NCBI GenBank assembly: GCA_945643635.1
Contig: CALZFC010000018.1
Location: forward strand, 4,342,501 to 4,406,500
DNA from: Allodiplogaster sudhausi
Lineage: Eukaryota > Nematoda > Chromadorea > Rhabditida > Diplogasteridae
Length of the DNA: 64,000 nt
Reading direction: 5' to 3'
Positions 1-64,000 of the stretch are shown here, in pieces. The notes under the pieces were generated by a model. That model was given only the letters and a program-made list of their open reading frames with translations, did no database searches and was not told the DNA's origin. The first letter of the stretch is position 1. Each line of letters starts with the position of its first letter. A program made the position numbers and the translations under genes.

Positions 1-129
1 TTCTGGCTGGTCGCTCTTGCAACACCCTCTCAATCTCCCGATCTCATCTTCTCATCTTTTGCAGCTCAGAGAATGATCAGAGTCCGCGGGAATGCCATGT
101 AGGATAGCTCCTTGATTCTTTCTCTCCCT

Positions 130-132
<3 letters not shown>

Positions 133-172
<40 letters not shown>

Positions 173-181
173 CCTCTCTCT

Positions 182-225
<44 letters not shown>
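133..225. repeat. (CT)n microsatellite
   Basis: Two nearly pure CT runs are interrupted by TTTCTC and CCCTCTC. The plus strand is pyrimidine-only over about 90 bases. No gene is attached. Confidence 0.9.
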
Positions 226-229
<4 letters not shown>

Positions 230-1688
230 TGCTCGGATCTGAAGCCTTTTCAATCAGTGAGACAGCGAGAGTCAAAGTGAGAGATAGTTGAAGAGAGAGA
301 AAGAGGAAGAAAGAGAGAGAGAAGAGAGAGCAGCTATTCCCGTCTTGGAGAACGGAAAAGCACTCGTGGCTATACATCTGCACATGATGAAGAACAACAA
401 TAAGCTAAGAATACCTCAAGCGGAATAACCTTAGGAGGACTTTAGGAGGAATATGTAAATCAGTTGGAAGAGGTGAAAATACAAAACAGTAGAAGACCCT
501 CTAAAATTACCGTAGAATATAATATAATAAAAACACGGCCTTTTTCTTTATTTGCCGACATTCCTTTCTTTTGATTTTTCAGAATTTTCTTGTATGTTCC
601 CTCAAGAAAGTACACGAGCTGCTCTAACAATAAATTTATTTGCTTTTTTTAATAGTGAGGAGTTGAGATTGATTGACTAGGCTGTATGCCACTTTTTTGA
701 CTTTGATCTTGCCTCAGGCTCAATTTCTTCTTCTTCGTCTGCTTTCCAGTTTCGCTCCTCGACATTTGTGGTCTGAGATGGTTTGAGAATGGGATCATCC
801 GATCAAAGCAGGAATCGGTGGCGTTTGTGTTTTTATTTGGAAGCGCGTGCGCTTCCGGAAGTATAAGGAAATCAAGGAGATGATGAGGAAATCAAGCAAA
901 AAAAGAAGTTGAGAGCCTTTCAACGACGTCACACGTAAAGACTGAAACTACATGAAAAAGATGGGAAATTTTTTGGCATTAAATGGCAGAAATGAAAAAA
1001 AATTATATTAATAAAAGAAGAGACAAATCATATCAAATAGAGAGAGGCAGAGTTGGAATGAAGGAATGCGAAGCATACGCTTATCCGTTTCGGTAGATGT
1101 TTGCTCTACGATTGGCCAGTTAGAGTTTGCCAGAAGGCATTTGTATGAGAAATCAAGAGAGCGCGCCCGAGAAGTGGTGAGTCTATCTTGCACGTAGGCA
1201 CTTACTTATGAGCCATTGACGGAGTAGGTGACTCGTTGTATGCATACGAACGTACGCATGTCCATGTGTACATACTATATACATTCATGCACCTTCATCT
1301 TTCTCTCTGATGTGCGAGTCATTCATCAATAATCATCTGCATCCCTAGTTTCTTCAGACAAATGCTATAAAGTCTTAACTTTGTGAGAGATTTGGGACTG
1401 GAAGTAGAATCAATATTTGCCTCCTTCTTTTTTATTATTTCGTATGCGGCATCCGAATTTCCATCAGTCCGATGAAAGGCTAACGGTTAGAATGAGAGAA
1501 TTCGTTAATGTTTGCATCTTTTGTGGACGGAAAAAATCGAGACAAAAAAACTAATTGGTATCTCTCATATGATCAGTATTTAAATGTCTAAATCCGCAAG
1601 AAGTTTTTTTTTCTTGTTTCCTTCTTACTCTTGGGCGTCATGTTATGTCTCATTCTCAGCAAGAAGGAATACGTGTAAGAATATCTTG

Positions 1689-2092
1689 AGAGAGAAAGAG
1701 AGAGTTTGAGAGAGAAAGGTAGAAAGAGAGAGAGAGAGAGAGTGGGAGAGAGAGAGAAAGAGAGAGTTAGTGAGAGAGAAAGAGGGCGAGAGAAAACAAA
1801 GAAAAAAAGGAGTACACCGGTGGAGTCTGTTTCCTTCTCGTCCATCTTAACTGTGCTTTTGTGACCGTTCGCGTGTGATGATTCCGTGCTGGTGAGAAGG
1901 GTTTGGTGGCAAGTGAGCGGTAGGCAAATATCAGGCATTCCATTTCGGGAAGGGAGAGAGAGAGAGAGAGGGAGGGAGAGAGGAAGAGAGAGAAAGAGAG
2001 AGAGAGGGAGGGAGAGAGGAAGAGAGAGAAAGAGAGAGAGGGGGAGGGAGAGAGGAAGAGCGAGAAAGAGAGAGAGAGGGAGGGAGAAGACG
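1689..2092. repeat. (GA)n tract with 36-bp higher-order unit
   Basis: Purine-rich tract in two blocks, 1689-1800 and 1955-2092. The second block is a tandem repeat of about 36 bp made of GGGAGGGAGAGAGG plus AAGAGAGAGAAAG, in three slightly varied copies. Reading frames through it encode Arg/Glu or Ser/Leu and are artefacts. Confidence 0.85.
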
Positions 2093-2208
2093 AGAGAGAT
2101 GAGCACAACATAAGACGCAAAAGGAAAACAGAAGCTAGATTTGCTTCCGACTAAACTCAAGTAAGAGGCCCGCTACCGATGCCCATGCTTCCTGATTATT
2201 TCTTTCTG

Positions 2209-2530
2209 TCTCTCTCTCATTCTATTTCGTTCCCTCTTTTCCCTCCTGCTCTCTCTCTCTCTCTCTCTCCTTCTTCCCTCTCTTTCTCTGGCTCTCCCTC
2301 ATGCCCTCCTCTTACAAACTTTGCCCGTCTTCCTTCTCTTCTTGCTCTTTTTCAAGTGAGATACCTCTCATATTTCTCTCACTCATTAACTTGCTCACTT
2401 TTGTCTTCACTTCTTCTTTATCTGACTCTTTTGTCCTTTCTCTCTTGCTCTTTCTCCCTTTCCTTTCTCTCTCACTCTCTCTCTCCTTCTCTCTCTTTCT
2501 CTCTCACTCTTTCTCTCTCCCTTCTCCTCT
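2209..2530. repeat. (CT)n-rich tract
   Basis: Pyrimidine-rich plus strand with imperfect CTCTCT and TTCCCTC runs. It gives open Ser/Leu-rich frames but no conserved protein. Confidence 0.8.
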
Positions 2531-3426
2531 CAAACCTGGCATATAGAATAGGTTTTATTCGGTCCCGGGTGCAATGAAGACAAAGTTTGTGCATGCACCT
2601 GGTCTCAGTTCGTTTCGCGACAAAAAAAAAGAGAGAGTTACACTTTAGCACGAAGGAGAAGGAGAGGGGAGGTGAGAGCTCTCTCTCGAGTGACTGTCCT
2701 CCACTTGCCTTTAGGTACATAATCTTGATGAAGCAACATAATGATGACACAAGTAAACATAATGACGTCATCATTATTATAAAACAAAACGGAGGTCTTT
2801 AATTTTAATAGACAGGTAAGCAGTAAGATCTTTCTCCTTATTCAACATACGTAACTTCATAGAATATTGCTCGCAATCCTTGTAGAGAAAAATAATGTTA
2901 AGTAATAATGTAAACATAATGTTAAGTAATAATTTAAGTGCTCCATCCGTCGGTGCAACAAAAATTCTCGTCAATAAAAGTTATTCAAAATTTATAAAAC
3001 TTAAAGGGACTCGGCCAGCGGTCGGCCTTCAGCACCGTCACCTGAGCTTCCATTACAGGCTCATCACAGCGAGCTCTCTCTACAGCTTCATCTCAACTTG
3101 GCTCTAATTGTAAGTAAGCGAGAAATCTCTAGACACCGGCTTGTTTTCGGCAATCAGCTTCCTCCGCTAGAGAAATTTCCTAGGTACTTTTCAGACGGCT
3201 CAGAGAGTACATTCTGAGGCATGCTCCAACATCTTTCGACGTCTCTAGCTGAGCACCGATGAACGAGGACCGGTGCGGAACCGAAAAAAGACCTATCACG
3301 CTTTTTGTCTCAAAAAAGTTTTAATACGGCATTTGAATGGTTCTTCTTGAATCTTTGCTTATATTTTTCTGCTGAGCGCCATAAATTTCCGTTCATTGTG
3401 GAGGCCTAAGAATGATCGCACGATCG

Positions 3427-3500
3427 TTGGAGGCGTCGCTCAGTGGAAGAGCAACGGATTCATGAGTAGGGAGGAAGGGGTTTGAAGCCGCTTCCCTCTC
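3427..3500 (+). other. tRNA-derived relic (SINE or pseudogene)
   Basis: An A-box-like tcgctcagtgg near 3436 is followed about 44 bases later by a B-box-like ggtttgaagcc near 3480, the spacing of a tRNA promoter. The flanking sequence does not form an acceptor stem and the T arm is poorly paired. This is therefore a degenerate tRNA copy or the head of a tRNA-derived SINE, not a functional tRNA gene. Confidence 0.4.
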
Positions 3501-3941
3501 CGTTCGGGTTTGACCCAAGCGAAGATGCTGAAGATGCCGAAGATCCTCAGCAGATACATAGTACGCTGCTTGCTCACACCCAAAGTTTCTAGGACCCAAG
3601 AGATTTTAACTCTTTTGACTCTGTCTTTAATTTACTAAATGTCTTTAATACACTAACAATAAGGGTAAATACGAAAAACATTACTGCCGAGTTTTACTGC
3701 TATTTTAACGTTCTGAAATAAAGTTCGAATATAAGAGATCTCTGTATCTTTCTCTCATGAATGTTTACGCTTTCAGTTTCTGGAGCCACTGAAAATAGAA
3801 ATATCCTTGGCCTTGACGGATCGCAAAGAATGAACAAAAATATAACAAAAGCAGTCGCAATACCGGCCCCGTACGTGGCCTACATATCTCTTTCTTATTC
3901 TCCCTTCTCGCTTAGCTCTCTCATTCTCTCGTACACGCTCC

Positions 3942-3978
<37 letters not shown>

Positions 3979-4095
3979 CTCTGTCTACCGCTGCTCACCT
4001 CTCTGCTCATACCTCTATTTCTCAGTGACCTGATTTCTGGTTAAATGATTTTCTCGTTGTTGACAAATCATTCCCATTTCACTTCATCTACAGGG

Positions 4096-4568
4096 ATGAT
4101 GATAGGTCTGGCGGTTTTGCTCTTCGCCGTGTCAGTGTTTCTATTTCTTTTGTGTGCACTCCCTCCCTCTCTTTCCTCTCTCGCGCTCTCTCTCTCTCCA
4201 TTCCTTCTATCTCTCACCCTCTCTGTTTCATTTCTCTCTATCTCTCGCTCCCTTTCTCTCTCTCACATTCTCTCTCTATCATTTCTCTCTTTCTCTTTCT
4301 CTCTCTTTCACTGTCTTTCTCTCCCTCTCATCCTTCCCAATTGAAGTTCATGGCAAGTTTCGGCCACCTCGCCTTACGAGGAGCACGGCATCATCCGGAT
4401 GTTCTCAAAGAAGCACCGCATGCCGAGCTGCATGTCACGTATACTGATGGAGTCGAGGTTAGGGCATGGAAAATAGAGCAAGAGAGAGAGAGAGAGAGAA
4501 GAAAGAACGAGGATAGCGAGAAAGAGCGAGGTGAGAGAGAAAAAATGAGTCAGAGCGAAGATGAGAGG

Positions 4569-4610
<42 letters not shown>

Positions 4611-4674
4611 AGAGAGGATAGCGAGAAAGAACGAGGTGAGAGAGAAAAAAATGAGTCAGAGCGAAGATGAGAGG

Positions 4675-4711
<37 letters not shown>

Positions 4712-5004
4712 GGAGAGAGAGAGAGAGCGAATGAGAGAGCGTGAGATAAGATGCCATGATTCTGAAGGCCAATACCGGCAACGTGCTCACTCCGACTGCC
4801 GTGCAGAAGCAGCCCAAGCTGAAGTGGGATGCCGACCCCGATCAGCTCTACACTATTCTTCTTACTGGTTCGATTTCTCACTCTCTGTCTTTTTCTCTCT
4901 CTCTCTCTCTCGCTTTCTCTTTCTTTTTTTTTCTCTCTCTATCATTCTCTATCTCTTTCTCTTTCTCCCATTCTCTCTCTCTCGCCTTCTCTCTCTCTAT
5001 ATCG

Positions 5005-5084
<80 letters not shown>

Positions 5085-5895
5085 CTCTCTTTCCAGACCC
5101 GGATGCGCCCTCTCGTGCTGAGCCCCGTAATCGCGAGTTCCTCCACTGGCTCGTTGTGAATGTCCCAGGTGCTGACATCTCTGCCGGTGACGTCATCGCG
5201 GGCTACATTGGCTCTGGCCCGCCCAAGGGAACCGGTTAGGACAAGAATCTCTTGTTTTGATCTCTTTATTGGTTGGCACCTGCTATTTATTTATTTATTT
5301 TTCATTGTAAATGCAATAAGGTATTTCAATCTGACCGAATTAATTTAGGAACATATCTTCGTTCGCTAGCAAAGTTGTAAAAAAATTGATAGGGGTAAGG
5401 GGGCAGGATCGATGAACTACAAAGTTCCTTGGATGTTTTTACAAAGTGCTGCGACACGTAACTAGAAGCTGATATAAGAAGAGTATGATTGTAGGTCTCC
5501 ATCGCTACCTCTTCACCGTATGGCAGCAGAGACGTCGTCTGGCCAAGGAAGAAGTCGGCTTCCCCGAGCAGATCCCGGCCACGTCCGCGAAGGGCCGCCC
5601 CGGCTTCTCGACTGCTTCCTTCCTGAAGAAAGCCGAGCTGCATCAGCCGGCCATCGCTGGCGACTTCTACCAGGTCGTTCCTTTTAGTCGCCCATTTTCA
5701 ACGATATTTGTTTTATACTATTGTTGATTTTATATATGCGTTTGAAAATAATTAATATGCTGTTTCAGCTTACTTTTCTTATATTTCTGTAAAAAAAACT
5801 TATGATTAAAAAATAAAAATAAATAAAATGTTGAGGCCGAATACGATGACTATGTTCCGGTGCTTCAAGAGAAGCTCAGCGGCAAGCGTCCATAA
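4096..5895 (+). CDS. Secreted PEBP-family protein
   Basis: Phosphatidylethanolamine-binding protein family (RKIP/Ov-16 type), which binds phospholipid headgroups or kinases. Exons: 4096-4130, 4347-4457, 4768-4867, 5097-5234, 5495-5673, 5836-5895, about 207 aa. Visible family motifs are the HGII-PDV start of the domain, LKWDADP-LYTILLTDPDAPSR across the exon 3/4 junction, HWLVVNVPG, and GPPKGTGLHRYLF across exons 4/5. Exon 1 encodes a hydrophobic leader ([12 protein letters not shown]), so this looks like a secreted form, as in filarial Ov-16. The ATG lies 2 bases after ctacag, a likely SL trans-splice acceptor. Splice phases match throughout, but exon 2 lacks one base near 4395, between HGII and PDV. 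Introns are largely CT/GA repeat, and a CT run serves as the polypyrimidine tract before 5097. An AATAAA lies near 6082. The family call is secure; exon 1 is inferred. Confidence 0.92.
4160..5096. repeat. CT/GA tracts filling PEBP introns
   Basis: Introns of the PEBP gene hold CT-rich runs at 4160-4330 and 4870-5090 and GA-rich runs at 4478-4735. The 4478-4735 block contains a partly duplicated unit (GATAGCGAGAAAGAGCGAG, then near 4618 a one-base variant). The run at 4870-5090 leads straight into ttccag and acts as the acceptor pyrimidine tract. Confidence 0.85.
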
Positions 5896-6614
5896 TTGAT
5901 TCGGACAGTGTTTATATAAATATTTTGATCACTTGTCACACAAGTATTCTGAATTATCCAATTTTTGGATAAATATGTTGTAAGAGTAAGATGTTACCAG
6001 ATTAATACTTTTTGAATATACAAATGTACGTAAGTGATATTTGCATACTACAACGAACGAAGTACTGACTCATTTGCTACAATAAAATTTTCCATCATTC
6101 TGTAAATGCCAAATCACTCGCGCTCGGTCGCAAATCAAACTCTGTTTATCTTGAATATCTCTCTTCTTCGAGAAGTAAAGAAGAATCATTTACAACAATG
6201 ATGACAAAGATTGTAAGATCGTTCGGGAATGAATGAAAATAATTGCAATTGGACGAAACCATATGCTCGCTTCTGATGGTAAACAATAAAACGGATTGTG
6301 AACTATGGAATAAACGACAAATATTCTACTCATTGATTCCATCAAAAATATAGAAATATAAATCTGTTATTTTCGGGTTTTGAAGCGCGTGACGTGCATA
6401 GTGTTGTGAATGTTTAATCTTCAACAAAGGAAAAACAATAAATATACATGTATCGAAGCAAGTCAAACCAAATTTGCTAGCCTTTTTTCTAGTTGTAACA
6501 CATGAAAGAACTGAAGATGGAAAAACGGAATAAACGGTGTAGCAGAATGTGTTTCGCTGTTTTATAGTGCGGCTGCGAGTGCCGCCGATTTATAGTGTCT
6601 CTACAGTATCCTCC
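5896..6614. other. Intergenic, convergent 3' ends
   Basis: AT-rich sequence between the PEBP stop and the minus-strand stop of the Cys-rich gene. An AATAAA near 6082 can serve the PEBP transcript. No coding or RNA feature is seen. Confidence 0.6.
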
Positions 6615-6884
6615 TCATCGCTTGCAGCATTGGTCGTTGCATGGCGAGTAGCCTGAGGGGCATGAGCAGACGGGCACGGATGAGACACAAGGGACGGCCA
6701 TCGGCTGGCAGGCAGACGCGCACGCTGTAGAGCACGTCGGAGAACACACGTGCACAGGCTGAAACAGAGAGAAAGAGAGAGAGAAGGATAAAGAGAGAGA
6801 GAAAGAGAGTGAGAGAGAGAGGAGGAAAGTGAGAGATAAGGTGAGAGAAGAATAAAATATCGAAAGAGGTAGGGAGTAAGAGAA

Positions 6885-6923
<39 letters not shown>

Positions 6924-9900
6924 AGATGAAAATGCTCAAACCTCACATGTCTACTAAAGGTTTAGTATGTTTATCTGCATGTACACATGTTGCAACATGA
7001 ATTTTCAAAATTGAGTCTGTTTACCTTTATATTTGTAATGTCGTTCGATTAAAAGCTTGATAAAGTGACTGTCAAGGCTGGTGTTCACGCATAGCGTAGC
7101 AGAGGAAAGCGAGGATAAGCGTGTGACGCGTCGCGTGTTGCTTCGCGGTCGCGACCGCGTTTCTTTGCAAAGGAAGTGGCAGTGGGAGCAGAGGCGGAGG
7201 TGCGAGCAGACCGGGAAGCGGTGGTGTGTGCTGGTGGCGATAGTCGGAGGAGGTGAGTGAGGGAGAGGGCGGCGAGGGCGGCGCGCGGGACGTCGAATTC
7301 GGCTGGCAAGGAGAGCGAGACGAGAAGCGAAGGCCATAAGGGCTCGCGCCACCGAATGAGCCGTACGAGCTGGCGCCGTAGCCCGAAGCCGAACCCGCGC
7401 CAAAATAGGATGGTGCTGGGCCGGTGTCGGGCGCGCACGGTGCAGTGTGGAGTGCATGAGGTGGTGCTGTTGGCTGGCATAATAAGGAGCAGCAATCTGA
7501 TGGTGAGGAGGACAGCAGTGCGAGCAGCAGGCTTGAAAGAGGGTTCGGGCTAATTTGAGCGGTTAGAAAGGGGCCTTGGGGGCTATTGAAGATGGGCATT
7601 CCGCCTCCGCCACCGTAGCCATCCCCACCGTATCCTGGCGACAGCCAAATGTTATTAGAGGAACATCCCGTCTGCAACTTGCAATGGTAGTGGACTTTGG
7701 CAATTGTCAATCAGTTAGGGGAAAAATGGTAGATCGTTTTGCCGCCTCGTCGATCAATGTTACTAATGCTTGTTTCAGTCCTTCTTATTGTTAGTTGCTA
7801 CTAGCCAACAAAGGCACAGCGAAGGAGAATGAAGTAGATCAATAATTGCGCTAGCAGGGAACGCAAATGATTAGATCGATATGAGCATTCTTTAGGAGAA
7901 CAACATCTCGTCTTCCAATTTTACACAAAGAAGTCATAGGAAGCCGCGTCTTATGAACAAAAGATGTGGAGCGGGGAGAGAAATCAATCAATAAATTTGT
8001 TCAATAAATAAAAACTGGAAAAAAATCAATCAATAAACAAAACGGACCGCTCTGCACGTCTGCATGCAACCATCGTTGCATGACGTGTAGCAGTTGTTGT
8101 TGGAAGACTGCTGCGGCTGCTGCTGTTGTGGCTGCTGGACGACAATGATGGGCGCGGCGGACTGCTGGCAAGAGCCGGAGGAGCAGGCGCGCAAGCACGC
8201 CGGCTGGCACTGCGACACGCACGCGTCGTTGCACTGCGGCGTCGTGCAGACGGCCGAGCACGAACGCGCACACTGCGGGTGGCACAGCGCCGGCGACGAC
8301 GGCGCCTGTGCAATGTGGAGGAGTTTAATCAATAAGCCAGAAATCGATCTTTAATCTGTGTTAACTAGCGGAGCTATGGGGGGACCTGGTTTCAGTATCT
8401 TTGCCCATTATCACCCTTGGAGTCTCCGCTATGTCCTAGCATTTCGAACTTTGCATTGGGGGTCGAATTAAAACGCGCAAAAGGGTTTGCCCGCGCGCGA
8501 CTCCGAACCTGGGTCGTTAAGAAAATCTGCGTGCGATGAAAATGCACCAAAAAGCCACAAAATAATTCATTTCTCAAAAATGCGTGAACGAATACCGACG
8601 AACAACATGTCATTCGATAGCTAATTTTAGGCTCTATTCGAATAAAAATATGCGCCCAAAAGTGTCAGTGATAGCTAAGGTCGAAAAACTGGCCTAAACA
8701 TTCTCGGACCAAAAGTAGATCAAAAACGTCGTTGTATGAAAACGTTTTGTATGAGAAATTTGTTCGCCTTCGCAAAAGCTACAGAATGATATATAACACG
8801 TTGCCATAACTCCAACATCCGAGAAAAAACAGCCACGGAAAAGGCCTCCCAAAAATTCGATATTTCACGGCCCCCTCAGGGTACTTTCCCGGAATCCCAG
8901 CCAAACAGGAGTAGGCTCATTTCAAATCTCTCCAAAAACTAAACAATATTCTGAATGTCCCGTCCCGCTCCAATCCCAAATCTCCGAGTATTGATTTTTC
9001 AAAGGTTTGTTCCTAACAAAATCTGTCCGCCTGTTTTTGCCCCAGATCGATATGACGCAATGTATTTAGCCCCACAATCTATATATCAGTGCATGCGGCT
9101 TGAAAAACTACATCATATATGTCGAAAAAAGAAAATGCGCCCTTTGAAAATTTGAGTTAGTGAGAAAAAACAGAGCAAAAAAGGGCCAAAAAACGGGGTA
9201 AAAATTTGGCCACGCCCACTTCAAAAATCATTCGACGGAATTCAACCAATTTGTGTCCTATTAATCTTGAAGACATTCCCTATCAGTGACTATTTTTTCC
9301 AGATTCCCATCTTCTCCCAAACGAAAGATATAAACGCTCAAACTCGCCAACCCAGCGCAAGCTCGCGCCAAAAAAGTGCAACTTTGGCCGCCGGCGCCGA
9401 CCCCAAAACCAAAACCCAAAAATCCCAAACCAATACCATATCGTAGCCCCAATATTCATTTTCGATCCTAAAAAAAACGCACTCGAAAATCTCACTCCCA
9501 CCGCCCACGACGCCACTCCGCGCAAACCCAGTCAATAATCGACAAGCGTTTCTAAGTATACTCTCTAACTAGCGGAGCTATGGGGGGACCTGGTTTCAGT
9601 ATCTTTGCCCATTATCTCCCTTGGAGTGCGCGCTATGTCCTAGCATTAAGAACTTTGCATTGGGGGTCGAATTAAAACGCGCAAAAGGGTTTGCCCGCGC
9701 GCGACTCCGAACCTGGGTCGTTAAGAAAATCTGCGTGCGATGAAAATGCAGCAAAAAGCCACAAAATAATTCATTTCTCGAATATGCCTGAACCAATACC
9801 GACTATCTACCTATCATTCGATAGCTAATTTTAGGCTCTATCTGAATAAAAATATGCCCCAAAAAGTGTCAGTGATAGCTATGGTCGAAAAAGTGGCCTA

Positions 9901-12900
9901 AACATTCTCGGACCAAAAGTAGATCAAAAATGCCAAAATATGAAAACGTTTTGTATGAGAAAGTTATTCGCCTTCTCGAGAGCTACTGAATGATATATAA
10001 CATGTTGCCATAACACCAACTCCTGAGAAAAAACAGCCGCGGAAATACCCTCCCAAAATTTCGACATTTCACGGCCCCCTTAGGGTACTTTCCCGGAATC
10101 CCAGCCAAACGGGAGTAGGCTCATTTCAAAGCTCTCCAAAACCTAAATAATATTCTGAATGTCCCGTCCCGCTCCGATCCTAAATCTTCGAGTATTGATT
10201 TTTCAAATGTTCGTTCCTAACAAAATGGGTCCGACTGTTTTTGCCCCCGATCGATATGACCCAATGTCTTTTTTTCCACATTGTATATATCAAAACATGC
10301 GCCTTGAAAAACTACATCATATATGTCGAAAGCAGAAAATGCGCCTTTTGAAAATTTGAGTTAGTGAGCAAATACAGAGTAAAAAAGGGCCAAAAAAGGG
10401 TGTCAAATTTTGGTCACGCCCCCTGGCCACGCCTGAGGCACTATGACCAAACCAACAAGGAATCTTAATAATTAAGACATGGGCTATCGACACATATTTT
10501 TTTCATTTCCCAATTCCTCTCCGTTCAAAAGATACAAACGCTCAAAGTGGCCAACCCAGCGCAAGCGCGCGCCGAAAAGTTGCAACTTTGACCGCTGGCG
10601 CCACCCCCAAACCCAAATCCCAAAAATCCCAAACCAATACCAAAACGTAGCCCCAATATTCATTTACCATCCTAAAAAAACCGCACTCGAAAATCTCAAC
10701 TCCCCCGCCCACAACCCTGCTCCGCGCAAACCCGGCCAATAAACCACAAGCGTTTCTAAGTATACACTCTAAAACTAGCGGAGCTATGGGGGGACCAGGT
10801 TTCAGTATCTTTGCCCATTATCTCCCTTGGAGTCTTCGCTATGTCCTAGCATTGGTTTTGTTTAATTAGGGTTCACACAAAAGAGCGCAAAACGGTTTGC
10901 CCGCGAGCGACTCCGAACCTGGGTCGGTATAGGATATCTGCGTGCGATGAAAATGTACCAAAAAGCCACAAAATAATTCATATCTCGAATATGCATGTAT
11001 CAAATCCCATGATCTACCTATCATTCGATAGCTAATTTTAGGCTCTATCTGAATAAAAATATGCCCCAAAAAGTGTCAGTGATAGCTATGGTCGAAAAAG
11101 TGGCCTAAACATTCTCGGACCAAAAGTAGATCAAAAATGCCAAAATATGAAAACGTTTTGTATGAGAAAGTTATTCGCCTTCTCGAGAGCTACTGAATGA
11201 TATATAACATGTTGCCATAACACCAACTCCTGAGAAAAAACAGCCGCGGAAATAGCCTCCCAAAATTTCGACATTTCACGGCCCCCTTAGGGTACTTTCC
11301 CGGAATCCCAGCCAAACGGGAGTAGGCTCATTTCAAAGCTCTCCAAAACCTAAATAATATTCTGAATGTCCCGTCCCGCTGCGATCCTAAATCTTCGAGT
11401 ATTGATTTTTCAAATGTTCGTTCCTAACAAAATGGGTCCGACTGTTTTTGCCCCCGATCGATATGACCCAATGTCTTTTTTTCCACATTGTATATATCAA
11501 AACATGCGCCTTGAAAAACTACATCATATATGTCGAAAGCAGAAAATGCGCCTTTTGAAAATTTGAGTTAGTGAGCAAATACAGAGTAAAAAAGGGCCAA
11601 AAAAGGGTGTCAAATTTTGGTCACGCCCCCTGGCCACGCCTGAGGCACTATGACCAAACCAACAAGGAATCTTAATAATTAAGACATGGGCTATCGACAC
11701 ATATTTTTTTCATTTCCCAATTCCTCTCCGTTCAAAAGATACAAACGCTCAAAGTGGCCAACCCAGCGCAAGCGCGCGCCGAAAAGTTGCAACTTTGACC
11801 GCTGGCGCCACCCCCAAACCCAAATCCCAAAAATCCCAAACCAATACCAAAACGTAGCCCCAATATTCATTTACCATCCTAAAAAAACCGCACTCGAAAA
11901 TCTCAACTCCCCCGCCCACAACCCTGCTCCGCGCAAACCCGGCCAATAAACCACAAGCGTTTCTAAGTATACACTCTAAAACTAGCGGAGCTATGGGGGG
12001 ACCTGGTTTCAGTATCTTTGCCCATTCTCTCCCTTGGAGTGTGGGCTATGTCCTAGCATTGGTTTTGTTTATTTAGGGTTCACACAAAAGTGCGCAAAAG
12101 AGTTTGCCCGCGCGCGACTCCGAACCTGGGTCGTTAACAAAATCTGCGTGCGATGAAAATGTACCAAAAAGCCACAAAATAATTTATATCTCGAAAGTGC
12201 CTGAACGAATACTGACAAACAACCTATCATTCGATAGCTAATTTTAGGCTCTATTCGAATAAAAATATGCCCCAAAAAGTGTCAGTGATAGCTAAGGTCG
12301 AAAAAGTGGCCTAAACATTCTCGGACCAAAAGTAGATCAAAAACGTCGTTATATGAAACTGTTTTGTATGAGACATTTGTTCACCTTCGCAAAAGCTACA
12401 GAATGATATATAACACGTTGCCATAACTCCAACATCCGAGAAAAAACAGCCGCGGAAATGGACTCCCAAAAATTCCATAATTCACGGCCCCCTCAGGGTA
12501 CTTTCCCGGAATCCCAGCCTAACGGTAGTAGGCTCATTCCAAAGCTCTCCTAAAACTGATCAATATTCTGAATGTCCCGTCCCGCTCCAATCCCGATTCT
12601 CCGAGTATTAATTTTTCAAATGTTCGCCCCTAACAAAATGGGTCCATATGTTTTTGCCTCGTATCTATCGATCTTGGTGGGCTATGGAGCAGACCAATAG
12701 ATCAGAAGATGCGCCTTGAAAAACTACATCATATATGTTCGCAATTCGAAAAACGTACCTACAGAATTTTCGATAGTGAGAAAAAACAGAGCAAAAAAGG
12801 GCCAAAAAAGGGGGTCAAAATTTGGCCACGCCCCCTGGCCGCCCCTGAGGCACTATCACCAAACCAACCAGGAATCTTAATAATTAAGACATGGACTATC

Positions 12901-15900
12901 GACTCATATTTTTTTCATTCCCCAATTCCTCTCCGTTCAAAAGATGCAAACGCTCAAAGTGGCCAACCCAGCGTAAGCACGCGCCGAAATGTTGCAACTT
13001 TGACCGCTGGCGCCACCCCCAAACCCAAAACCCAAAAATCCCAAACCTATACCAAAACGTAGCCAGAATATTCATTTACCATCCTAAAAAAACCCCACCA
13101 AAAAATCTCACCCCCACCGTCCACCACGCCGCTCCGCGCAACCCCCGTAAATAAACCACAAGCGTTTCTAAGTATATACTCTAACTAGCGGAGCTATGGG
13201 GGGACCTGCTTTCAGTATCTTTGCCCATTATCTCCCTTGGAGTTTCCGCTATGTCCTAGCATAGGTTTTGTTTAATTTGGGTTCACACAAAAGAGCGCAA
13301 AACGGTTTGCCCGCGAGCGACTCCGAACCTGGGTCGGTATAGGATATCTGCGTGCGATGAAAATGTACCAAAAAGCTACAAAATAATTCATATCTCGAAA
13401 ATGCCTAAACGAATACCGACGAACAACCTATCATTCGATAGCTAATTTTATGCTCTATTCGAATAAAAATATGCGCCAAAAAGTTTCAGTGATAGCTAAG
13501 GTCGAAAAAGTGCCCTAAACATTCTGACCACAAAAGTAGATCAAAAACGTCGTTGTATGAAAAAGTTTTGTATGAGACATTTGTTCGCCTTCTCGAGAGC
13601 TACAGAATGATATATAACATGTTGCCATATCTCCAACATAGAAGAAAAAACAGCCGCGGAAATGACCTCCCAAAAATTTGACATTTCACGGCCACCTTAG
13701 GGTACTTTCCCGGAATCCCAGCCAAACGGGAGTAGGCTCATTTCAAAGCTCTCCAAAAACTGAACAATATTCTGTATGTCCCATCCCGCTCCATTCCCTA
13801 TTCTGCGAGTATTGATTTTTCAAAGGTTCGCTCCTAACAAAATGGGTCCGCCTGTTTTTGCCCTCGATCGATATGACCCAATGTCTTTTTTTCCACATTG
13901 TATATATCAAAACATGCGCCTTGAAAAACTACATCATATATGTCGAAAGCAGAAAATGCGCCTTTTGAAAATTTGAGTTAGTGAGCAAATACAGAGTAAA
14001 AAAGGGCCAAAAAAGGGTGTCAAATTTTGGTCACGCCCCCTGGCCACGCCTGAGGCACTATGACCAAACCAACAAGGAATCTTAATAATTAAGACATGGG
14101 CTATCGACACATATTTTTTTCATTTCCCAATTCCTCTCCGTTCAAAAGATACAAACGCTCAAAGTGGCCAACCCAGCGCAAGCGCGCGCCGAAAAGTTGC
14201 AACTTTGACCGCTGGCGCCACCCCCAAACCCAAATCCCAAAAATCCCAAACCAATACCAAAACGTAGCCCCAATATTCATTTACCATCCTAAAAAAACCG
14301 CACTCGAAAATCTCAACTCCCCCGCCCACAACCCTGCTCCGCGCAAACCCGGCCAATAAACCACAAGCGTTTCTAAGTATACACTCTAAAACTAGCGGAG
14401 CTATGGGGGGACCTGCTTTCAGTATCTTTGCCCATTATCTCCCTTGGAGTTTCCGCTATGTCCTAGCATAGGTTTTGTTTAATTTGGGTTCACACAAAAG
14501 AGCGCAAAACGGTTTGCCCGCGAGCGACTCCGAACCTGGGTCGGTATAGGATATCTGCGTGCGATGAAAATGTACCAAAAAGCTACAAAATAATTCATAT
14601 CTCGAAAATGCCTAAACGAATACCGACGAACAACCTATCATTCGATAGCTAATTTTATGCTCTATTCGAATAAAAATATGCGCCAAAAAGTTTCAGTGAT
14701 AGCTAAGGTCGAAAAAGTGCCCTAAACATTCTGACCACAAAAGTAGATCAAAAACGTCGTTGTATGAAAAAGTTTTGTATGAGACATTTGTTCGCCTTCT
14801 CGAGAGCTACAGAATGATATATAACATGTTGCCATATCTCCAACATAGAAGAAAAAACAGCCGCGGAAATGACCTCCCAAAAATTTGACATTTCACGGCC
14901 ACCTTAGGGTACTTTCCCGGAATCCCAGCCAAACGGGAGTAGGCTCATTTCAAAGCTCTCCAAAAACTGAACAATATTCTGTATGTCCCATCCCGCTCCA
15001 TTCCCTATTCTGCGAGTATTGATTTTTCAAAGGTTCGCTCCTAACAAAATGGGTCCGCCTGTTTTTGCCCTCGATCGATATGACCCAATGTCTTTTTTTC
15101 CACAATGTATATATCAAAACATGCGCCGTGAAAAACTACATCATATATGTCGGAAAGAGAAAAAGTTAATTTTGAAAATTTGAGTTAGTGAGAAAAAACA
15201 GAACAAAAAAGGGCCAAAAAACGGGGTAAAAGTTTGGCCACGCCCACAGGAAAGACCCTCTGGCGGAATTCGCCCAATTTGTGTCCTATTAATCTTGAAG
15301 ACATTCCCTATCTGCCACTATTTTTTCCAGCTTCCCATCTTCTCCGAAACAAAAGATACAAACGCTCAAAGTCGCCAACCCAGCGCAACCTCGCGCCGAA
15401 ATGTTGCAACTTTGGCCGCCGGCGCCACCCCCAAACCCAAAACCGAAAAATCCCAAACCATTACCAAAACGTAGCCCCAATATTCATTTACCTCCTAAAA
15501 AAAACCCCACTCGAAAATCTCAACCCCGCCGCCCACTACGCCGCTCCGCGCAAACCCAGTCAATAAACCACAAGCGTTTCTAAGTATACTCTCTAACTAG
15601 CGGAGCTATGGGGGGACCTGGTTTCAGTATCGTCGCCCATTATCTCCCTTGGAGTGCGCGCTATGTCCTAGCATTGGTTTTGTTTAATTAGGGTTCACAC
15701 AAAAGAGCGCAAAACGGTTTGCCCGCGAGCGACTCCGAACCTGGGTCGGTATAGGATATCTGCGTGCGATGAAAATGTACCAAAAAGCCACAAAATAATT
15801 CATATCTCGAATATGCATGTATCAAATCCCATGATCTACCTATCATTCGATAGCTAATTTTAGGCTCTATCTGAATAAAAATATGCCCCAAAAAGTGTCA

Positions 15901-18900
15901 GTGATAGCTATGGTCGAAAAAGTGGCCTAAACATTCTCGGACCAAAAGTAGATCAAAAATGCCAAAATATGAAAACATTTTGTATGAGAAAGTTATTCGC
16001 CTTCTCGAGAGCTACAGAATGAAATATAACATGTTGCCATAACACCAACTCCTGAGAAAAAACAGCCGCGGAAATATCCTCCCAAAATTTCGACATTTCA
16101 CGGCCCCCTTAGGGTACTTTCCCGGAATCCCAGCCAAACGGGAGTAAGCTCATTTCAAAGCTCTCCAAAAACTAAATAATATTCTGAATGTCCCGTCCCG
16201 CTCCGATCCTAAATCTTCGAGTATTGATTTTTCAAAGGTTCGCTCCTAACAAAATGGGCCCGCCGGTTTTTGCCCTCGATCGATATGACCCAATGTCTTT
16301 TTTTCCACAATGTACATATCAAAACATGCGCCTTGAAAAACTACATCATATATGTCGAAAGCAGAAAATGCGCCTTTTGAAAATTTGAGTTAGTGAGAAA
16401 AAACAGAGTAAAAAAGGGCCAAAAAAGGGGGTCAAATTTTGGCCACACCCCCTGGCCACCCCTGAGGCACTATCAACAAACCGACAAGGAATCTTAATAA
16501 TTAAGACATGGGCTATCGACCCATATTTTTTTCATTCCCCAACTCCTCTCCGTTCAAAAGATCCAATAGCTCAAAGTGGCCAACCCAGCGTAAGCTCGCG
16601 CCGAAAAGTTGAAACTTTGGCCGCCGGCGCCGACCCCAAAACCAAAACCCAAAAATCCCAAACCAATACCAAAACGTAGCCCCAATATTCATTTACCATC
16701 CTAAAAAAACCCCACTCGAAAATCTCAACTCCCCCGCCCACCACGCCGCTCCGCGCAAACCCAGTCAATAATGGACAAGCGTTTCTAAGTATACACTCTA
16801 ACTAGCGGAGCTATGGGGGGACCTGCTTTCAGTATCTTTGCCCATTATCTCCCTTGGAGTCTCCGCTATGTCCTAGCATTTTAATCTTTGCATTGGGGGT
16901 CGAATTAAAACGCGCAAAAGGGTTTGCCCGCGCGCGACTCCGAACCTGGGTCGTTAAGAAAATCTGCGTGCACATAAAATGCACCAAAAAGCCACAAAAT
17001 AATTCATATCTCGAATATTCCTTTATCAAATCCCATGATCTACCCATAATTCGATAGCTAATTTTAGGCTCTACAATAAAGAAAATATGCGCCAAAAAGT
17101 GTCAGTGATAGGTAAGGTCGAAAAAGTGGCCTAAACATTCTGACCGCAAAAGTAGGTCAAAAACGTAAATATATGAACATGGTTTGTATTAAACATTTGT
17201 TCACCAGCTCGAGAGCTACAGAATGATATATAACATGTAGCCATAACGCCAATCCCCGAGAAAAAACAGCCACGGAAACTGCCTCCCAAAAATTCGACAT
17301 TTCACGGCCCCCTCAGGGTACTTTACTGGAATCTCAGCCAAACGGGAGTAGGCTCATTCCAAAGCTCTCCTAAAACTGAACAATATTCTGAATGTCCCGT
17401 CTCGCTCCAATCCCAAATCTCAGAGTATTGATTTTTCAAAGGTACGCTCCTAACAAAATGGGTCCGCCTGTTTATGCCCCCGATCGATATGACCCAATGT
17501 CTTTTTTTCCACAATGTATATATCAAAACATGCGCCTTGAACAACTACATCATATATGTCGAAAGCAGAAAATGCGCCTTTTGAAAATTTGAGTTAGTGA
17601 GAAAAAACAGAGTAAAAAAGGGCCAAAAAAGGGGGTCAAATTTTGGCCACACCCCCTGGCCACCCCTGAGGCACTATCAACAAACCAACCAGGAATCTTA
17701 ATAATTAAGAGATGGGCTATCGACTCATATTTTTTTCGTTCGCCAGTTCCTCTCCGTTCAAAAGATGCAAACGCTCAAAGTGGCCAACCCGGCGCAAGCT
17801 CGCGCCAAAAAGGTTCAACTTTGGCCGCCGGCGCCGACCCCAAACCCCAAACCAAAAAATCCCAAACCAATACTAAAACGTAGCCCCAATATTCATTTTC
17901 CATCCTAAAAAAACCGCACTCGAAAATCTCACTCCCACCGCCCGCTACGCCGCTCCGCGCAAACCCCGGCAATAATGGACAAGCGTTTCTAAGTACATAC
18001 TCTAACTAGCGGAGCTATGGGGGGACCAGGTTTCAGTATCTTTGCCCATTATCTCCCTTGGAGTCTTCGCTATGTCCTAGCATTAAGAACTTTGCTTTGG
18101 GGGTCGAATTAAAACGCGCAAAAGAGTTTGCCCGCGCGCGACTGCGAACCTGGGTCGTTAAGAAAATCTGCGTGCGATGAAAATGCACCAAAAAGCCACA
18201 AAATAATTCATATCTCGAATATGCCTGGATGAAATGAGAAGTATCATCCACCATTCGATAGCTAATTTTATGCTCTATTTGAATAAAAATATGCCCCAAA
18301 AACTGTCAGTGATAGGTAAGGTCGAAAAAGTGGCCTAAACATTCTGACCCCAAAAGTAGATCAAAAATGCCAAAATATGAAAACGTTTTGTATGAGAAAG
18401 TTATTCGCCTTCTCGAGAGCTACAGAATAATATATAACATGTTGCCATAACACCAACTCCTGAGAAAAAACAGCCGCGGAAATACCCTCCCAAAATTTCG
18501 ACATTTCACGGCCCCCTTAGGGTACTTTCCCGGAATCCCAGCCAAACGGGAGTAGGCTCATTTCAAAGCTCTCCAAAAACTAAATAATATTCTGAATGTC
18601 CCGTCCCGCTCCGATCCTAAATCTTCGAGTATTGATTTTTCAAAGGTTCGCTCCTAACAAAATGGGTCCGCCTGTTTTTGCCCCCGATCGATATGACCCA
18701 ATGTCTTTTTTTCCACAATGTATATATCAAAACATGCGCCTTGAACAACTACATCATATATGTCGAAAGCAGAAAATGCGCCTTTTGAAAATTTGAGTTA
18801 GTGAGAAAAAACAGAGTAAAAAAGGGCCAAAAAAGGGGGTCAAATTTTGGCCACACCCCCTATCCACCCCTGAGGCACTATCAACAAACCAACCAGGAAT

Positions 18901-20950
18901 CTTAATAATTAAGAGATGGGCTATCGACTCATATTTTTTTCGTTCGCCAGTTCCTCTCCGTTCAAAAGATGCAAACGCTCAAAGTGGCCAACCCGGCGCA
19001 AGCTCGCGCCAAAAAGGTTCAACTTTGGCGCCGACCCCAAACCCCAAACCAAAAAATCCCAAACCAATACTAAAACGTAGCCCCAATATTCATTTACCAT
19101 CCTAAAAAAACCGCACCCCAAAATCTCAACCCCACCGCCCACCACGCCGCTCCGCGCAAACCCAGTAAATATTGAACAAGCGTTTCTAAGTATACTCTCT
19201 AATCTAAAATGCGACCGATCATCTTGAAATCGATCGCTAATTCAGAAATCAATCGATAATACAGGAATTGATCGAGAATCCACCTCAATCGATTTTTTGT
19301 ACAGATCAATCTCAAAATGACATATGTAGCTAATGAGAAGAGAGCAAAATCGCTTCATAAATATCTACAAATTAGTATTTATTCAATCAATATAAAATTC
19401 GGGTACAGAGACGGTTGTTTTTAACTGTGAACAAGATGGTTATCCCCAAAATAGGGAGAAAAAAAACAAATTGCTAATGACAAGAAAAGGAGAGTTCTCA
19501 AAACCTGTACAGTGAGGACAATGTTGTTGGCGGACATGCAGGAGGGCTGACACGAAGGCTGGCATGACTGCGGGCACGTGCAGCCGGCCTGGCAGCTGGG
19601 CACGCACACGGCAGAGAGCGTCGGCGACGAGCACGAGGAGCACGCGTTGTTGCATGAATTGGAGCACTGATCTTGAGTGGAGGGAGAGGGCTTATTGTTA
19701 GTCTGATGACGTCATTGGATTGATAAAATATTGATTGATAAGTTTTTCAGCATATCGATTATGATCAACCATCTACCATTAAGAGTACTCGATCTACCGT
19801 TGTGGAAACTTGATCTGTCATTAAGGAAATTTGATCTGCCATTAAGTAAAATTGGTATATCATTTCGGAAATTTGATCTACCAATACGTAGACTTGATCT
19901 ACCATTGCCCAATGTGATAGATATTAGCTGAGAATGATGAGAGTGAAACAAACTTCCGCCACCTCCGCCACCGCCGCACGTCTTGTAGCAGGTGGGGAAG
20001 CACGCCTGGAGGCACGTCGGCGTCGTGCACGTCTGCACGCAGTTCTGCTGGCACGCGCCGCATCCGTTCGACTGCTGCTGCGGACGCTGCTTCATGTTGA
20101 TCACCAGAGTCTGCGCAGATCACAGCAATTATGATTTTCTTGAATCTATTAAAATCACAATAGTACAGCTATATTTTTCTTAACCGATATAATAATAATA
20201 ATTATATTATATTATAATTATTATATGTATATCTAGATAATAAAACTCTCAAATCCGTCGTACTGCCGGAATCGCAATGTTGCACATGGGCGCGCACGAC
20301 GCTTGGCACGTCGAGAGGCACACGGGCGTCTGGCAGCGATTGCAGCCATCCATGCAGCTGCCGCACGATGACGGCGTCAGCACGACCTGAACTTTTTTTT
20401 GTATATCGTTTTCTCTTTGCACAGACATATGCACGAGTTGTATACGTAAGCTTTATATTTTCTTAATTTAAAAAAAGAGAAAATAAATCAGCATTAGTCC
20501 CGTTGCCAAAGAAGTACAGTACAACACTGACACGGCACTGTCGTTGGCAGGCCGGCTGGCAGCTCTGGATGCACATGGGCGTCGGGCATGCCTGCGTGCA
20601 CTGGCGGACGCACGTAGGCAGACACACCATCTGCTGCTGCTGCTGCTGCTGTTGCTGGCCGTCGTCGCAGCAGTCGCAGCCGGGCTCGCCACAGCACTCG
20701 CACTGGCGCTTCGGGCGCGACAGCTCGGTCTTAATAAGCAGCAGGGTAGTAGGTTAGCATAGTGGCAAGTGTCCAGCGCTAAAAGGCGAGACACCAGGGT
20801 TCGATCCTCGCTTCGGGCACAAAAGTGAGATGAAGATGAACATGCCTGATTCTTCGGTTTCTTTGTCGTCGTTTTCGTCGCAGTCGTTGCTGCTTGGGCG
20901 GCAACGGCACCGAGTGCGAGCAAGGCAAGCAGAAGGAGAGCAGACTGCAT
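6615..20950 (-). CDS. Secreted cysteine-rich repeat protein
   Basis: Predicted extracellular or cuticle-type protein of about 577 aa. Exons: 20846-20950, 20532-20729, 20264-20386, 19954-20110, 19505-19671, 8048-8305, 7089-7671, 6615-6758. Residues 1-19 are a signal peptide (MQSALLLLALLALGAVAAQA), followed by a Thr/Lys linker. Then come modules rich in CxxxC spacings (CVRQCTQACP, CIQSCQPACQRQC, CQPSCQPSCM), separated by poly-Gln, a Gly run, and in exon 7 a Gly/Tyr/Ser stretch (GYGASSYGSFGG). The last exon is again Cys-rich and ends NDQCCKR. Composition resembles nematode abu/pqn-type pharyngeal or cuticular proteins, but orthology is not claimed. Phases agree at every junction except exon 7, which is 583 nt, one base too long for its flanking phases. 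An unseen intron or indel is needed there. Intron 1 uses a GC donor. Intron 5 (8306-19504) contains the satellite array. Confidence 0.8.
6768..6920. repeat. (GA)n tract in last intron of Cys-rich gene
   Basis: Purine tract on plus, hence CT-rich in the sense of the minus-strand gene. It runs into the tttcag acceptor of the last exon and acts as a very long polypyrimidine tract. Confidence 0.85.
8364..19200. repeat. Satellite array, nine units of about 1205 bp
   Basis: Each unit begins with actagcggagctatgggg. Starts are at 8364, 9568, 10774, 11981, 13184, 14391, 15596, 16801 and 18005, so the first eight periods are 1203-1207 bp. The last unit is slightly shorter (1196 bp) and the array ends near 19200. 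Units share a GC-rich block (about +100 to +160, with cgactccgaacctgggtcg), an AT-rich middle, and a C/A-rich end reading cgtttctaagtata. No terminal inverted repeats, tRNA or conserved protein domain were seen in a unit. The array lies wholly inside intron 5 of the Cys-rich gene. Some unit halves are nearly identical between copies (see findings), which implies recent conversion or unequal exchange. Confidence 0.97.
19785..19918. repeat. 20-bp minisatellite in intron 4 of Cys-rich gene
   Basis: About six imperfect copies of a unit near gatctaccattaaggaaac, with variants such as gatctgtcattaaggaaat and gatctaccaatacgtagac. It lies between exons 4 and 5. Confidence 0.8.
20740..20820 (+). other. 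tRNA-like sequence inside a 116-bp intron
   Basis: The plus strand carries an A-box-like ttagcatagtgg and a B-box-like ggttcgatcct with tRNA spacing, and an internal stem GTGTC/GACAC. A proper acceptor stem is absent, so it is a tRNA-derived relic or SINE head. It occupies most of intron 1 (20730-20845) of the Cys-rich gene, in antisense orientation. Confidence 0.5.
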
Positions 20951-21521
20951 GATTCTGGCCAGAAACACAAATGAATTGTTAGAAATGCATGAGGACGACG
21001 GGCAATGGCGAAGTACAAATAAACAATACCATATATGTGTATGTGGCTGTCGAAAAGTTAGTTGCATTATGATTATTATTATTATTATTATTATTGTCAT
21101 TATTATATTATAAATTGGCTCGATCTCATTCAAGGACGAACGGAATGGGAAATTTTCTTTGAACCGCGTATTCAGGTTGATCATTTATTGAGCAGAATGT
21201 GCTAGAAGAAAAGTGCACATCAAAGCACAGAAGATGTGCAGAAGTGGCGCTGTTATTTTAGAGTACTTATGAGGCAGCCAGCGGCGGGAGACAGGACGAG
21301 CAATATGAGATGAGTGATGAATGATCTGAGGAATGGAATTCATGGAAACAGAGAGAGTCAGAGAGCGAGAGAGCTAGAGTGAGAGAGCGAGAGAGAGAGA
21401 GAGAAGGAGAGAGAGAGAGAGACAGAGAGAGAGAGAGTGATTGCGTCAGGCGACGCCGCCTGGAGGCTGTCCACTTAACATGTTCACAATGAACACGCGA
21501 ATGGAATCGACACTTCAAGCA

Positions 21522-21580
<59 letters not shown>

Positions 21581-22062
21581 TCAAACAGGTGCCGATGACA
21601 ATGATGATGCTTGCTTTAGGCATATGAGTCGATCTCGATGTGAGTCAGCCATCTGAACTTCTCTTGGGATCCAGAGTATGGTCTCCGCCTCTTCCGCCTT
21701 GGGCGATTGGAATGGTGAGGAGCTGAGAGAATGGGTAGAGGGAAAGAGAGAGAGAATAAAGGGAGAAAGAGAGGGAGAGAGAGAGGGAGAGAGTAAGAGA
21801 AAGAGAGAGAGAGGGGGAGAGATAGAGTTAGAGAGGTGGAGAAAGAAAGAGTGATGGAACTACCGAAAATGAGATCGTGGGACAGGAAAAAAAGCAGATC
21901 GAGTCGGATGGTGAGAGAGAAAGGGCAGAATGAGAGAGAGAGCGAGAGCGAGAGCGAGAGAGAGAGAGAGCGAGAGAGAGAGCGAGAGGGAGTGTGAGAG
22001 AGAATGAGGGAGAGTGAGAGAGGGAGAGCGAGAGAGAGAGTAAGAGAGAGGGAGTGAGAGAA

Positions 22063-22093
<31 letters not shown>

Positions 22094-22926
22094 CCAATCC
22101 GAGAGCGAGCGCACACAAATACACAGGCTGACCATACATATTCGGCGTATGGGAACACGCAGAGAGGAAGAGACGCCGAAAGTGAGAAGCCGGTTCTGTC
22201 CGGTGCACGAGTCCTCCTTCGCCGCTCCACACGCGCGCGCAGTAAAAACAGCCCAGCCAGCCAAGGAAGAGAGATGACGAACAAGGAAGGAATCTGGGCA
22301 AGGTCCAAGAGATCATATGCAATATTAGACATATTAAATAAGACCATATGTTTCTATTTTATCCGATTTTTTTCCAAAGAAATTAATTAAACCTTACTAA
22401 TCACATCTTCAAAAGCTAGAAATAAGTGTATGCATATATGTAATTGTGCAGTTTATCATCATGACTTGAAGGAGCCAAAAACGCACGTTTGAAATCGCGC
22501 CTTTTTGCCTGACACCATGGGCGAGAGAGCACTAGTGATGCAGAGAGACAATGGTCAGGAAGGTGGCGGCAACAAAAGGACAGCCTCAAGGAGCGGACGA
22601 CAGGCGAGAACGGTACGCTGGCCGCGGCGTCTGAATCGAAAGCGGACGCCGAATCTAGGACGCCAGGCGAGAAATACGGGGTAGACACAAATGGGTCAAG
22701 AATCAGACCCTCCCTCCTTGTCGTTTCCTTCTTCCACTTATAAAATCTAGCCACCGAATTCTGCTTCCATTCAGTCTCAAGTTCTAGTAGAAACAATCCA
22801 CAAGTCACGCTTGTAGGCCTTTTCCCTTAAAGGTAGCTAGAACGCGAAAACATCTATTACGATGAACATTCATCCTAATTGAAGCCTATGGGAAGAAAAA
22901 ATGCTGGGTGATAATGCAAAAAGTTT
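20951..22926. other. Intergenic region with GA/CT tracts
   Basis: The Cys-rich gene starts at 20950, 4 bases after a ggccag that could be a trans-splice acceptor. An ATT-repeat patch lies near 21070-21110. GA/CT blocks lie at 21345-21590 and 21730-22095. The part near 22560-22720 resembles 25600-25740 (shared cgtctgaatcgaaag), a diverged repeat. No gene was supported. Confidence 0.55.
21345..22095. repeat. GA/CT microsatellite blocks
   Basis: GA-rich at 21345-21440, CT-rich at 21520-21585, GA-rich at 21730-22095. The long Ser/Leu open frames on the minus strand across these blocks are repeat translation. Confidence 0.85.
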
Positions 22927-22999
22927 CGACCCTGGCAGGACTCGAACCTGCAATCTTCGGCTCCGGAAACCGACGCCTTATCCATTAGGCCACAGGGCC
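22927..22999 (-). tRNA. tRNA-Arg (anticodon CCG)
   Basis: 73-nt tRNA on the minus strand with a 7-bp acceptor stem GGCCCTG/CAGGGTC (one G-U), D stem GCCT/AGGC, anticodon stem TCGGT/GCCGA, loop TTCCGGA with anticodon CCG, T stem GCAGG/CCTGC and loop TTCGAGT. Discriminator base is G. A T5 run lies just downstream, a good Pol III terminator. Best preserved of the local copies. Confidence 0.93.
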
Positions 23000-23129
23000 A
23001 CGGATTACAACCTTGAATAACAACTTCTAACCTTAATTCTATAATGCTATCAAGCGCAGGTTTTTTACTTATAGTTATTCATATTTATGCACCGTTCCGT
23101 TAATAAGTCCGTAATTGCTCGACAATGAG

Positions 23130-23370
23130 AGCCAGAAAGAGAGACGGATAAAGATAGAGAGGAAAAGCGAAACGGTGAAAGATAACGAAGGAGAGAGAGA
23201 GGAAGAAGAGAAATTGGGAGAGAGATAGAGAGGAATACAAAAAGAGAGACTGAGACAGAGAGAGACGGAAAGAGATAGAGCAGAAGATAGAGATTGGAAG
23301 AGAGAGTGGGATGGAGGGAGAGAAAAGAGACGGAGAGGAGAGAGAGAGAACGAGAGAGAGAGAGAGAAAC
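23130..23370. repeat. GA-rich tract
   Basis: Imperfect GA/GACAGAGA repeats between the first tRNA-Arg and the broken copy. Similar tracts lie beside the later tRNA copies, so the tract is part of the repeated unit. Confidence 0.75.
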
Positions 23371-23459
23371 AAGGCAATGAAATTGGGAGAGCCAGTTGAA
23401 TAGCGAAAAAATGCAATTCGAAATACCTCGACGAAAAGTCTGTAGTACTGAAAAAATTT

Positions 23460-23546
23460 CGACCCTGGCAGGACTCGAACCTGCAATCTTCGGCTCCGGA
23501 AATGTGCCACGCGCAGCCTCCAGCAGAGTCGGCAATGCGCCACGGC
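23460..23546 (-). pseudogene. Broken tRNA-Arg copy
   Basis: The 3' half (T arm, variable loop, 3' side of the anticodon arm, to about 23503) matches the neighbouring tRNA-Arg genes exactly. After tccggaa the sequence switches to unrelated bases up to a gccacggcc end, so the D arm and the 5' anticodon strand are lost. It cannot fold as a tRNA. Confidence 0.8.
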
Positions 23547-23901
23547 CAAAGCCCTGAAAGGCCATACACTATCATCTACAGTAAGAAACTGATATGATTG
23601 AGAAGAATATAAACAGGATGAGTCAGAGCAACGTTTTTAGTAACACATTTATCATCCATACATCTTTCTATGTTAGCTGCATATCATTGAAGACATTTCG
23701 AATGCCCTATCGGCAGCAAGTTGACATGTTTTTGCTAATGTATGAGCGTTATTGGCAATACATGCCTTCAGTTAATTTCATGTTGAAATAAATGAGCAAA
23801 TAAATAAATAGATAAATAAGAAGAAAATATAGATATGATAGATATAACTGCCTAACCATGAGGACTCGCTCGCCAGCCGAGATCAGCACTCGTCCGTCGC
23901 G

Positions 23902-25137
23902 TCATTCCTTGACCTCGCAACAGAAAGCGATATTCATACTCGATGGCCATAAAAACGTCGGCCAATTGCCCGGTCGGCGACACCCAAAGAACTCGCAAGC
24001 ACCGCGTGTTTCACGACTGCGCCTAACGCGGCCGCCAAATATGGCAAGAGGCTCAAAGTCCCTAAGGGAAATGAGGCCAGTTCTCCAATACCGAAGATGC
24101 CTCGGAACGTCGACTCGGCGTCTTTGCCAAGTGCCGTCGTCGTCAAGGTAGACCAAGTCGTGTCCGTCCATGAAGGACTTCATGCGACGCGTCTCGGCCA
24201 CGATGCGTCGCATGTCCTCGAGTGGCGTAGTTTCGCTGCAGAAGACGCAGTCCACCTCCTCCACCCAGCCTCTTCCTTCACGACGAATCCGGAACCTCTT
24301 GATGACGTGGTAGTTACTCGCCTCGAGATAGTAGCCAGACACCAGAAAGACGTAGTACTCTTCATCAGAAGAAGATTGGTCTTCCTTGAGGAACACCATT
24401 GCATAGTGCGTACATGGGCCGCCCATGCTGAGCCGGTCACTGCACGGGAAGCATTCAACGTCACCGTCAAAGAGTGGGGATGATGAGACAGCTTGATGAA
24501 TCCTGATTGTGGACTTGTCAACAAAGTCTTCGACGGCGAAGAGACGCGTCGCGGTCGCGAACGCGGCCGCCGGTTTGTTGGGCGCGAATGCTGAGAGCCC
24601 ACAAGTCGCATGCCTTGTCGGCGATGAAGTCAGGTCGGCAAGCGGAGTTATGAAGTACTCGTAGGTCTAGAAAAAAATATAAAGTCAACTGTGATCGCAC
24701 TGGCGGCGGTCTCCCTCTATCGTCTGTATGTACACCTGTCTAATCTTACTGCTTCTCACTCTTTCACTGAACTCACCGAACATTGCTCTGCCTGTTACTT
24801 GCTAACAAAAAAAACCCTTGTCACAACTTAACCGCCATTGATTACTTGTACGACAGAGAGATCATTAATTGCGGAAGAAGAAAAAACCGCGAAGAAAAAA
24901 GATCTGACCAAGGTGTATATCGCAAATGGAACGAGTGGCAGCGGTGGCGGGCAGTCGGCGTCGTAGCGAAGTGCCGCAGACGGAAAGATGCCACTTCTCT
25001 CCGCGTTGTATTCGTCGACGGCGGTTGCTGACGCCGAGATGCCACAGGATCGCGTGCTCCGAGACGGCGAGCACCGACTCCTCGCCGTGACTTGTAGATG
25101 TCGAGGCAATCGGCTGCAGATAGCGCAGCAGAGTCAT
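23902..25137 (-). CDS. Unrecognised two-exon protein
   Basis: Two exons, 24909-25137 and 23902-24666, give about 330 aa. I do not recognise the family. Exon 1 starts MTLLRYLQPIASTS, 3 bases after an aacgtagtccgagaccaa leader that follows a tttcag acceptor. Exon 2 is a fully open 255 codons with balanced composition. It has acidic patches (KEDQSSSDEEYYVF, DGHDLVYLDDDGTWQ), several cysteines, and ends AFCCEVKE. Codon use is GC-rich at third positions, unlike surrounding noncoding DNA, which supports coding. The junction is phase 0 on both sides (ACCTTG|gtcaga, ctag|ACC). Exon 1 needs one base removed near 25030 to join its two well-formed halves (ILWHLGV and TAVDEYNAERSG). No signal peptide or membrane span is evident. 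Confidence 0.6.
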
Positions 25138-26302
25138 TTTGGTCTCGGACTACGTTCTGAAATCGTTCGTTAAAATATGCTCAAATGAGAGGTTGACCGA
25201 CTTTGCCCACTTTGAGACATACGCCAGTTTATATTGCAAGTGGAAGAACCAAAACATCTACTTGTCAGCTCCTTTAGCAGTTTCTCAGATCTCTTCTCCT
25301 AATTAGCACCCACTCAAATTACTTGTCACCACGCACTTCATCAGTCATGCCACTCTGACGGTCCGAGTGAAGTGGTGAGCAATCACAAAGTGTCTTATAT
25401 CTACTAGCTCAACAGTTTTGAATGTCAAGCCAGAACTTCTAACTCCCTCGAAAATTAGAGGTTTCGATTTTTATAGCCACAAGAAAAAAAAACAGGAATC
25501 GCTTCCGAATCAGCTCAGAAGTTCCCTTTTTAATCAATCAATTGGTTCATGTCAGAAAATTAATATGTTAATACGTGATTTCAAGGTAGCACAACGGGAC
25601 AGTGCCAAGGTGAAGGCTACAGACGCGAGAAGTGAACGACGTCCGCCGCGTCTGAATCGAAAGAGGACACACCGAGTCCATGCTTGGGGGGAAGGGACAT
25701 AAGGCGAGAATGACGGCATTGACCCAAATGCCCCCCCCCCTACTCACCCGACACAACTGTATGCATTGCGAAAGCGGAGAGAGAAGAGCGGCCGACCACC
25801 TCCGACGGAGGAAGTGGAGAAGAATGAAAGCGAAGCAGATTGACAGTGACAAGAAGACGAGGACAATAAGAACATTTCAACTGTAATGAACAGCTGCTGA
25901 TAACACGAACTTAATTAATTGCACGTAACAATAAGATTACCGCTTTCGTTTTCCTTTTAGTTTTTTTCTCTTCCAAACTAAGACATATTTTTTCGTGCTA
26001 TGCCCAAGGATCAGAGGCGTTCCACGTGAAAGAGGGACATGCACTCATACAACGAGATCAGTTTACTCTTCCCGATAAGTGGAGTGAGGTGGACTCCATG
26101 GCTTTAGCAATCTTCTCGAAGAAAACACAAGAAATATGTTCTTATCAAAGATTTATATTCATACACACTCCTACATCTACATATATTTTTTTAATATGCA
26201 GCAGCACCTAAATATTTTGTCCATAATTACAGTACGAGACAAAGAACAAGAACATCAGCAACAAGATATGTGGCTCAAGTCAACGAGAGCGCAAAAAGCT
26301 TG
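25138..26302. other. Intergenic, no supported gene
   Basis: Contains a C10 run near 25731 and a stretch at 25600-25740 that resembles 22560-22720 (shared cgtctgaatcgaaag followed by GGA), a diverged dispersed repeat. No exon chain seen. Confidence 0.5.
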
Positions 26303-26375
26303 CGACCCTGGCAGGACTCGAACCTGCAATCTTCGGCTCCGGAAACCGACGCCTTATCCATCGGGCCACAGGGCC
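26303..26375 (-). tRNA. tRNA-Arg (anticodon CCG)
   Basis: 73 nt, same fold as the copy at 22927 with anticodon CCG. The D stem is GCCC/AGGC with one weak pair. A T5 run follows on the minus strand. The head of a repeated unit of about 400 bp. Confidence 0.88.
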
Positions 26376-26509
26376 ACGGATTACGCGAATTATAGTGAAT
26401 TTTATTTAATCACGCTTTCTGCTGGTGTCTTTCTTACAGTTTTCCGAATTTGTACACACTAGTTATTTCGTATTTGTCTGAAAATGAGAGCTTGTAAGGA
26501 CAGCAAGAG

Positions 26510-26615
26510 AGAGCAAGAGAGAGAGAGGGAGAAAGAGAGAGAGGGGTAGCTGACAGAGGTAGAGAGTGAGACAGACAGAGACAAAGAGAAAGACAGAGAG
26601 AGAGGGATAGAGAGA
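26510..26615. repeat. GA-rich tract of tRNA unit
   Basis: GA repeat with GACAGACAGAGAC interruptions, matched by 26905-27040 in the next unit. Confidence 0.75.
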
Positions 26616-26702
26616 GAGTTAATGCAACTTTTGGAACAAAGAAAAGAGCTAGAAATTGCATGATGAAACGGCTCAAGTCATTGGTAAGTGCCAAAAAGAG
26701 TT

Positions 26703-26775
26703 CGACCCTGGCAGGACTCGAACCTGCAATCTTCGGCTCCGGAAACCGACGCCTTATCCATGAGGCCACAAGGCC
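26703..26775 (-). tRNA. tRNA-Arg (anticodon CCG), slightly diverged
   Basis: 73 nt with anticodon CCG. The acceptor stem is GGCCTTG, so one more wobble pair than the 22927 copy. D stem GCCT/AGGC is intact, with tcatgg in the D loop. T5 follows. Probably still foldable. Confidence 0.82.
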
Positions 26776-26904
26776 ACGATTTATGAGAATTATAGCGAAT
26801 TTTATTTAATCACTCTTTCTGCTGGTGTCTTTCTTACAGTTTTCCGAATTTATGCACCACTAGGTATTCCGTATTTGTCTGAAAATGAGAGCCTGTAAGG
26901 ACAG

Positions 26905-26993
26905 CAAGAGAGAGTAAGAGATAAAGAGGGAGAAAAAGAGAGAAGTAGCTGACAGAGGTAGAAAGCGAGACAGACAGAGACAAAGAGAAAGAC

Positions 26994-27039
<46 letters not shown>

Positions 27040-27045
27040 GAGAGA
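26905..27045. repeat. GA-rich tract of tRNA unit
   Basis: Counterpart of the 26510-26615 tract, expanded to a pure (GA)n run near 27000-27035. Confidence 0.75.
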
Positions 27046-27130
27046 GTTGATACAAATTCTAGAACAAAGAAAAACAGCTAGAAATGGGAGGATGAAACGG
27101 CTCAAATCATTGGTAAGTGCAAAAGGATTT

Positions 27131-27203
27131 CGACCCTGGCAGGACTCGAACCTGCAATCTTCGGCTCCGGAAACCGACTCCTTATCCATTGGGCCACAGG
27201 GCC
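27131..27203 (-). tRNA. tRNA-Arg (anticodon CCG), weakened D stem
   Basis: 73 nt with anticodon CCG and intact acceptor, anticodon and T stems. The 3' side of the D stem reads AGGA instead of AGGC, so a G-A mismatch is present, and the downstream T run is only four long. May be inactive. Confidence 0.75.
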
Positions 27204-27707
27204 ATATAAAAGAAAAAATAATAGCGAATTTAGAATTTGATTTAATTAAGCCATCTATGCCGGGTTCTCTCTTTCAGTTTTCCATATTTGCTTGAAAATG
27301 AGAGTCAGAATCGACATGATGAAAGAAGGAGAAAGATATTGAGGAAGAGAGTGAGAGGAGGAGGAGAGAGGAGGGAGAGAGAGTGGGAAGTGATTGAGAA
27401 GAAGAGAGATAGATAGAGAGATAGAGAGAGAGAGAGTCGACTCCTTGATCCTTGCTGGAGACTGACTGTCGAATCCTCAAAAACAAGAACAACGATGCGT
27501 GAGCCTTCCGCAGAGCACGAAGAGAAGCAGCCACTCGAGGCCATGCAGCACTCGCAACTAACTACCGCTCGCACAATTCAAACATAGTGACAATAGGCTA
27601 CTTGCCATTCGCATGATCCAACAATATCTCATAGAAAATTTGCACCGTGGAAAGGGTTAAATGTGTTGTACCTTCTTCAGAGTGGGCGAGAGGGAGAGAG
27701 AGAGGGA

Positions 27708-27740
<33 letters not shown>

Positions 27741-27808
27741 TGTGCGGAGAGACGGATAGAGAGATAGAGAGACAGAGAGAGAGAGTGCGGAGAGATTGAT
27801 AGAGAGAT

Positions 27809-27849
<41 letters not shown>

Positions 27850-28262
27850 AAGAGAGAGATAGAGGAAGAGAGAGAAGACAAGCTACTGAGATTGAGAGAG
27901 CGAGTTGAATAGTGTTTCTGTGCGCCAAAGAGAAGGAGGAAATCTAGTGCATTCTAGTTTCTTCTGCGTCAGGATTTCAAATGACATTTTTTCTCGTCCA
28001 CTTTCCGTTCTCGATGTGTATGCTCGGTACAAAGAAGTGACGACTGGCTAACTCTACGGAAGACGGAGACAGATTTACATATGTACGTATATACGAAAGA
28101 TATACTCTTCATATATTAATAATTGGAGAGTCTAACTGCTAAAGTGCTCTCGAATTATTGCAGCAAAAATAAGAGTACAGGATTAAATTAGTTGATTTAT
28201 ACATTCAAACAAGTTGTCAACATGATAAATCATCTGCTTTTCCATTGACTCAACTTCCTTTC
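27204..28262. other. Intergenic, GA tracts
   Basis: GA tracts at 27330-27440 and 27685-27895; the second contains a partial duplication around GTGCGGAGAGA. No gene supported. Confidence 0.55.
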
Positions 28263-29837
28263 AATCACTTCTCCCAGTCTTCTTCACTCCAAGTGGTCGG
28301 GTCTCCCGGCAGGTCTCCCAGTAGCAGGTGCGAATCTGTTTAAATCACCTTTTTTATTCTTCCATCACATCCAGCCTTTAAAAAGAAAAGAATTTTTATT
28401 TTTTTTAAGGAGTAAACCTGAAGACAAGAATTGAAATTATTTTTATTTATTTAAAAGCTTTTATTATATTAGGAAATGAAAAAAAAAGCATTTGCAGAGA
28501 TGTCCGAGAAAAGCAAAGAAGTTGTTGTTAACCCAGCATTTGTCAACGCTGAATCTTCTCCCAGTCTTCTTGACTCCAAGTGGTCGGGTCTCCCGGCAGG
28601 TCTCCCAGTGACAGGTGTCAATCTATTTTATTCACCTTTTTATTCTTTCATCACATGAAGTCTTTAATAAGAAAAGGATCTTTAATTTTTTTAGAAGGAC
28701 CTACCCGATGACAAGAATAGAAATTATTATTTTTTTCATTTAAAAGCTTTTATAATATTAGGAAATGAAAAAAAAACATTTGCAGGGATGCCCGAGGAAA
28801 GCGACGAAGAAGGCGGTCTCCCAGTCTACGCTAGTGTTGTCAGCACTGAATATTATTTATAAAAAAAGATCAACAAGACAAATTGCATACTGAAATACAT
28901 ACATATATACTGCTAAAGCACATCTTTACATTACTACTTACAGCTAGGTAAGTAAGGAAGTATGTATTAATGTATATATGAATACATACTTAACGTTCTT
29001 CCTCTTTAAGCTGATCGCGTTCGCCGTCATCGCGCTTCTCGTTGGCGTCGTCGTCGGCGCCTGCTTCCTGTTTCTCCGCTATCGGCGAAACCAGCTCAAG
29101 AAGGTCGAGCGAACTACTCGCGCAAAAAAATGTTTCCGCAGAAAAAAGGCCAAATTCCAATAAAATTTACCCGAAAGATATTACTATTTTACGGCCCTCG
29201 CAATTTGTATTTTACGGCCTTCGCAATTTGTATTTTACGGCATGAAAATTTTCTTTTTTACGGCCCTCATTCCGATGTAACGGTCCACCTACTTGCCACA
29301 GGAGCGAGAGGCCGAGTGCGCGTGGACATCGGAGCGGTCGCGCGTGCAGCAGCTGCGACGCGCGACCGCCGAGGAGCGCCGGAATCGGATGACTTCCGAG
29401 CAGGCGGCGGCGATGGACGAGAGCGATGGGAAGATGTGGCAGGAGGTGAGGGAGATGGGTAGGAGACTGAGCAGGGGAGAGAGAGAGAGAGAGAGTGAGA
29501 GTGGGAGGGATGTGAGAGAGAGAGAGAGAGAGTGAGAGTAAGAGAGAGAATGAAAGATGGAAGTGAGAGAGAAACAGAGATCAGACCCGCTGATTAGAGC
29601 AAAATTCTAGACTCTTCAAAGCGTATTTGAAAAGAGATCGAAACTAATTTTTTTGTCACTATGGGAAAAATTTTCAAAACTCGCGGCATTCTTGTACGAA
29701 ACAGAAATATTATTGAAAGATAAGAATTTCATTTAATCTTCCAACAGTACTCTTCATTCCAGATCGGCTCGAAGACGAACGTCGAGCAAGGCGGAGTCAA
29801 GACGTTCACGGTGGACGAGCTGATCAACCCGCAGTAG
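28263..29837 (+). CDS. Small single-pass membrane protein
   Basis: Unrecognised predicted plasma- or endomembrane protein. Secure exons are 29011-29103, 29302-29445 and 29763-29837, all phase 0. Exon 29011-29103 encodes one membrane helix (LIAFAVIALLVGVVVGAC) followed by a basic RYRRNQLKK stop-transfer. Exon 29302-29445 is a charged helix (SERSRVQQLRRATAEERR), and the last exon ends FTVDELINPQ with a stop at 29835-29837. Upstream, exon 28498-28599 or 28498-28614 (MSEKSKEVVVNPAF) and an exon from 28784 (MPEESDEEGG) join in phase 1. The first and second share a 293-bp tandem duplication (see findings), giving two copies of a SPSLLxSKWSGLPAGLPV motif. The true start and the join to the membrane exon are uncertain. 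AATAAA lies at about 29926. Confidence 0.65.
28266..28850. repeat. Tandem duplication of a 293-bp exon-plus-intron unit
   Basis: 28266-28558 and 28559-28850 align end to end. Shared landmarks are cttctcccagtcttctt, gtggtcgggtctcccggcag, a CACCTTTTTTATTCTT block, aaagcttttat and a final ttgcag acceptor before an ATG-containing exon. Confidence 0.85.
29180..29270. repeat. 24-bp tandem repeat in intron
   Basis: About three imperfect copies of ttttacggcc plus ctcgcaatttgta, in the intron between the membrane exon and the next exon. Confidence 0.6.
29470..29560. repeat. (GA)n tract in intron
   Basis: GA run directly after the gtgagg donor at 29446. Confidence 0.75.
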
Positions 29838-30483
29838 GTTGACGGGCCGGACGGGTGGGTGGAGCCTAACCAAAGCCACGCCCATTACATGAGCACTTGT
29901 CCATCTCGCAGCGCCCTCGGGAGCAAATAAAGACGTCTGACCGAAATGCTTTTATAAAAATTCCTCGGCTTTCGTGATTGAATGTGACAGTTGAATGCTT
30001 GGACCAAATTTTTTTTGTGCTCTTCAAGGGAGAGATCTAAGTAAGCAGGCATTGGAGAAGTTGTTGTTTTTTTATTCTTTCAGAAGTTCAGCGGCATCTA
30101 CACTCATATCACAATGATGCAAAGCTATCATTCTTATTCAAATCCTATCGTAAGATAAATTTTGCGATTTCATAAAATTGTACAAACGTGTAAAAAGCTC
30201 TCCAAGAACCACACGCTATGTTTTATTATCTTTATTTTGAATTTGTGACAAACTAATTACATATCGATAAATATGTACATAGATAAGAATGGGCAAGTCT
30301 CCTTGCATAGTATATGCATCATGTGACGAGGGAAAATAAGTTTAAACATTTAGATATTACAACTTGGATACATCTCGCAAACTGGCTACTTGGAGCAGAG
30401 TGACATGTAGTCAATACGACAAGATTATCGATACCGTAACCCAGAAAATCGTGGCAAGATCCACTCTAGAAATACCTTCCGCT
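29838..30483. other. Intergenic, convergent 3' ends
   Basis: AT-rich; separates the plus-strand membrane protein gene from the 3' end of the first glucose transporter. A polyadenylation signal lies near 29926 on plus. Nothing else seen. Confidence 0.6.
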
Positions 30484-30947
30484 CTAATTGCCACGCTTGC
30501 CGAAGCCCGCAGTAATCTCCTCGATCGATTTTCCTTTCGTCTCAGGCACAAACTTCCATCTGAATGAAAAGTACACAGTAACTAAAGGAATTGCAAAGAT
30601 ACATATAATAAAATTTACTGCCAGAATAATGTTACTTGACGAAACAAATTAATTACATCGTTTTTCAATGTTAATATGTTATAATTATTCAATCTTACTA
30701 AAATAAGAAAAAAAAAACAAACGTGTAGAGAATGAAGAAAGCGAGGAAAGCGGAGAATATCAAGAAGCTGTACTGCCCGAGAATGTTGTTAATCGGCAGG
30801 AAGGTGAGGCCGACGGAGAGAGTCGCCATCCAGTTCACCATCGCCTGCAATTCGATAGCCTTATCTTTCTCTTTACTTCGCTCTCTCGCTCTCTCTCTCT
30901 CTCTATGCTTTCTTAAGTCTCTGGCACTCCTTCGCTCCCTCCCTCCC

Positions 30948-30994
<47 letters not shown>

Positions 30995-33900
30995 ATGTCT
31001 CTTTCCCTCTGCTTCATCTCACATAAATAAGTAAATAAATATATATGATCAATCTTGTCAAAAGATATTGTCTACTAGCCGCAATCGAATTCGCATTTCC
31101 GCGAGAACCAGAAGAAAAGATCTCAGAGACGAAGAACCAGGGAATCGCACCTAAATTGCCATTATTATCAATTATCATTTTAAAAGTATTATCTTCATTT
31201 TTTGTTTACGATTTAAAATACAAAATACCGTAGTTAAAGAAAATATTAATACAAACCGGGTCCCGTGGCGAAAGAGACGACAAATAAGAGAACGAAGATG
31301 ATAGCGAGGTAGGATGACCACTGATTCGAGTTTGGCTGCGTCTCGTCCGGATTCTTGCCAGCCTAAATAGCAGCTGTGATATATGTATGTATGTAGTGCC
31401 ACGAGAATAGTCAGACCTGTTCTATAGGCACATACATATTCATATGAATGTACATACGTATGTACATATTTTCTACATCATTTGCCCAGTCAAATCGCAT
31501 TTCTCTTCTCGTGGAATACGCACGGAAGTGTAAAACAAAACGAAGCTAATCTGCGGATGAAACACTGTTTCTCTATCTGATCCAGATCCTTAGTCCCGGG
31601 CCCCTGTGCCACTTAGACCCTTCTGACCCCTAGCAAGTTAGACCCCTTCTAGCACCTCTTGACAGTTAGAACCCTTCTAGCACCTCTTGCCAGTTAGACC
31701 CCTTCTAGCACCTCTTGCCAGTTAGACCCCTTCTAGCACCTCTTGCCAGTTAGACCCCTCTCCTCTCCAACCTCAAAGAGTGAGAGCGATACGACGATGC
31801 AGACAGAGCAGAAGAGCATGCCAGTCAGCCCGATCAGATGCAGAGAACGACGGCCAAACTTGGGGTGGTCGACCTGGTAAAACATTTTTTAACGATCAAT
31901 ATACTAGACGTAAAAGATTTCGTTACCATTACAAATGCGTTTAAAAAATACACTCAATCTTAAAATTTTTTTAAAAATTGAATCGTGACGTTTCACAAAA
32001 CAATAAAACGTCGCGAAACTTGGGGAAGAAAATTGTTTATGAAAGTACGTTTTAAAAATCAATAAATGAAAAGCCGAAAAAAACTTACCAGCCAGACTGA
32101 GACGACTGTCATGACGACGTTGACGAATCCCATGCCAATTGTCGCGTAGAAGGGCGCGAGTCCCGTGAGGCCAGCGCCCTTGAAGATGACCGTCGAGTAG
32201 AACATTGCAACGTTGATGCCTAAGACACTTAAATATCGATTGAATTTTACATGATTACCGTAATCAAACAAACGCCTCGGGACACCTCGGGACCCTGACC
32301 AGAGAGTTGTTGACTGAGCATCATCATAACAGCGATGGAGAGAGGCCAGCGGAGGGCGCCCTTGAACATGTCGGCCATGCTCACCTGATACACGAGGATA
32401 TCATCGGATTGTATCTTTATTAATTTACTATTTTACTTATTGTGATTTCTTTATTGAAATATTAATTAACATTTACATGATCTTTTCTCGTTGCTAATTT
32501 TCATGATGATATTTAATGTTAGTAAAAATACAATTTCCTCCAACCTTGGGCACAGAGCGCACGGCGCGCGCCTCTTCTTTGATTCCTTCCAATTCGATGA
32601 AGACCAAAAAAAGAAAAAAAAAAAACAGAAAAATGCATTCATGTTCGATGGAAATAAACCATAGCAACAATTATTTTAATTCTAATTTTGAATACAAAAA
32701 GATCAATCAATGATTGAAAAAAAAATAATTAGACAATTTTTTTCTTCACACAACGGCATAAATACATATTTAAATAAAATTATTACATCATCCTTGGCCC
32801 GGAGTTTCTTCAAGTCCGCCTCAGCCCTTTCAGTCTGGTTCCGTACGACGAGGGAGAACTTGGGCGATTCGGGGCAGAAGGGAAGAGTGGCCAGCTGCAG
32901 CAGCGACGGCACCACGGTGAAGGCTGGGAAATCATAGAAAACTTGGCCATTAAAGGAGGGCGACCATCGAAAATATTTTGTGGGATTTAAAATTGGCAGG
33001 CGTCAATGAGGATGCCTACTGCTAAAGAGAACACTGTAATTCAAACATGCATTAATTATTTTCGGGCATTCTCCTCCTTTAATGATATTCCTTCAAGTTG
33101 ATATTAGACTTTTTTCATACTCTGTAATGTCATACATGCTGATGTTTGACTCTCAAAAATCCAAGATCGCTACAAACTTCACACACTGGCAAGAAATGTA
33201 TGTTTCGCACAATAAATATTAAGTTTAAATTCAAACACTTCTCGGTCTCACCAAGAATAAGCGGCCAGCGGCTTTCGCTCCCCAGAAGATACGGTAGCCC
33301 GAGGACTTGCGACACGAGAATGGCGATGGTTAGGAGGAGTTGGTTGAGGGAGCCGATTGTTCCGCGAAGGTTGACTGGAGACACTTCCGTCAAGTACATG
33401 GGCACTAGGCCGGAGGAGAGTCCTGGCATTGAAATATGTATTTGATATTTGTAGAAGTAAAATGTAAAAAAAAACTGTCTTTCAGTGGATTATTTAGCTT
33501 TATCCTTCTTTAAGTCATTCGTTATTAATTCTACAATTTCGCCCGCCATTCATCTTTAAAATCTTCATAATTAACATGATTTTGTATGTTTTTAAAGGTG
33601 GTACATAAACGGCGTTTTTAGAAATGGTCATATTTCGTCTACAAAGAAATACTTATTTATATTTAAAAAAGGGGGAAAACAAATCAAAACGGACCACAAT
33701 TAAACCCGATGACCAATCTGCCAGCAATAATCATCGGGTAGACATTGACACTCTTGGCCAGCCTCATCAGAGCGGCCGCAAGGAAGGCGAAGACGTTGTT
33801 GAGTAGCAAAGCGCCCTTGAATAATGTCTAATATTTCCTTTAATTTTTTATCATATAAATAGCGTTTACAATATGCACATACATATGTATAAGCATAGTT

Positions 33901-36095
33901 TTTTTTTAACTAAGACTCTTTATATGCATATTAGTTTTTTTTTGTAATTATTTTCAAATTAATCACTTTTATCACTTTTTCCAATATAGTCTTGTAAGAC
34001 ATTTGATAATGCTTAGCAGAAAAAAATAAACATATTAAAGATGAACCAACTTTCCGGCCAAACTTGTCCGCAGCCTTCCCCGACAGTAGTCCACCAAGCA
34101 TGCCCCCGACGGAGAAGATGGCCACGGCGACCGACCTTCAAGTCTTATGTTCAAAGTTTAATTTCCACAATAATTGCAGCAATTTAGATAACAGTTTCAG
34201 CATTCGATAGTTATTTTATTCACCAGTATTACAAGTTACATAAATATTAATAAGTTTACAATATGTACAGTCCCGCCCAGGATCTTGGTACCAAGGACGC
34301 GTCGGACGAGTCGGACGCGTCCAAATGCATCCTCGTTCATAACTATTGTTCTAGGAAAAACTAAAATATTCTAAATGGTACATTAGTTTTCTTATAGAGA
34401 ACGGATGCTACTATTAAAAATTCAATAACTTTTTATCATTTGATAAGAAGTTATCAGTTTTTGCTAATAAAAATTTCATTTCAAATTTTTTTAAACGAAA
34501 TTTCTCCTGTACCATAATTTTGTCTCTACACACATCCCAAAATTATAAAATTAAAGATTGTATCATTGATAACGGAAATCGATAAATGAGAACTTATCAC
34601 GCATGTTCATATGATGTAAAGATTCGCCTGACGATTCTGAATCTAATTATGTAATTAGTTTTCAACAGAAAGTGCCGGTTAACAATGTATTTTTGATTGT
34701 GAGTACTTTGCAAGACTTTCTTCAGGATTCCCCATTATCTTGGTCTTTGTCAAAATTTTGGTATGATGCGTCCAAATCTAGGTTGCTGCGCTAGCATTGA
34801 TACTCAGAAAAGTAGCGCGCTCCCTTTTCGTCTTCGGTTTAATTACCCAAGTTTGAGGTAGCGAAATAGCACAGGCAGAGAAAAAAGGGTTAGGCCCTGC
34901 CCCCTCGGCCTGCGAGGCCTCCCTGCCCTGTTCTTTCTGAAGAAAGTCTTGCAAAGTACCCACAATCAAAAATACATTGTTAACCGGCACATTCTGTTGA
35001 AAACTGATTACAGAATTAGATTCAGAATCGTAAGGCGAATCTCTACATCATATGAACATGCGGGATAAGTTCTCATTTATCGATTTCCGTTATCAATGAT
35101 AGAATCTTTAATTTTATAATTTGGGGATGTGTGTAGAGACTAAATAATGGTACAGGAGAAATTTCGTTTAAAAATATTTGAAATGAAATTTTTTATTAGC
35201 AAAAACTGATAACTTCTTATCAAATGATAAAAAGTTATCGATTTTTTAACAGCAGCATCCGTACTCTATAAGCAACCTAATGTACCATTTAAAATATTTT
35301 AGTTTTTCTTAGAACAATAGTTATGAACGAGGATGCATTTGGACGCGTCCGACTCGTCCGACGCGTCCTTGGTACCAAGATCCTGGGCGGGACTGTACAT
35401 GCAAATATGAAGAAAATTTACACAAAAAAAAATCTAAAAATACGTCCCGAAGAAATCTAACCACGCGAGATCCGCCTCCTCCTTCGTCAGCTTGCTGCCA
35501 AACATGTCCTCGTGCGAGTCGACAAAGAATTGAGTTATGAGCTTAAAATTATAACCATTTATTTTAACATACATACATAAATACAAATAAAATTTAATTT
35601 GATAAAAAAATTATAAAAAATTAATTTAAAAAAAAACTCTGGATAAAAAAATTCTCAAAAAAATTTATACTAGCAAAAATTCTATACTCAAAAAATGTAC
35701 CTGGCCAGGCGCATTGATGCATCCGAGGTGGAAGCCAAACTGAAACGAGCTCAGAGTCACAGCGAAGACAGCGAATGCCAACGCAGCCGTTACCTTCAAC
35801 GAGAAAATCGATTAATTAATTTCTTGATAGCTAATTAATCAATTTTGCTCGAGTTAATTTATTGCTGACTTTTAAAATAAAATTTTTAGCAACAACAAAA
35901 AAAAACTACGTAGATATATTTTCCTTCCCCAAATGTTTTTATAGCTTTTTCTAACTACTCGTCTACCCACCATCGCAATAGTGCATATATTTCGTCAACA
36001 AGTCAAAGTTGGCCAAAACTACAGTAACCCACCTTGTCGCTAGTCGCTTTCCATTCGTCGACCGTCAAGGGAATGCTCGATTCGTGGTCGGCCAT
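30484..36095 (-). CDS. Facilitated glucose transporter, copy A
   Basis: Class I GLUT/SLC2A-type sugar carrier (major facilitator, 12 spans, plasma membrane), 500 aa. Exons: 36033-36095, 35701-35793, 35462-35541, 34051-34135, 33695-33815, 33252-33422, 32787-32923, 32545-32604, 32300-32384, 32089-32219, 31772-31873, 31257-31362, 31080-31150, 30723-30844, 30484-30559. They sum to 1503 nt in frame. Signatures: DKFGRK after TM2, [31 protein letters not shown] (about 220), SQQLSGIN in TM7 (about 296, the class I QLS motif), HPKFGRR (about 346), GPGAIPWF (about 410), FVPETKG near the C terminus. Oddities: the donor after 31080 is GC, and the acceptor before exon 8 (base 32605) reads TG instead of AG with no in-frame alternative, so processing may be impaired. 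Intron 3 carries a foldback element. Paralogue of the gene at 43626-50038. Confidence 0.95.
30885..31010. repeat. (CT)n tract in transporter A intron
   Basis: CT-rich on plus, hence GA-rich in the sense strand, between exons 13 and 14. Confidence 0.8.
31590..31757. repeat. 28-bp minisatellite, transporter A intron 11
   Basis: Five to six copies of gttagaccccttctagcac plus ctcttgcca, the central ones nearly perfect. The same family, more diverged, lies in the corresponding intron of copy B (44590-45230). Confidence 0.88.
34268..35395. mobile_element. Foldback MITE (mariner-like ends) carrying SL1
   Basis: Inverted arms 34268-34724 and 34938-35395 match over about 457 bp with scattered differences. 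The ends are CAGTCCCGCCCAGG and CCTGGGCGGGACTG, flanked on both sides by TA, as expected for Tc1/mariner-type insertions. The central 213 bp (34725-34937) is unique and much more GC-rich than the arms. It holds the SL1 sequence on plus. No transposase frame is present, so the element is nonautonomous. It sits in intron 3 of transporter copy A. Superfamily assignment rests on TA and CAGT only. Confidence 0.9.
34836..34932 (+). ncRNA. SL1 spliced-leader RNA-like sequence
   Basis: Bases 34836-34857 match the 22-nt nematode SL1 at every position (GGTTTAATTACCC then AAGTTTGAG) and are followed at once by GTA, the donor that an SL RNA needs. Beyond the donor, 34858-34932 has pairing potential (GGCAG/CTGCC; GCCT-GCG-AGGC) but does not resemble the C. 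elegans SL1 RNA body, and I see no AATTTTTGG-type Sm site. It may be an atypical SL RNA gene or a pseudogene captured by the foldback element. Confidence 0.6.
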
Positions 36096-36792
36096 CGCCT
36101 TTATCTCTTCTACAAATTACAGATCTTGGTTGCCAGCAACTTCCTTATATTTGCGCTATAATAATTAATATATTCGCGTAAGATTCTAAAAATGGTCTGG
36201 TACAAATATATACATATATATATTTTTTTCAAATAATAAAACCAAAAGTTTTTCTAACGAGACGTCAGCAAAAAAAAAGATGATGATCATCGTATTTCTA
36301 AAGGAGAACATGCAAAGTTTGTCTTTCTCTCCAACCTTGCACCACTCTCTCGCCTGACACTCATTTAATTGGGGAGTACTAAAAATATTTTTGCTGATAA
36401 ACATAAACATATAATTTAATACATTCATTGTACAATATTACGCTTTCCAGGGAAACGAAATATATGTGGCAGAGATTTAGGAAGAAAAAAATTGAAAGAA
36501 TGACAGTGGCGTGGGAGTTGATTGTGAATACGTAGAGAGCAAACAAGGACCAGCACGGCAGACGAAGTCCGGTGGAGACAATGAGATGAATGAACAAACG
36601 GAGGCTCTCCCCCCTCTCTCTCTCTATCTCACTCTCTCTCTCTCTCACACTCTCTATCTCTCTCTCGCTTTCTCTGTCTCCCTCTCTCTCTCTCACTTAC
36701 TCTACCTCTCTCTATCTCTGTTTCTCTCTTTCTGTCGCTCTTTGTTTCTTTCTCTATCTTTCTCTTTCTCTTTATCTCTCTCTCCTGATCTC

Positions 36793-36830
<38 letters not shown>

Positions 36831-37142
36831 AATATGTCTTTCTACATATTTTCCCTTCGACTATTATACAAACTGTATGAAATGAATCAAGAAGAAGAAA
36901 TAAGATAGACGAGATAAAAATCGAAGATGATTGTTTAAAAAAAAATTAAAAGATCTATAAAATGCCATAAGGGAAGAACATGCATTCCAAGAGCAGAGCA
37001 AATGATTTTCACCTAAGCAATCGCTTAATCTCTCCTGGAATCATAAGATCTACCTCAAGTTCACGTCTGCAGTATTAATAAATGTGCCAGGAAATAAATG
37101 CTTAATGATATAAGTGAGATATTTGGGATGATAGTGAAAAAG

Positions 37143-37183
<41 letters not shown>

Positions 37184-37348
37184 GCGAACAAAGAAAAAAG
37201 GAATAATGGTCCCACGTGGCCAGCATAGAAGATGGAGGCCTGCCATGTGCCACCTCTCTTTTTCTCTCTCTCTCCCTTTTTCTTCCTCTCTCTCTCTCTT
37301 TCTCTTCCTCTCTCTCTCTCCCTTTCTCTTCCTCTCTCTCTTTCTCGT

Positions 37349-37380
<32 letters not shown>

Positions 37381-37926
37381 CCTCGACTTCTCTTCATGCT
37401 TGTCTCGTTCTCTTTTTTAAATCTCTTTTTGTATTTCCGGGTACAACCTAGCTATTTGTAAGCTAAAATTAGCTGTTGAAGAAAAGAACTACATTCTTTG
37501 GCACGCGTACAGGCGTACTCAGGCGACACAAACTAATGCGCAGACTTCATCACATGACTTCATCAAATCGTTCGAAAGCAATTACTAAAGGCCGAATGTG
37601 GCTGAAACATTTCAAACTGCAGCGAACATCTCATTCTATTCCATTTTACAACAATTTGCTGATCCAAACGCACACTATGGATTTTTTTTTTAAAGTTTTA
37701 CACAGCTTTGCAAAAAGGAGAATGGAGCGTAACTTTTTATTATTATTACCTCATTACATGATTGATTGTACAAGGCGGAGACAGCATTAGAAGCAATTTC
37801 TTGCAATAAAAGGAAGTAACAGAACAAAAAGATACAGTCTGTGAAAAACAATGTGAATATTCGGAGGCAACTCGTTGTCATTAAACAAGAAGGGGCCCAC
37901 ATTTATCACCACCGTACTTTCGGCAC
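36096..37926. other. Intergenic between transporter A and BTB gene
   Basis: Holds CT tracts at 36610-36830 and 37260-37390, a GA tract at 37145-37180, and a minus-strand AATAAA near 37735 that can serve the BTB transcript. No gene supported. Confidence 0.6.
36610..37390. repeat. CT/GA microsatellite blocks
   Basis: CT-rich 36610-36830, GA-rich 37145-37180, CT-rich 37260-37390. The mirror Ser/Leu and Arg/Glu frames on both strands are repeat artefacts. Confidence 0.85.
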
Positions 37927-40254
37927 TTATGGAAGACTGGCAGACCTGCAATAGCAGACATCGAACATATCTTACTCCTAGAACATTTTTCAAATAAAGA
38001 CGCATAATTCGTTCACTTATTTTTCTCTGAAGTTATAACTCGCGTTTCCATGGTCTACTTCTCAAATTGACCTTTCACTCGTGAACCAAAATTAATAAAA
38101 GGTGCGATCTTACAGTTTCTTCATGACGACTTCCTGGACGGCGTGGTCGAGTGCGTGGAAGTGGGTATCCTTGAAGACGTTCTTGGCCATCTCGTAGCCC
38201 GAGAGCTCCTTCGTGGCCGAGCACTCCAGATGCTGCAGGCCGTAGTGGTGCGCGAGGCGAAGCTGCAAGTTATTAGTTGCATATTATGGAAGTAATTAGT
38301 TGCAAATTAAAAGTAATTAGTTGCATATTAAAAGTAATTAATTACATATTAAAAGTAATTAATTACATATTAAATTAACTACATATTAAAAGTAATTAAT
38401 TGAATATTAAAAGTAATCAATTACATATTTAAAGTAATTAATTGCATATTCATTATACATTTAAAATGTGGCCGCTAAAAGAAAGAGAACAAAGGTGATC
38501 ACGAAAAACATTCTTTGTGGAACAATATTTTTTTTAATAAAACAACTTTTCGCGTATATAGACATAAAATTTTTAGTATTCTTTCTTTCCAAATTGACGG
38601 TTGCATATGACACTTGTATTGATTGTTTCTTTTGTATGATTTTCAAAAGGGGCTGCAAAGGTTGGGTTGGCGTGTCGGCAAATAGCAATATGCACCCACC
38701 CATACACCCACATACACCCACCCAAGTATAGCAATATACACCCATGGGTGTAAGTGGGTGTATGCTAGGTGTATGGGTGTATCTTGCTATTTGCCGGGCG
38801 TGTACCTTGTCGATGGTGCGGTAGCCAGAAGACGCAGCAGCACGTGACTCCCAGTTGTAGCCCGCGAAGAACTTCTCGCATTCGTGCGTCACGCACTCAA
38901 TGCCCAGGAAGACGGCCGCTGCAAGCACTTCTTCTGCCATCTAAAAAAGCCACTTTTGAATTCGCGCCTTTTCCCCAAAGGAATTTGGAATTTGTTTTAA
39001 GAGAGATGCCACTCTCTTAAAACAAATTCCATCAGGAAAATGCAAATAAATTATAGTTGAATTTTGCACCACTTAAGCCTTTATGTAAAGTGCTCTGATA
39101 GGTTTTTTTTTCAAAATTTTTAAAAAATTTACTCGAAAAAGCTTATACAAAAATGAGTCAATAAGAATAATTTTTTATTTCATTTGTATGCCCTTTAGAG
39201 GAAGCTGACGGAAGCTACGTTCTTTCGTTAGGATAAGCAGACCGACCTTGTCACCAGAAATCTGAAAAGTCAATTATTTATTTCGCTTTCAAGTAAAAAG
39301 CAAAGAACTGAAAAGTAAAACAGAAAATAATTCTTACAATTCGTCAACACAATTATCAATCAATTGAATGCCGAAAGAATTTTTGCACTTGAGAGGCTGG
39401 AACGATAAAACAATCAAGGAAAATTAAGTAGAAATGTTGAAGGCCTTGAAATGTGCAAATGTCATTAATTATATATATATATATTCGCCTTTAACCACCA
39501 ACCTTGAGGCGTTCCGGGTAGATCATTCGCAGGATGAGCTCGAATGCCGAATCCTTGACATCAGGCAGAACGATTGCTTCCGGCTTCGCTTCAACAAAGT
39601 TGCCGTTGAACATTGTCTGAAATTATGCAAGATCCTTATATAATTTAATAATTATTTAATTAAATTTAAAAAAACCACAATAAAATAATTATGCACAAAC
39701 TTTAGCAAGATCCTTGGTGCTAAGTTCATCTATAATGAAAATCAAATTCCCAAGAATGGTGATTTGACTCATGGCACAACGTAGAACGCCGCCTTTACAC
39801 GCTGATATAAATTGTAATCTATCAATCTTGCTATGTACATAAAGGCAGATAATATTCACATGTCTAACATGTAACATACGGTAGGGCAGAGAGTGTGGGA
39901 ATGGAGAGACAGAGACATGAGAGAGAGAAAGAAGAGAGAGAGAGAGAGACAGAGAAAACAGACGGAGAAAAAGGGACGGAGGGAGAGAAGAGAGGGACAT
40001 GAGAAGGGGAGAGAAAGGAGAGGAATGAAAAGAGACGGAGAGAAGAAGGACGGGGCGAGAGAAGAGAGTCAGAAGGAGAGCTGTAATGTATTGGTTGTTC
40101 TCTGGCGGTGGTTGAGAGGTGTGGGAACGAGAAAGAGTGGAGGGATCGTATAGAGATAGTAATGTTAGATATAGTATGGATGGGCGAGAAAGTGAGAGAT
40201 ACAGCGTTTGAAGAAAGAGGGAAATAGTCCAAGAAAAAGGATAGAGAGAGAGAA

Positions 40255-40285
<31 letters not shown>

Positions 40286-40300
40286 AAGAGAGAGAGAGAA

Positions 40301-40349
<49 letters not shown>

Positions 40350-40775
40350 GAGGAAGGGTAGAAATAAAAGTGAGAATGAGAACACAGGCTAAAAACAGTG
40401 GGGAAAACAGCCCGAACGTACACAGACTCTCTCTGATCTTAATAGATTAATTTAATTGATTAAAAGGTGAAATTAAAAGAACTATTTTATATATTTTTTT
40501 AAAAATTAAAAGTGAAATATTTTCTATCTTTTTTAAAAGTGAACAATTTTACATATTTTTTTTTAAAGTATCTAGCATGCACCCGGAAGTAGGAGGAATA
40601 GACTGAGAGATGGGCTCGGTTGACGTAGAACTCCGTGGCATTTCGGCCGACCTTCAGGCAGAGATCGGAGAGAGCAGACGGCAACGAGAAGTCAGGGACA
40701 GCATCGGGTCGAACAGCCAGAAGCAGATGGAGCTTCTAGAAGAGGAATACATTGCTCCGAGTATTGTCGCCATTA

Positions 40776-40807
<32 letters not shown>

Positions 40808-41767
40808 TTTTCTCTCTCTTTCTCTCTCTCTCTTTCATATTCAGGGAATAAAAGCCACTTTCGGGGACCGAGAAAATTAGGGTGTGGAATGAGGTATTGG
40901 GCGCGGAAACCAGGGTGGCTTAGGTTGCTGCCTAATTGTTGGTCAAAACACACATGGTGGGGTAGGGCATTGGGGAGGCTAAAATCCAGGGTGGGTCAAA
41001 TATATTCAACAGTGCTGAAATAGTGCCTGCCTCCTCTGGACTTGGGCAGGGGGGTTACAATGTGAAAAATTGCCAACCCGGGGGCCATAAAGTAAAAAAA
41101 ACGGCGATCTCGGATGGTTACAAAGTGTTCCGGGCCTACGAGGAGGAGGGGGGGGGGGGGTTACAATCCCGTTAAGGGTCACACCTGTTTTTCAGCTCTG
41201 ATAAACAATCGCAGTAAACATTCCTGGGAGGGAAATATCATTAGCATCACAATTGTTCAAATGTCATGATGCAGTAAGAAGACACCATTTCGTGGGCAAA
41301 CACAAAAAAAATCGCCATTTCAGTGTTCTCGGAAGCACAGAATTAACAGCTCAATATTATCTAACGAAGAGAGTGGTACCACTTACAACCTTGGTCGGCG
41401 GTACCTTGCTCTTATTGTCCAGGTTGCGATCATAGAGCACCGACGTCTGGTACCGGTTCAGCGTGTGGCCTTCGTAATCAAACTGGTGCGGCACACCCGC
41501 TCCTGCGCTAATGGCCATGGACACATGGAGCTGCGCTGTCAGAATGGCGCTGAAGTCCGCCTGAAATATATGTATTTTCATAATTAGTTTTGGCTAAACA
41601 AAGCCAAAAAACGCACAGTCCCAGTGTTGCAAAAAAGGAAAAATTACCGACAGAGAAATTTGGCAAACCTTAACGGAGACTTTTGCGAATTTGCCGTTCG
41701 CACTTAGCATTCGCACGAGTCTAAGCGTCACATTGGAACAAGTCACGGTGAGAGGCCTGAGAATGTT

Positions 41768-41807
<40 letters not shown>

Positions 41808-41867
41808 CGATAAAGGTCTAAATGACGCGTCAATTTCAACCTATGCTTCATTCTAATCATTGACCTG

Positions 41868-41927
<60 letters not shown>

Positions 41928-42423
41928 AGAGAACATTATAACATATTATGATGGGTGAAATTCGTACAGATTGTCAAGGTCCACAACCGCTTCACAGTTC
42001 CCGAAAGATGACGTGACACGAGGACGCTTCGCCAGCGGCTCCTGTGTAAGAATAAAACAGATTGAAAGGACATAATCAGCCTCCAGGCCACGCTTCAAAA
42101 CGACAAAGAAACAACTTTTACATCGATTTATATCACGAGATTCAATTCGGCGAACCGCCATCTGCTCAGATATGACAAAATATATTTAAAGTATAATAAT
42201 AAGTACTATTATTCCAGCTTTAGAAGGAGTAATCCTAAATCTTCACCTTTTTGTGGCGAGAGTTTAATTGTTCAACAATTTTGATATTGATAAAGATTCC
42301 TACATCGTCGCTGTCTTTCTTCTCGTTGAGAAGCGCGCGCAGTCGACGCAGTTCTTCGTCCTTTTCATCCAGTTTCTGCTGCCACTCGGCGTCCTTCGCA
42401 GACATCTTCCTTCCCATTGCCAT
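37927..42423 (-). CDS. BTB/POZ domain protein
   Basis: Probable cullin-3 adaptor or protein-interaction scaffold; substrate unknown. Exons: 42304-42423, 41968-42041, 41669-41756, 41405-41560, 40583-40735, 39503-39616, 39247-39261, 38806-38940, 38110-38262. They sum to 1008 nt, 335 aa, with matching phases. Residues 8-37 form a charged coiled coil (EWQQKLDEKDEELRRLRALL), followed by a basic KRPR. Residues about 65-165 are a beta-rich region. The BTB fold spans about 165-245 (LSDLCLKVG..EFYVNRAHLSVYSSYF, VLPDVKDSAFELILRMIYPERL), followed by helical BACK-like sequence (AAAVFLGIECVTHECEKFF, LRLAHHYGLQHLE). Exon 7 is only 15 nt. The stop TAA at 38110-38112 lies within a strong donor, CT|GTAAGA. 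If spliced to 37945, the protein instead ends KKLSASLP with a stop at 37927-37929. The N-terminal ATG follows a tccag acceptor. Confidence 0.9.
38278..38462. repeat. 21-bp AT-rich minisatellite in BTB intron
   Basis: About eight copies of attaaaagtaattaattac plus at, with single-base variants, in the last intron of the BTB gene. Confidence 0.85.
38675..38800. repeat. Inverted repeat with ACACCC motif
   Basis: Arms start cggcaaatagcaa and end ttgctatttgccg, with tacaccca-rich sequence between and tacacccATGGGTGTA at the centre. It forms a hairpin of about 125 bp that starts a few bases inside the intron from the donor at 38805. Confidence 0.75.
39895..40355. repeat. GA-rich tract in BTB intron
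   Basis: GA runs at 39905-40080 and 40240-40350 inside the intron between the two BTB exons, CT-rich in the sense strand. Confidence 0.8.
41775..41925. repeat. (AT)n microsatellites in BTB intron
   Basis: Pure (AT)n runs at 41775-41804 and 41871-41924 between exons 2 and 3 of the BTB gene. Confidence 0.9.
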
Positions 42424-43625
42424 GGACGCGCTCTGGAATTTCAATTGAATTTTATATCAAACATTTTAAAACAGCCAAAAAATTTTTTATAAAATACATT
42501 TCCAAGTTATCCGAGCATTGCCAATTACATAAGTATAGAAATTGCCATAGTATTTTCAGTGTTCAGAGTAGTGCGTCTCAATTCAAGGAATAAAAATAAT
42601 TGCAAATATAAAATACCCGGAACAGGAAATTTGGGATATTTTTGAAATGTTTATTGATGAATTATATACTTCAAATGATTATCTACCAATGTAAACACGA
42701 TGGAAAGGCCAGTATATACTGCCGACCCATATATTCTTTTTACAACTCATAGCTTACACACCTGATACCGCTAGCGGTTCGGAGAGACTTAAAGTCGATC
42801 AAAGCTCTCTTCTACGGATTCAGCTACCAGTTCGTTTGCTAGCTCTTAATAAATCAACAAATACTCATTTTCGTTCATTTTTCCGCAAGAAAAAGTCTTG
42901 CAAGTTTTTGGAAGACCACGCTAAAGAATGTTTACATCGACCTAGAAGAGTGTAACTAACTCCCTAATAAAGCCGTTCTGAAACCAAACGTCAAATTTTT
43001 GAAACAGATCTTTTCCTATAATACTTCCAAAAGTTCTCGAATAGGCCCCAATCGGATATAATTAGGAGGTATCGATGGATACAAATTATAGAGTGATGCA
43101 GTGAACGCTCTTACTGAAGATCAACTCTCTTGTAATGCAAACTTTATTTGACATGAAATGATGCAATTATATATAAAAACATACAAATCTATCTCACACT
43201 CGGCAAAAACTGGCCAAAATTAAGTAACTATGAAATTAAGTACTCTACTTGGGGCAAACTAATATACTATCAAATAGCCCAATTCCTGCAAAAACAGGAA
43301 ATAATTCGTACCTTCGTACTAATTAAAACTAATTCTTCGGGGCATACCATGCAGAGATAAACCTTTTTCTTGTTTCTTTTAACCTGAGTAGAAAATAATA
43401 ATACAAACAATGATAAAACCTTTCAAGCCAATGCCTATTGTCGAAAAAAAAATTGAGATTATTACCATGATGATGATGGAGGTAATCGTGTCAAAACGCT
43501 GCTAGAAATGGACCTGATAGATCACGTTTACTCGCAAAAAACGGGGAGCAAAAGGATCACTGCTAAAGCGATGTGGATACCGTAATCTAGGACTGGATGA
43601 CAGGGAAATCGTGGTGAGACCCACT
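42424..43625. other. Intergenic between transporter B and BTB gene
   Basis: AT-rich, no repeat tract and no supported exon. It includes the 3' flank of transporter copy B and the 5' flank of the BTB gene. Confidence 0.55.
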
Positions 43626-46388
43626 CTAGTTGCCTCGCTTGCCAAAGCCGGCAGTAATTTCCTCGACCGTCTTTCCCTTTGTCTCGGGCACAAACTTCCA
43701 TCTGAAGCAGGGATATGTTGACAGGGCACAAAAAATTATATTAACTAAAATATTGTTGTTAAAACGATAAAATTTTTAAAGTAAACGAATTTGCATGTGT
43801 TTTCTTTTTAATCAAAAAAAGAATGAATTCGCAAAATTTAAACCATTATGAACCAAACAAAAAACTGGGTTGAAACTGACGTGTAGAGAATGAAGAAAGC
43901 GAGGATCGCGGAGAAGATCAAGAAGCTGTACTGCCCGAGGGCGTTGTTGATTGGCAAGAAGGTCAGGCCGACGAAGAGATTCGCCATCCAGTTCACCATC
44001 ACCTAGAAGAATTGGAATGTTCTTTTGTAAGGCGAGTCTTTAACAATAATACTAGGTCATTTCTCCAAAATTAATTTTGATAAATACAAGTTCTGAATTG
44101 GTTTTCTTAATGGTGATATTAACCGCAATAGAGTTAGCATTTCCACGAGCACCAGACGCGAAGATCTCCGAGACGAAGAACCAAGGAATGGCACCTAGAA
44201 AAAAATTTTATCACTTATTTTTTAATTGAAATTTTATGGATACTTTTTGTATAAAATTAATTTTTGTATTTCATAAATACAGTAGTCTTTACAAACCGGG
44301 TCCCGTGGCGAAAGAGACGACAAAGAGGAGAACGAAGATGATGGCCAGATAGGATGCCCACTGATTCGAGCTTGGCTTCGACGGGTTCAATGCGTCCTTC
44401 CCAGCCTGAATTAAGAGATTTAACTAAATCTTTTTTTCTTCTTCTTCACTTTTTTGGTTACTGCGTAGCGGAATACAAAGCAAAACACTCTATGCAACAT
44501 ATTAGGGTGATCAAGTATGATGATAGCATTTGGTTTGGGTCCATGGCAGGTCCTTGGGTGGGATGTGGACCCCCGAGCCCAGCTTCTTGAACCCTCTTAA
44601 ACCATTGTGGTCCCCATGCCACATCGACCCCTTGTTGTCCCCGTACCACTTAGACCTCTTGTGGTCCCCGTGCCAACTTATTATTAGACCCCTTTTGGTA
44701 CCCGTGCCAGTTAGACTCTTTCTGACACCTCTTGCCACTTACAAGGGAAGTCTTTCGGCGGGGTGTGGCAAAACACAACATATTATACATCATTCGAAAG
44801 CTCTCAACGAGCTGATAACGTATTTGATGTTTATAGCTGCAGAAGAGAGCGCTAGAAAAACCGAAGCACAGGCGTACCTGGGTCTGGAAGGGCCCTGGCT
44901 TGTAGAGTCCCCTTCCAGACCAGGCGCCTGCAGCCGCAAAAGTTAAGAAATCGAACGGGATTTTTTTATGCGGAATCGAACGGGATTTTTTTTTCTATCA
45001 CATATCGTGCAAATGTTAATTTTAGGGTATTTTTCCTGCAATTTCGGCGAAAAAGAATCTCTTCTGCAGCTATAAACATCAAATACGTTATCAGCTCGTT
45101 GAGAGCTTTCGAATGATGTATAAATTGTTATGGTTTGCCACACCCCGTCGAAAGACTTCCCTTGTTAGACCCTTCTAGTACCCGTGCCACATAGACCACG
45201 TTTTGGTCCCCGTGTCACTTAGACCCCTCTCCCCTCCAACCTCAAAGAAGGAGAGCGATACGACGATGCAGACAGAGGAGATGAGCATGCCAGTCAGCCC
45301 GATCAGATGCAGGGAGCGGCGGCCAAACTTGGGGTGGTCGACCTGGTAAAAGAGACATTTTTCTTATAATTATAATTATTACTGTTTTTTTAATATATAC
45401 TTTTCTATACCAATAAAAATACAAATAAATGTAATTGATAAATCAATAAATCAATAAACATAGACGTACCAGGAAGACGGAGATGATTGTCATGACAACA
45501 TTGACGAATCCCATGCCAATAGTCGCGTAGAAGGGAGCGAGTCCTGTGAGGCCTGCGCCCCTGAAGATGACCGTCGAGTAGAACATTGCCACGTTTATGC
45601 CTGAGAAGGAAAGAGTACTGTAACTTTCTTATATTTTAAATATACACTATATCTATAATTCGTTCTTCTTAATAATAATCACTAATATAATTGTTATCTT
45701 CAAAGATTCTGTATAAAATATGGATATTCACTTTAATTTAATTAAAGAAACTCTCGCCGCAAACCACGATTACTTCGGTGTGACTACCGTACCCTTGAGC
45801 TCTCTACCGTAACCCAGCAAACAATCGCTTCGGGACCACTGACCAGAAAGTTGTTGACTGAGCATCATCATGACAGCGATGGAGAGAGGCCAGCGGAGGG
45901 CGCCCTTGAACATGTCGGCCATGCTCACCTGAAAAGAGTTCTTTTATTTAACATTTATTTATTTGCCATTTTATTTTATTTACTGGAAATACTTCTAATT
46001 TGGAAAAAATTGCTTCCTTTTCTCTTTATTTACTGAGCGCAAAGATTTTATCCACATACTTATAATCGCCCTTTCTTGACTTATAGAAACATGAAAAAAT
46101 TGTCATTTCGGTATTTTGGATTTGTTTTGTGCTATGAATTCATTAGAGGTCAACATGGTGGCCATATCAATTTAAAAACGCGAACCCCAACTTAAAATAG
46201 TATCGATGTGTATGAAAACCACGGGTGCGCAAACTACACGGAAAAACACAAAAGCATGCTAGCGCTAAAAGGAGTGCTTGAAAGAGAGAGGGGGAGGGGG
46301 AGAGAGAGAGAGACAGAGAGCGAGGGAGAGAGAGAGAGAGACAGAGGCAGAGAGAGAGGCAGAGAAAGAGGGAGAGAGAGAGACAGAG

Positions 46389-46430
<42 letters not shown>

Positions 46431-48909
46431 GCCATCAAAGAAATGAAGAAGCAGATTTCGACACTGATTGTCGGGGAAACAAATGCGAATATTTTCTCTA
46501 ACCTTGGGCACTGACTGAACAGCGAGTGCTTCTTCCTTCATTGCTTCCAGTTCGGTGTAGACCTAGGACACATATTAAATTATTTCATCGAAAGGAAACC
46601 ATATTTTTCATATACTAGTTGCATATGGGAAATATATGGAAAGAGAGAATAATTCCGTGTAATTCATTCATATGAAATGTTCTGTTAAATAAATAAATAA
46701 CTTTTTTCAATGATAAAATGATTACATCATCCCTGGCACGGAGTTTCTTCAAATCCGCCTCAGCTCTTTCAGTTTGATTCCGTACGACGAGGGAGAACTT
46801 GGGCGATTCGGGGCAGAAGGGAAGAGTGGCCAGCTGCAGCAGCGACGGCACCACGGTGAAGGCTGGGAAATCACAGACAATTGGCACACTATAAATATAT
46901 TCTAGTCTTCAATACGATTCATTTACGGCGATAATTAATCATATTTGAACATTTCTCGGTCTCACCAAGAATAAGCGGCCAGCGGCTTTCACTTCCCAGC
47001 AGATACGGTAGTCCGAGGACTTGCGACACCAGAATGGAGATGGTGACCAGGAGTTGGTTGATGGAGCCGAGCGTTCCGCGAAGGTTGATTGGAGACACTT
47101 CAGTCAGGTACATCGGCACGAGACCCGATGCAAGTCCTGGCGGGAAGTGAAATGTAAAAAAATTTAATTGAAACTCATTTTCTTTTTTTTTTAACTTTTC
47201 GTTCGATCATTTATACAAGCATTTCCCAAAAAAATTAGCAGAGAAAAGAAATTTACTATGATTTAAATAAAAAATCAATTTTAGAATCTGACCAAAACAC
47301 AACACAATCGCCAATTTGATCAAAATTCATCGCAATGACCAATCTGACCACAATTCAATCCGATGACCAATCTGCCAGCAATCATCATTGGATAGACGTT
47401 GACATTCTTGGCCAGTGCCATTAGAGCAGCCGCAATGAACGCGAGGACGTTGTTGAGCAGAAGAGCGCCCTGGAAATTTAATTAAATTTATTTTCTTCTT
47501 CTAATATTTAACCAAATATATCATTGAAATGCTATTTATTCGCGCGGGAAACAATAAAGGTTCAATGTAACGTTTCAAACGTTCAAAAGAAGACATAAAA
47601 AAAAATTTTTTTTTCCATTGGAGAATCTGCAGGAAACAAAAGCACTAAAACTTCCTATACATATTCTAGGAATTAAAAGTACGAAAACTTGAACCAACCT
47701 TTCGGCCAAACTTGTCTGCCGCCCCGCCTGACATCAGCCCTCCAATCATGCCTCCGACAGCGAAGATGGCCACGGCGGCCGACCTTTAAGTTATCGATCG
47801 AATTATCGCTTGGATTTATTGATCGATTTTATCTATTGGATTTATCGATCGGAATGGCCAATAAATACCATTCAATCGATGATTAAAGTTATTATTAAAA
47901 GCTCATTCTTCTTTGTAATGATAATACAAGTCTTCCCCCGGCAGAGCTATTATTTCTTTGCCACAATTAAAGTAATGAAAACGAACGTTCTTCTACTTTA
48001 AAATGAATAAATATTGAATAATAGCCCCCCCCAAACTAACCACGCGAGATCCGCCTTCTCCTTCGTCAGCTTGCTATCGAACATGTCCTCGTGCGAGTCG
48101 ACGAAGAATTGAGTGATGAGCTTAATTTTTTTTCATTTTCAAATTGATCTATGAAATTTTTTCATAACCATATTCTCTTTCATAATGTTTTGTCAAATTA
48201 TATTTAATCAATTAAAAAACTCAAAATAGAATATATTCTAAAGCCGAAAAAGCCAAGTTTAATGAAATTGTATTTTAAATTTCAATATAATTTTAATTAA
48301 AACAAAAAAAATATCTTGGTTCTTTGCCAACCTCTCCGGGTGCATTGATGCATCCAATGTGGTAGCCGAATTGGAAGGAGCTCAGAGTCACAGCGAAGAC
48401 GGCGAATGCCAACGCGCCCGTTAGTTTGCCCTGCAGAGAAATGGATGACGTCATAATATTTTTCTTATTTATGTCATTTTTTACTGCTTATCGATTAACT
48501 GATTGTTTTCGAAGAATAAATTGTTTTTTAAAGATAATCAATAAAAACAGACCTTCGCCTCTCGGCGTATAAAGATAATCAATAAAAACAGACCTTCGCC
48601 TCTCGGCGTATACCCCCATAAGCTGGCCTCTTCTCTTACCTTTAATTTTCCCATATTTAACTATTTTGAGAACTCGTTTTCTCGAATAGTCTCGTATCCC
48701 GCCTTAAATTTGGAAAATAATTACACTTGTACACTTATAATTAGAAAGTATAAATGTAAAGCAGTTTTGTTCCTTCTTTTAAGCCTGTAAAGTCAGTCAG
48801 CAGCTGAGACCTCCTGGACCCGTCAAAACATACCAGCACGTTTGCAAAAGGAAAGCGAGCAAAGCTTGCACGGGCAGCATGGTATAACAGAGAAGTGGAA
48901 GGAGAGTAT

Positions 48910-48951
<42 letters not shown>

Positions 48952-49151
48952 TAAGAGAGAGAGAGAAGAGAGAGAGCGAGAGACAGAGAGAGAGAGGGAG
49001 AAAGAGCGATGAGAGAGAGAGGAGAGAGAGAGACAGAGAGATAGAGAGAGAGAGAGAGAGAGTGTAAGAGAGAGAGAAGAGAGAGAGCGAGAGACAGAGA
49101 GAGAGAGGGAGAAAGAGCGATGAGAGAGAGAGGAGAGAGAGAGAGAGAGAC

Positions 49152-49198
<47 letters not shown>

Positions 49199-50038
49199 CA
49201 GGACAAGGAAAAAGGGAAGGAGAGTGAGATGAATGAGAGAAATAATGGAAACCAGGCTGAATTAGTTCCGTCTGCTAATTGTAGACACAACATTTTCACG
49301 CAATTTAATTAACCAATCACCAAAAACCCATTAACACTTCTTTAAAAAAAAGTTTTTTGGCAAAAGCTTTTTCCGACCTCAAACAGGCAATCTGAATTAA
49401 CTTAATTGCAAGATCAATAATACCATTCTTTTTTTTAAATAGATCTTCCCAGTCATCAAACGCTCAAAATTTCTATTTAAAAATAACGTCTAAATATATT
49501 TATTAAGTATCCCTTCCAACTGTCATCGCTCAAACCGTCAACTCCTCTTGAACGTCCTCATTCCTTTCGTTCTCTTCCTCACTGTCTGCCTCACTTCTCG
49601 AGGTTCTCTCACTCTCTCCACTTTCCTCTTTCTCTTTCTCCTCTTCTTCCTCCAGTTTTCCACTCCATTTTCCTCCGTTAATCCTTGAAGAAGCCATCCT
49701 CGAGCGCTCGGCCACGGTGAAATGATTTTGGGATGAAAATAGCACTTGCCAAAAAATTTTCATACCTAATATATGCCCTTTCAAGCGGCAAATTTCCCTA
49801 TATGCGAAATAAATCTAGTTCAAGCACTAATTTTAAATATCTAGAGCTTTGTTTTAACACAGAAGTTTTCGTTAAAAAAAAGAATACTCAGCTCGTATTT
49901 GGTCAACAAGTCAAAGTTGACCAAAAGTACAGTAACCCACACTCTCAAAAGTTGACCAAAAGTACAGTAACCCACACTCTCATCGGTGGCCTTCTTTTCG
50001 TCATCCCTCAGCGGAATGCTCGTTTCACGGTCTGTCAT
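43626..50038 (-). CDS. Facilitated glucose transporter, copy B
   Basis: Class I GLUT/SLC2A-type sugar carrier, 503 aa, full paralogue of the gene at 30484-36095. Exons: 49976-50038, 48332-48430, 48041-48120, 47699-47783, 47349-47469, 46966-47136, 46726-46862, 46503-46562, 45844-45928, 45470-45600, 45241-45342, 44297-44405, 44124-44194, 43881-44002, 43626-43701. They sum to 1512 nt in frame. Every intron has the same position and phase as copy A; exons 2 and 12 are 2 and 1 codons longer. Signatures include [46 protein letters not shown] and FVPETKG. All splice sites are GT-AG, so this copy looks healthier than A. The ATG directly follows aacttcag, a likely SL trans-splice site. Intron 11 holds a foldback element and intron 1 holds two tandem duplications and a GA block. 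Confidence 0.96.
44590..45235. repeat. Diverged 28-bp minisatellite, split by a MITE
   Basis: Copies of a unit like ttagacccttctagtaccc plus gtgccac lie at 44600-44741 and 45165-45235, on either side of the foldback element. Same family and same intron as the minisatellite in copy A. Confidence 0.75.
44742..45164. mobile_element. Foldback MITE with Tc5-like ends
   Basis: Inverted arms about 44742-44855 and 45048-45164 begin CAAGGGAAGTCTTTCG and end in its complement. The element is flanked by TTA on both sides (44739-44741 and 45165-45167). A 3-bp TNA duplication and CAAGGGAAG ends recall the C. elegans Tc4/Tc5 group (from memory). The central part contains a smaller imperfect inverted segment (ccaggcgcc). 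No transposase. It interrupts the 28-bp minisatellite of transporter B intron 11. Confidence 0.85.
46280..46430. repeat. GA-rich tract in transporter B intron
   Basis: GA/GACAGAGA repeat between exons 8 and 9, near the donor side in the sense strand. Confidence 0.8.
48531..48611. repeat. Tandem 40-bp duplication in intron 1 of copy B
   Basis: aaagataatcaataaaaac plus agaccttcgcctctcggcgtat occurs twice, back to back and apparently identical. Confidence 0.85.
48905..49200. repeat. GA-rich tract with duplicated block
   Basis: A GA tract in transporter B intron 1. A block of about 115 bp (gtgtaagagagagagaag through gagcgatgagagagagag) occurs twice, near 48950 and 49063. Confidence 0.8.
49911..49980. 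repeat. Tandem 35-bp duplication spanning exon 1 donor
   Basis: A 35-bp unit (aaagttgaccaaaagtac then agtaacccacactct) occurs at 49911-49945 and 49946-49980. The exon 1 donor of copy B lies at 49975/49976, so an identical donor context exists 35 bases further into the intron. Confidence 0.85.
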
Positions 50039-50454
50039 CTGAAGTTTAGTTTCCTATCTTTTCAAAAAATGACAAACTGCGGCATCGATAAAGACGAAAA
50101 ATACATGCAAAAACTAGAATCTTGCGACAACAAAAAAGGCATAAAAAAATTCCGTAGCAGCGCATGTTTTCAGCTTAAAAAAAAGAATTCTTCTTCTTTT
50201 AACAGATGTAAACAATGCTGATTAAAAATTGCTCGAAAAATAGTTCTCCAGGAAAAAATATATGTGGCAGAGATTCTGGCAGAGATTCAAGTGAAACTGA
50301 AGGACTGATAATGATCAAGGAAATGAAGCTTAATGGTAAATACTGAAAGACGCGATGGCGAGGTAAAAATACCACCACGGCAGAGGCAGAAGTAAGTAAT
50401 TCCGGCGGAAACAATGAGCTGAATGAAGAAACGGAGTAGCTTTCTTCCTTTATC

Positions 50455-50665
50455 TTGCTCTCTCTCTCACACTCTCTCTCACTCTCTCTCTTCCCTGTCT
50501 CTATTAACCCGCCTCCTCATCTCTCTCTCTCTCTCTCGGTTTATTATACGTTCGCTCCTTTTCTCATGCGCTCTCTCTCTCTCTATCGCTAATTTCTCTT
50601 TCTCTCTCTCTCTCTCCCCTCCCCCGTCCGCTCTCTCTCTCTCTCTCTCTCTCTTCTTTCTCAAG
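50455..50665. repeat. (CT)n-rich tract
   Basis: Imperfect CT repeat on plus with TCTCTCCCCTCCCC interruptions. Confidence 0.8.
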
Positions 50666-51189
50666 TCGACCAATACTCACTCTGTGTGCTAAGAAACTGA
50701 GAAAGGTATAAAGAAGATGGATGATAGTCTACTTCTCCTCAACAAGTGGTCCTACAGAGGAAACAGATTTCTAGTGCCACCAGTACGTTTGCACTCTTAT
50801 AAAGGAGCAATAACCTATTCTTTCTTCAAGAAGAAAGAGGAAATTGAATTTGTCAAAACTTGACTAATTAATTTAAAAAACCAGAGGAGAGTTCAAGGTG
50901 ATTCTTAATCAACATTCAAGTACTCTTATTTGCGATACGTGCAGGATAGTTAGAATATGAAGAGGCGGTAATAAAAATAGTATGAGTAACATCTAATAAA
51001 CGCAAATAATATTATCTGCTCTTAGAAACCTAGTTATATAAATTCTTCTATTAATTGAATATCCGCTTCCCTCTCTTCCGTCTGACACTAAAAATCATTA
51101 GATCAATCTCATTTTCACTTCAGTATTATCAATAAGAGCATCGGAGGAAGATTTATGCTTGATGATATAAATGAGATATCAGGTTTGAG

Positions 51190-51220
51190 GAAGTGGCTAA
51201 AGAGAATGAGAGAGAGAGAC

Positions 51221-51251
<31 letters not shown>

Positions 51252-51439
51252 AGAAGAAAATTCCCACGTGGCCGGCGATTATAAAATAGCAAAAAGTCTG
51301 GCAAAGCGATGGAGCGATTCAACAAACAAAACAGATAAATGAGATCCACATGGAGATATCTCTGCATCAGAGAAATAATCTTATAATAATCCTATATCCA
51401 CATCCGTTCCAAAGAGCAAACATTGAACAATATAGAAAA

Positions 51440-51470
<31 letters not shown>

Positions 51471-51707
51471 ATAGAGAGAGAGAGAAAGAGACAGGTAGAG
51501 AGGAGAGAAAAAAAGTAAGACATTGGATTGTTGCAGGCAAAGTTTCTCGCATCAAAAAGTAGCCGTTTCATTGGTTGAAGTGGGAGGGGACTGAATTATT
51601 AGGCCCTTGCAAACACTCGCCACGTGGTGTATAATGCACGAAAGAGACAAGCGATGGAAGGCCATTTCATAGAATGGGGAGAGTGAGTGCGAGTGAGAGA
51701 GAGAGGA

Positions 51708-51748
<41 letters not shown>

Positions 51749-51816
51749 GGAGAGAGAGAGAGAGAGGGAAGGAGGAACAGAGAGAAAGAGAGAGAGAGAG
51801 AGGGACAGAGGAAGAG

Positions 51817-51870
<54 letters not shown>

Positions 51871-52005
51871 AAAGGAGAGCTATTTCTAGAGAGGTCAGGA
51901 TCGTCAGGACGGCAGTGATCCTTCTTCTTTGTGCGCTGTAATATTTTGGCCAGTCCAATCTATGACTAGTCCTCTTTCCCTCCCCCTCTGTTCTTTATCT
52001 CTCAA

Positions 52006-52036
<31 letters not shown>

Positions 52037-52340
52037 CTTCTCTCTCGCTCTCCATCTCTTTCTGTTCTTTTTCTAGCGCTCTCTCTCTCTCGGAGGCTAC
52101 AGAGTGGTCGGTGACTTTCGCCTTGCAAGTGAGAGAGAGAGAGAGAGAGAGAGAGCTGCAGCAACTGGTGAGATTGATGAATGAGGGAAATACACGCAAA
52201 AGAAGGATGATACGCATATAAGATTTATCATTCTCTCTCTCTCTCATTTCCTCTACCTCTCTCTCTTTCTCTCTCTCTATCCCTACTCTCTCATTTTCTC
52301 GTTTTCTTTACCTCTCTCTCTCTCTCTCTTCGCAATCACT
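51190..52340. repeat. Alternating GA and CT blocks
   Basis: GA-rich 51205-51255, 51440-51510 and 51690-51880; CT-rich 51990-52095; GA 52130-52155; CT 52230-52330. GA and CT blocks face each other across unique spacers, so the strand could fold back. Confidence 0.8.
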
Positions 52341-52599
52341 TATTCACACTCAAAATCGCCCCTATCGCCATTGTCGGAGTGAGGAGGGAGAGCATCACGA
52401 CATGATCTGGCTGGGCTGTTACTAATCCATATGTGGCGGCGCCTCGTAATCAGTGAAGATAAAGAGAAAGGGAAGATAGAGAGAAAGTAAAAGTGAGAAA
52501 GAGAGAGAAAACCAAACCACACCTCCCACTGAATTTTTTCCGAGTCTATAACACCGGCTTTCTTTCCCTGCATTATATAGGGCCTATCTAGATGACAGT

Positions 52600-52937
52600 C
52601 GAGATTTTCACTCTCTCTCTCTATCTGACGGAAATGAATGTGGCAGTTTGGAGTGAAGGGGGCTACTGCCTTCTATCTCTCTCTCTCTCTCTCTAGCCTA
52701 CTCTCTCTCTTTCTCTCTCTCTCTCTCTCATACCCCTTCTTTCTCTCCCTCCCTCCCTCCTTCTCTCTCTCTCTCACCTAACTCAGAGAATCGCTTATTC
52801 TGAAGAAGGCACGTGCCGGTGCAATTTGATTAGTCTGCACTTATACTTTGCACGTTGCAGTGAGCAGCTGCGAGACTAGAGCAGAGGGAGGGCAGAGAAT
52901 GGAACGATGGTGTCGAAGAGAGACAAGGGAAGTTTAA

Positions 52938-52984
<47 letters not shown>

Positions 52985-53439
52985 AAGAGAGAGAGAGAGA
53001 GAGAAAAAGGGAGAGAAAGAGAGAGGAGAAAAAAGTAGCCAAGATTGGGAGAAAGTCGTCAAAAATGGCTCCATGAAAGACACAGAAATTGCATTGAGGG
53101 AATTTCAGCATAAAAAGGAGAGAAAAAAGAGAATAGGCTAGCGAGTGGCGCCGCTAACGTGTTACAGTTTGCGATAATCCGACTCTGTTACCTCTTTGTT
53201 TATTTTCCTCTCTCTCTCTCGTTTTCTGTACCTCTCTCTAATTCTCTCCCTCCTCTCTCTCTCTCAATCACTTCGAATTTCTCTCTGGCTTTCTCACGTG
53301 GCGCCAGTTGAACAGTGTTCTATTTACTGGAATCGGTGGAGGATAAGAAATGGAGAAGAGGTATGATGCGGAGCACAGGGTACCAGATTCTTATACTTGT
53401 GGGGTGAGATGGGTGAGGTGAGACGAGGGAGGGAGAGCG

Positions 53440-53474
<35 letters not shown>

Positions 53475-53505
53475 CAGAGAGAGAGAGAAAGAGAGAGAGA
53501 GGAGA

Positions 53506-53544
<39 letters not shown>

Positions 53545-53545
53545 A
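52600..53545. repeat. CT then GA blocks
   Basis: CT-rich 52608-52780, GA-rich 52935-53030, short CT 53205-53270, GA-rich 53430-53545. Confidence 0.8.
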
Positions 53546-53704
53546 TCGGGTAGGGATGAGATGTGAACGTGAAGCATTGGAACTTGGGGCAAGTGTGGAG
53601 GAGTAAACGAATGACGCCATTAGCCACGAGGGGCCAAAGGAGCGGTGCACACAACAGGGGGAGAGGAAGAAGAATGTGCGGGGGGCAATGATAGGAGGGA
53701 CGCT

Positions 53705-53708
53705 AAAC

Positions 53709-53739
<31 letters not shown>

Positions 53740-53774
53740 AAAGACATAAATTGAGAGAGAGGGAGAGAGTCAAT

Positions 53775-53809
<35 letters not shown>

Positions 53810-53880
53810 TGAAAGCGAGAGCGAGAACAGATATATTGCGATTGAGAAAGAGACAGAGAGAAAGAGAGAGAGACTAGAAC
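53705..53880. repeat. (GA)n tract
   Basis: GA repeats with GTCAATGACAGAG interruptions. Confidence 0.8.
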
Positions 53881-55009
53881 ACCCAGATGTGCTACAGAGG
53901 CAGAAGCACATGTAGCTGGGTGAAGCTGGAAATTGAGAAATTGAGGGTGAAAAAGGAAGGGGAAAATCGAGGGACAGTAAAGCTCGAGGAGGCTGGGGAG
54001 TGTAGAGCCCCCATTTCGTCAGCGGGAAGAGGAGAGGGTGGAGATAGCAGACCCTTTTAGTCGATGACGAAAAGGGTGATGCAAGGGCCCTACACGCGCC
54101 TCGGTCAGAGACGTGCAGATTGTGGAGCAAACGTGCAGGAGGAAAGAAGATTCTAGGCTCGGCCTCCGGATTGTCGTCTTATTATAGATGCAGCTACATG
54201 CTTCTGTAAAGTTCTCTCTTTTCACCTTCTCTCTCTCTCTCTCCCACTTCACTCTCTCTCACTTCCCTCTCACTCACTCACTCACTCATTGGACACACTA
54301 ATATTCCCACTCTACGTTAATAAAAACTACATACCCTTCACAACATTCAGTTCTTGGGTATCACATCGAATTTGTGCTTTCTTTAATGGGAAATAAACTA
54401 CAGACAAACTACTGTGGACGACATCGAGGTGCCTGGAATTCTCTTATCTCTTGCCTGAATTAAAATAACTTTCTAAAGAAAGAAATCATGCGCGAAGTTT
54501 GATGTCACTTCTTCGTACATAAGATAGTGAGTGATAAAGAAGGCACGTGGAAATTGCATGGGGAAACATATTCAGATAATAATAGGAAAACCTGAGATCA
54601 GAGAGAGGGAGAGAAAGAGAGAGAGAGAGAAAGAGAGAGGGAGAGAGAATGAGAAAAGTAAAGTATTGTGTGATATGATAAGCGAAGGTACAATCAGAAC
54701 ACTTGGAGAAGTGAAGCTTATAATTTCCCATACAAGATATAAAATTTTGCTACGAAAATATTTTATTGCAAGTAAAATTTGTCAAAATTTTAACAAAAGC
54801 TTCTCAAAGTTGACGTTTCACTAATTAGGATACAAAAATAAATAAATCTGACCGTGTTCATGGGCAGAAGCAAGAGATTCATACTTATAATTGACGACAT
54901 TTCTGCATGGAACTCATGTGGGATAAACTTCGGACAAGGTGATCAAGTGGGCATGAGTAGCTACTTAGAGCGAAGTCCTGAACCTCTCTCGCTCTCTCTC
55001 TCTCGCAAC

Positions 55010-56122
55010 TTCTCTCCCAATAAAAAATTTCTGAAACTTGGCCTCGCCATCACTATCAATGGAGAATGCATCTGGTAGAAGATCACACAACACTAACAAT
55101 ACAGAATAAGCTTACTGTTACGAGTCCCGAAGAAAGCGACAGAGAAGGAAATAACCATGGTGAGGACATAGTCCTCGCAGATAGTATATAAGCGCGATGA
55201 AACAAAGCTTCTTAACTCACAATCAGTGCCTTGAAAAAAAACCAGAGCGAGTGATAGTCTCGGGGGCGTATCCTCACACTGAGAATATGTAGTCCACATG
55301 AAGCAAACCAATTGTGTGTTTTGAACTATAGTATGTAGAAGGAACTAAATACTGTAGTCAGATTACTGTAATTCTTCCTCGTAAAAGTAAGAAGAAAACG
55401 AAGAGACAAAGCGCTCCTTCAAAGAAAAGATCTCTTGATCAGCGCTGTTAACTTTAGTGTCCCGCTTCCAATAGCTTATAATTTAAGGGTCTCAAAACTC
55501 TTCCAATAACTTAAAGGTCCCATTTCTCTTCAAATATCTTGTAACTTATGGGTCTCAAACAACTTCCAGAAACATAAGGGTCCCAAATCTGTTCCAATAG
55601 CTTATAATTTAGGGGTCTCAAATCTCTTCAAATATCTTTTAACTTATGGGTCTCAAAGATCTTCCACAAACGTATGGGTCCCAAATCTCTTCCAATTGCT
55701 TATTACTTAAAGGCCAATCTTAAAGGGGGGAGGAAATCTCTTCTAATAACTTAAGGGTCCCAAATCTCTTCCAATAACCTAAGTGTCCCAAATCTCTTCC
55801 AATAACCTAAGTGTCCCAAATCTCTTCCAATAACCTAAGTGCCCCAAATCCACCCCTCACCTGCTGTTGAGCGGTATCGACGGAAGGATTGAGTGCCTTC
55901 GCTACATCCTTCTCATCCAGAAGTGGCTCGCTTGGCTCGCTCTGCTTCAGTGAGGTACTCGGCGGAATTCGACCCTAATAGTAAGCAATAAAAATTTAAA
56001 GGCATTTACTCTTTACTTTTTACACAAAATATAAGTCTTATAGAACAGACAATTATGTTTGTCACTTTAAAAAAAAGTTTGAGAAAAAAATTAACCTTCT
56101 CGTCTTCACTTGCAGAGATCAT
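55010..56122 (-). CDS. Unrecognised gene, N-terminal exons only
   Basis: Two phase-0 exons are reasonably supported: 56096-56122 (MISASEDEK, after a tttacag acceptor that could be a trans-splice site) and 55861-55974 (SLKQSEPSEPLLDEKDVAKA, strong CAG|gtgagg donor). Two further exons fit in phase but are weaker: 55116-55173 (a hydrophobic YVLTMVISFSVAFFG stretch, donor a|gtaagc) and 55010-55071 (FSIDSDGEAKFQKF). Together they would give an acidic cytoplasmic N-terminus leading into a membrane span. The 3' end was not found and may lie in the repeat region or in unread exons. Family unknown. Confidence 0.4.
55460..55855. repeat. Minisatellite of gggtcccaaatctcttcc units
   Basis: Around ten degenerate units of about 25-40 bp, built from gggtcccaaatctcttcc and aataacttaa. 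The last three are near-identical (aatctcttccaataaccta then agtgtccc). It ends just inside the intron next to the donor at 55860. Confidence 0.8.
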
Positions 56123-57119
56123 CTAGTATTGTCGCGATTTCCGAACGGGAAATCGAAGGAGAAAAATATCTGTAAAACAAAAAAGATTAATAAAAAGTAG
56201 AGATAAAGAAACGTGAAAAAATGCGATAGTGAAAGCAAAGAAAATGTTTGACAGTTGCAAGCAGAGAATAGAAGATTATGGTAAATAGGGAGTTATATTT
56301 TATAAACTGACGCATGCGAAATGCATTAAAATAATGAGAAGTTAAAAAAGGGCAAATTAAGCGACGTTAAAGTTAGCAAAATTGAGATGCAATTATTAAA
56401 GTCATCCGATAGCAGCTTACCATGCCCGCCTCAAATCATGTGCAGCAGACAAATTGGCTCAATTGAGAAGAAATGAGTAGAAAAAAACTACTGTATTAAA
56501 AAATATAAACTAGAAACGACAGCTGAAATGACCAACAAAAGAATGAAAAAAAGCAAAAGATAATTCAAATGATGAAACCATGCATTTTTAGTGTAGCTTT
56601 GAATAACAAGGATACGATCAAAATGATGGCGAGAATTTCAAATAATAAGACAAAAAAATATTTTGGCAAACTTCCATAGTTTGAAGACGCAGCCAGTTCC
56701 TTACTTTATTTGAGCAGTTGTAGTCTTCAAAGAGACGGAACAGAAAATCTAGGAATGCTTTAATTTTTTCCTGCTTCCGACAAAAAAAAGAAGAAGAGTA
56801 AAGTCCACCTGCGTCGCGTTTCGGCTTCCTTCTTTCTGTTTAATCCCTTTTTCCTAATACTTTTTTTTTTCTTTTTTTGCGCGTAAGTTTCGTTGAACCT
56901 TTGCTTGACTACTTTCTTTGAGTTATTTCATTTTCTCTTCCATTATTCTGTTTTTTTTATCCGTTTTCTTTTTCTCTTCTTTGACTTCTTCTTTTATTTC
57001 TTCTGTGTTCCTTTTCTTCTCTTTTCCTCTCTTTTTTCTTACTACTTCCGCCGAGCCGGTTCACACATTTTCCACTAGTGTGCACTCATGCTCGTTGTCC
57101 TTGCGCTGTATTCCATCTT

Positions 57120-57152
57120 TCTGTGCTCTCTCTCCTTCTCTATCTCTCTCCC

Positions 57153-57200
<48 letters not shown>

Positions 57201-57205
57201 CTCCT
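57120..57205. repeat. (CT)n tract
   Basis: CT-rich run on plus between two divergent genes. Confidence 0.85.
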
Positions 57206-58143
57206 CCGCCATCTAGTCACATCTTGCCGCTTGGCATTTGTGCTTCTTTCTCAATTTATAGCAGCATGCAGCATACGAAATGCATGGGTTCGTCTCTTGG
57301 CTGGGAAAGAAGAGAAGAGAAGGAGACTAGAAAGGGAAGAAGAGAAAGAACTAGACGAAATCCTTTCTGTTCCAACCCCTCCCCCCCCCCTATGCCACGC
57401 TTTTAAGGCACAAGTTTTATAGAATTTGCCCTGTTTGTGATGTTTTTTTTCCGAGAGAAAAAAAGATTATATATATATACTTAAAACTGTATCGATAGCT
57501 TCCGCATTATTAAAAAAAAATTTTTTACTCACTCCAACACCACTGCTTATTCCCTCGTTATCTATCTATCTATAATATTTTCCACGTTCTCTCCATCCTT
57601 TTTCGCCGTCGCTACTGCCACGAGAGTTCTTGCGAAATTCTCCTATGCCTTCGCGGTAGATGGCAAGTCGCATAAATGATTCAGCTGCGTGTGCTCGGTT
57701 GTTGTAGCAGCCGTAGTCCCTCAGCCGTTCTCTCTTTTCATTCATTTACTTTTTATTGATTGACTACTTTTTACTCGCTTATTGGCTAGAACAAAGCTAC
57801 TTCTTTGTAGTTTCAAGGTTAAAAAGCAAGTACGATCAGTCCTTAAGTTGAGTGTGTTAAAAAAGAACCTAAATCGTAATCTATTTAAATATTTCAAGTA
57901 TTTCAGAAGCAGCCTAAATATGCTCGAGTTGATACGCGAGTTTAGCTAGGAGAATTTTGCAATTAGTATCGAAATTCTCATAATTGGGACATATTATTTT
58001 TCTCTCAATATTCAACTTATTAGACGAAAACAAAACTAATTAGGCATGAACTTCGATTAAACATTATTATGGTCATTCTGAAAAATCGGAACGCTATAGT
58101 CGAGTTTCTCTAATTTGCATGCTGACTCGCCCCTGTGTCTCAG

Positions 58144-58182
58144 GCAAAGGGCGCGAATTCAAACTTGAATTTTGGCTCCTCT
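58144..58182. repeat. Dispersed repeat copy (ggagccaaaa family)
   Basis: Complement reads aggagccaaaattcaag then tttgaattcgcgccctttg. Related copies at 22467-22516, 38945-38985 and 62993-63042 (see findings). Confidence 0.65.
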
Positions 58183-58237
58183 AAGGTTCGCTCTTGGACG
58201 AAGATATCCTCAGAAGTGGTTCGCGGATGCAGCAGGC

Positions 58238-61200
58238 ATGTTCCGTGGCGGTGTTCACTCGCCTTCCTCTCCCGGCGGTCTAGGCCTCTCCGACGCCTCC
58301 GCCGTGTCGCATAACACGCTTGTTAGCGATTTATTATATACATTTTTTTTTTGTGTATTATGTTAACCGTAATATCTTTTTTTAGTAATCAGTAATATTT
58401 TTATTTTCTCTCCAATTACTTGTTACTTTCCATTTTGCTACAGTTATTTATGTTCAGTATTAGTCTCTAAACAATGTATAGCAAATTCCAGCCAGAAAAT
58501 CTGAAGCAAAATGCTAAATGCTGCTCTGAATTTTTAGAGCCATTTATTTTGGCAAATGGTCATGAGTGTAATCTACTGTTTTTAAGGTTTTATGCAAAAT
58601 AGAGCTTTTAAGATGAATTTGACTAACAACATTTTCGATCAGTTCATCAATGCCCCTCAATTTTTGAATGAAAAATTATATAACGGGCTAAAATTATTCA
58701 CATAACGCACAAATAAATAATACGACGTAGATATCAGTGATTAGATAAACCTTTTCTTGCAGAGCTCATATCGTATCACGCGCTGCGTTAAGATGTTCGT
58801 CCAGGCCGTATTCGCGGCTCTCTTCACCATCTACCAGTTCTTCGTCTACAACCTGAAGCGAGGCTATCGAGGAGTACGCTTTGTATATTATGTCATAGAA
58901 TAGTAATTACTTTATTTTTGTTTAACATATTTTGCAGGACTGTACCTATTGTTATTGTACAGTTTGTGTTTCATACATTCATTCTCAACTGATTTTCTCT
59001 GCTTACAAGAAAAAAAACCGACTAGATATCAGTTGATTTTTTTATTAATTGTAAAGTAATGGTGATTTTGGTTCTGCTTCCCTTCTTTACAATTTGCTGA
59101 CTCTATTACAGTTATCTTTATTATATTACAGTTATCCTAATTCCGTTACAATAACTTTCAGTCTGTTGTAGTAAGTATTATAATTCTGCTCCTGTATACT
59201 TGATTGACTACAGTAATCTTAACTCCATTATTGCAATCTTGATTCTGTTACAGTAATCTTGACTTGATTACAGTACGCCAAGCACCAAGTTGTCAAGTAT
59301 GAACACATCCCTCTTTCTCCACTCACTGCGCGAAGGCTGAGTTCGTCGAGATTTTTTTTTAAAATAAAATACACTTAAATTTAAAAATTTATTGATAGTT
59401 AAATTTAAAATTTATTGAATAATTAAATAAAGATTTTAGTATGAGCCGAAAGAGAGAACCAGTTTTAATGTGTGCCATTTTTACAGTTGTCGTCCGGCGC
59501 AAGATTCTCGTCCTTGACCTGGACGAGACGCTGATTCACTCGCATCACGACGGCATCGTACGGCCAATGGTGGCACCCGGAACACCGCCAGACTTCACCA
59601 TCAGGGTACGGTAGCACACTAAAAATCGGACGGAGTGTCAAAGTGACAATGATTACTAAAGTAGTACTACTAAGCAGTAAATTTTTAAACGATAGCTGGA
59701 AAAGAATATTCTGTCACTTTCGACTGTGTATAAAAAATATGATGAAATACGAGTCCCCAAGTTTTGGTACTTTTGAAAGGCGAGAGTTTTGAAAGGAGAT
59801 ATTGTGTAGGAGAATCGTGCTATTGAAATATTTTTCAAAGATCGAAAATTATCTTATTTCATTGGTATTAGTAGGTTTAGATGACTTTTTTCATGGTGTC
59901 CTGTAGAATGTTTTTTCCGGGATGTGTCATTCTCTGTTATTATGCAAAGAGTTTATTGCGAGTAAACGATGGTTTTTTTGTTTTTGCTTTGTTGTGAGAA
60001 AGAGAAGAAAAAGAAGAAAGTTATGACTAGCACAAGCTATTTTGACATTTCGCAATCCTTTACATCTGAAAATCTCGATTCCCATAATATTATAGACATT
60101 TACGTAACAAGTAGGCAATTTTTTGTTTGTGCGTCCGCCTTGACAAAGTGTGCAAAAAAAGTTTAGTCGAAAACTTAAAATAGAATTGGACAAACAATAT
60201 GTTTTAAGAGGGTATTTAAGTTCCATATTGAAGTAATACGGCTTTTATGGTGATTTTTATAGACTTTATATACTACTGCTAATTGGAAGAATAACTATTT
60301 TAAGGTGCTATGTGTTGAAGCGACCAAAATCATCCTCTTTTGCACTAAAACATGCTAATACCAGGCGGTTTTGAGTGTTTTTTTTTATAAAACAACTTTT
60401 TTGTACCCCATATTTCGTGATTGTACCTGGTAAAATTGAAAATCTATTTATGCTCTGCTTTAAAATTTTATTTCATTAAGTGTATTTATTTTTTTATTTT
60501 ACAATTTTTATTATTTGATCTTAAAAATTTTTTTCTCTATCCAAAGGTGACGATCGACCGGCATCCCGTGCGCTTCTCCGTGCACACTCGGCCTCACGTC
60601 GATCTCTTTCTCTCCATCGTCTCGCAGTGGTTCGAACTCGTCGTGTTCACGGCCTCCATGGAGGTGTACGGGACGCATGTCGCAGACAGACTCGACAAGG
60701 GCAGGGGACTGCTGAACAGGAGGTTAGACAGAGAGAGAGAGAGAGGGGGGGAAGGAACGAGAGAGAGGGAGAGAAGAGAGAGAGAGAGAGGGAGAGAAGA
60801 GAGAGAGAGAGTGAGAGAAGAGAGAGAGAGGGAGAGAAGAGAGAGAGAGAGAAGGAACGAGAGAGAGGGAGAGAAGAGAGAGGGATTTTTCTTTCTTTTC
60901 TTGACAAAAGTATATAATTTTCGCGTTTGGTTATTATTATTGCTGTTGTTACTGTTATTATTTGGGTTAGCCAGTGGTCTAGGAAAGCATCGATTTCATC
61001 CTATAGGCTTTATGGAATTCATAATATCAAACGTAATGATTATAGTGAATGAAGCTAATGGAGGATGAAAATTGAGCGGTTATGATTGTTATGATAATTT
61101 TTCTTTTGAATTTATTGATTAATTTTTCGTCTACTAGTTTTCAAGCATTTCCTTTGTTTGCAGATACTTCCGCCAGCACTGCACCGTGGACTACGGTGGC

Positions 61201-61574
61201 TACACGAAAGATCTGAGCGCCATTCACTCTGATCTCTCTTCCATTTTCATTCTGGACAACTCTCCGGGCGCCTACAGGAAGTTTCCGAGTATGTTAATTT
61301 TATTTTTATATATATTTCATATTTAAAAGTAACTTTAAGAAGTGATAGGTTCTATGTGGTCGTCTTTCTCTCTCTCCGTCTCTCTCTCTCACTCTCTCTC
61401 TCATCTCTCTCTCTCTCTCTCTTTCCCTCTTTCCTCTAACTCCCCTTCTTCGTTCTCTCTCTCCTTATATCTTGTATCTCTCGGTCTCTCTCTGTCTGTC
61501 TCTCCTGCCCTCATCCTTATATCCTTTCTCTCTCTCTCTCCCTCTCTCTCTCCTCTCTCTCTCCTCGCTCCCTC

Positions 61575-61622
<48 letters not shown>

Positions 61623-61772
61623 GACAACGCGATCCCGATCCAGTCGTGGTACTCTGACCCGTACGACACCCACCTCCTGAATCTCCTTCCATTCCTGGAC
61701 GCGCTTCGCTTTGCCTCTGACGTCCGCTCCATTCTCTCTCGCAACCAGCAGATGCAGAGTCAGGTGTGGTGA
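58238..61772 (+). CDS. CTDNEP1: CTD nuclear envelope phosphatase (Dullard)
   Basis: Serine/threonine phosphatase of the nuclear envelope/ER that dephosphorylates lipin and so controls membrane lipid synthesis (known family role). Exons: 58238-58321, 58763-58873, 59274-59340, 59487-59605, 60547-60722, 61164-61288, 61624-61772; 831 nt, 276 aa, all phases match. The catalytic HAD motif DLDET (about D98 and D100) sits in [18 protein letters not shown]. Other conserved blocks are [62 protein letters not shown] and [13 protein letters not shown]. Residues about 39-56 form the membrane anchor ([18 protein letters not shown]). Length is slightly above the human protein because of an N-terminal Ser/Gly extension. 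The last intron is almost all CT repeat and intron 5 starts with a GA block. Start is the first in-frame ATG; the upstream limit is less sure. Confidence 0.96.
60725..60885. repeat. (GA)n tract in CTDNEP1 intron 5
   Basis: GA repeat beginning a few bases after the gttaga donor at 60723, with regular GAGAAGAGAGAG interruptions. Confidence 0.85.
61360..61622. repeat. (CT)n tract filling CTDNEP1 intron 6
   Basis: CT repeat over most of the intron, leading without a break into ctctgcag before exon 7, so it doubles as the polypyrimidine tract. Confidence 0.88.
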
Positions 61773-64000
61773 GGAGGGTCCATTTACCCCCTCCCCCTCA
61801 AGATTGGAGGACCCCCAGGGATGCCCCCCCCCACTCAGACCTCTTCCTTAAAGGCCCCCTTTTAGCCTTTCCATTCATTTGCAAGAGAAGAAACCACTGT
61901 GACACTTGCTAATGCGGAATATCCGCTTTATTTCTTAATGTAGCTCGTCGAAAAGTGGAAGCCGTGGCAAGCCAAGAAACCGATTATTTAATTATAGTGC
62001 GATATGAGCCAATTTCCGGCCCCGAGAAAGCACACTAAAATTGATCGTACCCTAGTGAGGAGTTCTCAAGCTTCTTGGCGTGTTACGATTTCGTTCAGTC
62101 TATAAAAATAGCCGAATGATGCTGAGTTGGGGCAAATTCAGTATCTCCACCAGCACTTTTTGCATTTCTCTTCCTTTCCGAATTTTTTTTCGTCACACCC
62201 ATTTCCCCTCTTTGAGCACATATATATGGCTAATGTTAGGGGAAACTGATTTTGTTAGGCGAGCTATGACTTTTTGCTTTCTTCTCTTCTGGAGTTTTGC
62301 CTTCTTTTTTATATATTGTTTTTCTAGCCTTCTCTAAGCTTGTCAGAGGTCTATGTATTTGTTTTGGCTCCAGAGGAATCAAGTAAGAAATGAGAAAAAA
62401 TAAATTAGAATGCGTAGTAAACCCTTGGACCCAACAAATAGAGAGACCTCTGAAATTGGTATTAGTATTGTTATTATTGTGTACCGTTGAATAATGAAAG
62501 GGAGGGGCTAGAATAATGTGAACTGTTTTGTCTTTGTCTTCTTCAGTCGTTTTCTTATTCCTTTTTTTGGTTAATGGAATACGTATTGATTGATTTTTCC
62601 TGCGCGGGTGGATATCGTAGAATCCCTGTGCGGCGATTTCTCTCTTTTTGAAGTGGAACAAATTGGGTCAATCAATAAAGATCTAAAGATCTATACTGAG
62701 CACAGCCAGGAGTGTGACTTTGGTATGTTTTCCTTTTTTATTTACCTTAAATTGACAACCCCGTAATTGTCGTTTTATTTAGTTTTATATTTATTCGCGG
62801 ACATATCTGCTCGATTTCGTGACGTAGTTGATAAAGCAGCCATTCATTTTCCGCTATTTAAATGTGTAAAATGGAAAATTTTAGGATGCATTTACTTGAT
62901 TTTTCAATTTAAAGGAGCCACAAAACACGTGAATTTTCCTGACTCTTGAAGTCGCGTTTCCCTGAGTCACATAAAGTCTCGACTTTTGTATCAAGCAAAA
63001 AGGCGCGATTTAAACATGAGTTTTTTTTTTGGCTCCTTTAAGGAATTATCTATTTTCAAGTCACTTCTTTCCTCGATGTCTCCTAAATCCATTTGTTATT
63101 TTTCGCCGATTTTTGCTATAAATGTTGAGTTCTTCTTTTCTCTCTTCATCCAAAACAGTTTTACACAACAAATGTTGCCACGTCATGATGTAGACTGTTT
63201 GACCATGATGCACACAAAATTTTTTTCTTGTTCGCTTGATTTCCGTCCCCCCCCCAAGGGAAATTACAGAAATTATAGTCGCCTTAAAGTCTGCGAATCA
63301 TGGATATATTGATAAGTCTAGAAAATTTCTTGCTCGTTTTTATAAACTCGAAAAATGCTTTGAATTTACTTTTAAATTACCTCGTTAACGAGTAATATGC
63401 CAAAAGTTGAAGCACTCGAAAGAACGTACTAGGCGGTGGTACTGTACTTTCTCTCTCTCTCTATTATCTTATTTTCTTCGCGGGAACCCGCACAGGAAAG
63501 AATTCCCTCTCTGTGTTGTGTCTTATTTTTATACTTCATTCGATGTCTTCTTCTTTTTTTAATGCAATTAAGTTCTCAATTATCAGTGTATTTTGTTGTT
63601 GATCGACGATCAACAAGTGTGTATGTCTGGTGAAGTAATAAATATATCAAGTGGATTAGCATATTATTTTACATCTGCCAAGCGACAAGATTTAAAAGAT
63701 TTTTGAAAGTTGGCTCGACACAAATCATCAGACACTGAATGAATGTTATTAGATTATGTTATTATTACACATTTAAAGAATGGTTTCATTATTGCCTTTC
63801 TCGAAAATGTCGCTTTGTTCGAAAATCGAAGCATGATTAAGAAGGTCAATCTGAGATTACTATAGTTTTTAATACACAGAACATGAAGAAGCTTGTATGG
63901 AAGGATAGCAAAAAGAGGTCGAAAGTGCAAAATCGTAGTATATCGCAGGATATAAGCAGTGAATCATGCTAATAAATACGTAAAGGAAAGCATGTTCCTC
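61773..64000. other. 3' flank, no supported gene
   Basis: Follows the phosphatase stop. AATAAA occurs near 62398. A dispersed-repeat copy lies at 62993-63042 and a related ggagccac near 62913. No exon chain was recognised on either strand. Confidence 0.55.

Follow-up and report, generated by a model that had tools for sequence, protein, structure and literature searches.

An SL1-led block of low variation in the core of a foldback DNA element family of Allodiplogaster sudhausi

The window analysed here, a 64,000-nucleotide stretch of Allodiplogaster sudhausi DNA, contains a foldback DNA element of 1128 bp at positions 34268-35395. Its ends could be placed exactly at 34268 and 35395 (CAGTCCCGCC...GGCGGGACTG), and the flanks (TATGTA on the left, TACATG on the right) leave a TA target duplication on each side, at 34266-34267 and 35396-35397. 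The left arm spans 34268-34725 on the plus strand, with the terminus CAGTCCCGCCCAGGATC, while the right arm occupies 34937-35395 on the minus strand, with the terminus GATCCTGGGCGGGACTG. Repeat comparison within the window returned two inverted pairs, 34263-34495 with 35168-35400 at 92% and 34469-34725 with 34937-35193 at 95%. Aligned against each other, the two arms of approximately 460 bp are 95.3% identical, and the TA-flanked foldback structure proposed in the initial annotation of this DNA therefore stands. An LTR pair is absent, as the region 33500-36200 holds inverted arms and no long direct repeats. Tc1/mariner-like MITEs and foldbacks are recognised by a CAG terminus, a TA duplication, long inverted arms and a lack of coding capacity. 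The window element, in which no coding capacity is visible, is like them in all four respects and unlike them in having a constrained SL1-led core; it is almost certainly one copy of a Tc1/mariner-like foldback of about 1.13 kb with TA duplication. Elsewhere in the window, four tRNA genes at Rfam gathering score lie on the minus strand at 22927-27203 (about 4.3 kb), and long (CT)n/(GA)n stretches, which read as SLSLSL frames, are numerous.

The core of the element (34726-34936, 211 nt) holds the 22-nt spliced leader SL1, GGTTTAATTACCCAAGTTTGAG, which is exact at 34836-34857 on the plus strand and is the sole match in the window at up to three mismatches. No match was obtained in 100 shuffles of the window, and a chance occurrence was rejected on this ground. 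GTA follows directly, so that leader and donor together cover 34836-34860, as had been read from the start. Upstream of SL1, the plus-strand stretch 34726-34835 differs between subfamilies (pairwise diversity 0.10-0.18 in 39 copies sampled through their arms). Downstream, the donor and a conserved stretch, GTAGCGAAATAGCACAGGCAGAG plus an A-run, extend over 34858-34886 (+), the A-run of the window copy being one A shorter than the consensus, and the GC-rich remainder of the core, 34887-34936 (+), is under weaker constraint (diversity 0.08, then 0.14).

A sugar-transporter gene is placed on the minus strand at 31904-35900, with Pfam Sugar_tr (PF00083) matches in two frames, 32059-32400 and 33130-33489. 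Exon-like frames flank the element at approximately 33.3 and 34.1 kb on one side and 35.5 and 35.8 kb on the other, those at 34.1, 35.5 and 35.8 kb having been judged by eye. With such frames on both sides, the element seems to be intronic, its SL1 lying antisense to the gene.

The window element resembles nematode SL1 RNA genes (RF00198), including the canonical genes of this genome, in its exact 22-nt SL1 and GT donor, whereas its body is unrelated and has neither an Sm site nor a 3' hairpin after SL1. The impression recorded in the initial annotation, that no obvious Sm site follows the donor, was borne out by a plus-strand scan in which neither purine-A-T(3-6)-G nor AATTTTGG turned up between 34858 and 35100, and with the 3' hairpin also missing a complete SL RNA gene was rejected. 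The core does contain one AATTTTGG, which spells the canonical Sm site, at 34754-34761, but it precedes SL1 by about 75 nt, whereas in an SL RNA the site would have to follow the leader. The SL RNA stem-loops that had been envisaged for 34836-34937 did not appear: the fold of this stretch is no better than that of shuffled sequences (z -0.25), and an alignment fold gave nothing resembling SL RNA, and a conserved RNA fold of the core was accordingly rejected. The Rfam SL1 score of the locus, 20.2 against a gathering threshold of 75, decides nothing alone, because canonical SL1 genes of the same genome also fall under gathering in the three sampled pieces of their array (L039-L041). Finally, no upstream element common to the window family and the canonical SL1 gene was found, the best ungapped match being equalled by 30 of 300 shuffles, and a promoter box shared with that gene was rejected.

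Across the 352-Mb genome (382 contigs), SL1 occurs at up to two mismatches in 2763 places, compared to none for a reversed control. The first 100 places listed are all exact and lie on contigs C1, C4 and C5, with 62 of them in C1:10.148-10.204 Mb, a stretch sampled by the three pieces of 9.9 kb named above. Here, on a contig other than that of the window, the canonical SL1 RNA genes, whose body includes the Sm site AAATTTTGG and a 3' hairpin, form a tandem array of 460-bp units in which further SL1-bearing repeats are interspersed. At Rfam gathering, L039-L041 gave no 5S gene, but for this genome the threshold says little, since the canonical SL1 genes were missed too. The other 38 of the first 100 places listed are dispersed, and context is known for 31: 21 are copies of the window family (two by flanking pattern alone), four belong to a second TIR element, four are LTR-like, one is a family-2 insert and one is without assignment. 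Thirty of these 31 dispersed matches hence sit in repeats that look mobile, the counts per family resting on samples, and SL gene counts based on the 22-mer alone overcount.

The core, initially described as the only unique part of the element, is itself repeated: a core search gave 701 first-look candidates, and all 40 that were scored match. Core and arms both recur in the genome, and a lone captured pseudogene was rejected. The idea that such elements had spread SL RNA genes or pseudogenes through introns holds in so far as the element is repeated and has spread SL1 with its donor, in the window apparently into an intron, but with Sm site and 3' hairpin missing, the view that the copies are SL RNA genes is not supported. 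The pattern GTCTTC-N22-GTAGCGA, which does not require SL1, occurs in 167 places (control 9); setting aside four unrelated ones among the first 100 listed leaves 96, of which 79 have the exact SL1. Sampling independent of SL1 was based on an arm pattern with 428 places (control 0), for which every listed place on contigs C1-C13 was taken, giving 54 loci, 14 of them already known from SL1 searches; listed places on C15 and C16 lie outside this sample. A whole core is present in 39 of the 54 loci, with SL1 exact in 30, and the remaining 15 have truncated cores, other cargo or inserts in SL1 (L043, L082, L083 and, by its 3' end, L060). In L071 and L072, window-family arms enclose a different cargo in place of the SL1 core, of about 1 kb in L071. 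In 12 of the 15 loci without a whole core, visual inspection of the longest frames revealed no DDE transposase of an autonomous relative. Both ends could be read in 39 loci, 35 of which have TA on both sides (31 of 33 among those with a whole core). Arm identity has a median of 0.966 within a copy (36 copies) compared to 0.886 between copies (200 random pairs), and the arms evolve in concert. Compared with other SL1 loci (L004, L006-L008), the core matches over only 24-26 nt at SL1, and its body differs from that of the canonical SL1 genes; neither comparison yielded a source for the core.

Variation among the 39 copies drops sharply in a 52-nt block made up of SL1, its GT donor and roughly 27 nt beyond. 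The arms have pairwise diversities of 0.134 and 0.144; within the core, the values are 0.099 and 0.123 between -111 and -22, and 0.181 in the 22 nt before SL1, the highest of the core regions measured. Diversity is 0.021 in SL1, 0.023 in the next 22 nt and 0.006 in the next 8 nt, after which it rises to 0.082 and 0.136. When the element is divided into 22-nt windows, the 15 of lowest diversity begin without exception at positions from -1 to +32. Seventeen copies found earlier through exact SL1, including that of the window, had given 0.004 for the 30 nt after SL1 compared to 0.12 for the arms. Shared variants, defined as a minor base in at least three copies, were counted in the 36 copies left after removal of three with damaged arms (L076, L084, L090): SL1 and the following 30 nt have 0 in 52 sites, compared to 30 of 163 elsewhere in the core (p=1.5e-4) and 185 of 909 in the arms (p=1.5e-5), counts limited by few subfamilies, related copies and arms in concert, so that arm sites are not independent and the comparison within the core deserves more trust. 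All 39 copies gave 0/52 against 35/163 in the rest of the core, and the 23 copies left without the 13 found through SL1 gave 0/52 against 25/163 (p=8.7e-4), while at a two-copy threshold the block has three shared sites of 52 and the rest of the core 53 of 163. The longest run without a shared variant measures 54 nt and begins at -1, the base before SL1, the next longest being 32 nt. Shared sites number 15 of 48 just upstream of the block and 5 of 30 at +74..+104; the core from -111 to -49 is also poor in them (8/62). When the 36 copies were grouped into seven clusters and the consensuses of the four with at least three copies were compared, 29-54 of about 455 sites per arm differed (approximately 6-12%), and none of the 52 in the block.

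Private variants show a different picture, with two at the 22 sites of SL1 and nine at the 30 sites from +22 to +52, together 11/52 compared to 51/162 elsewhere in the core (p=0.16); the ratio of shared to private is 0:11 in the block and 30:51 in the rest of the core (p=0.014). Since private block mutations are not significantly rarer, the constraint seems to act on the transposing lineage and not on each copy, and copies seem to decay after insertion while the jumping lineage stays unchanged in the block. The label pseudogene alone does not fit well, because SL1 and the 30 nt after it look constrained in the transposing lineage.

SL1 is also carried by elements unrelated to the window family. 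Family 3 (L004, L008, L045, L051) is a 611-bp TIR element with inverted ends of about 56 bp and the same CAG or CTG on both flanks, a 3-bp CWG duplication, in all four copies read; inside it, SL1 is followed by GTA. After SL1, family 3 has an Sm-like ATTGTATTG and a hairpin. Families 2 and 3 have in common a AAACCCCGCCCGACATAGGT-like box at -61..-41 (0 of 300 shuffles), which is absent in the window family. Among LTR-like carriers, L044 (C4:363000-369000) contains two same-strand copies, each with SL1, and the frames between them encode a phlebovirus-type G2 domain (198 bits), with sub-threshold matches to DUF1759 (17.8 bits), Rab3-GAP and tenuivirus also listed. Both Tas of Ascaris and Cer7 of C. 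elegans belong to the Pao type and have a phlebovirus-like env. L006 and L007 have a common LTR-like block of 341 bp in which AATAAA follows SL1. None of the LTR-like copies read has a GT after SL1, so that these carriers are at best a partial parallel to the window family. GTA follows SL1 in three of the dispersed families, as in SL RNA genes. SL1 plus GTA found no match in viral_contigs.

SL1 itself serves as an insertion target. In L043 (C1:9783373 area) and L083 (C6:5303786 area), an insert of 0.9-1.2 kb interrupts the SL1 of the element after GAGGT, and TACCCAAGTTTGAGGT is repeated on the other side of the insert, a 16-nt SL1 duplication with one mismatch in the left copy of each. L082 (C6:4500204 area) has the same 3' junction, and L060 (C1:3778436 area) the same 3' end. 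An SL1-like copy lies inside the inserts of L043, L082 and L083, followed by GTATTTTATT in L043 and L083 and by GTATAACTAC in L082. Judging from these junctions, the inserts of the four loci represent a putative SL1-specific mobile element which, by carrying SL1, would make its own new targets.

The reading that we favour, with a probability of roughly 0.4, is that the transposon captured and kept a candidate SL1-led transcription-start and leader cassette. Transcription of nematode SL RNA reportedly needs internal elements for initiation, as Hannon et al. are said to have found in 1990. The SL exon itself belongs to the internal initiation elements of SL RNA genes. The SL1-led block could thus start transcription unaided and yield an RNA beginning with SL1, whose donor might be joined in cis to an acceptor further downstream. 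The spread of elements that keep the block would be favoured by germline transcription or by SL1-led RNA, either because the locus would become accessible to transposase or because the transcript would be protected from silencing. The border of the block at the very start of SL1 argues for the cassette, as do SL1 plus GTA in the unrelated family 3 and SL1 in the LTR-like repeats of the same genome, where this device may have arisen independently. Against it stand the lack of an Sm site after SL1 and of an upstream box as in the canonical gene, the fold at z -0.25, a shared-versus-private test that reaches only p=0.014 relative to the rest of the core, and the small number of private variants in SL1 (2/22). 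A non-autonomous DNA element, moreover, needs no transcript of its own to move. If the block works, the transposon would have the host trans-splicing leader in its DNA and would gain the leader, and perhaps the cap and a licence as self, without trans-splicing, while SL1 start sites and donors would be scattered through introns. Two questions would then become testable: whether SL1 is sufficient to signal a transcription start in the living worm, and whether it shields transcripts from small-RNA silencing.

The block could instead be a passenger, an SL1-led piece captured from an SL1-bearing locus and left unused, with its low variation due to subfamily exchange or chance. MITEs often carry inert cargo, other cargo does occur on the same arms (L071, L072), and the missing Sm site, the missing promoter match and the small number of subfamilies would all agree with this. 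However, shared sites occur in the core flanks (15/48 upstream, 5/30 at +74..+104) and are absent from the block (0/52), and the border falls on the start of SL1; as the flanks vary and the block does not, capture time alone cannot explain the uniformity, and we regard the passenger account as unlikely. A second possibility, which we consider decidedly improbable, is homogenisation, in which an SL1-specific endonuclease of the SL1-targeting elements would cut the block and repair from other copies would keep it uniform. SL1-targeted inserts are indeed present in the window family, in four of the 54 sampled loci (L043, L083, L082, L060), but conversion should be approximately symmetric about the cut after GAGGT, and the 22 nt before SL1 are the most diverse of the core regions measured (0.181), with a sharp border.

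There is little to be said for a retrocopy, in which SL1 would have arrived on a reverse-transcribed, trans-spliced mRNA and been caught later between the arms. The accessible part of PMC7181701 has its authors proposing the same route for SL1 with Pao elements in Brugia, but an mRNA would join SL1 to any exon, whereas GTA follows it in three dispersed families, and the core has no terminal poly(A) tail. That the copies are dispersed working SL RNA genes making trans-splicing SL1 donors is scarcely credible: exact SL1, GTA donor and high copy number would suit it, but Sm site and 3' hairpin are missing after SL1, canonical genes exist, and private mutations accumulate, so that the host does not visibly maintain single copies, the low Rfam score counting for little as canonical genes are also below the cut-off.

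The cassette reading can be extended to the other carriers, a joint claim that we hold to be rather doubtful. SL1 would then be a portable start-and-leader cassette, taken up separately by several unrelated mobile elements (the Tc1/mariner-like foldback, the TIR element with CWG duplication, the SL1-targeting inserts and the LTR-like elements), whose RNAs would bear the host leader from the outset and be taken for host transcripts; selection on the transposing lineage would maintain the cassette in the foldback family.

The presence of SL1 near LTR retrotransposons has already been published for Brugia malayi, where the accessible part of PMC7181701 counts 120 integral SL1s and places 60 of these no more than 1 kb from Pao. 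As far as that part goes, the Brugia BEL/Pao SL1s are like those described here in being genomic 22-mers outside SL RNA arrays and attached to mobile elements, and L044 looks like an SL1-bearing BEL/Pao element of the Brugia type. The window element, by contrast, is a DNA foldback with TIRs and TA duplications and without LTRs, and its SL1 is internal, with the donor kept and the block constrained. Tm1, a Mutator/foldback of root-knot nematodes, is also a nematode foldback element, with SL1 as a predicted trans-splice acceptor, but the available portion of PMC3169594 reports no SL1 sequence in Tm1 DNA. The open-licence literature searched, as far as its texts were accessible, yielded no description of a MITE or a DNA transposon carrying SL1.

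With regard to the inserts in SL1, the nearest known systems target the same sequence. Spliced-leader-specific non-LTR retrotransposons are said to have been described by Malik and Eickbush in 2000, and such NeSL-type elements are known from PMC4640811, in so far as its text was available. On that basis, the family-2 inserts inside the window-family element are like them in targeting SL1 and unlike them in that no reverse transcriptase was recognised in the few pieces and frames looked at, and the window element itself is not of the NeSL kind. Canonical SL1 exons of the array are likewise interrupted, by an element related to the inserts and at a point different from the site used in L043 and L083. 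In L040 and L041 (C1:10166000-10206466), where the array lies at a contig end, the element that breaks up the SL1 exons is rich in repeats, has an SL1 of its own and recurs at a period of 2728 bp.
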